NCBI GenBank assembly: GCA_025435555.1
Contig: JAIWWG010000008.1
Location: 310,001-374,000 of the forward strand
Length of the DNA stretch: 64,000 nt
DNA from: Chytriomyces cf. hyalinus JEL632
Taxonomy: Eukaryota; Chytridiomycota; Chytridiomycetes; Chytridiales; Chytriomycetaceae
Direction of reading: 5' to 3'
This document shows, piece after piece, positions 1 to 64,000 of this stretch. Below the pieces are notes generated by a model. That model was not told the DNA's origin. It did no database searches and worked only from the letters and a program-made list of their open reading frames with translations. Position 1 is the first letter of the stretch. Each line of letters begins with the position of its first letter. The position numbers were made by a program, and so were the translations under genes.

Positions 1-1080
1 TTCCACCGTTGTCATTCACGCTGTCCAAGCTTTGAGTCATTTTGGATACGTATAGTTTCATTCCAACGGTGTCCAGCGCCGTCCATAGCTCGTAATCGGA
101 GAAACAGCCAGACGCGTCCAAAGTAGACCGAACCGATTTCGAAAATAAAAACGCATCTTGTGGAATTACTTCCATCGACTTGCGCAATGTCCTCACTCCG
201 ACAGATCCAACGTATAAATAATAATGTAATGTTCAAGTTAAAGCCACTACCGATCCCGTCAATGGTCACACATCCCCTCACGTCGACGAAACGCAGCAGC
301 ACTACCAAGATTGTAACTTTTTCCTGAACTCGTCCGTCCAACAATACAAACTTTCTCGCCCGCTTTGATTGAGACGGACAAATCGTGCAATGCAGGTATG
401 TCTGGTTGACTCTTGTAGAATCCACTCACTGTTTTGAACTCAATGCATCCTGCCGTTGGCCACTCGGTTGCGCTTGGATCAGACGGGCAAGACGTATTGC
501 CCTTCAGCTGGGAGTCTTTCCGCGTATTCAATCAGACTTTCGACACTGACCATCTGCCAAGAATGCAAATCAAGTTTCAGCTTTTAAACATCAACACAGC
601 GCATACATCAGTTTCCATGTTTGCGGACGACACTTGGAAGAGGCGGAATCAGACGGGCTTCGATCATAAGCAGGACGACTGCCGTCTCCGTCATCAAATG
701 GGATGATCTATTTCTTGTTGTTGGTTGAACTTCAGTATTGTAATTGCAGCCTCTTGAATCGTTTGTAGCCAATCCAATGGATATCTTAGTCAGTAAATAC
801 GAGTGACACAGTGTTATTCTTAGCGCAACATTCCAGTTTGGAAGCAGGCATGAAATCGAGAGATCCGACCATGCGACAAGTGTGGAGGAAACACTTCTCT
901 CCGATCGTATCGACGTTACTTTCTTCTTGTCAGGTATACATATCATATCCGAGACGCTGATCTGCCTTGCGAAGAACAGCGATCCTTTCAACTTGGCGTA
1001 ACTGTTTGATATGGTCTGTTAAGATGATCTTCCTTCGTCCAAGAATGTGCACCTTCTCCATGTTTCAATAAGTGGGAGTG
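1..1080 (-). pseudogene. Decayed ABCC (MRP-type) ABC transporter fragment, second nucleotide-binding domain
   Basis: Seen on the minus strand: a linker peptide SVESLIEYAERLP (around 525-560), then GCIEFKTVSGFYKSQ and the Walker A loop GRTSSGKS (around 330-360), then VVLLRFVDVRGCVTIDGI, then the Q-loop region RKSMEVIPQDAFLF (around 130-190). These pieces lie in different frames: the linker runs into a TGA before GCIEF, and one extra base follows the Walker A lysine-serine. Known of the family: this order is typical of the second NBD of ABCC exporters, which are full-size membrane pumps. The upstream part (600-1080) looks like decayed second membrane domain. The fragment runs off the window edge, so signature and Walker B motifs are not visible. 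Inference: a pseudogene, unless the frame breaks are sequencing errors. Confidence 0.75.
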
Positions 1081-1291
1081 CCACATGAGGCAAATACCAA
1101 AATTAGAAAGATCTGAAAAAGTGTGCCTCAAGAAAAGGGCCACCGATGCGTTGGTAAAACGGATTTTGGCTGGGGTTTGCCCAGGAGCCTCCTCTGCTTC
1201 AGATTTTCCCCGCAAATTAAGCAGGCGCGTTCGGCTGCTTATATTCACCGCGCGTACGATCGGTCAGTTGTTCCAGATATAGGTGTGGGAC

Positions 1292-3182
1292 ATGCCGCAA
1301 GTCAAAATTGTTGCTCTGAAATGGACCCGAAAATTTCTTGTTAAAAATATGGAAAAACAGAGAATGGATGGAAAGGCCTGCGCACAAAATGCACCCACCG
1401 CTCTACCAATGACAACTGACTCGCAAGAACTCTCAAGTCATAGCCAGACGCCTGGTTTTATGGACGCGCCATCATTGCGTGGCAGTTTGGAAAGCAACAC
1501 CTTCGAAAGAGAGTCCCGTCTCCGCTCGTTCCAATGGAGCAACATCGTAAGTTCCCCCTTCCCTTCAGCTACCCTAGCCCAGCCATACCTTTGGCGCAGA
1601 GATACGCCCCAGTAAAGCGCGTCTTTGCCGGACTTTGCGGCTAAAGCAAGTTCGGTGGCTACCGCGGTCGCGCTCGCGTCGCAAACCCATACCCCACCAC
1701 TTCCAATGGCGTTCATAGATCCATATTTAACGACGTTAAACTTGCAGTCACAAGCCGGAGTCGAGTCAGCGGCTGCACCCGTGCAAGATTACCGCTGGAC
1801 TCAACATCGCGGACCCATTGTCTTCTACGGTGGCACCAGGAGCGCAGCGGCGCTGAACAGTACGCACACGCTGTACAATTCGCGCGACAGCCTTATGCCT
1901 TCGAGTTCGGGCAGCCCCCCGCCGTTCCTTCTGCTTCAGTCGGCCCATTACGAAGTGGAAGAAGAGCCCGAAGAGCCCGTGCTGGTGTCGCGGTCATACA
2001 CTGATGCGTTCGTGCTTGGAGGCCTGGCAGGTGAGGTAAACCACCAACAGCCACTGGTAGGGATGAAAGTTTTTTACTTTTATGAACGGCCGGCATTTAA
2101 AAACAAACACCACAGTTGTCCGGAGAATCCAGCTACCTGGAAAGCTGCTCGCTTCCATCGCCGATCTTCTCTTCTGTCTTCGGTTCGGTGAGCGACCGCG
2201 TCACGGATATGCCGGCCCCACATTTCGCTGGTACGTCTGCCTACGCGCTCCAGCACGTCGACTCGCTGGCGGAGATGCAGGATTTCCTGGCGTTGATGGA
2301 CACCTGGCCAACCGGGCCGGACTTTCCACACCGCAACAACTGGCTGCTCGAGCCATGTGACATCCTGGACGATGAGCCGTACAATCCGGAAGAGGCCCAG
2401 TTCGGAGCCGAATCAGAGCCAGTCTTCAGCACCGATGGATACAGCATCAGCTACCTACCGAGCTCGTTGCTGTCATCCGCGTCGCCGTATTCGCTGAGTG
2501 CGTACCCAGCATCCCACCAGGCCCAAGACTACTTCATGGGCTCGCGGGATCAGGCACGGAATTTGCCAGGTTGTGGTGCTGGGATCTCCCCCAACCCATT
2601 CGCTAGGTGAGACTTTTGACCTTCTCTGTCGTTATAATTCAATTAGTAACAATGCTCTTTTCAAACAGGCCGAAGGGAATGGGCGAGCATCACATGCTAC
2701 CAATGGAAAGCAATGTTGCCGACGCTTGCTTCCAGACGGCTGCGGACCAGTGCGAGCTGGAAATCGAGGAGGAGACGGAGGCAGAAGAAAGAGTCGACCC
2801 CCAAGAAGATGCATCGTGCCCATCAACGGTACTGCACATTGAGCCAGGCAGACTCACTGCTCGGGACGATGGCCTGCTCAGCGCTCCAAAAGACCAACAC
2901 TGCGGAGGCATCTTCAATTGGATCCAAGGTCTTTTTTCTTGTTTTGGTTCCCAGGGTCTTCCTCCTGTCGGAATTTCTTCTGTTGCTCCTGCAACCATCA
3001 CTGTACCGCTCAGTGCGACACCAGCAACGAATTACGGCACCGGCCCAGCAGTCGTATCTACCGGTTTCTTTGTTGGGCTCTTCAACGGAGAATCTGATGG
3101 AAATTTCAACGGTGTGACAGCGGCGCCCATGAGCAAGCGCAGATATTTGCATTGGTTGTGTGATGGCTCCGACTTTGACTGA
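1292..3182 (+). CDS. Unrecognised protein, three or more exons
   Basis: I do not recognise this gene. Exon continuity is good: one exon ends at 2035 (intron 2036-2115), the next runs 2116-2606 (intron 2607-2668), and the last runs 2669-3182 with a TGA stop. The 5' part is less certain. The same frame continues upstream from 1292 or 1349 but meets a TAA at 1613, so either an intron near GTAAGT at 1547 removes it or translation starts at the ATG at 1707. The protein is rich in Ser, Pro, Ala and acidic residues (for example EIEEETEAEERVD), has a short hydrophobic Gly/Val/Thr-rich stretch, and ends in a basic-aromatic tail KRRYLHWLCDGSDFD. No catalytic motif is visible. It looks mostly disordered; a regulatory or adaptor role is possible but unsupported. 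Confidence 0.55.
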
Positions 3183-3560
3183 GTCGAATTATTTTTTTTG
3201 TTCGCATAACGCTCATATTACAAGCTCCATAGATTGCAACTCATGATCAAGTTCTGTTGAAGTTAACTTTGATACTATGCATACAGTTCTATTTCAAAGT
3301 TGCTCAATAAATATTTATCCTGCATCCACAATGTGTTAGCAACTATCAAACTGAGATTAGACAGGTGGAGCATCTTGTCGCTTTCAGCCGCTCGTGTCGG
3401 TGGATTTCAGATGTATGCAAACCAAGTCAACAGCGGTGGGCGTTCTGCTTCCCACACAACCAACAAATTAAAACAAACTGTCCGCGCGGAATGGCAAGTC
3501 AGAAATCCGATCACAGTGATGACAAGTAAAAAAAAAACGCGTGTCCCCGCGAACTACCAT
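3183..3560. other. Intergenic, no gene seen
   Basis: A 3' flank with an AATAAATATT-type A/T-rich stretch near 3305 that may serve as a poly(A) signal for the upstream gene. No convincing coding sequence. Confidence 0.4.
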
Positions 3561-3930
3561 CAAGAACTTCACGAATCCATTTTTACGCGAGAATCTTGTT
3601 CTAATCAGCAATGGCACCAACTTGATCAACAACGCCGGAATGGCGATGCTGAGTCAGTCCCAACAGCAAAAACGCAAGCTTGACGGACGACTTGTTCATG
3701 AACTTCAATCCAGGAATGTTTTCATTGATTTTCTCCAGCGTTACCAAATCCGAATCCCAAGCACCGGGGGGCAACCCCGCAAGGTTTTCAACTGCAAACT
3801 TGGCCGACGCGAGGTCGATAATCCGCTGAAGGACGAGTGGAATACCAAGATTTCCTGCTATGCTTCCTAACTTGAGAATGCCACGCGCGATCCTGAATTC
3901 CTTGATGTATTGGCGGTTAACAACCAAGCA
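3560..3930 (-). pseudogene. Degraded membrane-protein fragment
   Basis: A minus-strand frame of about 108 codons contains RQYIKEFRIARGILKLG and later SVKLAFLLLGL. The sequence then seems to go on in another frame as LSIAIPALLIKLVPLLIR, which is a good hydrophobic helix. That pattern suggests a frameshift or an unseen intron within a membrane protein. The helix-rich, alternating amphipathic make-up is loosely like PEX11-type peroxisomal proteins, but I cannot assign it. No clean start was found upstream. With the ABCC fragment nearby, this end of the window appears to hold decayed transporter or membrane genes. Confidence 0.3.
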
Positions 3931-4702
3931 TCATGTCTGGCACCACAAATGTGCCTACCACGAGGACGAAGTAACTTCCAGCATGGAGCCGAACATGGTA
4001 GTATTTTTGTGCGTTTGGGAAGATGTTTGGTTCGTTCCCAAAATTTGAAGAGTCCAGTCAGAAGTCGCTACGCAGTTTTGGCACGTCGCAGCCTTCTAGG
4101 TCCTGTTCAACCCCTTTTTCGAATGACGGGCGTCATCCATGAAACATTGACAAGGGACCATGGATCCAAACGAACGTTCGACATTTTTGGGTTTGGATCT
4201 GCGAGGATGAAAAACAAACTTGAAATCGATTCTTTGGTATTCATAGCAACTTTTCGAATCGCATGACTTAACGCTGAAAATTGGTCATTCACATGAAGTA
4301 TCGCATGATGCCATTGCACTATGCACAGTTGAGGTCGAGCATGATTTATGCGGAACCAACTTGGACCTCTCCTGTTAACTGCTATAGACAAGGAGCCCCA
4401 AATAGCATTTGAAGTGCGAGATCGTTCATTTTTCTTGCCGAGGCTGGCATCGTAAGCTGGCATAAACAGATGGCATAAATAGATGGCATAAGCAAGTGGA
4501 TAATGGCTCTTTTATAATCCACACAGCTGGATGCCGTTTAAAAAATTAGAATTTGGAGACAGAAGCCCATTTAGAAAAACACGTATGAAGCCCTTGACAC
4601 AGCAGTTAATAAAAAGGTATGCGGGAGCAGAGTAATTCCATCGGAAGAATGAGTATACATTGGACTGAGGGTGAGTGTGTGTGGGGGAAAGGCACTTGGG
4701 AA
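3931..4702. other. Intergenic, nothing assignable
   Basis: Only short unsupported frames on both strands. Imperfect short repeats of the form tggcataa(g/a)ca occur around 4455-4500. Confidence 0.35.
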
Positions 4703-4742
4703 TAAGAGGGAGAGAGAGGGAGAGAGAGAGGGAGAGAGAGAG
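4703..4742. repeat. GA/GGGA purine microsatellite
   Basis: A run of (GGGAGAGA)-type units just past the 3' end of the bZIP gene. It gives rise to an artificial Arg/Glu-rich reading frame. Confidence 0.9.
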
Positions 4743-4775
4743 AAGTAATTCAAGGATATTATTTATGAGGCCTGA

Positions 4776-5899
4776 TCAAGTTTCAGAACCATTAGAAGAT
4801 GAGGCCAGTTGCTGCAACATGACGCGGTGGGATTCTCCCAATTGTGTTTCAAGGCTTTTTATCCGATCCAAGAGGTCCTGCTCGCGCTGCGAGAAACATT
4901 TGGATCCGTTTTCTAGAACTGCACATCGCAATTGCAGGGTTTCATTTTCGCGCTCCAGATTTGAACACTTCGCCTCCAGATGCCCGAGCTTTGCGCTTTT
5001 CTTTGATCGCCCGGTGGAACGAATCGCAGTCCTGCATGTATGATCGTCAATTTCGTCAACGCTTCGTTTTTTAGTGATATTATGTGCTGAGCCTCCGACA
5101 ATTTCAAATTGTGGCGACTGTGAAGGAGAAGAGTTCGAGAGGGTGTCTGCAGCTGGGCTTCGAACAAAGACAGTTGGTTTCCGTACAGTGACCAATGGGA
5201 CAGTTGTGGTGGATGTGCCTTTCGGAATAGATTTCATCTGATGCGGGCCACAAAGAGGAGTAGATAGTGGCGTAAATGAACCACTGAAGGCATTAGATGG
5301 AATGGCAGAGTGCGACGGCACATATTGCGATGTTTGTTTGAAAATTGGTGGAGATTGGATGTGCAAATTGGGTTGAAGTCGTGCATTGCCGGCTGTCTGA
5401 GAACTGGAGGATGGTAACTGGAATGGGGGAGGTTGAACGGGACCAGCTGCCAGCGCGGCATGCATGGCTGAATTGCCCATGGTTCGCGATGTTGGAATCG
5501 AGCTCATATCCCACGGATTCAGAGTCTGGCGACCAGGGAGAAGCGACGAGGAATCGTACACGAACGAAAAGTCTGCCGCCCCAGAGTCTGCATTGCTGAG
5601 CAACCACGACGAGTCGGCAATAAGTCCAAACGAATCTGCGCCACAGTCCCAACTTTTAGAAAATGTGGTGCGCTGTCCCACGCCGTTCATAGCATCAAGA
5701 ACTCACCGAGAAACAGCTCATCTATTAGGGATTTAGCAACCCCCGTTTGTGGTGGCGGCAGTTCACCGACGACTCCTTCAGCCGTATTCTGAAGAATCGG
5801 TCCCGCATGACCTGTGCTCTGAAGTCCGATTCGTTTTTGCCGGTCGAGAGGGACTCCTGCGAGTCTCCCTTTCGGGGTGGTTGAGCGTACATAGCACAT
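4776..5899 (-). CDS. Gcn4-like bZIP protein with degenerate basic region
   Basis: The main minus-strand exon gives a Ser/Pro/Asn-rich region followed by a C-terminal coiled coil: KLGHLEAKCSNLERENETL, then LQLRCAVLE and DLLDRIKSLETQLGESHR. This heptad pattern, ending in an AESHR-like tail, resembles Gcn4/CPC-1 family zippers, which bind DNA as dimers and control amino-acid biosynthesis. The segment in front of the zipper reads RTAIRSTGRSKKSAK. It aligns with the usual NTxAARRSRxKK but lacks the conserved Asn and the AAR core. A short 5' exon may end in AKSLIDELFLG (about 5707), joined by an intron of about 65 nt to DSFGLIADSSWLL. The alternative is a single exon starting at the ATG at 5690. 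The N-terminal part has acidic and aromatic patches (WLLSNADSGAADFSF) like an activation domain. Confidence 0.65.
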
Positions 5900-6530
5900 T
5901 GCTTGGTGGTGTTAATTTTTCGTTTTTCAATAACAGGTTTCTGAACTCCCAAAATTGCAGCAAGTGTGGATCGCATTTCACATGCAGCCAGCGACGGTCC
6001 TCCATGCGATGGAAGCCCGGCCATGGCTTCTTAAGCACCGCCAGAGCCGGTCTTTTTGACGGAGACGTCTTGTTCAGCCAGTCGCTCAAGTGCGCCCGCC
6101 CTGCTTGGATTATGTAAGCAGGGGTTTGACCGCAAATTTGTGCGACGTGCTTAAAATTGCTATTTTTTGGTGCGTGACCTAAAATAGACGTGCCATGCGC
6201 TGGTGAGGCGTGTGCTGAAACGGCGCCTGATACGTCATTTTGATGCCGCTTCTTTCCGCTGCAATTCAGAGCAACTTTATCCCCAGAGTAAAGCTGAAGA
6301 ATACTGCGATGTGTGTTGAATGACATGTGCGGAGACGGAGCAATAATAGCAACTAAATCTTGGCAAGTAACTAAACATGAAGCACATGCACGCACAGGAA
6401 CCTGTGGTGCAGAGAGTTCAATGGCTGAGTAGCACGCTTAAAAATGGTCAGATTCAACGCTCTGACTCGAACGCAAAGGAAGACTGTGCCTGGGAATCAT
6501 ATGGTGCGGAGTTGAAAACAAATAATTTAA
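5900..6530. other. Stretch between divergent genes, one unassigned minus-strand frame
   Basis: A minus-strand open frame covers about 5778-6395 but overlaps the bZIP 5' exon in another frame and has no motif I recognise. It may be part of the bZIP leader exon or chance. The stretch should contain the promoters of the bZIP gene and of the plus-strand oxidoreductase gene. Confidence 0.3.
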
Positions 6531-7505
6531 ATGAACAGTGGTGCCTGCACAGCGACCCTCCACTTTTACTCGCACACGCAGGACGGCAACCCCCCATACT
6601 TGTACCTTACCAGCAAACGGAGTCCGCCAGAGGGCCAGCCGCGGTGCAACATTGTAAACAAAGCAGTGGAGGTGACAGTGAGGGACTTGCGCGGACTGGA
6701 GAACAAGTTCAGTACAGACAGGAACGGTTTCCAGACTGCGGCAATCGATTGGAAGCATCTCGAGAACGCGGCTGGAACAGCGGCTCATCCGGCGCATGTG
6801 CACTTTGACTGGGACAACCAGACACTTGTTACAGACACCGTGCACCCTCTTGCAATTGCCGCGCTGCGGAATGCATTCCCATCTGCCGCGTCCGTACAAG
6901 TAATCGGAACATGTATCCCGCGGTCCTCCGATCCGTCCCACAAACTGTCGCCCAGTTCGTCGAACCTGCTTGTGCATCCTGCGTGTGCAGTGCACATTGA
7001 TCAATCGCATACATCCGGCATTGAAATTGCGCAACGATTCATCCCGCCGCATTTGGTTGGAAAGCTGCGGTTTCAAGTCGTGAATGTGTGGATCCCGCTC
7101 TCAGACACCGTTGTGGATTATCCGCTTGCGTTGTGCGATTCGCAATCAGTCTCAGAAGATGCTATTGTGCCTGTCAAGACGTTCTTGATTGCAAGAGATG
7201 GAGAGAATTGCCGCATTCGGCATGAGGATAAAATGGAGTGGTGGTATTGGAGCGGAATGAAGCGAGGGGAGGCCCTTCTCATCAAATGTTTTGATAGCCA
7301 GCTTCTGTGGGACGATTTGGATGCAAATCAATCTCGCGATGGGGACCCAGAATGTGCGGATGCGAATTGCACGGAAAGGGAAGGTTGTCGCGTTCGATGC
7401 CCACACACTGCATTTCGGGATCCACGGGTACCAGCAGTCTCAGAATACACAGGCCCATTCCGCCGTAGTGTTGAAGTACGTTGTGTTGTCATCGGGGCGT
7501 TGTGA
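6531..7505 (+). CDS. GA4-desaturase / CmcJ-AsaB family 2-oxoglutarate-type oxidoreductase
   Basis: A single exon of 324 codons. Family landmarks in order: an N-terminal strand region with YLYLTSKRSPP; AVHIDQSHTSGIEIAQRF, giving the HxD pair expected of the Fe(II) site; VNVWIPLSDTVVDYPLALCD; MEWWYWSGMKRGEALLIKCFDS; and PHTAFRDPRVPAVS followed by RRSVEVRCVV, giving the distal His and the Arg that binds the co-substrate. These match the fungal gibberellin GA4 desaturase-like and CmcJ/AsaB proteins, usually about 280-320 residues. Members hydroxylate, desaturate or epoxidise small molecules, often in secondary metabolism. No biosynthetic neighbour is seen here, so the substrate is unknown. Length and intact motifs suggest a working enzyme. 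Confidence 0.85.
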   Translation: MNSGACTATLHFYSHTQDGNPPYLYLTSKRSPPEGQPRCNIVNKAVEVTVRDLRGLENKFSTDRNGFQTAAIDWKHLENAAGTAAHPAHVHFDWDNQTLVTDTVHPLAIAALRNAFPSAASVQVIGTCIPRSSDPSHKLSPSSSNLLVHPACAVHIDQSHTSGIEIAQRFIPPHLVGKLRFQVVNVWIPLSDTVVDYPLALCDSQSVSEDAIVPVKTFLIARDGENCRIRHEDKMEWWYWSGMKRGEALLIKCFDSQLLWDDLDANQSRDGDPECADANCTEREGCRVRCPHTAFRDPRVPAVSEYTGPFRRSVEVRCVVIGAL

Positions 7506-7599
7506 GGAGATTTGTCTTTGTGTGAAGTAGTGATTCATTGCCAATCAAGGAAGACCATGTGTCCAGGAGGCTAGTTTGGAGTTATAATTCAAAGCTACA

Positions 7600-8340
7600 T
7601 TACTCTTTTTTATTTTCAGTTGCAACCTTTGCTGCGGCGTTTATCCTTTTGTCTCTCATAGTCAGATGTTTATAGATGCTCTCATATGAACCAAACACCT
7701 CTACAATATGCTCCTCAAACTTCTTGTCGCTTTGAAGGAAATCGGGGTTGACTTCAACCTTGTGATCAATGCGGGCTGCAAATAAAGAGATGATGGTCCC
7801 TACAGAGATCTATTCAATTGAGATGAGAGGTTGTGATTTGGAACGAGTAAAAGACAATTTACGTAACTGGAATAGAAATGTCATACTTGCTGAGTTTCAA
7901 AAAAGATACCTCACCTCCATACAGCAGGGTAGATGGTATGACTTTACAATCTTTCCTGTCAATATGTTTTGGATTCAACATATTCCTGACTATGTAACGC
8001 AATAAGAATCCACCATTTTCTGCCAGCCTTGAAGCAACTTCTTGTTCATGCTTGTTGATGAGGTGTGCAACTTTTTTCTTCCTTTCAACAGAGCAAGGAA
8101 AGAAGAACGCATTCAATTCATCCGCAAGAGCCAGTGTTTGCAGGGTCGAACTACCATGTGACTTGTCCAGCAAAGCACACATAGGCATTTTCTCCCCCAC
8201 ATCATTGTAGCAGGCAAATTTTCCTTCCCATGTCTTTCTTGAAAGCTTGAGTCCCGTCTCTGTATGGCCTGGCATATTGAAGATAGACAGATTGTACAGC
8301 CTTTCAATTCCTTCTTTGACTTTGAGTGAGATTTTTCCAT
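7600..8340 (-). CDS. Unrecognised host gene, 5' end cut by an LTR insertion
   Basis: Two minus-strand exons read as one protein: from KISLKVKEGIERLYNL near 8330 through GKFACYNDVGEKMPMC and RLAENGGFLLRYIVRN to an exon end at 7863, then an intron 7776-7862 (87 nt), then RIDHKVEVNPDFLQSDKKF to a TAA at 7600-7602. The frame stays open up to the boundary of a Copia LTR at 8340 and has no start codon of its own, so the N-terminal part is missing. I do not recognise the family; the product is charged, soluble-looking and mostly helical. The frame starting MEKSHSKSKK in the same place is a shadow. Inference: a host gene or older element split by the retrotransposon. Confidence 0.5.
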
Positions 8341-8609
8341 GTTAGGATCTAAGAGAGAACCAATGCCTGGTGGTGGTGACAGTTGAGCGAGGGGGGAGCG
8401 AGTGGAAGCAAGCGAGCCTATGAGCCAATTTACCTGGTGGTGGTGACAGTTGAGCGAGTGAGCCAGCGAGCCAATTTACTGAAAGAATGGTAAATTGGTT
8501 GTGACAGCTCTCACTTTCCATTCACCATCACCAGGGAAAATTATAAATAAAAAACAACCAATCAAAGCCTACTGAGCCAGTTGAAACGTCGGGGTGCATC
8601 TGACACACA
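8340..8609 (-). repeat. 3' LTR of minus-strand Copia element A, preceded by its polypurine tract
   Basis: Read on the minus strand, a G9 run (8610-8618) forms a polypurine tract next to TGTGTGTCAGATGCACC, and the segment ends ..CTTAGATCCTAACA. It is thus bounded by TG..CA, with a length of 270 bp. Inside is a duplicated unit of about 50 bp containing CAACTGTCACCACCACCAGG followed by TAAATTGGCTCGC-like sequence. A related copy in the opposite orientation lies at 16938-17067. Confidence 0.65.
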
Positions 8610-8635
8610 CCCCCCCCCAAATGGTTAGGGAGTAA

Positions 8636-10847
8636 AGCAGGTTTTCAATCTTCATGAACTGATGGTTGCTAATCCCGCCATGGTGACCATCTTGATGGAC
8701 ATCATGGCGGCTTATGATTGTACTAATCGACAGTTGCTCTGGAGTGATCTGGCCACCAACCCATTGGACCCACATCTGGAGTTGACAAGGGGAGTCTTGA
8801 TCCCCATTCTTCGTTCTTTGTTTGATCATTGCGTTGCTCACCTTTTGGTCTTAGGACACAAAAGTCAAGGCATCCCAGTGCTTCGTGGTCTACTACAAGG
8901 AACAGTTCTGGCTCCTCCTTTGTTCAATGTCTCGATCAACACACTCCCCGGGGGTCTACGTGCCAATTTCCAAGCACGTTGCTTCAAAGTTGGCCCACTG
9001 GCTGGACCCAGATTTGATATCAACTCGCTTCTTTTTGCTGATGATACTGCTAACCTTGCTAGAATCGATACCGCGCAAGCCCAAGTCGACTTCTGCGTGG
9101 CATGGGGCCGTCGTCGGGGTACCACATTTCGTGCTGACAAGACATTTGTGCTGGCAAGGGACCCAATCCGGCTCACATTGGATGGTGTAGCAGTCCAACA
9201 AGTTGATTCAGCTGAGTACCTCGGGGTTTCAATGTCGTACCAAGGTGTTGAAATGACTAAGCAACTCGAAAAACGCTGCAGTGATGCCAAGAACACTGCC
9301 AACTGGCTCCGGTCCAAAGGCATGAATGCATACGGCTTCCGGTACCTTCAGTCCCTCCGTTTGTATCCAGTCTTCATTCGGTCTCAGTTGGAGTATGGCA
9401 TGTGTCTCCGCCCCCTCTCGGACGAGGAAGCACACATGGCCCAACTCGTTCAAAACCAGGTGTTGCGTTTTATTTTTTCTGTTGCTCGAAACACTTCGAT
9501 TTCAGCACTTCACCAGGTCTCCTCAGTGACACCCATCGCTGCAAGGGCCAAGATCCTCAATGCTGGGTTTCTTTGGCGGCTCCATCATTCCACTGACAAG
9601 TCCAACCTCACGGTCCACATGTATCGGATGCTACAAGCTCGGATGCTGCACCCACCAGACTCCAAGTCCCTGTACGTTGCATCCACGAGGCACAACGAGT
9701 TCTGGTCCAGCAACACTGACCTTATGGCCAAGCGCTGGCGGAATCTGTCTGTTGATCACCCACTTGTATCCGTTGATCCACTGGTACCCTTTGGCAGGGC
9801 TGCGAAACGTGTTGTCTCACTCCCCGACAAGGCAATTGATGAGTACCACTTTCTCTCTTTAACTTTAATGCTCCGTGCTTCAAAATCCCGTATCGCACAG
9901 ATTCTACCCGTGCCCAAAACGCGTCATCAACGTCATCCATTGGTTCAATCTGGTGCTTATATCCCTCGTGTTGTCTCAAGACCCATCACACTGTGGCTCC
10001 TTGGCTGTGTGGCAACACACCAAGACTGCGTCAACTGCAATGGCTTCAAGAATCTCTCTCGTCAACATGCTGTCGAATGTGCTCAAGTGGATCCACAAGT
10101 CTTCCAACGGTTGGGGGTGACCAGGCCTATGACTGCAGCAGAAGTTGGTATGGGGATGACCCAGATCGACCTATGCCTCCGGATCCTCAACTACGAGGAA
10201 CCGGCGCAGTTGGTGGTGCTGGCCACACTCATTGAACAAGTTCGGACTACTTGCACTGGATACCACGCCATCTACGATGCCTCGGATGCTACCCCAGCTC
10301 AAGAAATCGAGTTTATCACACGCGATCTGGAACCCCTTGACGGCGAGGACTTGGATCACGAAATTCTCGGACAAGCTACCCAAATTATCGATCTGCATTT
10401 CGAACCTCTCGCAGCTGTCCTACCTCCTCGGACCCAAGCTCCAAGGCCAAGACGGCAAGCTCAAGTCAATGCTCCTCCTCGCGTTCCCCTTCCTGGTGGT
10501 TTGGGGATTGGCGGCCGTCCTCGCGGGCCCCGCTAATGTTGTTTCTCTTTATTCTATTGGTCCCATTGTGCGGCCAGGCTGTTGTATACCTGTCGCCAGC
10601 TCAAGCCTTTGAGTGTTCACTGTTTCGTGATTTTCGTTTCTACCTTTTATTTGCCAAAACATCCATCCTCTTTTCACTATACCTTCTTGATATTGACTAT
10701 CTCTACCGGGTTTTTGTGTTGGGTGGGCTCCTGTTTATGGGTTTTTTCTCCGTCAAATCTTTTCCCATCTAGTCATGCGTTTTCTCCTTCTTTCGTGCTG
10801 CACATCCAGTCCTTCTAAAGCGTACCGGAATAAAACCAACTGAAAAC
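8636..10847 (+). mobile_element. 5'-truncated LINE (non-LTR retrotransposon) with 12-bp target-site duplication
   Basis: The element is flanked by identical 12-bp copies of GTTAGGGAGTAA at 8624-8635 and 10848-10859, as expected from target-primed reverse transcription. It has inserted between the polyprotein stop and the LTR of Copia element A: the TAA stop of that polyprotein lies inside the duplicated sequence. The 5' end is missing, since the reverse transcriptase lacks its first motifs. The 3' untranslated part (10537-10847) has no long poly(A) tail and ends ..ATAAAACCAACTGAAAAC. A near-perfect duplication and one long open frame suggest a fairly recent insertion. Confidence 0.8.
8662..10536 (+). 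CDS. LINE reverse transcriptase, N-terminally truncated
   Basis: An open frame of 624 codons, not interrupted. Visible reverse-transcriptase motifs: AAYDCTNRQLLW (motif 2-like, near the start), LLQGTVLAPPLFNVSIN (motif B region), SLLFADDTANLA (catalytic FADD box), ADKTFVLARDP (motif D region) and AEYLGVSMSYQG (motif E, thumb entry). The C-terminal 300 residues include a Cys/His cluster (CVNCNGFKNLSRQH, then C), as seen near the end of many LINE ORF2 proteins. The final part is Pro/Arg-rich. The upstream endonuclease and first RT motifs are absent, so this copy is 5'-truncated and not autonomous. The apparent ATG is inside the original frame. Confidence 0.85.
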   Translation: MVANPAMVTILMDIMAAYDCTNRQLLWSDLATNPLDPHLELTRGVLIPILRSLFDHCVAHLLVLGHKSQGIPVLRGLLQGTVLAPPLFNVSINTLPGGLRANFQARCFKVGPLAGPRFDINSLLFADDTANLARIDTAQAQVDFCVAWGRRRGTTFRADKTFVLARDPIRLTLDGVAVQQVDSAEYLGVSMSYQGVEMTKQLEKRCSDAKNTANWLRSKGMNAYGFRYLQSLRLYPVFIRSQLEYGMCLRPLSDEEAHMAQLVQNQVLRFIFSVARNTSISALHQVSSVTPIAARAKILNAGFLWRLHHSTDKSNLTVHMYRMLQARMLHPPDSKSLYVASTRHNEFWSSNTDLMAKRWRNLSVDHPLVSVDPLVPFGRAAKRVVSLPDKAIDEYHFLSLTLMLRASKSRIAQILPVPKTRHQRHPLVQSGAYIPRVVSRPITLWLLGCVATHQDCVNCNGFKNLSRQHAVECAQVDPQVFQRLGVTRPMTAAEVGMGMTQIDLCLRILNYEEPAQLVVLATLIEQVRTTCTGYHAIYDASDATPAQEIEFITRDLEPLDGEDLDHEILGQATQIIDLHFEPLAAVLPPRTQAPRPRRQAQVNAPPRVPLPGGLGIGGRPRGPR

Positions 10848-11384
10848 GTTAGGGAGTAATGCTTTCTTCGCCAAATGCACGACGACAGTCTGTGAATTTC
10901 GTCGATCCAACTCCTTTCGTAAGAATATCAGCCCACATAAGAGGGTCGGGGAAGTGGCCAACAGTAATAAGGCCCTGACGAACTTGATCCCGTAGAAAAG
11001 CATACTTGATGTCGAGGTGCTTGGTTTTGTGCCTGAGCACCCCCTCCTCCATGTTAAAGACTGCCCCTTTGTTATTGATCCACACTTGGGACAGCACTTC
11101 CTGCAAATGATCCAACCATTCCAGCATGTTTCAAACCCAGATACCCTCTTTTACCAGGGAGCACGTGGCTATGACTTCAGCAGAGACAGTTGAGTCAGCA
11201 ACTATTGGCTGACGCTTGCTGAAGCTAAGAACTGCTGATTTTCCTACCCGAACTGAAACTCCTGTCATTGATCGCCAAGTTTCCGCATCACCAGCAAAAT
11301 CAGAATCTGAGTAGCCCTCTACCACCAGCTTGCGACCCGTGCATTGGAAACATAGACCATGATCACAAGAGTTGTTGTTGGTGT

Positions 11385-12207
11385 AGGAGGGTCTAGCACG
11401 CGGTACAATGGTTATAAATTCGAGTAGTAGTTCAAGTTGATGTTTATTGCCTATTCTGAGGTGCTACCTTTATACCCTTTTCACATAAAACAGTTTGTCA
11501 CGACTTTAAGGGACATATCTCCACTTTTGGGCACAGCCAGCCTTCACATGGGGGTGAAATCACCTCAAATTGGGTGGCAGGGCCCATGAGTCGTGGAGAT
11601 TGTTCCCTAGAGTGCCTTTTTGCCTTGGCGCTGCTCTGTTGGTGATTAAATCGAAAACTATCCAACCAATGTACAAAGTGACTCTGAGTGATGCCCAACA
11701 CCTGCTAGCGTAACCGCTGCACCTGGCAGCGGTAGCCTTGATGTCTGGCTATCGAATGCTGACTGGTAGTGCTGCCTACCATGTCTGCACGTTGCAGCGT
11801 TCTCGTTTTACTTTGTGTACTGTATTCAGATCCCTGATCCCCTCTGTTCCAGAGGGTCTGGTGATCCCTACTTCTCAAATAGCGCCCATCCGGGCTCAAA
11901 CCTTTGTTTCAACTACATAAGCTATGTACTGTATGTGTTTTCAGCCAAGGTGTTTAGATGTGTGTGCAGTACGACTGGTTTTCTATAGAGGATAGATCCG
12001 ACACCCTTGATGGTGTGGTGAAGACCTCAAGTGGTGTGTGTTAACAGAGTTCAACAGCCTGGCGGTGTTGCTAGAGGCTCGGGTAAGTGCTAGTGGTCAA
12101 AACAATGAAAGTCGGTGATGGGTATTGAACCGTGGTTCAATTGTGCCAACCGTTATGTCTTAACCACTGTGCTAAACAAGTGATGGAGTTGTTTGGGAAT
12201 AACTTCA
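11385..12207. repeat. Insertion within Copia A, non-coding, with LTR-like and tRNA-like parts
   Basis: Copia A coding homology stops around 12280 (RT end) and resumes around 11380 with CDHGLCFQCTGRKLVVEG. The intervening sequence has no supported gene. It includes TGTAGGAGGGTCTAGCACG near 11380 and a tRNA-like box pair at 12115-12185. Exact borders and target duplications could not be fixed by eye. Confidence 0.45.
12115..12185 (-). repeat. tRNA-like sequence (possible SINE head)
   Basis: On the minus strand TAGCACAGTGG (12164-12174) fits the pol III A box and GGTTCAATACC (12121-12131) fits the B box, with tRNA-like spacing. No full cloverleaf with a good acceptor stem was found, so it is not called a tRNA gene. 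It sits in the insertion within Copia A, so a tRNA-derived SINE is likely. Confidence 0.5.
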
Positions 12208-14015
12208 CTAGCCTTGTGCAATCAGCACGTGTGGGTTCTGCTTTTTGTTGCGCTTGCTGTAGAAGTGATGTCTACTGCTCTTCATGTACATAAAGTTCAC
12301 TATCTTTATTGTATAGAGTACATAATGAGAACCAGTGGTCCACCTTGACCATGGTCCGCAACAGTTGTTGAGACATTCAAGTAATTCCTGAGCTGCTTTC
12401 CAGTGGATGATTCGAGTTTTAGTAGTGTGCCATGCCAGCTTTCCCACAGCATACTGAATGACTGGGCGAGTCACAGTCAGAAATTGGAGTTTGCCCACTA
12501 GTCTGAAATAATTGCAGTTCTTCATGAAATCCTGGTCCTCGGGGCTTGGCTCACATGCTGCATCAAATTCATTATCCTTGACTGAGTGATAGGGTTGACT
12601 GCACCTGCCTTGGAGGTTTTCCAGGAACTTGTCCAGGATGTTCTCCAGATAGGCAGCCTGGTTGAGTGTGGCTTGTCCTTCCTTGAACCTGAAGACAATG
12701 CTGATGAACTGATCCACTTGGGGCTTGACAGTCATCTTGAAATGCTTAGCTCCGAGTTCTGAAATGAGTTTGTCCAGCTCTGCCTCAATTTCCTGATCAG
12801 CAGCCCAGGCAAAATCATCTGCCCACACCAGCACCAATAAGACCCTTTTTACTCTGTCTTTGATAATCTCCTTTTTGAAGATCATTGGTTCATGTGGACA
12901 TCACTGCATACCCATAGTTGCCAAAGCATTGTCCCATTTGAGTTCCCATTGCCTTGAAGCCTGCTTTTGCCCATACATTGCTTGTAGCAACTCTAACACC
13001 CTTCCTTGGTCTTCTTGGGCCACCTCCATTCCCTGTGGAATCTTGATGTGCAGGATGCGATCTTGATCTGCCATGAGGTGAGCCCAGATAGCATCTGATT
13101 ACCTTGTTACCATTCTGCACTCCACCACTTCCACTGTCCACAGTTTGAGGGAGTGCATGTAGTCAATGCATGGGTCTTGTCATAGTCTTCCCCTGCCACT
13201 TATCTTCTACCATCCATGACCAGACAGGCCTTGTACTTGGTCTCACCAGTTGTGTCGTACTTCTTGACTTTAAGAACCCAGATGGTATTGAGAGTTTTCC
13301 CCCCTTTTGGCAGCCAGACTAGCTGCCACAGTTTTAGACCCTAGAATTGATTCAGCTCCTTGTTGATTGCTTCTTTCCACTTTGGATCTTTGAGTCCTTC
13401 TGAGATGCGTGGGCCATTGAGAGTTGACAGTGCCAGCCTGTGGTGATTTCCCACTTCCTCCAGAAACTTGACTTCATCAACTACAATTTCTTTGTCCCAG
13501 TCTCCATCCTGTGTCTGCAGAGCAACTTGACAAGATGCTGCACCATTTGACATGGATAGAAGTGCCTCTGCGTCTCCATCTGAGAACCTGTCATTGCCGA
13601 ATGTATGGCTCCATGCCGGCAGTGGTCCTGTGTGAGACTGGGTTGCACGGGGTGCAGGCGTCGGAGTTGCTGGGGTGCTTCCTTCAGATTCAGTTTCGAA
13701 CTCCTGCTCTTCGTCTGTGAACAGCTCATTGAATGGTGTTACTGGACCCTCAATTCGCCCATGCTCTGACCCAAATGCGGTATGGTACTTGGATTCAGGT
13801 GAGATCCGCCCTTTAGGTGAGGTCTGCTCTTGTGGAGGGGATTGATTATTGTTATCCGTTTCCTCCCCGAGCATTTGCTGTGGATCATTTCCTGTTGAGT
13901 GGTGCTCAAATGTGAGAGACTGAGAATCCGGATTATTTCAAAGAAGACCCCAGTTTCGACGTTTTTTAAGATTCACTGAAATGGCCTCCAGAACATGGAG
14001 AGCCCCATCATCTTG

Positions 14016-14599
14016 TGTTGAATATCAGTCTCAAGTGATGGAGCACTGTTTACTTCAATAAAGGTTAATTCTCCCTGATTCATCTCTTATTCTGTACTGC
14101 AGATAAAGAAGAGTCATGCACCTCACCATTCCACCAACCTCAATACATATGGGCATGAATTATGACATTGAGTAGGGTAAACGTCTAGTTGATACTATAA
14201 CAAGGAATGAATACACGAATACTCGTATTCTATAAAGGGTGCAGACTTGTAGATGATGATAGCTTATTCTACTACATGATTTCAACTATTCTTGCTCTGA
14301 TCAAGCATAAACATGGTTGAAAGTACTTGTTTGAAATTCATATGATTCTGGCTTAGTTGTTAAGGTTCGTGACCAAAGACCCACAGGTCACTGGTTCAAC
14401 CCACACTGCTGCCAACTTCATGCAGCTATCTTCTGATCTTTATAGAGAAATAAGCAGAAGAAGAAGAAATAGAAATCAACTTGGAAAAGTATTCTATTGC
14501 TACTTTTGTATGACTAATATGTCAAGCCAGTCAAGCAATTAATCAATAACCTTACCCAGTGTGGGGATATTAATTATAATTGACAAGCCTTAACTGTCA
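14016..14599 (+). repeat. LTR-like repeat R1, left copy, containing tRNA-like boxes
   Basis: Very similar to 20936-21499. Both start TGTTGAATATCAG, carry CTATAAAGGGTGCAGAC (TATA-like) in the middle and end ..GCTGTCA or ..ACTGTCA, so they have TG..CA ends. Within each is a tRNA-like A box (TGGCTTAGTTG, 14349-14359) and B box (GGTTCAACCC, 14393-14402) about 34 bases apart. No 5-bp target duplication is obvious. It could be a solo LTR or a non-autonomous element with a pol III-type promoter. Confidence 0.6.
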
Positions 14600-16935
14600 G
14601 CCAGTAATGAATGACTAGTCTTGATGCCCGAGACACCCAAATCGGTGAGTAGGTCTCTCAACCACATCACCTCCTTTACCACATCCACTAACACATTTAC
14701 TTCTGCCTCCATTGATGACAGTGCAACTGTCTTCTGCTTGCACAATCTCCAAGCTACAAGGTTCCCGTCAACAAATATGGCATGGCTGCTGATCCCATAA
14801 GCTCCCTCACTCAAGTGGCTGGCATCAACCCATGCCTTGATCAAATTTGCATCTCCCATCATGTACTTCAGGTGCAGTTTGCTGGTGTTCACCAAGTATC
14901 CAGTGCCTCTTCAGTGCCGTCCAGTGCACTTCTGTTACCTTTAATGCGAAACAACCTAGGTAAGCTGTTGCATATACTATGTCTGGTCTTATTGACACTG
15001 ACGCACACCACTCCCAACAGGCTCTAATACAGTTCTATGGTTGATTCTACTGCATCATCTGGCAACTTGATTCCTGCCTCCAGAGGCATCTGGTACTTTG
15101 TGTTCTCCAATTGGTACTGCTGCCCAATCAACTTCAAGTACTTTGACTGCTGGAAGCTTGCCCATCCTCCTTTCAAATTGTAGTTGATGACTGATCCAAG
15201 TAAGGTGTATGTATCTCCCCCATAAATTTGACTTTGTACTTCTTGACTAACTCATTTTCTGCCCATTTTCGCAGGTTCTCATTGTCTGTCACAATCAAAA
15301 TATCCTCTAAATACAAGGTAACTAGCAGTTCACTCCCATTTCTTTGGATTCTGAATAAACCAGGGTCTGATACTGCTTGTTTGAATCCAATACTGACTAA
15401 TGCCCCTTTAAACTCCTCATTCCACAAGTAGCCTCCTTGTTTGGTCCCGTAAAGTCCTTTCAAGAGTCTCAATGCATGCCACTTCCTGTCAATTTGTGGG
15501 TCCAGCAACTTGTAGCTGTCTGGGATTCGAATCACAACATTGAAATGCATCTTTGAGTTGAGGTAAGCTGTTACCACATCCATTTGAGTGATCCTGTACT
15601 GTTTTGCCAATGCGATGCTTATCAAAACTTTGATTGTTGTAGATCGCACTGCTGGCGCAAACATCTTGTCATAGTCCACACCCTCCACTTGGGTGAATCC
15701 CTGAACCACCATTCATGATTTGTACTTTTCAAATGCTCCTGCCGCATCCTGCTTCCCCTCATGTACCCACTTGGTGTCTGCAATATTCTGGGTGGGTTCC
15801 TTTCTCAAGTCAATGATTTCCCATGTCCTGTTCTCCACCAATGAATTCAATTCATCCAGTATTGCATCCTTCCATTTTGGTGCATCATCCCTTTGAAGTG
15901 CCTTGGTGATTGACTTTGGGTCCTCCATAGTTGCTGAAAATGCATGAGTAGCCTGCCTTCTTTTCCCTTCAAGGATGTTTGATTGATTGACTGATGAATT
16001 GATGTCCCTTGCAGTGACCATATCTCTCCTCCCATGTCTTGTTCTCGACTAACAAATTCAACTCATCCAGGATTGCATCCTTCCATTTTGTGTGTCGTCC
16101 CTTTGGAGCGCCTTGGTAATTGACCTTGGGTCCTGAAAATGTGTAAGTGGCTTGCCTTCTTTTCCTGTCAATGATGTTTGATTTATTAACTAATGAACTG
16201 ATGTCCTTTACAGCAACCTTATCTCTTGGCTCCAGCACCCATTGTGTTCTGTCTGGCACAGCTGTCTTTGGCCCACTTGGTTGTGGCTGTTGCTGTGACA
16301 GTTGCCTCAGTTGATGGGCTCCTCGGCTCCTCCTCCTCTTCTTCTTCTTCTGGCTCTGGAGTTCAGATTTCTTGCTGTTGTCCTTGTGCTGCTACTGGCC
16401 TTTCGGGTCTGACTCTTTGTGGTTCCTCTGCCTCATCTTCTGAGTCTGACAGTAGTTGATGTGGCTCATCTCCTGTAGCCACCCCATCTCCCACTTGTTT
16501 GGGAAACTTCACATGTACTGACTTAATGATTCAGCCACTGTCAACTTCCAGTAGTAAGTACCCTTTTTGCTTGATTCCCAGAACTCTGCATTGAACACCC
16601 TTATTGTCCAGCTTCCCATGTTTGTGCCTGACCATGTACGCCACGCATTTTTCCCCGAATTGGCACATGCACCTCAAGTTAGGTCTTTTTCCTGTCATTG
16701 CCTCCAATGGCCCTTGTTGGGCATCGATTCCTGATGTATACTACCATCTCCAGTGCGTATATCCAGTATTTTTCATTGTCCATTTCTGCATCTGCTAAAA
16801 ATGTTCTGCACATTTCTATCACGGTGTGATTCTTCCTTTCTGCAATCCCATTTTGCTCTGGTGTGTATGGTGTTGAAACATGGTGTTTGATCCCATTTGT
16901 TTATGATTGCGTGTAAACAAGGAAATAAACATGAC
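14600..16935 (-). mobile_element. Copia-type LTR retrotransposon B, 5' truncated and degraded
   Basis: Minus-strand pol blocks in order. Integrase comes first, around 16900-16600 (STPYTPEQNGIAERKN-like, across two frames). A Ser-rich spacer covers 16459-16226. The pre-RT block is PKWKDAILDELNSLVENRTWE (15713-16021). Reverse transcriptase follows (15712-15173), with GVDYDKMFAPAVRSTTIK and LLKGLYGTKQGGYLWN; its usual YVDD box reads YLEDILIV, an altered catalytic motif. RNase H is at 14895-14596, with AWVDASHLSEGAYGISSH and SSMEAEVNVLVDVVKEVMW. The pre-RT block is partly duplicated in tandem (15969-16259). Gag and the N-terminal half of integrase are missing, cut off where a foreign LTR remnant begins at 16938. 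Confidence 0.8.
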
Positions 16936-16937
16936 TG

Positions 16938-17067
16938 TTCTTTCAGTAAATTGGCTTGCTGGCTCGCTTGCTCAACTGTCACCACCACCAGGTAAATTGG
17001 CTCGCTGGCTCACTCAGCTGTCACCACCACCAGGCATTGGTTCTCTCTTAGATTAAGAGTCTAAACA
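16938..17067 (+). repeat. Partial LTR related to the Copia A LTR, opposite orientation
   Basis: Starting at TTCTTTCAGTAAATTGG, this plus-strand segment matches the minus-strand Copia A LTR (8340-8490), including two copies of the CACCACCACCAGG unit and GCATTGGTTCTCTCTTAGAT. It ends CTAAACA at 17067, giving the CA end of an LTR. The first part of the LTR is missing. It may be the 5' LTR of Copia C or a separate remnant. Confidence 0.6.
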
Positions 17068-17100
17068 GTCATGGATTGAGCCACTGCACCACAACAAAAC

Positions 17101-19873
17101 ATGGCACCCAAGTCAGTCAACAAGATCAACCTTCTTACCTGCAAAGATGGCATCGAGGCCTTTCCAAAATGGGCTGCAGAACTCTTTCTTGAACTCAACT
17201 TGGTCATCAAGTTTCCAAAAGGATACACACAGGGATCCACTGGACATTACAGATTTCATTCATCAAGACATGATGGCTCCACTTCAAGACGACTATCCCA
17301 CACAACCAGCTGTTGTTGCCTGAGCAGAGCAGTTGCCAAATCCGGCATTAGGCTTGTCATAGGTAAGTTTCTCTGCAATCTCAAGGACGATGGCACACCA
17401 AATCCTTGCAAGTCTGTGACTGCCATGAAGGCTTTCTTGCAAATTGAGGCAGCGGAACTTCGTCAGGTTCAAGCACAGCATAAGGAGACAGACTCTCTGG
17501 AACCAGGAGCGGCACTTCAGCTTCCTTGAAATTTGGGAACAGGTCAAGAAATTCTATTGGAGGGACATGGACACTGGCAAGCCGGGGAGAAAGGGATAAA
17601 ATTGAAGTGATTGTTTGCCAGCTGCTGTGGAACATCTCAGAGGAGACTCTCAAAGTGGCAATGGAAAATTTTGGACCAACCATGCACATATCTATTGGTA
17701 CCAGATCTGAAGGGAAGCCATCAGGACTGGCCTGGGTGACGTTTCAAAGTGCAGAAGCAGCAGCAAAAGCTATTGGGTGCAAGAATCTGGCATTTCCACA
17801 GGCTTCAGGAGAAAGTGTCCCAGTGATTATGCTCAAGTCAGAACATCATGGCAACCAGCCCAAGCAAGGAGTGGCAAATCAAGCTTTGGGCTTCGTGTTC
17901 CTCCCAATAAACCACAGTGACGCCTATACTCTGTCCATTTCATGGGAGGACTCAATCACACTAAATCTGGATTCAGCAGCATCAGGTTCACTTGGATATC
18001 ATCCAGCTTTTGCACAAATGCCATGCATTCCAACAACATGGAGTGGGATAGATGGGGGCAAGATTGTCGGGAGTGGCCATGAGGGCTCTATATCAGGCAC
18101 CTCAGCAGTTCCAGTGGTGTACACTGCTCCTCCCATAGAACATACACCACATGCCACCCATAATCTACTAAGTGTCAATGACGACCTTACCAAGAACAAC
18201 TACAGTGTCTTGTTTGATCACTCAGATATGAGTGCAAGCATTGGATATTTCCCGGCAAATGGGCCACGAGAAGTGTTTGCAAAAGGCTTCAAAATGGGAG
18301 GATTGTTTCCCATCACAATTAAGCACTCCCTTTGACCAGTTCTAGCAGCTGCTCCATCTTGGAAGACAAGGAACCTGGTATGGCACAATTGCACACATAT
18401 TGGCAACAAAGCTCTTGAACAAACATTTCGGCTTGCAGCTGCAGATGGTCTGGATCTCATGCTATCGGACACAAATGATACAGAAGCTGTGTGCAACTGT
18501 GAAGCTTGTGTCCTAGCCAAGATGCGCCAGCTTCCACACCCACGATCTCTGGGTGCACGTTACCAGCCCGACAAACTGCTTGAAGTGGTGACTGCAGACC
18601 TGATGGTTTTCTCACACAACAACAAGTCCCTTGGGGGGAGCAGCTGCTATCTGACTCTCACTGTCAGAAATGCTTTGGGTTATCATTTTGGATTTGGGGT
18701 TGATAGCAAAGCCAAAGCTGCCAAGCTGTATCAGTGGTCAAAACAATGGTTGGAGCGGACTATGGGACAAAAGCTCAAATCATGGTCCCTTGACAAAGGT
18801 GGTGAAAATTACCCAACTTGGTTTCTTGAAGCATGCCGGGAGAGTGGAGTCTCATATGTCAACATGGGGACAGAACAGCCTCAGTCACTCAGGATGGAAG
18901 AGGGGTACCACGGCATAGCCATGGACAGACACTGTGCACTGACCATCCAGGCAAATGCTCCAACCAACCTCTGGGTTGATGGTCTCAACCACCAAGCAGA
19001 AATCTACAATTCATTTCTACACAAAGAGGATACCATCATGCCTCATGAAGCACTATTTGGATCCAAGCCAACTGTTTGCAATCTCAAGACACTTTTCTGT
19101 GTTGCATATGCATACAAACTTCCAAAAAATTGCACAGAAGGCAAGTCAAGTTCCCGAGCAGTGAAAGGTCGATACATTGGTCATTCAAACTATCCATGGC
19201 AACCCAAGTGTGAAAAGCCAGGCTACCGTATTCTCACTCAAGATGATGATCCCTACTCTATTGTGGTCAGCTGAGATGTGGCATTCATCGAGGATCAGTT
19301 TGATCTAAGTAATGTGAATCCTCTCCAAAATCCAGTCAAGACTCTCTCCTGGGACAATTTTCAGCAAGATGTTAGGATTTGGCTTATGGGCTGATAAGTA
19401 TTTATTATCTTAAGGTGAATCACAACACATCAAAAACAGCTCTCCTTATATATATTTTTGGCTCCCATAAAATCTCATTGGGCTTTCTTCAGTTTCACTT
19501 TTGAGCCACCCTTTTTTTCATTTCATTTGTCATTTCATTTCTACAAATGAGATTTGATGTGAAATCATCCATTTTTCATTTGCAGTTTGAAATTGCTGAA
19601 AAAGTGAGTCAGTGCTGACAATTCAGTTTTTCAAGCTGATTATCATCTGCAAGGACAACCAAGCAGCTATTGCATCCAGCAGAAATACGATTGTCCACAT
19701 GCTCAGCAAGACAATGTTTGTTTGTCTGTGAAGCTGTTAAGGAATGCAACATTGAGTCAGCATTTGTTCCAACCAAAGACCAAAAGGCAGATGGACTTAC
19801 CAAGGAGAAGGGGCCAAGTGAGTTTGTGCACTTCAGGACTGGATTGGGATTGGAGGCCAGTGTTGCTGGGTAG
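17101..19873 (+). mobile_element. Copia-type LTR retrotransposon C, internally deleted
   Basis: Plus-strand blocks. 17101-17529 is gag-like, from MAPKSVNKINLLTC. 17526-18335 carries the protease region with LDSAASGSL, where the usual DSGA is altered to DSAA, and VYTAPPIEHTPHATHNLLS. 18459-19274 is the pre-integrase Cys motif CNCEACVLAKMRQL plus the integrase core (TADLMVF, SLDKGGEN and a downstream Glu in RMEEGYHG). Reverse transcriptase is absent: after 19310 a 257-bp foreign repeat (19388-19644) occurs. The frame then resumes in RNase H: ICKDNQAAIASSRNTI, FVPTKDQKADGLTKEKG (about 19640-19873). The stop is followed by a purine tract and an LTR starting at 19880. Stops and the missing RT show this copy is dead. 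Confidence 0.8.
19388..19644 (+). repeat. Dispersed repeat R2, left arm of an inverted pair
   Basis: Begins GGGCTGATAAGTATTTATTA and runs to ..TTCAAGCTGATTATC. It is strongly similar to the reverse complement of 21514-21783, including TCACAACA(C/T)ATCAAAA, CTTATATATATTTTTG and GGGCTTTCTTCAGTTTCAC. It replaces the reverse-transcriptase part of Copia C. The type of element (solo LTR or MITE) is undecided. Confidence 0.65.
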
Positions 19874-19879
19874 GGGCAT

Positions 19880-20140
19880 TGTTGGAATTCCCGGCTAATG
19901 GTGACCGGTTATGACCGCCTGTGCTGGGTGGTTCTGTGAGAGTTTTTGGGTCATATTTATGCAGCGTGTCTTTCTTACAAATTTACAGGGACTAAATTTG
20001 TGTATAAAAGAAGGTATGTATTGGACAATAAACATCACTTTTTCATGCAAATTCAATATTTTGCCATGTATGTGTTAATGTACTTGCAGCTCCAATTATC
20101 AATACTACAGTTGAGTAAAAATAGACTCATCTCATTATAA
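19880..20140 (+). repeat. Probable 3' LTR of Copia C
   Basis: Starts TGTTGGAATTCCCGG directly after a purine-rich GGTAGGGGCA tract that follows the RNase H stop. It contains TATAAAAG (about 20002) and AATAAA (about 20028) signals, as expected of an LTR promoter and poly(A) site. The 3' border is not certain. It does not resemble the partial LTR at 16938-17067. Confidence 0.5.
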
Positions 20141-20377
20141 AGTAACTCACTTGTGCATTTTTGATGAATTTGATTGCTTTGGCAGTCTCTTTAATTGCTT
20201 CCAACTTCTTTCTATCAATTTCTTCCATTGTTTTTTGTTTTTCTTTTCTACGCCATTCCCTCCTTCATCCATATCTTCTTTCTCCCTATATTCTTCATCT
20301 GTTTCTTCACCCACATTTTTGTTGCCAGCTTTTTTGAATGCTGCATCATCTAACTCTTTTCTTTGTCTGACTCATTT
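20141..20377. other. Pyrimidine-rich non-coding stretch
   Basis: T/C-rich sequence between the Copia C LTR and the minisatellite. No gene seen. Confidence 0.4.
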
Positions 20378-20640
20378 GCTTCTTCAACATTTGTTTCTTC
20401 AATATTTGTTTCTTCAATATTCATTTCTTTGATATTTGTTTCTTCTATATCTGTTTCTTCTATATCCGTTTCTTTGATGTTCATTTCTCCAACCTTTGTT
20501 TCTTTAATATTTGTTTCTTTGATATTTGTTTCTTTGACACCTGTTTCTTCGATATCCATTTCTTCCATGTTCGTGTCTTTAGTGTTTGTTTCATCCATAT
20601 CTGTTTCATTAATGTCTGAATCTCTGTTCATTTGTACGTT
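20378..20640 (-). repeat. 15-bp minisatellite encoding an (N/D)IxET-type pentapeptide array
   Basis: About 17-18 imperfect copies of a 15-base unit resembling TTTGTTTCTTC(A/G)ATA on the plus strand. On the minus strand the repeat stays open and reads as pentapeptides such as NIEET, NIKET and DIEET. The frame begins MEEESEMNVQ near 20661. Variation is mostly conservative at the codon level, which hints that it may have been coding. No other domain is attached. Confidence 0.75.
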
Positions 20641-20935
20641 CATTTCTGATTCTTCTTCCATCTGTTCTGCATCTTCATTTTTGTCCTTCTCTTTTTAGTC
20701 CATTAGTTCATTACCTCAATTTGTTGCCACCTTCTCAAGACATGCTGTGAATGAGAGAAATGATTTTCAGATCATATCTAAAATACAAACAGCAACTTTT
20801 ACCTTTTTTCCAAAGCTGCTGCTTTTCTTTGAATCAGATCCTCCGTTTTTTTGGTTTTGTTTGAGTTGTGGTTTCCTCATTGTCTTCTGACTCCAATCCT
20901 TTCATTCCCTCCAGAAGAACTCTGTGGAAGGAATG
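20641..20935. other. Non-coding stretch before repeat R1
   Basis: A/T-rich with no supported gene. Ends with a purine run GGAAGGAATG just before the TG end of the right R1 copy. Confidence 0.35.
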
Positions 20936-21499
20936 TGTTGAATATCAGTCTCAAGTGATGGAGTTTGGTTAATTCTCCCCGATTCATCTCTTATTCTCCA
21001 CTGCAGATAAAGAAGAGTCTGGTGCCTCACCATTCCACTAACCTCAATATATATGGGCATGAATTATGACGTTGAGTAGGGTAAATATCTAGTAGATAAC
21101 AAGGAATGAACATACGAATCTTCATGTTCTATAAAGGGTGCAGACTTATAGATGACGATAGCTTATTCCACTACATGATTTCAACTATTCTTGCTCTGAT
21201 CAAGCATAAACATGGTTGAAAAGCAAATATATAGAATTTACTTGATTCTGGCATAGCTGTTTAGGTTCGCAACTACAGACCCTCAGGTCACTGGTTCAAC
21301 CCATACTACTGCCAACTCCATGCAGTTATCTTCTGATCTTTATAGGGAAATAAGCAAAAGAAGAGGAAATAGAAATCAACTTAGACAAGTATTCTATTAC
21401 CACTTTTGTATGACTAATCTGTCAAGCCAGTCAAGCAATTAATCAATAACCTTACTCACTGTGGGATTATTGATTATAATTGACAAGCCTTTGCTGTCA
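20936..21499 (+). repeat. LTR-like repeat R1, right copy, containing tRNA-like boxes
   Basis: Matches 14016-14599 over its length in the same orientation, with small indels. The tRNA-like A box TGGCATAGCTG is at 21249-21259 and the B box GGTTCAACCC at 21293-21302. TATAAAGGGTGCAGAC is also kept. Confidence 0.6.
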
Positions 21500-21513
21500 G
21501 CCCAGTTCTGATT

Positions 21514-21783
21514 AACTTATCAGCCTGAAAACTGATTTGTGAGTAATGACTCGTTTTTTCAGCAATTTCAAGGTGGAAAATGACAAATGAGTGATTTCAC
21601 ATCCATAATGACTTTTCTAACTGAAAATCTCAATTATGACAAATGAAATGGAAAAAAAAGTAGCTAAGAAGTGAAACTGAAGAAAGCCCAATTAGATTTT
21701 ATGGGAGACAAAAATATATATAAGGAAAGCTGTTTTGATATGTTGTGATTCATCCTTAAGATAATAAATACTTATCAGCCCAA
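21514..21783 (-). repeat. Dispersed repeat R2, right arm of the inverted pair
   Basis: Reverse complement of the 19388-19644 repeat, about 270 bp. It lies immediately left of the Fanzor relic and right of R1, so it may mark a border of the module carrying the Fanzor gene. Confidence 0.65.
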
Positions 21784-22137
21784 GTTCAAAACCAAATACA
21801 TCTGTCTGTCGAACTGTACTGGATGTCAACCCATGGTAAGGAGGGTTTGGACAATCTGACACCTGCAGATATGAAGGCAATCAAAGCACATGGGTCAGCA
21901 ATTATAAAGAGATTGCTCTTTGAGTATGTCAATGTGCCAACAGTGATAGAACATTCTGCAAAAAGCAAAGTCTCTGATTCCACAATCCACCCAGCATGAC
22001 AAGTTATTCTTTAAAATGCGATCTGTTTACAGACATCACATGGTTTACTCCAGAAGCAAATCAGGCAAAGTTCAACACACACCCTTGGCAATTTGTCTGC
22101 AAGTTTCCAAAACAAGAAACACAACCGCAAGCCCAGC

Positions 22138-23285
22138 AATGGCAGGCCAGACAAGTCTGGATTGCTCGAGTACGGCTACATGGTGTTCAAGAACACCATC
22201 TCCACAGAGAGGCACAAAGCAGGAATACATTACATCAATCAACATTGAAGCATATAGGGCTGGTTGGCTTGACACCACTTCTGTGAAACCATCAAAACAG
22301 TTCAACATTAAGTTCCCTTACGTTCATAAGCTGCCAAAAGAGAAGAAGCCCACAGATGCTGAAAACACAAATCTGCTGTACTGCAAGGACCTCAGAAGCA
22401 GTGAGAGGTATTGCCTCCTCTTTGTGGATCCTGGCAAGAAAAGTATTGTCACAGTTGGAACAGGTGAAAGGCGATGGTGTTCTCACCTACACCTACTCAC
22501 AATGACAAAGTGAAACTCTCAGGAAGCGGAACCAAGACAAATACAAGCGCAGCATTTCAAAAGTAGTCGTGGGTGACAATGGCCAGGTGCTGCAGTTTAC
22601 AGACCAGGAGGATGTCACTCATGACATCACTTTGGAAACCCTCATCACCATGGGATATGTGCAAGACTACACTGGTTCCCATTCTTCCTCCAACCTTGAC
22701 CGCTTCCATGCGTACTGGAAACATGTCTTGTCAGATTTCTACCAGAATCAACAACAACAGCATCGCAGGTACCAAGCCCAGCTTGGAGTCCGAAGTTCAG
22801 AGAGCAACTTGGCCAGGAACATCCAGTCCAAGTTCAAAGGCGGTGACTGCAAGGTGGTACTTTGCTGGGGAAACTGAGGTCGCAGCCAAACATCAAGAAT
22901 CAACCACCGACACCAGGAGTTGGGCTCCGCCGAATCATGGGCCAGGACTTCAAGAATATATATCCAGTTCTGCCCACACTGTGATTCAGACGTGGGACAT
23001 CCACTCAGTCAACTGACATCAGATGGCAGGACTCGCGAAATCCATCATTTGCTACGTTGCAAAAACGAATCATGCAGCAGATGGTGGCAGCGAGACCTCT
23101 TGCCAACTTTAAGCGGCAAGTTGAGTACAGATTGGAGCATGGAAAAACCAACCCCATTTTCGGTCCTAAGTCCCAAGCCCAAGCCCAACCCAAATGCAGG
23201 TGGAGGTGGAGGTGGAGGTGGAGGTGGGAAGAAGAGAAAATCCAGCAACGAAACGGTGGTCATGGAACAGGTCATCAAGCGCTGA
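22138..23285 (+). pseudogene. Fanzor (eukaryotic TnpB homologue, RNA-guided nuclease family), disrupted
   Basis: Family landmarks appear in the right order but in changing frames. LLEYGYMVFKNTISTE resembles the strand before the RuvC core (frame at 22138-22251). After a shift come FPYVHKLPKE and FVDPGKKSIVTV, whose Asp is the expected RuvC-I catalytic residue (about 22425-22455). After another shift comes LTYTYSQ, a TGA (22503-22505), then QSETLRKRNQDKYKRS. RSSESNLARNIQSKF and VVLCWGN follow, ending at a TGA (22875-22877) where the family has the GDW-type Trp. Then PTPGVGLRRIMGQDF (22907-22950), a signature of Fanzor proteins, and CPHC..LLRCKNESCSRWWQRD, the terminal zinc finger. The usual VDExRTS segment between the last two is not seen. 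The frame then runs into poly-Gly and KKRKSS, ending at 23285. Family knowledge: Fanzors use an RNA encoded near the 3' end of the gene to cut DNA. At least three frameshifts and two stops make this copy non-functional as read; introns do not explain them well. Confidence 0.85.
23198..23238 (+). repeat. GGTGGA microsatellite (poly-Gly)
   Basis: About six GGTGGA units at the 3' end of the Fanzor reading frame, giving ten Gly residues before a basic KKRK stretch that resembles a nuclear localisation signal. Confidence 0.85.
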
Positions 23286-23464
23286 CGTGCGCGACATACA
23301 AGCTGATAGACGGTGAATCCGAGTGGGAAGACCGTGTTGGCGATTCCTCATTCACATACATCTTAGTTTTCTTAGGTGTTTGTTATGAGTTGAAAATGTG
23401 TTGTCATCGGTTGTAAAAAAAATGTGTCAGTATAAATATTTAAGTAAAAATCCAACAGTAAACC

Positions 23465-23983
23465 ATGTCAACCACGCACTCAGCGACAGGATCACTACTT
23501 TGGCGCAGCGGATTTATGCTTTCTGACGTGCTTGTAATTGTGCATGAATGCATGGCAACAGGCTCAGATGCCGAATCAGCTTCGGTGACTGCCAGTTCGA
23601 ACGACACCCCCACCCCCACTCCCAACCCCGTCAGTCTTCTCCCTCTCCACGCCGTTGTTTTACGAGCATCGAGTACATTTTTCAACGCGCGGCTATCCCC
23701 CCACTGGTCTGACTGGTCCGAGACCTCAAAGACACCTCGCCAGGACAATCCGAATAAGGAAAAGCCAACAGTCACGGTCGAATCTCCAGTCTCTCTCACT
23801 GCATCGCTTCTGGCTCTAGAACTCCTCTACACGAACCAAATGGATCTGCGCGTTACCACTGTCGATACTGCGGTTGACTTGGTCAAGACATTCAATTATC
23901 TGGGCGCAGAAGATCAGATGCTGTGGTGCTGTAGATGTGCGCGCGAATTTTCCGTTGTCGAAGCGTTTTTTGAGACGATCTGA
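23465..23983 (+). CDS. BTB/POZ-domain protein, probably incomplete
   Basis: The 172-codon frame matches a BTB fold: FMLSDVLVIVHE (first strand), LHAVVLRASSTFFNARLSPHW (the core helix pair, usually aHrxvLaxrSpyF), SLLALELLYTNQMDL (fALLxyiYtg-like) and TAVDLVKTFNYLGAEDQM (the adL helix). The expected His before VVLRASS is present. A low-complexity Thr/Pro/Asn insert splits the first strand from the core. After the BTB part the frame ends in Cys-rich sequence and a stop. A nearby plus-strand piece IFPVNVFELAMLL (about 24012-24050) looks like a following BACK-type helix and may be a second exon. BTB proteins mediate dimerisation and often recruit Cul3 ligases. It lies directly after the Fanzor relic. 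Confidence 0.6.
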   Translation: MSTTHSATGSLLWRSGFMLSDVLVIVHECMATGSDAESASVTASSNDTPTPTPNPVSLLPLHAVVLRASSTFFNARLSPHWSDWSETSKTPRQDNPNKEKPTVTVESPVSLTASLLALELLYTNQMDLRVTTVDTAVDLVKTFNYLGAEDQMLWCCRCAREFSVVEAFFETI

Positions 23984-24192
23984 CTCTTGTTTTGTTTTTT
24001 GCGCAATTGGTAGATCTTTCCCGTGAATGTATTCGAGTTGGCGATGTTGCTACGTTGAGGAAACTCAAGGTTTTTGTTTAGAGGCGCTTTGGATCTATCA
24101 GCGTCTCTAATAGTGCTTCTCAAAATCAGGATGCGTATCCGCTTAGCGGCTTTTTCAGCGAAGTTGACGGTCTGCTCTCGTCAAACATCCAA

Positions 24193-26751
24193 ATGGGCTC
24201 GTCCGAGAAATATCGATTGCCGTCGAATTCAATGACGATCGATGACTTGGGCGTCTTGATTGCCAAAAGCAGCACAAAGGTATGAAAGAAGGACTTGAGT
24301 TCAGTTTCCAATCCAAACCAAACTGAAAAAAACCAATCAATAGAATGGATTGAAGTTTACCCCATTCGTGCAAACGGAACTTCAAGAAAATGAGCGACTT
24401 CACTTCACAGAGTCCAATGGATATGCTTTGATACATGCATTTGAAACTGTTCTCATGGACTTGGAAATGCAGCGGAACGCCCTCGTTGATGAATCGTATT
24501 CGGACCACCAAAGACTCGTCGATATGGAGGATTCAAGTAGTCTGGACGAAGATGATGAAAGCAGCGATGGGGACGATCTTTTGAATTCTGAAATTGCGCC
24601 TGCTGTGACTCAAGCTGGAGGCGGTGGCGAAAATATTGGGAATCACTTGAACGCTGCGGCTCAAGGACGCACGGAATCCATAACGCGTCAAAGACGGCGG
24701 CAGGAAAAGCGGAATTTAAGGATTGCGAATTTGCGAAAAAAGTTGGATCGGAAACGGGCAAAGCGGGAGCGCCACGTGGCGCTCTTAAAGCATGAATATG
24801 TTGTACGCTCGGGCAGACTTTTCAAGTTATTTGGTCATTTGAATCCAGTGCATAAGCTCGTTGCGTTTGACTCCTGGATCAGCACGGGCCATGAGCTCTT
24901 TTGCAATACCGTGGAACTGGAGGAAGTAAAAGAAGCTGAGGAGGATTTAGATGAAGAGCATGATGATTTTTCGGACGATGACGATTCATTTACTGATTAC
25001 GATGATTTTGATGGTGAGTTGATAACAACGGTTTTATCGTGCGAAGTAACCGATTTTTTGTTATCCCGTATCACAAGAATCATCCGATTCAGACGATGTG
25101 GATTCCGTTCTGAACGATTCGATCGATGAAGAGGATCTTGAGGATGCTGACTCATTCGTCCTGGACAACAGCCAGGCTATTGAAGATGGTGGGAAAGCGA
25201 TTTCTTCGCGAAAAATGTCGCGGGCAAGCAGGAATAGTGAGTTCGGATGGGAAACGGACGACGACGCTCCCAATCAGAGAAGGTCAACAGTCACTATCAA
25301 CGAATTTCCTACCGTCTCAACGGCATCACCTACTGCAGCAGCTGTGAACGAATACTCGGGAATGAATACGCGAACGTCACCTCTCACCAGCATTCTTTCG
25401 CCACAGTCGCTGCGCATTCAAACAAATTCCAACACTGCAGTTCTAGATGAACTCAATCTGCGTGTGTCAGAAACACTGACAAATGAAAATCGAGGCTTAT
25501 CGAGCTCCACCTCTCAAGGAAAGCCTGCGCCTTTGTTCGAAGACCCAGCTGCCGCTGCACTCAACTCCGCCTCGACCACCGCAACAATCAACTCGATCGC
25601 CGCGTCCAACCCACTTCTCGGGAGCGCATTTCGCAGCTTACCATCCATGCCCAACTCGAACCACCCCAATTTCAGCCTGAAAACAAAAATCAAAACGACA
25701 AGCACTATGAGCCAAAAAAGTTTCGGTGCAGCCAGCGCGGCGGGAAGTTCTCGAGTAACTCCTCCACCTCCACCGAGTCCAAACAAATTGCGTCCGCGGG
25801 GGCGGTTGGGGCGAAGTGGAAGTAGTATAAACGGTACCAGTGCGGCTGGAGACAGCCTCAATGGAGATTTTTACTATAGCGCCAAAGCTCGTGCAGTTGC
25901 GCAAAGTAGGCTTGAAAACTGTCTGGAATTCGCTTTTGAGGAGCTGTATGGGTTAGCTGTTGCGGGTGCGATAGACACTTGGATTAAAGAAGGGGGTACT
26001 GATTGCATGAAGTTTTCCTTGAATTTGCGGAAAGGTAGAGCTCATTTTTTTATTCGATTTCGTGCTGGTTGCTTACACCGCTTTGTTACCTCGTTTGCCA
26101 GAGTTATCAAAACGGAAACTCAGATGTCAGTCGCGGCGTAGTGGACATGGCAGTGACAGCGATTCCTCAGACGACGATTCGAATGTCAGTGAAAACGATG
26201 GAAACGGGGGTGATCCATTTACCCTACGGCGGGCAGGTAGTCAAGCATCTTCCTCATTGCATAATCTGGTCGCTGGTACATACACGGACGATATTGCTCG
26301 CTACGCTGAAACATACGGCCTGAATGAAAACGGATACACCATGATCAACATTTTTCTTTGCTTATTTGACGTTTTACAAGCGATTACGGAGCGAAGCAAC
26401 CGTAGGCAAAATAGCATGCGGCATGGGGAAAACAATGCAACATCCAAACGAGCGTGGTACCAAAAGTCGTACTACACGAGCTCTTCCTACGCCGGTTATC
26501 CATATGAGCCGAGGGACGCTGACTTGCGCGCTCGAGATGGTTTTGATTTGGAGCATAACGAGAAACTGGATGCCAGCGTGGCTGGCATGATGGGAAGCAT
26601 AAAAAATGTGCAGTTGCTGCAGTTTTTGATCAAGACTGTGCTCGTGGATCATGACGTTGGTGTGGGTAGAAGGACTGGGAAGGCGATTGTGGAAGGAATG
26701 AAAGCGGTGAATTCTCGGATGAAGGGAAATGTTACCGCCGCACTGGATTAA
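24193..26751 (+). CDS. Large unrecognised acidic/low-complexity protein, four exons
   Basis: I do not recognise this gene. Exons 24193-24279, 24344-25013, 25078-26034 and 26102-26751 join in frame to 787 codons; the introns are 64, 64 and 67 nt. The N-terminus reads MGSSEKYRLPSNSMTIDDLG, but an earlier exon is possible because the frame stays open upstream to an AG at 24130. Then come a conserved-looking helical part (HAFETVLMDLEMQRNALVD), a long acidic run (EEDLDEEHDDFSDDDDSF), a basic coiled stretch (RRQEKRNLRIANLRKKLDRK), a Ser/Thr/Asn-rich middle, PPPPPSP, and a second folded part with CLEFAFEELYGLAVAG and NIFLCLFDVLQAITE near the end. No membrane segment or catalytic motif is clear. The two hydrophobic-helical patches flanking disorder suggest a scaffold or trafficking role, which is only a guess. 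Confidence 0.7.
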
Positions 26752-27065
26752 GCTTTTTTTTCTCCTTGTTTGTTCTTGAGTTTTCGCGAGATACAAACAA
26801 CTGAGTAAATAAACAATCATTCATACCGTCTGATCTATCTGTTCAAGCGTGGATAGGAGGCGACCTGGGGTGCTCGTCCTACTCAGAGCAAGAAGAGGAA
26901 GTAGTAGAGAAGCAGCAAAAGCAGTTGAGAGGCCCTTTCGATATATCGAGCATTTTTATGACGACCATGCGTTTGAGCAGATGGGTGAAGTCTTGCTGAG
27001 AATCGAATTTATCATGGTAAAAGTTAAATTCAAGAATTCGACTTGTTGATACTTTATTCTGAAAA

Positions 27066-29110
27066 ATGAGCCGACTGACGTCGACGAACCAGATCCCGCT
27101 CGGCCGGCGCCGCGGACAAGAGGACAGCAGCCGCGACTCGCCAATGCCGTCACAATCACAGGCACTCGTCTCGCAGTCCGCACAGCGCCGCTCGCGCTTC
27201 GACGACCCACCTGCGGACACTCAACCACAGCAGCATCGCTACTCGAGCACAAAGACCGAGCACGCCGAAGAATGTAACTTGTTTGCATGCGCATGCCGTT
27301 TTTTTTTATTGCTTTTCCATCTCAAAAAAGTCCCCAGCTTGGCTGGGATGCTAACGAACTGACATTCGTCTTTTCTCTTCTTTACCATATAACCCTTTAC
27401 TGTCAATGCTTATCCTACTGACCTACTGACCTACTGACAACACTGATCTTACTCATTGCTGCTCATGCTCGCCCTCACGGATTTCCAGCCGACAGACCAC
27501 GCAAACGCCGGTCTCGTTGGGGTGACGAGGAAGCAAAAGTCAACATCCCCGGTATTCCAACTGTGTTGCCCCAAGGAATGAATGCGCAGCAAGTCGAAGA
27601 GTTTGTTATTCATGCCCGTTTGGACGAAATTGGTCGAAAATTAAGAACTGGAGACGTTGTCCCACCTGAACGCGAAAGGTAAAATACATCTTGTGTCTTG
27701 TGTGTTGGTTTTTTTTTTTTAAAAAAAAACTTTCTTTCACCAGATCGCCGTCCCCTGAGCCACAGTATGGACCGCAAGGTCAGCGTGTGAACACGCGTGA
27801 AGTTCGTTACAAAAAAAAGTTGGAAGACGAAAGGCACCGACTTGTGGAGGATGCAATCAAGAGGATTCCAAACTTTATTCCTCCTGCGGACTACAAAAAA
27901 CCGACAAAGGCCGCCGAAAAGTACTTTTTGCCTGCCAGAGATTTCCCGGAGATCAACTTTATTGGTCTGCTGATTGGTGCGTATTTTTTTACTCTTCGTA
28001 TTTTTGAGATGACTCGAGAGTTGACGGTCGGTGAATATAGGCCCTCGTGGAAACACGCTCAAAAAAATGGAATCTGAATCCGGAGCAAAGATTAGTATCC
28101 GTGGAAGGGGATCTGTTAAGGAAGGAAAATCCCGTAGTGATGGTCAGCTTGCTCCTGGAGAAGAAGAAGATTTGCACTGCCTTGTGGTTGCCCCAACGGA
28201 AGGACAAGTCAAAATTGCAATCAAACTGATTGAAAAGATTGTGGAGACGGCTGCAACGATTCCAGAAGGTCAGAATGAACTCAAGCGAATGCAGTTGCGA
28301 GAGCTTGCTGCGCTGAATGGAACTCTTCGCGATGACGAGGCGCAAATTTGTCAGAATTGTGGTGCCGCAGGACACCGTAAATACGACTGCCCCGAAGCCA
28401 AGAACTTTACTGCGACGCTTGTTTGTCGTATCTGTGGAGGCGCTGGGCATGTTGCTGCGGGTAACTTTTGAACTGAATTAGATTTGCTGCTTGTAACCCA
28501 CTCTAATGGATTGGTACCGAACAGATTGTAACGAGCGTAATAATCCCGATGCACTGCGTACGGCTGCGCAAAGAGACTCGAAGCTTGATGACGAATATGC
28601 GAATTTGATGGCTGAGCTGAGTGGGGTAAGTGATCATCCGTTCTTCAATAACTTTACTGACGTGAATTTTAGGAGAAAAGACCTGAGCCAAGTCCCGCTG
28701 CGGCTCCAGACTCTTCTTCTGGGTCGAAAACCAACGACTTATATCATCCATCACCGCATATGAAATGGCCACCGCCTCCAGGTGGCAACCCAGCGCCAAG
28801 TCCTTATGGCCCACCTGGTGGTCACCAAATGCCAGGAATGCCTCAACCACCGCCAAACTGGGGAGGAGGCATGGCTATGGGAATGCCGCCCGGAATGCCA
28901 ATGCCACCACCTGGCCTCGGCGCAGCTCCGGCTTGGGTGCCTCCTCCTCCGCCCAGCTGGAATGGTGCTGCAGCAGCTCCTGTCTGGGTTCCACCCCCTC
29001 CGCCGCCCACAATGGGGCACGGACAATGGGCGCCACCTCCTCCAGCATGGATGCCACCCCCGCCGCCCCCACCTTCCGACAATGCTCCACCCCCACCCCC
29101 ACCTGAATGA
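27066..29110 (+). CDS. MSL5: Splicing factor 1 / branchpoint-binding protein
   Basis: Six exons (27066-27273, 27489-27678, 27744-27976, 28041-28460, 28525-28625, 28673-29110) join to 529 codons. Domains in order: an N-terminal basic ULM-like peptide [15 protein letters not shown] that would bind U2AF65; the SF1 helix-hairpin region ([31 protein letters not shown]); a KH domain with the GPRG loop ([19 protein letters not shown]) and [12 protein letters not shown]; a QUA2-like helix ([19 protein letters not shown]); and two CCHC zinc knuckles ([14 protein letters not shown] and [14 protein letters not shown], the second split by an intron). A long Pro/Gly/Met tail follows. Known role: binding of the intron branchpoint in the early spliceosome. 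The second knuckle is completed only when 28461-28524 is removed, which supports the intron model. Confidence 0.95.
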
Positions 29111-29579
29111 TCTCGCTTGGTCAAAAAATTTTCTCACTCTGTCAATCGACCGATTATGTGAAATAAACCCATTTTTTGTTTTTGTTGGACTTTCGTGATA
29201 CTAAACAACGGCGCCCGCAATAGCAGAATCAATCCCCAAGAAAAAAAATGCCAGCGGGGCCTGGAGTTCAGGGTTTTGAATGCATGAGCGAACCAGGAGA
29301 AACTTGGTAATTTACGATCTGAGAGGGAAATGCCTCGCATGTAGAAACAAAGGAACTCATTCTTGTCTGCGGCAAAGAAAAGACAAGTGATCAGGTATCC
29401 TCAAGGGATACAGGCTAGTCGCGTTGAAACGCTGGAGGTGGACGGCTTCAACGCTATCGCAGTGAAATTACTACCTGAGAAAGAAGGAAGGGTGCGGGTC
29501 GAATGTTGTCTATTACAAATGATTACTTGCTGTTTAAGTTGTGTTAGTCCAGCTGAAACTCAGGTCTGAAACTTGACAA
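29111..29579. other. Intergenic, nothing assignable
   Basis: A 3' flank of SF1 with AATAAA near 29162, then a short unsupported frame (29363-29569). Presumably holds the promoter of the BTB-TLDc gene. Confidence 0.4.
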
Positions 29580-31154
29580 ATGCTTGGACAGTCGTTCGCC
29601 GTCTTCAGCAACACCAGCAGCCCGCTTGCATCCGTGCTGAAGCAGCTGCGGACAGACACTGCTTTCGCGGATGTGTGCCTGTTGGTTGGAGCCAGCGAGA
29701 CGCCGATCCTCGCTCACGCGTGCATCCTCGCAGCCAACTCGGACTACTACAAAGAAGCACTGTCAGCCAAATGGCGCAGGGATGGCGAAGAACAGGAGAA
29801 GACAGAAGAGATACTGGACGACTCTTCCAGCTTTAAAAAGAGCAACACCAGCTCCGGCAAGCGTATCACAACACAGCGTATCACAACACTCCGCCACCCA
29901 GAAACTGACACACAGGTGGTCGAGATAGTTCTAGAGTTTTTGTACAGCGGGCAGACACGGGTGTGCGAGTCACAGCTTGTGGGGGTGGCGCAGTTTGCGG
30001 ATGAGATTTTGCTGAGAGGGTTTGCGATGGACTGTCTATCACACTTGGTCAGCAGCGCGTTGTCTGCGAGGAATGCGCTCGAGGTATTTGTTGCATGTGA
30101 CAGAATGGGCTGCGATGGGCACAAGGAGCGGGCGTTGCTGCTTCTCAAGAGCGATCTGGACGACTCTCTCGCGTTGGGATCCGCTTCCCTTGCTGGGATG
30201 TCTGTGAATTCATTTGAGGCTGCTTTGCTGTTTCGCGCATTTTCGCATCTGGACAGGTTATATATTGATTGTCGGACGTCATCAATATTCTGAAACAAAA
30301 TATTCGCAAGCAGGTGGGCGCTGCTCGTTGCTCGTGCGAAGTCGTTGCAGGGACTTCCTGTTGCGGTTAATGATACCGCTGACAATGTTCGCCTGAATTG
30401 GGGCAAGGCCGCTGCCGATGTGTCTGGCTTCCTTCCCCTTGTGAAACTCTTCAGCTTCACTCCTCAGGAGTACGATACCTCCGTCGCTCCGTATTTGTGC
30501 ATGCTTCCAGAGTCGATGCATGACTATCTGCAATTCCACTATCATGGAGCCTTGCCTGAACGAGCTGTTCTTGAATGGGGGAGCGAAACGGCAACCTTCG
30601 AACGAAGCAAGATTCTGAACCATAAACAACTGAATCTTTTAGAAAGAGAGCTAAGAGTGTATATTCCACTGCATGCGAATTGCACCGCGGGCTCCCAGTC
30701 CACCGACGGTATGGTGCTGGTACATCGAGGATCGACGAGCCAGTTCTCAGCCGCTGAATTCCACAAAGAATGCGAAGGAAAACGCAATACTGTATCTATC
30801 ATCAAGACAGCATCAGGCAAGATTGTCGGTGGATTCGTCGATTGCGCATGGACAAGCAACTCTGGATACCTCGAAGCAACACGCGCGTTTTTATTTCAAG
30901 TCTCAGCGATTAACAAAACCGAATTGAAGCTCGATTTTCTGAGTTGCAAAAACTTGAATCATGCTGTGGGAGGACGGGCTGGTCTGGCTTTTGGAGACGA
31001 CCTGTATGTGTCTGGGACGGCGTGCTATTCATACTTGGGGGCCATTTTCGGATGCTACAACGCGAACGGCCTCACAGCGGCAACGTTTCTCGGCGCAAGT
31101 AACTCACCCGTACAGGTTGAAATTGCTGAGTATGAAGTGTTAGAAATCAAATAA
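29580..31154 (+). CDS. BTB-BACK-TLDc domain protein
   Basis: Two exons (29580-30256, 30314-31154) give 505 codons; the 57-nt intron restores the frame from FSHLDR to WALLVARAKSL. The N-terminal BTB shows TAFADVCLLVGASETPILAH, ILAANSDYYKEALSAKW and VVEIVLEFLYSGQTRV. A BACK-like helical region follows (ALEVFVACDRMGC, SVNSFEAALLFRAF). The C-terminal TLDc domain is clear: AAEFHKECEGKRNTVSIIK, GKIVGGFVDCAWTSNSGY, FLFQVSAINKTELKL, GLAFGDDLYVSGTACYSYLG and the closing VEIAEYEVLEIK. The BTB-TLDc arrangement is known from fungi and protists. BTB parts commonly bind Cul3, and TLDc proteins are linked to oxidative-stress resistance and, in several cases, V-ATPase regulation; which applies here is not known. 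Confidence 0.88.
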
Positions 31155-31214
31155 AAGTGAAATGGTTTAGAATTCGGACGAGTTTTTTTTTCAACGACCA
31201 GCGAGAAAATAAAA

Positions 31215-34200
31215 ATGCTTGGACCATCCATGAACGAACAGGCACCCACTTCCACAGCAAAGAGACTCAAGACAAGTGCATCGGCCCTGTCAGAGGCATC
31301 CGTTTTTGAAGAGCATCTCACACAGTCGGCTTCGGCATTTGCGACTGGTAAACGTCCTTCTTGATGGTATCATCTTGTTCCTAAACACGAGGCATCACAG
31401 CGCCGGGCTCGTACGAAGCAGCATGGCCCCGTTCGTCGCTCAATCTCCCTTCGAGCAATGCAGCGCCTTTGGGTAAACGCCACAGCAGCGCAACCTCACC
31501 AACTAACGACTCGGTTGAACAATAATCCCTGTTTCGAATTCAGTCTTTCAGCAGATTGATGTCGACGAGTACGATGGTGTTACGCTCAACAACTCGAACG
31601 GATTGCGAGACATGTCTTTGATTCGAATGTACGGAATCACGCAGGAGGGATTCTCTGTGTTGTGTCATGTGCACGGATTTCTATCGTGAGTCTTTGCAAC
31701 GATCATTATATGCGGAATTCTTGCAACTCACTGGGCTCGAAAACGCATTGTGTGAATTGTGATGCAGCTACTTTTACATTCCGGCGCCAAACGGCTTCAC
31801 TGAGCAAAACTTGCAATCTTTTAAAGAAGCTCTCGATGTAAGTCAACTTAGTTTCAAGGCTGATAGCATGTTGGCACCTACCAAAGCTTACTTTCCCTCT
31901 TGCCTGATCTCTTGTTTTTCAGACGGCCATAAGACGAGACAGCAAGCGTCAAGAAATCGCGGGTCGTGCTGTGATTGATGTGCGCATCGTCTTGAAGCAG
32001 AGCATTTTTGGATACCAGGGTCCAGACAAGACTGTATTCCTGCAGATATTTTTCCACTTTGCCGGACAAGTCGCTGTGGCTCGTCGGTTGTTGGAGATGG
32101 GCCAGGTGAACTGTCCTGGATTTGGATCACTTGCGTTTACTACGTATGAAAGCAGCATTGGGTTTCCTCTGAGATTCACGATTGATTCAAGGGTATGTTT
32201 GGTTTTTATGTCAACACCGAGCTTATCGATCGATTTTCCAGATTCCTGGCGCCAGTTGGGTCGAACTTACACGCGAAAAGTATTCCATTCGGCAAGGACC
32301 CAGCACAACTTCATTTGCGCAAATCGAAGTCGATATCGAGTGAGTCCCCTCTGATTTCTTCGAAATCAAGGTACAATATGCCTGACATTTTCCAACTTGA
32401 ACCAAGTTACAAGGACATCATTCCGCACGATCCTGAAGGCGATTGGTCCAAAATTGCGCCTCTGAGAATCCTATCCTTTGATATTGAGTGCTGCGGTCGT
32501 AAAGGAGTATTCCCTGACGCCAAAGAAGACCCCGTCATTCAAATTGCCAACATGGTCACGATTCAAGGTTTTTCAATCTCATTTAATTGACGATGGATCT
32601 GTCGAAACTTAGGCAGTTTAACAGGACAGGACAAGCCGTTCATCAGAAATGTGTTCACTCTGAAGCAGTGTGCCCACATTGCCGGAACGCACACACTTTG
32701 TTTTGAAAGTGAAAGTCAACTTTTGGCAAAATGGGCCGAGTTTGTTCGAATTGTAAGTTTTGCATCTTTCGAAATTCCATCATAATATCTGACGTTCTTA
32801 AAGTGTGATCCGGATATTATCACGGGTTATAACATTCAAAACTTCGACTTTCCGTATCTCATCGAACGCGCTGCAACCTTAAAAGTTCAAAAGTTTCCCT
32901 TTCTTGGTACCGCGATTGATATTTTTATGGACTCCATTTTTGTTGGCTGATTGTTGTTCCCTTCGCAAATGCAGGTCGAATTCGAGATTTAGAAACGAAA
33001 GCAAAAGATTCTCGATTTTCGTCAAAGGCATTGGGAACACGTGACAACAAATCCATTAACCTCGAAGGGCGACTTCAAGTCGATGTTTTGCAAATCATGC
33101 AGAGGGACCATAAACTGAGATCTTACACTCTGAACTCTGTCAGTGCCCACTTTCTTGGTTCGTGGCTTTGTTTCTCAGCCTTTCTTGTGGCTCGTGTTGA
33201 TTCGTTTTAATGTCTTCAGGTGAGCAAAAGGAAGATGTGCACCACTCAATCATTGCGGACTTGCAAAATGGAAACGACGAAACTCGTCGTCGGCTTGCCA
33301 TTTACTGCTTGAAGGTGCGTGATGCTGCGAACTGGTCGAGGGTGTCGTTCTCAAAAGAAATTGGGCTCATCATAGGACGCGTATCTACCCCAAAGGTTGC
33401 TTGATAAACTAATGTGTATCATTAATTACATTGAAATGGCTCGTGTCAGTAAGTATCACAGTTTTTGTCACTCGGCTTGTTTACCTGCTTGCTTATTGAA
33501 AACTTAGCTGGCGTGCCGTTCAATTACTTGCTGACGCGCGGGCAGCAAATCAAGGTTATTTCGCAGTTATATAGAAAAGCGAGGACTGAAGGGTTACTAA
33601 TTCCAAATATGAATCCGGAGGGTAAGTTGTTTGAAATCTTGAGAATTTTTCTGACACAACGTGCGCGGCGTGCAGGAACGGATGAGCAGTATGAAGGAGC
33701 AACAGTTATTGATCCTGAGAAGGGATACTACGACATTCCAATCGCGACGCTTGATTTCACATCTCTATACCCTTCCATTATGATGGCGCACAATCTGTGC
33801 TACTCAACGTACATAGCAAATCCGAGTTTGATTGCGAAGCACAAGTTAACAACAGAGAACTACATCACCACACCGAACAACGGTTTGTTCAAAACATCTC
33901 TCATATTCCTACTTGAACCGTAACACTGTCTTCGGCAGACATTTTTGTCAAGAGTTCAACCCAAAAAGGTCTGCTGCCAACGATTTTGGAAGATTTAATT
34001 GGGGCGCGTAAACGAGCGAAAAATGATTTGAAAAAGGAAACGGACCCATTCCGACGGGCTGTGTTGGATGGACGGCAATTGGCTTTGAAGATCTCTGCAA
34101 ACTCTGTTTATGGATTTACGGGGGCAACGGGTATGTTCGTTTTATCATGGCAGTGGCTCTGATGGTAACCCCAAACCGTTTACAGTTGGAAAGCTGCCTC

Positions 34201-35994
34201 TGTTGGCGATTTCTTCCAGTGTTACTGCATTTGGTCGTGAAATGATTGAAAAAACGAAAGAAGTAAGCATCTGTCCTTTGCCAACCATTGCATATCTAAT
34301 ATTTACCGTCGTAACAGGTTGTCGAGGAAAAATTCACGATTGCTAACGGCTACGAGCATGACGCTAAAGTTATTTATGGTGATACCGATTCTGTGATGGT
34401 CAAGTTCGGCGTCAGCAAAGTGGCAGAAGCTATGGAACTTGGTCCGCTTTTTTGTCATCAAATGACCACCATTATTTATTTGTTTATTTGTTAACAAATT
34501 TCTCTCCAACAGGTCGGGAAGCTGCAGCATTTGTGACCACTCATTTCGTCAAACCGATCAACCTTGATTTTGAAAAAGTCTACTGGCCATATCTTTTGAT
34601 TAACAAGAAGCGATACGCTGGATTATACTGGACAAACCCGAATAAGCATGATAAATTGGATGCAAAGGGTATCGAAGTAAGGAGTCTTGAGTATAAGTTG
34701 TTTATCAAGGCATACTGATCGAAAATACGATCCGCGTCCGTGTCTTTAGACTGTTCGTCGAGACTCATGTCAGCTTGTTTCGATCGTCATTGAAACGTGT
34801 CTGCACAAGATCCTGATTGACCGAGATACTGTGGCTGCCGAAGGTTATGTTAAAAGCGTGATAGCTGACCTCCTTCAGAATAAGATTGATTTGTCATATC
34901 TGGTTATTTCAAAGGGATTGGGAAAAACTGGTAACTTTAATTTTAAGTTTTGTGCCTGGTATTGGTTTCTGAATGTGTCTCGCTGAGTGCAGAGTACACT
35001 GGAAAGCAGGCTCATGTTGAGCTCGCAGAGCGAATGCGGAAAAGAGATGCAGGTGAGAGTTGAAATGAAAGTCAGCTTTCACTAAAGGCTCTCTTCTCAT
35101 TCAGGATCTGCTCCGTCAGTTGGAGACCGTGTCTCGTATGTCATCGTGAAAGGTTCCAAAGGAGCCGCTGCGTATGAAAAGGCGGAGGATCCATTGTTTG
35201 TCCTGGAAAACAATCTCCCAATTGACACGACGTATTACTGTTGAGTGCAATGCTCCTTATGCCCGAACATCATTGATCTGATCTATCTGAATACTCAGTG
35301 GAAAATCAGCTCGCAAACCCGCTGATGCGTATTTTTGAGCCAATCCTTGGGGACAAGTCTTCAAGCCTTTTAGGTGAGTGGTCACCCCCCACCCCCAATT
35401 TTGCTTTGCAGTCTTGTCCTGAGGCATTCTTTATTTTCTTCAGCCGGAGATCATGTTCGAACAATTCAAGTCGCGGCTCCGACGATGGGCGCTTTGATGA
35501 AGTTTGCTGTGAAAACGGCGACCTGTTTGGGCTGCAGGACGCCACTTCCGAAAACAGGTAGCTGCTTATGCCGACACCAAAACTTAAAATCAACTTACAT
35601 GAACCCATGTGCCACTGCGTGTTGCAGAAACTGCAATTTGCGCCAATTGTCGACCAAAGATTTTCGATCTTTACCAAAAGCATTTGGGAACAATGACCGA
35701 ACTTGAGGATAAATATTCTCGCCTGTGGACTCAATGTCAAAGATGCCAAGGTGACACATCAACGAAAGAATATGTTGTGAGCATAATTAACAGTTTGCAA
35801 CTCTTTTTGCAGGGTCTTTGCATCAGGATGTCATATGTTCAGCGCAAGACTGTCCGATATTCTATATGCGCAAGAAGGCTCAGAAAGACTTGAACGATGC
35901 ATCCAAAACTCTCGAAAGGTAAGTTTTTTGTTTGACGTATAACAGGACGAATGAACTCATTGCGAATGTTCGCAGATTTTCGTATGAGTGGTAA
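31215..35994 (+). CDS. POL3: DNA polymerase delta catalytic subunit
   Basis: Spread over about 26 exons with introns of 45-110 nt, total about 1,076 residues, close to the usual 1,050-1,110. Landmarks: [11 protein letters not shown]; the proofreading exonuclease motifs LSFDIECC (Exo I), [10 protein letters not shown] (Exo II) and YCLKDAYLPQ (Exo III); polymerase motif [11 protein letters not shown]; motif [14 protein letters not shown]; and motif C YGDTDSVM. Two C-terminal Cys clusters follow: [13 protein letters not shown] (zinc, CysA) and [13 protein letters not shown] (CysB, the 4Fe-4S site in yeast Pol3). The last exon is only 19 nt (FSYEW then stop). Role: leading and lagging strand synthesis with PCNA, in the nucleus. 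All catalytic residues are present, so the gene looks functional. One 5' splice site (35240) reads GTTGAG, less common than the GTAAGT/GTGAGT type seen elsewhere. I could not make every exon phase close exactly (off by one base in total), so one border is slightly wrong. Confidence 0.95.
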
Positions 35995-36143
35995 CGATGC
36001 AAGAGTCACACAACCATCAATAAAATGGACGTTTACCCCGATAACAGCGATTTAATTAACTATTTGATTTACTGCAAAAAGAGAGAGGCAATAATGTTGA
36101 AACATTTCTCAGCTCACAGCCACCACCACACATGTACACGCCC

Positions 36144-38795
36144 TCAAATATCGACAATTTCTTCAAACATGCTGCCCTTTTTGACTTTCGCCGCTAATTT
36201 AGCCTTCCTCCTTTCGGCTGCGCCATTCTTGGCGGCCCGTCCTTTCCCCCCGTTCACCAACTTTGTGATCATATTACTCGCCGCACCAATCGTGAGCAAT
36301 TGAGTCGGAGAAATGACACCCTTTTTCAACAAGAGAGAAACTTGCGCTGCAGACGCCGGCTTCTGTCGCCATGATGCATTTCGTCGAAGGTAATAGACTT
36401 GCTCTGGCATGTTGTCAGATATCCAAGTGTCACACGCACGAATAGTGTCAGTGAGGGAGTCGTGTTCCAGCAATTCTCGTGAGTTGACAATTCGTGCTTT
36501 TCCACGCTTCAACGTGACGCGGAACGCTGCCACAAACCGCCCGTCTTTTTTTTAGGTTGTGGGTGATGTTCCAACAAACAGCGTTAAATCAAAAATACGC
36601 ACCATCCATTCGATCAATTAGAATACTTTGATTATCTCGCAGCGGAAGAATGCATGCATACTTGCCCAAACGAACCCATGCAAGTTTGGAGATTCGCAGA
36701 ATAATCATATTTTCAAGCTCTTGATGGTCCACGTCAAATAAATCTGAAATGCTAAACTCGGTGTAACTCATGCTGAGCTCACACTGCTGTTCTTTAGCTT
36801 TGTTTGGTTTTTTGTTCGGTTAAGGGTCATTCGCTGGTTTGTCGCTGCTGATGGGGGTGAAATCACCTTTTTGTTCCAATTCTTCGAGGTCTTGCATGCA
36901 ACGGGCTTTCAAAAAATTTTGAGGAGACTTCGCCTGTTTTTGCTGGATTAATTCCATGTGGCTAGCCAAGTCTACGCCTGCAAATATTCAAGCATTAAAA
37001 ACGACAAACGCACGATAAAAAGAAACGCGACGCACCTTCAGGAATTTTAAAATCCGGTCTCAGCCCCATTAACGTCGGCATCGTTGCATGAATCCCATAA
37101 TCATTCTCACTACTCGTATCTGCAAAATCAATCACCAAACAGTTTTGCTTCTCTCCACCTTTGTGTTGCCGTAGCCCCCGTCCGATCATTTGCTGGAGCA
37201 ACACACCTGAACGCGTTGGGCGGCCAAGAATAACGCAATCTATACGCGTAATGTCGACACCTTCGGTTAAAATTCCGCAGTTGATCACCACTGGGAACTC
37301 TCCACGTCTGAAGGCCTCCACCGTCGCATGACGCTCAGCGGCTTTGGTTTGACCTTCAATACCGCGCGCATCAATGCCGTTCTTTTGAAACAGTTCAACC
37401 AGATCTTTGATATGTTTCACGTCCACTGCAAAAATGATGGTTGCTTTTCTTTGACCGCCGCCTGGTTTGTTTGGTGTGATGATGAGAAATTGAATGGTTT
37501 TCGTCATTGTCGCTCAAACACAAGTATGCTGAGAACCTGCATTTTGTCTCCAGGCCTCGAGCAGAGCAAGGTTTCGCTGTGGGTTGTTGATGCGGGTTGC
37601 AAGCGGACCGATGGCAAATTCTCCGCCACGCAGCGGAACACCGTCCAGAGAGACTTTGGTCTTGACAGTTGTGATGCGCAAATCACATAAACTGACCAGT
37701 CAAGAAAAACGAATTCAGCAAAATCAAGGTTTAAAAAACTTGGTCCAGAAGACGAACTGGTTTTTTTGAATCATTTCCAGAAACGATTTGTGATACACAA
37801 TGGAGTTGAAGATTGTATCTAGCGAACGCCCATCATGTCTTCGCAACGTCGCTGAGCATCCCCAGATAAAAATGTGCGAGTCTTCATCGAGCGCATTGAA
37901 ACGATCGAGGAGTCGTTTGTAACTTGCCGCTGAGGCATGATGCGCCTTTCAAAACAAAGATGAAGGCTGGTGTGAGGCTGGAAACAATAAAACAACAACT
38001 ATTGCTTACCTCGTCGATAATAATGCCCTTGAATTGCTTGGGATCGTAATTTTCAAACCGGTCAGACTTCGAATTTCCAAGAGTTGGAACGCTGCAATGT
38101 GTTGGCTCATCTAAAATCGATGCAAGACTAAACCGAGCGTATAAAATACCTAGCAAGCACGATATCACAGCTTTGGATAGTTTCTTTCGTTTGTTTCTTC
38201 GAGCCTTGATCCAGTATAATCATCTGATGGCACGGAGGAAAATGAGAGCAGCTTCCGGCGTCTGGAAAAAAACGTCCCCACCTTATCGGGCATCGCCCTC
38301 ATAATCTGATCTTTTGCCTGAGTCAAAAGTTCAGTGCGATGAGCCTGCGATATAGCAGTGTCAGAAGAATCATTTTCGGACACACCACACTGAAGAGCAA
38401 TTTCAAAACTTGCCAAAACAAGAAACTTTGTGGCCGTCGGACACTTTTCCGGGACTGGGACGCGTTTCATCAAGTTTGAGAATATAACCTGTCCGAAAGA
38501 AGCGTCTTTTTAGGCAGTTTCCCCCATGCACGGGCAATCGGACAAACCGTTTTACCACTGCCCACTGAGGACGCATTCGTGAGTTAAGTACATGAGTGAG
38601 TGAAGCACACAGGCGTTGGATGAGTCGTGCTAGCTCACCTGGAAGGGACACTGCCTGTCGCCGGACGCCCTGACTGAGGGCCGCCAGACACTTGTCGATG
38701 CACTCCTGCTGATAGTCTCTGAGTGCAAACGTCGCACCCGTCGATGCAGCTGACGTTGCAAAGCAGCGCGTGCTTGCACGTATGAGTGTGTACAT
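36144..38795 (-). CDS. IRC3: Irc3-like mitochondrial superfamily 2 helicase
   Basis: A minus-strand multi-exon gene. The N-terminus MYTLIRASTRCFATSAAS is basic, Ser/Ala-rich and free of acidic residues, as in a mitochondrial presequence. Then LRDYQQECIDKCL (Q-motif region); VGSGKTV (Walker A, formed across an intron); FKGIIIDEAHHASAASYKRLL (DEAH box, across an intron near 38010); FIWGCSATLRRHDG (motif III); FAVDVKHIKDLVELF; GILTEGVDITRIDCVI and MIGRGLRQHKGGEK (motifs V and VI). The C-terminal part includes RISKLAWVRLGKYACIL, EQVYYLRRNASWRQKP and AASNMITKLVNGGKGRA, typical of the Irc3 C-terminal domain. Yeast Irc3 is a branch-migrating helicase needed for mtDNA stability. It starts 77 bp from the divergent SERF gene. 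Confidence 0.88.
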
Positions 38796-38872
38796 AAACA
38801 CTGGTTCTTGCAAATATTTACTTATCGCCAACATAAATTTTAACAAACCAAGAAACTGTTGGGCGAAAGCCG
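38796..38872. promoter_or_regulatory. Compact divergent promoter between IRC3 and SERF genes
   Basis: Only 77 bp separate the two start codons, which point away from each other. The 5' untranslated regions and promoters must overlap, so the two genes probably share regulatory sequence. No specific binding site is assigned. Confidence 0.55.
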
Positions 38873-39342
38873 ATGACCCGTGAGCTCCTCTCTTGACAAA
38901 GACCCCACCACAAGGGAGATGCACTGATCATTAACTCTCTTTTGCAGGTGGAAACCAGAGAGACCTCGCAAGGGCCAAGAACCAGAAGAAGCAGGCGGAC
39001 TCTGCCAAGGTAAATCAATCTGCCAGTTTTCACACCCAGAGCAGGCAGTCTCTCGTCCGGATAACTAACTTTTTACAAACCAGGGCCGTAATGATGACAT
39101 GACGCCGCAGCAACGTCGCGAGTAGTACGTGTGCATCTCTTCTTTCTTCCATCTTCTTCTTCCTTCTTCCTTCTTTGTTCAGCTTCTCCGCTTGGCCAAT
39201 CACAGAAGGCTGACTGCTTCTGTTTCTTCTCCTCAGTGACGCTGCTCAGCTCCAGGCAAAGAACGCAGCAAAGGCAGCTGCAAAGGCCGCGGCTGAGGCA
39301 AGCGGAGCTGCTGCTCCAGCTGCCCCGCCAAAGAAAAAGTAG
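38873..39342 (+). CDS. SERF (4F5) family protein
   Basis: Four exons: 38873-38879 (only seven bases, ATG ACC C), 38948-39009, 39084-39124 and 39237-39342, joining to 71 codons. The N-terminus MTRGNQRDLARAKNQKKQ matches the 4F5/SERF signature; then GRNDDMTPQQRRE, an Ala/Lys-rich helix and a KKK end. SERF proteins are small, charged and disordered; human and worm members change amyloid aggregation and bind RNA. The seven-base first exon explains why no long open frame shows the start. Start and all junctions keep the family pattern, so the model is well supported although short. Confidence 0.88.
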
Positions 39343-39810
39343 TAGCAACTGCGCACAAGGCCACGCTGGTGATGGGGACTCTGGGCTTGGGAGAAAGGAC
39401 ATTGTCTTCTTTGGACAAGCTGTCTTTCGTTCGGCAAAATGACACTATTAAAAGCGGTTCGACAACGTATCCTTCCATTTGGCGAAACCATCATTGCCTT
39501 CATACCGAGTGCAATCAGTCGTTTAACAGGTCGTCGCACTGCAAGATACTGCATCTGCTAAGGATCGACTGAGCTTACGTCAGCTTTTTGGACGTAATGA
39601 ATGTTGCACTTCTGTTGGCGGTCCTGAATCCAGGTACCGCAAATGCAGTTTGAACCTAACCTGGCCAGTCAGCGACATCGACGATACGTTGGCAACCATG
39701 CCGATCGAAACTCTCCTCGAATACCAACTGTCAGACTTCGCAAACAGCAAGCGTTGTTTGGTTCAATCGGTGAAGGTCAGGATTTCTTTCGAAAAACGCT
39801 TTAATTTTCG
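39343..39810. other. Intergenic between convergent genes
   Basis: The 3' flanks of the SERF and TRM7 genes. Short unsupported frames only. Confidence 0.4.
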
Positions 39811-40754
<944 letters not shown>

Positions 40755-40764
40755 TTTTGACTAT

Positions 40765-41582
40765 TTATTCCGTCACTCCCTTGTCAAGGTCCCTCACCAA
40801 CTTGGAACCCCAATCTTTCAAACGAACACTCCAACTTTGAATTGCAGCTACTAGCTGAGGTGAGAGCCACGTTGTCTTGTATTCACCAGCCGGCAGCTGC
40901 GCCTGAAACTCGCGCGAGTCTTCCGCTCCATGGCCGCAAGCCAGCTGCACAGCCCGGAACAAGAACGTGGACACCACCGCAAGATTGGTTTCCAGCATCA
41001 AGTTGCGCTTATCCACGATCCCGTTTTCCGTGGGATGGCACAACAAGTTGAGGAAAAACAGTTTTGCAATAAAGTACAACACAAGGGTTCGGGCAGTGCG
41101 GGGAGCGTGTTTCTTTGGATTCTTACGATGCGGTGATGAATTTTCTATTTCATTTAGCTCGACTGCCCACAGCCGCTTTGATGGGAGCTGTACGTCGCGG
41201 GATGTGAGGTAGTCCAACAGTCGCAGGCTTGAACAGCCCACGGCGAATCGCTCGGCAAGCAGCGACGGAGATAACTGTACACGGCGATAGGCTATTAGGG
41301 AATGACGACGGAAGACAATCAACAACGCACTCGCTCAATCGCTTCAATGATGCTGTCGCCAATACTGATGACCTTCTCTTGAAGCGCAGTGCCTCTTCTG
41401 CGGGGGTTCGTGAAAGACTCCTTGTACCACAGCAAGGTCCCCTCCCTTGTGTAAGTAACCGCGAGCTCAATCGCTTTCACAAAGGCCCTCCGCTCTTTGA
41501 AGATGGAGACCAACTGCTGCTCGCCCTCTTCAATAATTCGGCCAACCTTGCGACTGGATTCCCTAAACTTTCGGCCCTTCAT
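40765..41582 (-). CDS. Unrecognised two-exon protein with a hydrophobic helix
   Basis: Minus strand, starting at MKGRKFRESSRKVG (ATG at 41580-41582). The first exon ends near 41338 after SIGDSIIEAIER; the second (about 41293-40765) carries RRVQLSPSLLAERFAVGCS, then PRTARTLVLYFIAKLFF, a hydrophobic helix, and ends KDWGSKLVRDLDKGVTE. The exact splice phase was not settled. Total about 250 residues. The start of the first exon is helical and charged (RIIEEGEQQLVSIFKERRAF). I know no family with this pattern. It lies tail-to-head 11 bp upstream of TRM7 on the same strand, so both may share short flanks only. Confidence 0.55.
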
Positions 41583-41785
41583 TGCAAGTGTTAATGCAAA
41601 AAACCCGTGCGGTGACAATGTTGCTCACATCCTTGATTAGTCGCCGTATAAAAATGACGGCATGTCCAGCGACCTTGAAGGCTCTGTACGCGCGTCCTTG
41701 GGCAATCACGCTTCTGTTGCGACCTCTGACGCAGGGCATAAACTCAGAGTTAGCTTGCAGTTATATGGGTGACTGGTTTTCGAAC

Positions 41786-42289
41786 TCACTCGATTGGATT
41801 CAGCGAGTTTCGCCTGACGTTGTCCTTGTTCAATTGCCCGCCCTCGTGACCTCGTCCTGGCACATGAGGGCCAAGCAGTGCACCCGCCGCAACTCCTGAT
41901 ACGTCCCCAACTTGCGTTGAACCAATGCCTAAGCCACCGGAGGACCCAAGAAGGTTGGCCATAATTATCCCGTGCAATTGCGCGTTTTGCAATGTAATGC
42001 TTTGAATCATCTCGGCCGTGTTTGTCGAGCCGCCTCCACCACCTTGCCCCAGCGAACCTTGTCCCTCCAGCCCCCTCCCTCTCTCCAAACGCTCAACAAG
42101 GGTGGACATTTTGGCAATCAGCGTGTTCAGATCGTCCAGTTGCGGCTGCGTGCTGGCATTGGAATTTGTGGCGCGGTGAAGCGGCCCTGCTCTGTCGATG
42201 GACAGCCCGCCCGACTTGACTTCGTTCTCAATCTCCTCGCGAAGGATGGCGAGTTTGAGTGCAATCAAATCCCTCTCCAAGTTCTGCAT
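41786..42289 (-). CDS. Unrecognised coiled-coil / Gly-rich protein
   Basis: Minus-strand frame of 167 codons starting MQNLERDLIALKLAILREEI. A coiled-coil N-terminus is followed by LDDLNTLIAKMSTLVERLERG, a Gly-rich linker (GQGGGGGS) and a small hydrophobic/Gly region LLGSSGGLGIGS. An intron may start at GTGAGT just before the stop, which would change only the last residues. No family recognised. Heptad-like Leu spacing suggests dimerisation. Divergent from the next gene, with about 150 bp between starts. Confidence 0.55.
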   Translation of the reverse strand: MQNLERDLIALKLAILREEIENEVKSGGLSIDRAGPLHRATNSNASTQPQLDDLNTLIAKMSTLVERLERGRGLEGQGSLGQGGGGGSTNTAEMIQSITLQNAQLHGIIMANLLGSSGGLGIGSTQVGDVSGVAAGALLGPHVPGRGHEGGQLNKDNVRRNSLNPIE

Positions 42290-42436
42290 ATCCCATCAAG
42301 CGCGAACCCGTGCCAAGTTGAATCCAAACAACAAAAAAAGTCTGACAAAACCAAAACTCAAAGATATTTTAACAAAACCGCAGTTCGCAGCCACAGCTGC
42401 GGTGAAACCAAAAATCCTTCCTTCGAAAGCATAAAA

Positions 42437-43820
42437 ATGTCGACACGTCTCACTGCAAGTCGTATCTTGGAACTGACCCAGCTGGCATGTCTTGAGACGG
42501 ACTCGCCGCCCCAAACGGACCCTCGCCCAATCATGACTCGATCAAAATCTGCCGCAAAACTCACGGCCAAGTCACTCAACACGTCTTCACAGCCAAACAG
42601 CAGCCAAACAATCGAATTCACTTCGGAAAACGCGGCCAAACTGGAGTTGACGGACGTGCATTTATCTGAACCAGGATCTCAAGCTCAAAGACAGAACAAC
42701 TTGAACCATCTCGAAAAGTACGCCCATCAAGCGCAGCCTGCGAAGGCAGGGGTAGCGTCAGCAGCGGAGCCGCAAATGAACCAGAATGGAAGACCCGGAC
42801 CGGACAAACCAGCGGCACAATTGCCCAGCATTGCCTTTGCGCAGCTGCTGAGCGCGCAATCTCGAAGCTTTGATTTGAGTCATTTAAATGGAGTCGAAAT
42901 TGAAGGAAATCTGGCACTTGAGAAACCCTCCACCGTGAAAAAAGCACCAACACCAAACAAACACCAACCAAAAAGCATCACAGACCTCATCTTGCAAATC
43001 AACCAAGCTCTCAATGATGCCTCATCAAGTTGTTTATCTGAGAAGCCGAAAGAACTAGATCTTCCCTCCGCCGCCGAAATTACCCAATCAACACCAGAAC
43101 CCGCAAAACCGGCAGCAACACGGGCGAACAACGCGTCCGATCATATCCACCCTTTTCGTAAAACAGATTGCATCCTAAGCGACTGGCTTATATCATTCGA
43201 TGACGATGAAGTGATGGCCAGTTTCAAAAACTTGGGCAAAAGTGAACTGAACGTCGACATGCTCGTGTTTCTAATCAATGAGGGCATCATGAATAAGGAA
43301 GGTTCTTTAGTGCGTACGGCAAAGCTTCTGGTAGCGTTACTGAGGTCGAGCAGCGTGTTTGTGCAGGATGTGTTTGAAAGGTGTGAAAGCGCGCCGTTGA
43401 TTGTCTTCGCAACCTACAGAGAACTGACCACCACATGCACACAAAAATAACAACAGCCTCGAGGAAGTAATTGAAGGTTTCAGTGACACTGCTGACATGC
43501 ACTCCGACATTTTCCGAAACTTTGGCATCCTTTATGGAACTCTCATGGTTTCGGATGAGTCCAGCTTCGATTTGAGTCTCCTCAAAGAGTTGCTCGACTC
43601 GTACATTCAGCATGGCTACCGGGGGGAGCTGGTCGTACTGCATGTATTGGGCCAAGTATTCAATGTCATCCGCATCCTGGACCCGCATCTCTCAGTACAG
43701 CGGTTTGTTGAAAAACAAGAGGTAAGGTTGAGAGCGTTTTGGCCTCAAAGTAAGAGTAAGCGCGACGTTCGGCAGTGGCTCGAGGATCACTTCTTGGACG
43801 AGTTAGAAAACGATTACTGA
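42437..43820 (+). CDS. Unrecognised protein with C-terminal helical-repeat domain
   Basis: Two exons (42437-43380, 43457-43820) join to 435 codons; intron 43381-43456 links VFVQDVFE to SLEEVIEGFSD. Residues 1-240 are Ser/Gln/Pro/Ala-rich and probably disordered. From about residue 245 (DCILSDWLISFDDDEVMASF) the sequence is alpha-helical: LNVDMLVFLINEGIMNK, AKLLVALLRSSSVFVQDVF, FRNFGILYGTLMVSD, FDLSLLKELLDSYIQHG and ELVVLHVLGQVFNVIR. The repeated helix pairs look like a HEAT/MIF4G-type fold, as in translation-initiation scaffolds, but no signature proves it. The acidic end (EDHFLDELENDY) is notable. Confidence 0.6.
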
Positions 43821-44008
43821 AGCAAAGGGGGATCCAAACAAGTAACAGCACAGGGAAACGCGTCGGTTCATTCCCTTGTAATAAATGAAGGCCAATAAAG
43901 GGAAGCCAAAAAAAAAATTCAACCCTCTCAAAATCCATTCACACTTTCACCCACAAGATTAGATTAATCCTCCCCCATACTGGAATCCCTTCGTCTCTCA
44001 CTTCTCCT
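43821..44008. other. Short intergenic between convergent genes
   Basis: AATAAA-like signals on the plus strand near 43880. No gene. Confidence 0.4.
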
Positions 44009-46711
44009 CTAAAAGAATGGCGATGAGGAAGCAAACTGATTTTGCTGTGGCTGCTGTGGCTGGCCAAACGCATTGACCTGCTGCTGCTGTGATCCAAACG
44101 GCTGCTGTTGTTGCTGTTGCTGGCCAAAGCCAGCGCCTCCAAACGGCTGCTGTTGTTGCTGTTGCTGACCAATTCCAGCACCTCCAAACGGCTGATTACC
44201 AGCTTGGCTTCCGAAAGGCTGCTGCTGAGATGCACCAAACGGCTGCTGAGCCGATGACCCAAATGGCTGCTGAGGTAGTGCGCTCCCAAACGGTTGCTGC
44301 ATTGCCATCCCTCCAAATGGCTGCTGCATTGTTCCAAATGGCTGAGAAGAAGGTTGCGTGTTCGTTCCAAACGGGCTCGTTTGATTCGATGAGTTGTTAG
44401 ACGTCAGTTGGCTGAGAGGAATATTCGAATTTGACTTTGGGAATGGACTTAAATCGGCGAAGGCGCTGTTTCCTCCACCGACAGGGCGATTCGCGCTGGG
44501 GGCTAGACCTGCAGTGCCAGGTAAGCCTGCAGTTCCGAATGGTGATGATTGAGCACTGTTTCCGAAGGGTGATGCCGAAGAAGATTGCATCCCAAATGGA
44601 TTCTTCGGGGCAGGCGCGCTTGCAAAAGCGTTCGAGTTGCTGGTTGTTCCACTAAATACATTGTTGACCGCTGGAGAAAACGCTGGCTGTGTATTGAAAA
44701 TTTCGGATGACTGGTTGGTTCCGAAGCTGTTGTTGTTGCTGGTCCCAAACTGAATGGTACAAATTCTTTTTGAGTGTCGGCTTAATTAACGCGCTGTAAC
44801 AATATAACTCACGGGGGATGCGCCTGCAGCGCCGTTCGAAGGTCCAAATGGATTCACTCCCCCAGGAATAGAGCCGGTACGCATATTGGATATTCCTGCA
44901 GCACTCCTGTAAAGTTGCCAGAAAAATGAGCAAATGCAACAAAAAGGAGCACTTCAAACACATACACTGAATTTCTTGACATCGCTAAGGCTCCGAAAGG
45001 ATCAATTTTGGAGCTGTTACGTGCGACATCGCCCAATGGGTCCGCAGCCTGACCATTCAAATTAGCATGTTGAGGGAGTTATATTTTTAATACGTACCGG
45101 CTGTGGTGCTGCAGGAGCAGGCTTATACGCCTCAAACCCAGTTGGAGCGGAGCCAAACGCATTGTTGTTGTTCCCAAAGCCTCCAAATGGCGTTTGCTGT
45201 GACATAAATTGTTGCTGCTGCTGTTGCTGTTGTTGTTGCTGTTGAAGGGCAAACTGCTGCTGTTGGTACGCAAGCTGCTGCTGCTGCTGCTGCTGTTGGT
45301 ACGCAAGCTGCTGCTGCTGCTGCTGTTGTTGTTGAAGCAAAAGTTGTTGCTGTTGCTGTTGAGCAGCAAATGGGTCCTGGTACCCAAAGCCGCCAAATGG
45401 AGTTGATCCGCTTTCGAATAGATTCGGCTGCGCACTCTGAACTGGACTAAAGAAATCAATAATTTCGGCCTCTTTTACCGGAGGTGGAGCAGAGCTGCTG
45501 TAAAAAAAAAAAAAAACCGGATTAAAATCAGGGAAACATGTTGGTCATGCGGTCTTTACGTTGTCTCGCGGTCACTGATTTCAAGGGCTTTTTTCAGGTC
45601 GGAGTCACTGGAAAAAAAAGGTTGAAGAAAGACAGTTATAAGCTGATGAGGATCGCAATCTATGCACATACGTTCTCTGACTCTCCGCGCGTCGCCTCTC
45701 TTCAGCTTGAGCAGTGCGCTTGCTTTCTTCTAAAGCTTTTCTCAATTCATCGTCATCATCACCACCACCACCGCTACCGCCACTGCCATACCGCCCACTA
45801 CTGCCAGCCCCCCTGTCATCGCGATCAGGGTCAGACCACCGATGATTATTACGACCGCTGCGTTCCTCCCTCAGCCTGGCGTCGTCAGAAAGATGCGCGG
45901 TGATGTCTTTACTCAGTTGACGAACTGCACGTAGAATCGGAGTTAAGGCCGCACGACATCGTTGAACATTCAAGATGGAAAATTACGAAACCATTGGCTC
46001 CGTGGTCTCGTCCATCCTCATCCAGATACATGAACTCTTTCAAGGTTTTGATGACATACAAGTTTTCTTTGGCGTATTTGATCACGTTTTCCGATCCTGA
46101 GACCAGGAGGAAATCAAGTAACACAAGCGACTTAAAAAAAAAAGCGTTTCATCAGCGAATGCAGGCATAAGCGCAGCGCAAAGAAGCGAATTGGAGAAAA
46201 GAGGCTGCTGGGTTTGTAATACGGCGACTTACTTTGTAGACGTGTCTCCAGTTCTTTCCTGAGTCGTTTAACCTCTTGTCAATCATTTCCATGACCTCGA
46301 TGAAATCGCGACTGCAAAGCAAGCATTTAAACGTTCGTGCAGATAGCATCGCTTAAAACTGGCGTACTGATTGTGCGTGGCTCTCGCAATGGTGGCCAGG
46401 TCCGACTGGGAGGCAGGAGCCTAATCACACCCCAACGATGTGGGTGAGTTTCGAACGCAGAAACGAATAAAAACGCAGCCATAAATACGAACAGGGTCAT
46501 TCGACGTGGCAGCCCTGCGATTCGTAAGTTGGATGATAAACAGGTCAAGACGCAGTTCGCACAAGCAGGATAAACAAGCCACCCTCCCCGGCCCAATCAT
46601 GGGTACGGGGTCTATGAAGTTGCAAAGCACGAACCTGACTTTGATCTGGATGTCCGAGTATCCCTTGGTGTAGTTTTTGATGGTTCGGATTGCTCCTTTC
46701 CCGGCGTTCAT
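44009..46711 (-). CDS. Epsin (ENTH-domain endocytic adaptor), Ent1/2-like
   Basis: A minus-strand multi-exon gene. The ENTH domain is assembled from MNAGKGAIRTIKNYTKGYSD, a following exon with the NDPWGPS-type segment, EVMEMIDKRLNDSGKNWRHV, LLDFLLVSGSENVIKYAKEN and TLKEFMYLDEDGRDHGAN, then VRQLSKDITAHLSDDARL. A ubiquitin-interacting motif follows (DDELRKALEESKRTAQAEE). Next come a DPF motif, a long Gln-rich region with CAG/CAA tracts (45200-45340), at least two NPF motifs (VNPFGPS, KNPFG) and many QPFG repeats to the end (SSPFF then stop). Known role: the ENTH domain binds PI(4,5)P2 and bends membrane, the UIM binds ubiquitinated cargo, DPF binds AP-2 and NPF binds EH-domain proteins in clathrin endocytosis. 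The poly-Gln part is unusually long. Confidence 0.9.
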
Positions 46712-47083
46712 TTTCTCAACTTTTTTGCTGGTACTTAGTTCTAGAACAAGAACAAGCAACCCCGCAGGGTCCACGCGTACCAGCCTCGGATATCAAGGAG
46801 AGGTCTTTTAGGTCATGCATATGACGGATTCAGGTAAGCATGAAAAAGAGGTGACTATGTCTTCGACGCCGGGGCCAACCATCCATCACAAATACTATTG
46901 GGCTTGAGCCTCGCATTTAAGCAGCAAACGCGGATATAATCTGAAACTTGTGAAGCGCGAGTGCCACGAACGAATTGGGTTTTGCGAAGCTGGAGAGTTT
47001 TTTGAGTGATACACAAAATTACACTCTCTGCAACTGGCCACTAGTTTATTATTTGGCAGCAGATTAGCCGGTGAATGACCTTC
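46712..47083. other. Intergenic
   Basis: No gene seen. Presumably the promoter of the epsin gene and the 3' flank of the ubinuclein gene. Confidence 0.4.
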
Positions 47084-49535
47084 TCATGGGGCTTTTTCCC
47101 ATGATGGCTCGGGATTATCTCCGCCGTTTCCTTTGTCATCACCCGTTTCCTTTTTGTTCTCCTCCTTTTTTTCCCATGAAAATGCCTTCAATGACTTGAG
47201 GATCCGAAAGACTTCGCGGGTATCTGGGGTCAGCATATTCGTTGCATTTTCAATATACATGCAGGCTACGTCTTGCGCAGGAGCATTAGTTGAGGCGCTG
47301 TTTGCATTCACTCGTGAAACAACGCGTCGCTTATACAATGAGTATCTGAGAATGATTTGAAAAGAAATGAAAACAGCATCAGCAACAGATTGAACTACAT
47401 GAATGATAAACTGAGGCGCGATAATTACTCTCTGGAAATATCGTTGGTTGACATCCAACCGCTCGGCCAAAATCCAACCAGCTTCAAATACACGGCTTTC
47501 CTGACGTTGGCATCTGTTAACTTCGCTCCACTATTGTTTCCATCCAGAGAATTAAGCAAATTAGTCAGCTCCGCTTGCTCCCACTCAAGGACGAGCAAGT
47601 TCCAGATGGCTAGCTTTGATTCTTCGTCAAACCGAAACTTCTTTTTTTCAGTTACAGCCACTAAGGACGAGATTGATTCTGGTGCAGCTGCTTGAGGAAT
47701 CGGATCAGTTACTGTTTCTTGTGGCCCATCAATTCCTGTCACCCCAAATAGTTAGCTGCTGTATGCTGGAATGTTTCCAAAGGCAGCCTCACCTTGCTGA
47801 GCGCAGAGGCTTTTGACAAGATTATGAAATTCGGTGGTTTTCATGGACAAGTTAATCTTCGACTGCATGATGGCATGATTCAGGAGTATCCGGCCGACCA
47901 ACCGCTGTGGGGAGGTGCATCTGATTTAGCACAGACGCGGAGAAGCTTGGGCCCCACATACCTTCAACGTGAATGAATTGTAGGGCAGAATCTTCTTCAT
48001 ATGTTTGATAAAGTTCTCGTCCATTTCATCATGTAGCACGGCCATTTTCGCTGCTTCCAAAAGTGGCGGCCGCAAATTCTGAGGAAAATTTTTCTTGTTT
48101 TCGAAAGATTCTGGAAAAGATGGTTCTTCAGAAATGGAACAATACTGCGGGAACGCACCTTTTTCACGCTCGTTTTTCAAATAATTCACGGTCACTTCGA
48201 CGGCGGGGGATAATGGGGCCTTTTCATGGAATCGTTTTTCAGCCATACATTTTCAAAAAAAGCAGCCGTTGCAAATATGGCCACAAACCATCGCTTTCCT
48301 TTTAGCTTTCTTGTCTTCATCATCGCCTGCCAGGTTGGATGCTGCGACTTCGCCTCCTGGCTCTGCCTTAACACCCAATGGACTGGATAGTGCAGGCGCG
48401 GCTGTGACACCAGCCGTGGATGAGTTTATAGCACTGTCCATGCGCTTTTTTTTTACGACTTTTGGTGTCGGCGCCGTTGAGGATTCGGCACCATCGCCAC
48501 CCGACCCTTCAATAGTCGAAAGCCTTTTGGAAGGTGTAGGAACAGCCGAGACGCGTTTTCGCTTCTTAACATCTGGAATCGGTACGACCGTGAGAGATGA
48601 GATTGCATTTGAATTCGAACCAAGGCCCTCCGAAGATGAGACGGCAGCATCGTTTGGGTTTGCTGCGGTGGGAGAGGTAGCATTGGCCGCGCTCGCATTT
48701 TTCGTGGGAGATACATCGGTTGCCTTTTTGCTGGTTTGCCCGCCGCTTTTCGGAATAGGGCCACCGCGCTTTTTCTTTGGAATCGGTGCTCGCGGTGCTT
48801 CGAAGAAATCTTGGAAGGCACTGACGCACCACAAACAGGACAACAGGACAGATATTTAGGTTGCCGGTAAAATACACAAGAAACAGTTGGTTACGCACAT
48901 GTCCTCGTGAAAGTTCTCCACAGGACCCCTCCAGACAAAGAATCCATACTCCCAGTCTGTGATGTTGCCACTCCCTGCTCCTGTCCCGTCATACATGTCG
49001 CTATCATCGATGAAGTTGTCATCGATATCGTACACATTCGTCGGATCATTGCGCCTCTGCATGCAAAAGAAACGTGAGAAATAATTTCAGCCGGGCATCA
49101 GTTGTCGCATTCACCCTCGGCCGGGCCTCTTTTTGTTCGCCCTCCACGACTGAGCTTTGATCTGAATCGGCGCTAGACTCTGCGTCCGCATTGTTTTCTG
49201 CATCCGAGTCGTTGTCGTTTTCCATATCATTGTCTTTGTCATGGTCCGAGTCCCCTTCCTTCTCTTTTTCCTTGTCCTTCTCTTTCTCTGTCTCGCTTTC
49301 GGTGTCGAGCACAATCACTTCGGGCTCGTCTGTCTTTGCGCTCTGTGCTTTGAGCCGGCTTCGCTGCTGCTTGGCAACAAGACGCGGGAAGCTGAACACC
49401 TGCGCCGCTGGTGTTAGAGGAGTAGCCAACCATCTCAGGGAAAGCGTTCGCAGTTACATTCGCCTGAGGATTGAGAGGATCCAGCTTGACGCGGATCCGA
49501 ATCGTTTCATCAACTGGCTTTTTGCCCAACGACAT
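47084..49535 (-). CDS. Hpc2/ubinuclein (HUN) domain protein, HIR histone-chaperone complex subunit
   Basis: Minus-strand multi-exon gene starting MSLGKKPVDETIRIRVKLDP. An intron of about 59 nt joins NPQAN to VFSFPRLVAKQQRSR. A highly acidic run follows (ETEKEKDKEKEKEGDSDHD), then the HUN domain NVYDIDDNFIDDSDMYDG with WEYGFFVWRGPVE, which is the family signature. A basic Ser/Thr-rich middle with KKKRGG, KKRKR and VKKKR patches (nuclear signals) follows, then helical parts RPPLLEAAKMAVLHDEMDEN, KFRFDEESKLAIWNLLVLEW and KAVYLKLVGFWPSGWMS, like the ubinuclein middle domain; the tail ends PSWEKAP. Known role: with Hir1/HIRA it deposits H3.3-H4 independently of replication. Some inner introns are placed only approximately. 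Confidence 0.85.
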
Positions 49536-49720
49536 TTTCGGCACAGAATGTGAACACGGAATGGGGACGCAAAAAATATGAGCAGAGAGGTGGATAATCT
49601 TTTAGTAATTGCTGCCGCATTCACCCCAACTTCCCCTAATCTCTTTGAGCGAAAAACAGTCAAGCAAGAAAACATCTGCTTGCAACGTCCGCTTCTTTAC
49701 CCGCCTTCTTTTGCCCCTCA

Positions 49721-52300
49721 TCAGAGTGTCAGCAGCTCCTGATGGAATCGAATCACTTTGTGATGTGCCATAACCTTGTCCTTTCGGAAATTCACCACCT
49801 GTAAGCCATCCAAGCTGACGGCTCGTGACAACGCAACATATGTCTGACCCTTTTCAAACACTTTCCCGAGATCCACGCGCAGATATTCGATTGTTTGGCC
49901 TTGACTTTTATGGATACTCCTTTAAAAAGCGAGCAACACAGCAAACCGAGAAACCGTTAAGCTTGGGCGAATGGGAATTCACGCGAATGAAAAAACGGAG
50001 GGGATACGCACAACGCATAGGCCAATAGTAAAGGAAACTGAACACGAGCAACTTCTTTAACAGTCATTTTGGTTGAACCTGGGAGTTCTACCGACCATCG
50101 CTCCTGCAAAAAGGACGAGGAGACAGATCAAACATTGAGGCTTAAAACCAACGCATCTACGGAAAAACTCACCTGATTCACAGTTAACCGCCTCATTTCC
50201 GAACTTCCACGAACATAAAAGTCAACGACAGGTGCCCCGTTAACCGAATCGAATCCAATCACACGCCCCAAGCTTCCATTTACAAGACTACTGTCTGGCA
50301 GATTTTTAATGAGCATCACTTGGGCACCCACTTTAAGCTCTAGCCGCTCAGGCGCGAGACAGTCTTTCAGCTTGTCCGCGTACATGTCGTCGCCTTCAAG
50401 TTTCGCGTCGTGGGCCCAGGTTTCTCCTGGTAACGCATTCAGATGAAGGCGGTTGCATGCATCCACTTGAACTCGAGTAGCAAATCTAAAGCGGGCCCAT
50501 GAATCAACAAATCGCATCAAAATAAAAATAAAAATAAGCAGTTTACAATTCGGTAGGGACGATGTCTTCTTTTCCAGCTGGAAACACGATAGGTCTGCTC
50601 AATGCCCTCAACCGCGACTCCGTCGCCGGCGTAACAAGTCCGTTCCGCATTTCGTTCAGAATCTGAACAAATACAGGATCCTTCTGCCGAAACACTTCCT
50701 TAAGCTAGTATTTGCGGGGGGGTGGGCAAGCGATGGTAAGTTTGCATCAAAACCAATGCCGAGTCTGATTTAGTACCAGAATCGTTCGGCTCATGCAACT
50801 TTTCCAAGATTTGGCCTCAAACGCAAAATGAGACTCCCCTCTACTGACCGGAGGTAATTGCATGAAATCACCACAAATAACGAGCTGGAATAAGAAAGCG
50901 CGTTGGAAGACTTCGAAGCCGCAAAAGTGTAATCGAGCTGCTTTCGTCACCTGAATTCCCCCAAACGGCCGCGGACTGTCACGCACCATTCGAGCAATTT
51001 CTTCAAGCTTGTCGAAAAAGTATCCATCCACCATGGAGACTGTTAAGAAGTGTGAGATGGCTGGCGAAGGATATGTGTCAAAGTCCTTACTTTCATCAAT
51101 GATCAGAACTTGAGTTGTTCTCCATCGAGTGAATGTTTGTCTATTTGATTTGATTTTACCAATGAGCTTTTCAGCAGGTTCTGGATACCATGTATGTTGA
51201 GTTGGCATAATCAGGGATGAAACACTGAAAACCCACCTTTCGCAAGGCCACATCCTGCAAAAGAATGCAGAGTTGTTCCTCCAATATTACTCGCAGCAAT
51301 TCCTTAAAAACACGAAGCTTGATTTAGAAAACAGAGTTGCACCGCAAAAAACAAAAAAAATTACAAAAAAAAACAAAAAAACAAAGAGCAAAAAACCTGT
51401 TGGGGCAGTGATCGCAATCTGATCGCGCGTTTTACTCAATTTTAGTACCCGAATAATTTCACGCATGAGCACTGATTTCCCCGTCCCGGCACTTCCGGTG
51501 TAAAACACGCTCTCACCACCCGACACAAAACTCAACACTTCCGTCTGCTCACGGGTCAATTGCACAGCAGATTCATTCACAGCACCCAACCCAGATTTCT
51601 GTGCAGCCTTTGACGCAAGAAGCTGTGAAGATTCATCCATGAACCGGAATTGGGATTGCCCTGAGCCGTATTGAGGGGCATACGATGAAGTTTTGAATTC
51701 ACGAATGTTTCTTGGACCGTTGAATGAGCCTTTTGAGTTCAGTGCTTTAGATTGCCTGGCCTCTGTGCCCGGTGTTGCGGCAGAAAATCTGTCGAACGAG
51801 GATGACTGAGAGTAGGTCGACGAGTCTTTTGAATAAGAGCTGTAGGCTTTAAATGTCCTTTTGGGAGGGTCGGCCTGATCTGTATGCGAATCGAATGAAG
51901 CTGGAAGGGTCCGCTTTGACGTTGACTGCACATTGAATTGCGGCTGCTGTGAATCAGACGCAGTTCTGGTCGTCGGGTGCACTAAGGCTGATGCCGATGT
52001 GAATCCAGATGAACTTGCAGATCCAGGAAGCGATTCGTTCGCTGCTTTAGACACTGACGAAGCCAATGCCAGGAGCGAATTTGAAGGCGGTGGATTCGAT
52101 GGGGTAACTTCCGCAGCCGGGGATTCGGCGACTTTTACTTCTTGAGGGAATCTGTCGCTCGTGTTTGAAGCCTGTTTGGTGCTTGTCGGACGCGGAGTTG
52201 GAATAGGAGACGCAACACGGTGAAAATACGAGAAGATTGATGGCGTGGATCCGCTAGATTGCGGTGCTGTCTTTGCGCTCTTCCTGTTGGTGTTGTACAT
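49721..52300 (-). CDS. PIF1: PIF1-family DNA helicase
   Basis: Minus-strand multi-exon gene starting [17 protein letters not shown] and ending HQELLTL then TGA (49721-49723). The N-terminal 220 residues are Ser/Thr/Pro-rich and disordered. Helicase motifs: [15 protein letters not shown] (Q-like), [18 protein letters not shown] (I), IAITAPTG (Ia), a GCGLAKG segment completed across an intron, TTQVLIIDE then [13 protein letters not shown] (II), [17 protein letters not shown] (III), [23 protein letters not shown] (IV), and near the end [16 protein letters not shown] and [18 protein letters not shown] (V and VI). The superfamily 1B 5'-3' helicase acts on G-quadruplexes, telomeres and mtDNA in yeast. 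No mitochondrial presequence is clear. All key residues are present. Confidence 0.92.
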
Positions 52301-52375
52301 CGTGTTTTCCGATTCTTTTTTTTTTTTTGCAATTATTTTTATGAAATTTCGGACTCTCCACTTCGGACTCAGCCA

Positions 52376-54329
52376 TCAATCGAAAGCCATCGGAAGCAGC
52401 TGCTTTCCACCGGGAACATATCCTCCTGTAGGCGCGCTTTCTTCCATATTCATTCCTTTCTCCCGAACCTCCTCCATCTCAGCATTCTTCTTTGCAACGT
52501 TCTCACTACCTTCCAAAGAATTCCCACAGCGGGTCCACAAATTACTTCGATTGGCTCGCCTTTGAAGATCCTCTGCATTTTCACGGTGCATTGTGGATGG
52601 CAGCACTTGCAAGTAGCTCGGTATCATTCGATGATCCGCGACTGCCTTTTTGGGTCCCCGTTTTAAGTGAGGGCCCTCTCGCGGTATATGCGCTTTGTCG
52701 TCATTGAAGGATGGGTCCAGAAGTTTCAGTACAAATGAACCTCTCGTTTTCTGCCGCTTAGAGTTTCCAGATGGGATAGATGGATTGAAAGATGCGCTTG
52801 TAACTAACAGTGTTCCAAACCGCTGAACAGCTGCACCGTGCACATTGGCATGAAACGCATCGCGGTTTTTCAGAGCGTCTGTGATGGAAATGATGTCTTG
52901 GACTAATGAAATGCATTGGAAATCTCGAAGGCTTGGATCACTTAAGGAGGGGAATAGCGTGGAACCATGATTGTCTTTGATGATGAAGGAAAGCAGCCGA
53001 AAGGACTGAGAAAAAAGCGCTGAACTTAATGTCGAGTCGATGAAAAGAGTTGAAAAACGCCATTCACCTCCGATATTTTGTTGAAGCAGTCCGCATTTAA
53101 AGTGGGAGCATCTTTTCCGATGTAAGCAGATACAAGCATGGAAAGCAGACTCTGGATTTCTTGCGTCCAACCGCCTTGAAGCAGTGATTCATCATCCAAG
53201 GGTTCCCGCTTCAAATTGCCATCAGAAGGAAGAGTTTCTATCTCTTTAAAGAATGGTGGCAGCAGGGAATCGCGGTGAAAGGCGGGATCCAGGCAGTGAA
53301 CCGAAAATTCTGTCCCAACCAGAACAAGTTTATGCGAAGCGATTTCAGGCGCATTTGAACCAGTGCTGAACCAGGACAGTCCTATTTCTGTTGCCATTTT
53401 TGAGTCAAAAAGATCCTGGAAAGTATGGACGAGTTGGATGTTAGAGACGGCACGACATATCCACGTCAGAAGCACCAATTCTGCACCTTCAAAACAGCAG
53501 TCACGTGAGAAACTAATATTGCCGGATGGACGCATGTGCTTTTCGAGGCCGGGGGTATAATGCACGACGGTTCGTTGACCAACGAGAAGCGGAGGAGAGA
53601 ATTCGAGGTAGGGAGACACGCACCATGATCGAGACCAGTGAATGCGTGGCACCAGAATTCAAAATTGTTTGACGGAGATTCGATAGACACGCGGTGCAAT
53701 CCCAAAGACGCTCTGGCAAGTGATAAAAGGTCTCTTGGCAGAGACTGTACGGACGAGGGCAGAGAGACGGACGTCACTGAAACCAGAAGGGGGAGCGGAA
53801 ACGAACTGGATAATTTTGCATTGAAAGTATTCACTGCAGCCGATTCGGACAGTTGGAGAAGATGTGCGTGGGTGGAAGCTGCGCCAGAGTCAAGTGCAAC
53901 AAAGACGAGATGGATATTAATGGACCTGAAAAGGGATCTGTCCACGCCCCTTGAGTCGAGCGCAGTCTGTAAATGGCGGCAGAGCACACGGGCATCGTTC
54001 GTATTTGGGGCAGTGGTAGAGAGCGGGACAAGAGCCAAGACAGCGAGTGGGGGCCTGGAAAGAGAGACGCCGCCCGTATTCATCCCGGCGTTTGGACCAA
54101 AGGAAACTTTTTTACTGTCTGGTACCAGCATCGAGACAGTGTCGAGAATGCAGCGTGTGATCATGTCTGTCTCAGTCTCATTTTCGTTCTGGCCCTGTGA
54201 GAGTTTAACGGCGACTCCGACGCTCGCGGCGACAGCAGTCAGATTCGTAACGGAGAGAGTCATTGCTGCGAGCATTGCTGATGCAGACGCAGCGGTGCTT
54301 GGTTTGCAGCATTGAACAACAAGCATCAT
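52376..54329 (-). CDS. Unrecognised three-exon protein
   Basis: Minus strand. The first exon starts MMLVVQCCKPSTAASASAML (54329) and runs to HAFTGLDHG near 53632. An intron with GTGCGT of about 120 nt probably leads to AELVLLTWICRAVSNIQLVH. The second exon goes on to NADCFNKISE, then a short intron near 53070, then FRLLSFIIKDNHGSTLFPSL to the stop after LLPMAFD at 52376. About 600 residues. Hydrophobic-helical stretches alternate with loops; the last part is basic and Glu-rich (VAKKNAEMEEVREKGMN). No known motif. It lies 75 bp upstream of the PIF1 start on the same strand. Confidence 0.55.
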
Positions 54330-54509
54330 TTTGTGATGTTTATTCTCAGCATTATTTATTTAAATAAACAAATAAATATTTATTTGTGCACATTTTAACT
54401 TTATCAAACGCGCCGAAAACAATTTTCAACACGGCAAAGGCAGACAAGAAACCCTAAAAGATGCCGCGCTCGCTTTTCAAATCACATTCAAAATATTAAA
54501 ATCAAAAAC
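54330..54509. other. Short A/T-rich divergent intergenic
   Basis: Lies between divergent genes. ATTTATTTAAATAAACAAAT-like A/T-rich sequence at 54352-54390. Confidence 0.4.
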
Positions 54510-55463
54510 ATGCAAGCCTCGCATGCGCTGCTGCCTCGGCCGCCACTGTCCATCAAATGCCCACCGCCCCATCGCAGGTCCCCTCTGCAGCCCTCCTCCA
54601 CCCATCCCGCCTCCACCCTTGAGCAGCAACCAATGGACTGGGACCCATACTTCCGTGAGGGCGGTCCAGTCCAGATACTCTCAGAGGGGCTGTACATATC
54701 CAGCCGGACCTACGCAGAATCTCCATCCATGCTACACAAACTCAACGTCGGTATCGTCATCAACGTGGCCAGCGAAGTTGTCAACGCCTTGCTAGAGACA
54801 AGTCAAGATGCGTCAGGACGGCTTGCAAACCCCGGATGCCTTGTTCCCGAGCGGATACGAACCCCGGATGAGAGCAACAACATTCCGAACGCAATCGAAA
54901 CCTGGTCCACATCTTCCCGGCGTGCGGATACTGCCTGGCTGCAGATCATGAGCCCATGCGGCACACCATCATTGTCACCCTCAGCTTCCTCCACTTCTGA
55001 CTCGCTCGATTTTTCACACGTATCCTCTTCTTCCTCTGCAGCTCTCCCATCACCATCAACGCAAAAACCGGAAAAGTCTCCTTCTCTGAATTCTCCTTCT
55101 TGCTGCCCAGACATGTCGTCCCATCCCCTTCCAGATTATCTCAAAATTAACTGGGACCACAGCGCCGACATCACTCTTGAACTTCCTGAAATGCTGGACG
55201 TGATTGACTTTTACTTGGGCATCTCGCCGCATCGAGACAGCAACGATACCTCCACACCTCCTTCAAAGAGAAAGTCCGTCCTTGTCGCCTGCAACCAAGG
55301 TGTCTCAAGAAGCGCTTCACTCGTCATTGCCTGTGTCATGAAACGCCGCAGGCTGCCCATGATTGAAGCATATGCTTTTGTCAAAGCACGGAGCCACTGT
55401 ATTTCCCCTCACGTTGGGCTGTTGGGCCAATTGGCAGAGTTTGAGGCCAAGTTGGTTTATTGA
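54510..55463 (+). CDS. Dual-specificity protein phosphatase with altered signature (His to Ala)
   Basis: One exon of 317 codons; an alternative start at the ATG at 54633 (MDWDPYFREGG) would remove a Pro-rich leader. DSP core: VQILSEGLYISSRTYA, VGIVINVASEV, then a long Ser/Pro-rich insert of about 120 residues, then LPDYLKINWDHSADITLEL, MLDVIDFYLG, and the active-site loop SVLVACNQGVSRSASLVIA (Cys at residue 261, Arg in GVSRS), then RLPMIEAYAFVKARSHCISP. In the family the residue before the Cys is His (HCxxGxxRS); here it is Ala. The Cys and Arg are kept. Closest type: MAP-kinase phosphatases such as Msg5. The insert between the core halves is much longer than usual. Activity may be reduced or the protein may only bind phospho-substrate. 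Confidence 0.82.
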   Translation: MQASHALLPRPPLSIKCPPPHRRSPLQPSSTHPASTLEQQPMDWDPYFREGGPVQILSEGLYISSRTYAESPSMLHKLNVGIVINVASEVVNALLETSQDASGRLANPGCLVPERIRTPDESNNIPNAIETWSTSSRRADTAWLQIMSPCGTPSLSPSASSTSDSLDFSHVSSSSSAALPSPSTQKPEKSPSLNSPSCCPDMSSHPLPDYLKINWDHSADITLELPEMLDVIDFYLGISPHRDSNDTSTPPSKRKSVLVACNQGVSRSASLVIACVMKRRRLPMIEAYAFVKARSHCISPHVGLLGQLAEFEAKLVY

Positions 55464-55641
55464 ACACACACTATCAAGTCCTTTTTTTATTTCAACACAC
55501 AGCGTATTCTTTTGTCCTCAAATACAAGCCTATGTATTCCACTGCTGCTTCCGTAAACTTGTTTCTTCAACTGAAAAGAGCTGACTGAATCATCGCTGCA
55601 TCCGAGTCACCTGAGGCAAATCGTCCGAAAGGCAAAAAGAA
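55464..55641. other. Short intergenic
   Basis: 3' flank of the phosphatase gene. Nothing assignable. Confidence 0.4.
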
Positions 55642-55714
55642 TGGAGGATACGGGCATTGATCCCGTTGCCTCTCGCATGCGAAGCGAGCGCTCTACCATT
55701 TGAGCTAATCCCCC
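55642..55714 (-). tRNA. tRNA-Ala, anticodon CGC
   Basis: On the minus strand the 73-base sequence folds as a full cloverleaf. The acceptor stem GGGGGAT pairs with ATCCTCC, with one G-U pair; the discriminator is A. The D arm is GCTC/GAGC, the anticodon stem CTCGC/GCGAG encloses the loop TTCGCAT (anticodon CGC), and the T arm ACGGG/CCCGT encloses ATCAATG. Pol III boxes are TTAGCTCAAATGG and the T-arm region. The T loop lacks the standard TTC start, which is a little unusual. No intron. Confidence 0.9.
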
Positions 55715-55855
55715 AATAAAATTTTGTTTCAATATAACTCATAGTATTTTATAATATTTATTATAGATCTGCCAACATTTATCAGATCTTCGTCGCGGTT
55801 AATCTTATTTCACTGTCCTCTCTCTGTTTCTATAATTACGCATTTCTCGGGTCCA
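55715..55855. other. A/T-rich flank upstream of the tRNA gene
   Basis: No gene. Confidence 0.4.
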
Positions 55856-55899
55856 TTGCTTCAATTCTACGTGTTTTCAATCTGCAAACAATCCCGTTA

Positions 55900-56683
55900 C
55901 CTCAACAAAAAACACGCGCACTGTCCCTCCCGTCGATCAATACCTACAGATGCCAATCCTGCATTCATAGAGACCATTTTGGTTACCTTGAGCGCGTTGA
56001 TCCTCCACAGCTCAGGCTCACTCGCAACCGCTGCTCGCCGCAGACTCTGCTCACCCCAGGAGGATCCAATCTCACCACGACTCGACGGGACACTCAACAT
56101 GTTGATTCGACGCGATGCGCAAGTGTTGCGCTTGTTGTGGCGTCGAGTGCGGACAGCGACGTGCACATTTCCATCCCAGATATCATTTACCCTCGCGCCG
56201 TATATGCATTGTTGCAGGACAAGCTTGTTTTGAACGGCACTGGCACGATAATCAAACCCGAGAATGGATCCGTTCGAGACTACGTGTACACATACCCGAC
56301 ACAGGCTACACAGCTGATGGCGGCTGCTTGGGGGAAGCTACTGCGGGGGTGAAGTGTACTTTGATGGCAAGTACAACCCATCGACTGGTCAAACAGATGC
56401 CGAGTGGAACTTTGCCTGGGGATGTGCTCGTTCAATCCAAGGCGGTGACTTTGTGTTGGAGAAAAGTCTCAAGTACCATCCAAACAGGGTCTTCTCCACC
56501 ATGGACATTAGGTACTTGACCAACATGTCTTGAGCAGTTCCCATCCACAAAGTCAGGAGGTGACCGACGGTTTCCGCTTTCAGCCCAAGATGCGCTTTGA
56601 ATATTCGGGAGTGTATGCCGGAAGTCCTCGCTCAGGCCAGTGCAAGTGCGAAACGTTTTGCAACCAATGCGTTGCGTACTGAA
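55900..56683 (+). pseudogene. Disrupted secreted-protein gene
   Basis: A signal-like segment TILVTLSALILHSSGSLATA (55975-56035) is followed, in other frames, by DVHISIPDIIYPRAVYALLQ, TGTIIKPENGSVRDYVYTYP and TQATQLMAAAWG, then a frame change to YFDGKYNPSTGQTDAEWNFA with FVLEKSLKYHPNRVFSTMD and a stop, then EVTDGFRFQPKMRFEYSGVY and a Cys-rich end CKCETFCNQCVAY. The pieces read like one secreted, beta-rich protein. At least two changes of frame lack convincing splice sites, so a pseudogene or assembly error is more likely than introns. I do not recognise the family. Confidence 0.45.
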
Positions 56684-57557
56684 ACTTGACGGATTTTATA
56701 CATACTATATCAATTTTATATCACCGTGACTTGCAGACCCAAATCTGAACCATCGAGATAACCAACTATCTACGCTCAACTGATGCATTGCATACCGTGT
56801 CACTTTCTCACCCAAATCGCTGCTGGCGATGGTTTCACAGCGAGAATGTCGAGGTAGTTCTTGGGTTGGAGTGTTGCATACAGCCTCCCAATGGTGGTGG
56901 TGGTGGTGGTGGTGGTGGTGGTATTGTGGGTGTGTTGTCCGAGTATCTCGGCACTCAAAAATTTACTCAAGATAAGCATAATTATTTATATGTACCAAAT
57001 TAATCTCGGAGTTGGCCGCGTCCACGGCCGCGTCCCTGAAATGCTATAAAATAACTCGAGTTATTTTACCATTTCAGTAATAAATAACCAAGTTACGATT
57101 ACCGATTCTTCCGCAGCGCAGAACAGCCCGCCCAGCGTCATATGAACAACTACAGGGCCTCCAAGATGCAAAGCAGCACATAAATAAACCAACATCACGC
57201 TTTATTGTCGATCAAATGCTTGTGAGAAGCAAATAAACACGTCGTGATTTTGCTGATATTTTCAATGATTTCAATCGCCTCAGCCTCTGGAACACCCTCT
57301 GCTCATTCGAAGTTGCAAAGTCGATAATAAACTTTATTCTGCTTCACTTCTTGTTAATGGGGGCTCCGACATGCGTCTCTTCAGTGGCGGTGGTGCGACA
57401 GCAGTCAGAAGTGCTCGCTAAATCTGTAAATACGTCCGCATAACGCAATAAACTCGCATGCATTTCGATCATAAGCGAGCCACTAGTCAACTGGCAAGTG
57501 CGCCGCTGCAGACAGTCGCACGTTGCGTGCGAATCGCCCGACTTTTTTCGATTTTGG
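56684..57557. other. Intergenic with a GGT repeat, no gene
   Basis: Contains a (GGT)n microsatellite at 56893-56922 and A/T-rich sequence near 57050-57090. No supported gene on either strand. Confidence 0.45.
56893..56922 (+). repeat. (GGT)10 microsatellite
   Basis: Ten GGT units in a row. Confidence 0.9.
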
Positions 57558-57968
57558 TTATTCGGCGGACTGTCCAGTAAATTTACGTCCGCCATTCCAC
57601 AGCTCCATTTGCTGCTGCCCATGTGAGGTGTCAACTGTGCGTCCGTATTGATATGGTTGTACGAGGAGGGTTGAGGCACACTGGCAGTGATGAGTCCGTG
57701 AATGACTCCAAGTTTGCGCTTTCAATATGTTGGCGCGTACGATTGGATTTCTCCAATACAGTTCTTGAGAGAGGGATGCGGCTTGATGCAAGGGTGGCAT
57801 GTGCATCCAGTCGCTGAACACGGCCTCGTTACGGTCGACTGCAGTGTGCATGTGCAGCTGGACAAATGCCATGTCTTCTGAGAGGCAGGGTGCGTTGACC
57901 AGGTTCTTGTCGACTGGCAGCTTGATCAGAACAAGCTGCTGAATTTCAACTGGGATGGACGTGATCAT
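57558..57968 (-). CDS. F-box-like fragment
   Basis: Minus-strand frame of 136 codons starting MITSIPVEIQQLVLIKLPV, which resembles the start of an F-box (LPxEixxxiLxxLp) and is followed by KNLVNAPCLSEDMAFVQLHM. The rest shows no repeats that I can name. Chytrids have many F-box/ankyrin proteins with this type of start, and this may be a remnant of one. The missing hydrophobic and Trp positions make an active F-box doubtful. Confidence 0.35.
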   Translation of the reverse strand: MITSIPVEIQQLVLIKLPVDKNLVNAPCLSEDMAFVQLHMHTAVDRNEAVFSDWMHMPPLHQAASLSQELYWRNPIVRANILKAQTWSHSRTHHCQCASTLLVQPYQYGRTVDTSHGQQQMELWNGGRKFTGQSAE

Positions 57969-58150
57969 TTTGGATGTAACTTTGATTCTCTGCGGGTGCT
58001 GAACCTTTTTTTACTCATGATATGCAAGATTACATTTGCCGAAGAACGCTCGTAACTGCATCTTTCAACCCACCCATTTCGAATGAGCATACTGCAATGC
58101 TGGCGCTGCTGCCTCTTTCAAGCACAGCGGATAAAATAAATGCAACACAA

Positions 58151-59388
58151 ATGTGTGGTCGGCAAGCTCTGTTTGCCAATGACGAGGCGATAGCATCCGC
58201 AGCTCGAGTCCCGCTTGACCGATGGGCTCCCAACGCCACAACCAGCGCAAGATACACCGACAAAGGATCTCAAGGACGCTCCCCAAGTCAGAGATACCGC
58301 AAGTCCTTCAACAACGGACCCATGCGCCGCATGCCAGTGCTGACAGCCGGGCGTTCAAACAAAGCCGACTCAGCCACTCGATTCCTCACATTGATGCAGT
58401 GGGGAATCTTCACGGACGCTGCGCACAAGCGCCTGACCATCAATGCGCGCGACGATACCCTCAAATCAAACGGATTCGGTCTCTGGAATTCTCTCAAAAA
58501 CACGCAGCGGTGTTTGATACCGGTGCAGGGATACTTTGAGTGGCTGGACTCGGCGGGGGACAAGGAACCGCACTTTATCACACTGCCGTCGTTCACGCTG
58601 CCCAAGAGCTTCTCATCTGATTCATCAGAGCCTGATATGAACTTGAACTCGAGCATCATGTGGCTGGCTGGATTGTACCAGACGCCTGCTCAGGATTCGT
58701 TGCTGAAAGTTCCGGCGTTTGTGATTGCAACAATTGCATCGAAGGGATCCAACATTGAATGGTTGCATGATCGCATGCCAGTTATTTTCAATACGGATGA
58801 GGATCGCGACGCGTGGTTGGATCCCGATATTCCGTTTTCGTCCGTATCGCATTTGATGAAGCCGTTTGACGGGAATTTGCAGTGCTGGTGAGTCAAGTTG
58901 GGTTCTTTGCAGTGTGTTTGTGTGGTTGAATTGTTCTTATCAGGCAGGTGCACCCGTTCATGAACAAGATTGCAAACGATACTTTCGAGTGCATTGTTCC
59001 TGTTGAACAGAAAAGCGGAACTTTGTTCCAGTTTTTCAAAAAGTCAGATGGCACCCATGCAAAGAGCGAAACAGAGGAGCCCCTTTCGTCTGAGTTCAGT
59101 TGCTCTCCCAGTTCAGACACGAACAACACCACTTCCAAGATTCACAAACATGCTGAATCAGTGGTTAAATTAGAATCTTCAGTTCATGGTCATCATGGCA
59201 GCAAACGGAAATTTGTCGATAGCTTTGGTCACTCGACGGAAGTGCCTGTCAAAAAGAATGCCAGCCCCGCATCGAAAACTGTGAAAAGCAAAAAAGCCAC
59301 CATCAAAAGTATCAACTATGGAAAGGAAGCTGTGATCCCGCCTGTTGGCGACGCATCTAAAATCACAGATTATTTTCGCAAGAAATAG
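58151..59388 (+). CDS. SRAP-domain abasic-site protein (HMCES/YedK family) with PIP-like motifs
   Basis: Two exons (58151-58887, 58944-59388) join to 393 codons. The start is placed at the ATG that gives MCGRQALFAND, because the family needs Cys at position 2 after Met removal; the frame is open further upstream. SRAP landmarks: LMQWGIF (WGLIP-like), INARDDTL, RCLIPVQGYFEW (active-site Glu), and NIEWLHDRMPVIF (catalytic His). The Cys2 amine forms a stable thiazolidine with abasic sites in single-stranded DNA and shields them at replication forks. The C-terminal extension is basic and disordered and has two PCNA-binding-like sequences: GTLFQFFKKSD and, at the very end, SKITDYFRKK. A PIP motif at the end is also known in human HMCES. 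Confidence 0.92.
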
Positions 59389-60094
59389 CCTTGAGTTTGG
59401 ACGGCTTTTTTTCTATGTTTTTTATTTACGTCTCTGATCCTGGCACGTAGGGTCTGTTTACTGGTTTTGTAGTTGCAAGTGTGTCTGAACAACAACGATC
59501 CCGAAATGTGAGACTTGAAAATGAGTTCTGCAACTTGCTGACTGAAACTCATTTGTGGTATGAGGCGGGAGCGCAGTTGCTTCTAACTGTATACTCGCCC
59601 AAATGTGCGTACGACAAGAACCGTGAATGCAGCACAGCAAGATCCTATCAAACCGAGCACGTTTGAACATCAGTCATCCGGCCTTAAACCAACAACCCTA
59701 AAGTCCAAACCCTGAACCAAAAAACCCTAAAGTCCGCGTCTAGTCAGACTTGCACAACCGCGCATGATGTGCTTTGCCATCACATTATACTGTCATGCCA
59801 TGCCTGTCACGGCCTGCCTCATGATGAAGGGCTTGTTAACGTGTTGACAGTCCATCGGCCGACCGACTGCTGCTGCTGGGTGGTGGGTACAGATGCAGCA
59901 TGAGCATACACTACCTTCCCGACGCAGTATTCCAACGCAATGCGCATATCCTCAGAACTGTGTTCGTGCATGTGCATTCAGGCAACAATATATCATCAAT
60001 TTTTAAGGACTGGAAATGATTTATCGTAGAGGAAATGTGACCCTTGAAATCGAAATTTTGTTCCGTATCCATCCACACTTGAATTCAGTTTCAC
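59389..60094. other. Intergenic with a short CCCTAA-containing repeat
   Basis: Two copies of AACCCTAAAGTCC (near 59694 and 59723), separated by AAACCCTGAACC. No gene seen. Holds the promoter of the GH18 gene. Confidence 0.45.
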
Positions 60095-61382
60095 ATGCGA
60101 CGAGACAAAGGCACGGACCGACACGCCGCAACACGGCGCAAGCAGGACTGCCTCATTTCATCGACGCTGCTCTTGTTCCTGGCAGGCGTCCTTGTCATCT
60201 CTGTCATTGCTGTCAGAGGTGCCCAGTCGCACCGCAACGACACCCAGCCACAAACATCAGCTACATCCAGCAACGGAACATCAGCAGGAGCAGACGGTAC
60301 CTCAATACAGCCCCCGCAGGTCTCGAATGGTACAGCGAATCCGGAGGTCACCGGGGCCCCCGTTGCGAGCCCGATCACTAACAGCAGCAACACCACGAAA
60401 GCTTCTCAGTTTAGCATGATTGGTTACTGGGTAAGCGGTCAACATTTTGATTTGACACTGAATGCAAGGCTGACCACTCGAAACACGAAATAAGGGAGCA
60501 ACAGCGCTGACAAACACCCAACCGTTGGCGTACTTTTGCGATCTTGGCATGTACAGCACCATCAACTTGGGATACATGAACGAATTCGGAGGAAGCAGCG
60601 ACCACTTTGGCATCGCATTTGGAAACAACGCAGTGTACAGATACGACCCAACTGCCGCCGGCCCTGAATCCAAAGTGAGTTGTGCAAGATTTCTTGTGTG
60701 CATTTGAAACGTTAAGCCCAATGTTTTCCAGGGATTCGATTTGATCGCTCGTGACATTGCTCATTGCCAACGAAAGGGTGTCAAAATCATGCTATCTATT
60801 GGCGGGCCCGGTGGAAACTACACTCTAGAAGATGGGGACGGAAAGTCCATGGCAGAGCTTCTATACTCCAGCTTCTTTCAAAAATCCGCGTCATCAAACG
60901 TCTTGAAACCGTTTGGCGCAGACACTGTTTTGGACGGAATTGACATTTCCTTCATGAACCCAGACAGCATGGGCGCCACATGGACTCAAGAAACCATCGA
61001 TCTGCTCGTGACGTTGAAATCTCTTTCACCTGCAACCATCCTGAGTGTGGCAGTGCCATGTTCGAGCACTTGGCCTGTTGTTACAAGCTCATCGGCCAAC
61101 GTGCCCGTTGACTATGTGAACGTTCTTTTATACAAGGATGATACCTGTCTCTTTGAGAGGGGGTTCAACTTTATTGAATGGACACATCGATTTGAAGGGA
61201 AGATTATACTGGGACTTGCGCTGACTGAGGATGAGGCGGTTCCTGGTGGATTTGTTGCTCCGGTAGATCTGCCACGGCTGGTGACGTCAGTTTCTATGGA
61301 GCCTCAATTTGCAGGGGTTTCGTTGTTAGATGTAGAGGAGGGCGGTAATTACGCAAACACCGTGCGGTCTCTGTTGGGATGA
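60095..61382 (+). CDS. GH18 chitinase-like protein, membrane-anchored, catalytic motif lost
   Basis: Three exons (60095-60430, 60495-60674, 60732-61382) join to 388 codons. A basic N-terminus is followed by a hydrophobic segment LISSTLLLFLAGVLVISVIAV (about residues 20-40), a type II signal anchor, then a Ser/Thr/Asn-rich stalk with many N-glycosylation sites. The GH18 (class III, hevamine-like) barrel starts IGYWGATALTNTQPLAYFCD, then STINLGYMNEF, HCQRKGVKIMLSIGGPGGNY (second strand), and KPFGADTVLDGIDISFMNPD. The last should carry DGxDxDxE, but here it reads DGIDISFM (about residues 240-247), so both the last Asp and the proton-donor Glu are gone. Later parts (VDYVNVLLYKDD, KIILGLALTEDE) keep the barrel. 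Likely a sugar-binding pseudoenzyme at the cell surface. Confidence 0.88.
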
Positions 61383-61599
61383 CCGATAGACGAGAGCTTT
61401 TGTTTATTAATTTAAAAAATTCGAAAAAAGTTACCAATAACAGCCGCATAATCACTTGATGAACTTGTCGCGTGTTTGAATGACCGTTGCCAACATTTTG
61501 GTGGTGCATTGTTTCGTTGAACACCCAATTCGGACAACGAACAAAAAAAAAAAAAATAAAGTCGAGTTGCCATTGGTAAAAAGGAGCAACAAAAACCTA

Positions 61600-64000
<2,401 letters not shown>

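Follow-up and report, generated by a model that had tools for sequence, protein, structure and literature searches.

Very probable remains of a dead Fanzor1-carrying transposon of the Tc1/mariner (IS630) type in a chytrid genome

According to Bao and Jurka (PMC3627910), Fanzor was first reported from Spizellomyces, a chytrid; they also described elements that combine Fanzor1 and a Mariner-like transposase. Mariner is named among the partners of Fanzor1 in PMC10711439, which also gives the pattern of the rearranged catalytic Glu. In Spizellomyces, Fanzor1 cuts DNA in an RNA-guided manner, and the guide RNA derives from the right end of the element (PMC10432273). Fanzor1 in chytrids and Fanzor1 beside a Mariner-type transposase are already known. 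Among the open-access papers searched, none was found on Fanzor with Chytriomyces, IS630 or Chytridiomycota, and those that mention Fanzor and pseudogenes were judged unrelated by title.

The window, the whole stretch of 64,000 nucleotides analysed here, belongs to a genome assembly that comprises 242 contigs and 37,782,357 bases. A locus in this window is very probably a dead copy of a Fanzor1-carrying transposon of the Tc1/mariner (IS630) type, judging from its paralogues in the same genome, of which C1 is the open copy and C57 the nearest relative. The features of the locus are as follows:

19387..21796, unstranded: repeat element whose inverted arms lie at 19387-19640 and 21519-21782, outside the Fanzor element and abutting the relic at the missing 5' part
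21796..23303, plus strand: remains of the Fanzor1 coding sequence, matching C1 from about residue 187 to 769 and bearing several frameshifts and stops as well as two larger losses
22421..22456, plus strand: RuvC-I motif FVDPGKKSIVTV (FVDPGKK) with the Asp retained, from the motif scan
22907..22951, plus strand: PTPGVGLRRIMGQDF, a conserved Fanzor stretch preceding the RuvC-II Glu, from the alignment of relatives
22955..22957, plus strand: site of a 19-bp loss that took away the VDExxTS segment and with it the rearranged RuvC-II Glu, from the alignments to C1 and C57 and the motif scan
22971..23096, plus strand: zinc-finger cysteines (CPHC, CKNESC) and RuvC-III Asp (WWQRD), from the motif scan
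23304..23401, plus strand: eroded remnant of the transposon right end with a scarcely recognisable inverted repeat; the C57 alignment stops at 23400 and the C1 alignment continues through the C1 right end

The initial annotation had read positions 22138..23285 as the relic of a Fanzor gene whose hallmark peptides stand in order but are split between frames. The paralogues in the same genome bear this out, including C60, a near copy that matches solved Fanzor1 proteins. All four peptides were located on the plus strand in two frames: FVDPGKKSIVTV and PTPGVGLRRIMGQDF share one frame, and CPHC (22971-22982) and RCKNESCSRWWQRD (23055-23096) share the other. The proposed span lies inside the relic but is too short, the Fanzor1 homology extending over about 21796-23303 and the right end to about 23401. 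The DPG motif of RuvC-I is present with its Asp, as had been claimed, and the zinc-finger cysteines are followed by the RuvC-III Asp. When the window was read against the C1 protein, five collinear rows were obtained, covering C1 residues 183-243, 372-434, 416-484, 481-769 and 630-742. For the best row (22458-23303) the E value was 7.6e-80 and the identity 56%; three TGA codons had to be read through in it. These five collinear matches place the peptides far beyond chance.

The C1 protein gave 39 rows in the genome, which were grouped by position into about 17 loci, several of them short fragments. An intact paralogue, for which a search of the rest of the genome had been suggested, was found on C1 as an open frame of 769 codons with neither stop nor introns. 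This frame unites DPGK, VDERYTS, CPHC and WWQRD, that is, all three catalytic acidic residues and the zinc finger. C60 has about 98% DNA identity to C1 and is broken once. All eight copies aligned to C1 (window, C2, C57, C60, C134, C145, C183 and C216) carry at least one frameshifting indel in that alignment. The 507-residue frame of C60 had three matches in PDB at E<=1, all of them Fanzor1: GtFz1, PpFz1 and SpuFz1, with E values of 1.1e-28, 1.2e-14 and 1e-12, respectively. In a tree of eight copies (1075 columns), the window copy and C57 formed one branch with 100% support. A TatD-type protein encoded beside C57 showed 95% identity to a Chytriomyces hyalinus protein, and a second protein matched it at 90%. 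Together with the C. hyalinus relative of the C1 protein described below, this places the organism among the chytrids, within Chytriomyces or close to it.

Upstream of the C1 Fanzor1 gene there is an open transposase frame of 313 codons, matching DDE_3 (E=5.4e-24, above the cut-off) and HTH_Tnp_IS630 (E=0.00078, just under the cut-off). Both genes are enclosed by inverted ends at L029:1856 and L029:5370, about 3.5 kb apart, which are alike at 23 of 28 positions and are each adjoined by TA; the TA beside both ends points to a TA duplication. By these sequence features the C1 element is a Tc1/mariner (IS630-type) transposon carrying an open Fanzor1, and a carrier of this type, a point absent from the initial annotation, is what the homology indicates for the window copy. 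No second intact transposase of the C1 family was present among 54 genome rows; fragments were found at C134 and C60, and the remaining rows were 22-56% identical. The C1 element would be moved by its DDE transposase acting on the inverted ends, with insertion at TA. By analogy with published Fanzor and TnpB work, we infer that its Fanzor1 binds RNA from the right end, with flanking DNA supplying the guide part, and would cleave matching sites, whereby the element would be kept or copied back.

As for the ends of the element, a 16-base end motif with one mismatch allowed occurred at 15 genome sites, versus 0 for the reversed control. Seven sites were at Fanzor copies, two of them being the C1 ends, and eight were elsewhere. 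Six of these eight showed 36-158 bp of right-end homology without a Fanzor gene; the other two, on C175 (where nothing matched) and C218 (19 bp), were regarded as chance occurrences. At C53 (L045 211-291), the right and left ends of the C1 element are joined in about 80 bp without genes, and at C182 (L048 ~229-475) both ends lie about 250 bp apart, also without genes. The last ~130 nt of the element are conserved in 10 copies with a mean column identity of 71%. The consensus fold of the right end was weak: of 26 predicted pairs, 1 showed a two-sided change, and the covariation term was unfavourable.

Saito et al. suggested for Spizellomyces that guides from ghost loci are possibly usable (PMC10432273), and the relic might likewise still yield a right-end guide RNA for the C1 Fanzor1. 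Right-end-like fragments without a Fanzor gene do exist in this genome, C53 and C182 having a left end as well. However, the window copy has an eroded right end that diverges strongly from C1, and the structure is without covariation support, so that we consider this reading very unlikely. The same slender probability attaches to the wider proposal that decayed genes, right-end fragments, the two ghosts with both ends and perhaps the window copy would provide guide RNAs in trans for the single open Fanzor1, as a scattered guide library.

The decay of the window copy was followed by comparison with its relatives. Homology to C57 begins at 21796 and stops at 23400. Near 22012 the window is without 239 bases that C57 has, and near 22956 it is without 19 bases kept in both C1 and C57, which hold the VDExxTS segment; the earlier statement that the VDExRTS part is missing thus agrees with both alignments. 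VDExxTS was found in seven of the 11 copies scanned (C1, C2, C57, C60, C134, C145 and C183), and was not found in the other four (window, C216, C188 and C232). The rearranged RuvC-II Glu, positioned six residues ahead of the first zinc CxxC, is accordingly not found in the window copy, where the segment is deleted. Two in-frame TGAs had been noted, and the five-copy alignment gave two; the pairwise alignment, in the homologous frame, gave four in-frame stops instead (one TAA and three TGA). For residues 1 to ~186 of the C1 frame, no counterpart was found in the window copy. Elsewhere in the window, neither a transposase remnant nor the lost 5' half was detected, with no match to the two C1 proteins at E<=0.01, and C57 DNA matched nothing in the window outside 21796-23400 except for a pair of short matches near 51350, which lie outside the Fanzor part. 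As to the transposon ends of the window copy, the left is absent and the right eroded. With no transposase remnant in the window, it is by homology to C1 and C57 that the copy is assigned to a probable IS630 element.

Divergence between copies was counted by codon position, with sites treated as independent. Between the window and C1 (codons 411-769), 74/339, 69/340 and 145/341 sites differed at positions 1, 2 and 3, respectively (p=6e-12), and this third-position excess shows that the lineage was formerly under selection as a protein. Between the window and C57 the corresponding counts were 26/317, 30/318 and 34/319 (p=0.57), a flat pattern indicating that both copies decayed without detectable coding constraint. 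Two other dead copies, C216 and C183, were equally flat (12/347, 13/349 and 14/350; p=0.93).

Introns occur in chytrid genes, and the locus could be an expressed Fanzor1 gene in which the apparent frameshifts are splice junctions. In keeping with this, the Chytriomyces hyalinus protein P0001 is annotated as one protein although, within a conserved stretch, it is without some residues present in C1; this gap is possibly an annotated intron. But C1 is open for 769 codons without introns, the window copy has lost its 5' part as well as the Glu segment, and it diverges from C57 evenly across codon positions; an intron-bearing gene is therefore extremely unlikely. The window copy is not an open full-length gene, having a missing 5' part, frameshifts and stops, and its sequence identifies it as a pseudogene of the family and not a working member. 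In the preferred reading of a dead transposon copy, the 5' part was lost where the other repeat abuts, the Glu segment was lost, and frameshifts and stops gathered, so that the window copy can no longer make a nuclease or act as one.

Pfam gave no TnpB/Fanzor match on the 5 raw open pieces of the relic, and a search of the genome with the PF07282 profile gave 7 places, 0 of them in the window. The relic was identified through its paralogues, since Pfam alone misses it; of the Fanzor/TnpB profile check that had been proposed, the part concerning the relic itself yielded no match, while the paralogues did match. The best Pfam results for the relic, SWT1_3rd (E=0.01), DUF4799 (0.054), SAGA-Tad1 (0.075) and Maf_N (0.24), were weak and all below the cut-offs, and this, with the missing TnpB/Fanzor domain, would suit an unrelated zinc-finger gene or chance motifs, a reading of negligible probability that is refuted by the ~580 residues of collinear homology to the Fanzor1 paralogue in C1 and by the matches of C60 to Fanzor1 in PDB.

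The repeat element that abuts the relic has arms of about 260 bp, which are 83.8% alike across 266 columns. Its right margin recurs elsewhere in the genome in at least 29 of 45 rows, a lower bound with 40 of 139 candidates scored, and in all eight right-margin loci compared the match extends to 21799-21806. The element may have reached the edge of the relic either by insertion or by recombination. No long open frame of a recognisable kind was found in 19387-21796. At 18336-19271 of the window there is a 312-codon open frame that resembles a Copia-type integrase by eye, with a weak Pfam match to SH3_retrovirus (E=0.00099, under the cut-off).

Elsewhere in the genome, a second, distant TnpB/Fanzor-like family was observed at C42 (L040 ~4830-7980, minus strand) and C188 (L039 ~4830-6000, minus strand). 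The family has a DAIDPG motif and a C-terminal LRCKTC..WNRD..AAMNIL piece, and both copies are broken. The upstream frames at C42 had no Pfam match, and their best PDB result had an E value of 0.76. At C51 (L038, plus strand), a 120-aa open frame was observed to contain a zinc-finger piece like that of TnpB/Fanzor2 (PF07282, E=2.3e-15). It lies near a protein of 1052 aa whose AEP_C962R and D5_N domains recall large DNA viruses, and the region is perhaps an integrated viral stretch:

L038 741-3899 and 4870-5064, plus strand: C51 protein and zinc-finger piece region, from Pfam

When the whole C1 protein was the query and the 8000 candidates with most words in common were scored, one relative was found, HDU78_000299 of Chytriomyces hyalinus (P0001), which shows 83% identity to the C1 Fanzor1 across 96% of the C1 protein but is annotated merely as hypothetical and is without a short stretch present in C1. 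C1 residues 440-745 gave 15 matches in the protein database, of which 11 were aligned (P0008, P0013, P0014 and P0015 were excluded). In this alignment DPGK was invariant at its Asp, Gly and Lys, as were the Glu preceding the zinc finger, the TS after that Glu and cysteines of the zinc finger; the RuvC-III Asp was nearly so. By eye, residues ~1-22 of the Fanzor relative P0004, a database protein, resemble the start of the C1 transposase (MTKCLDF versus MTKSVDF), a hint that transposase and Fanzor are neighbours in another organism too.

By itself the window copy is ordinary transposon debris; the finding extends the known hosts of Fanzor1 by a chytrid from Chytriomyces or its vicinity. GtFz1 (Guillardia theta, PDB 9cer), PpFz1 (9cf0) and SpuFz1 (8gkh) are homologous to C60 in the RuvC and zinc region and share with it the order WGNWG, PTPG, E..YTS, zinc cysteines and RWW. 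The third catalytic residue is given as Asn in GtFz1 (PMC11423790), whereas it is Asp in C1, C60 and the window; the GtFz1 locus as described in PMC10432273 seems to be without inverted repeats, unlike the C1 element, and the window copy differs further from GtFz1 in being broken. PGv-1 and PUl-1, by their description in Bao and Jurka (2013), combine a Mariner-like transposase and Fanzor1 with inverted repeats and a TA duplication, as here, but their hosts are a Phaeocystis virus and Pythium, and PGv-1 adds a third gene, a GIY-YIG nuclease. SPu-1 of Spizellomyces punctatus, which encodes SpuFz1, is likewise described as a chytrid Fanzor1 element with inverted repeats of ~30 bp, a TA duplication and many partial copies and ghosts, although the SpuFz1 sequence is distant from C60 (E=1e-12). 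SPu-1, the best-studied of the chytrid elements, is reported as a single ORF for Fanzor without a transposase of its own, while in the C1 element, of ~3.5 kb, an open transposase gene stands next to an open Fanzor1 gene. A pair of this kind would allow a test of whether Fanzor1 aids the persistence of a cut-and-paste transposon.
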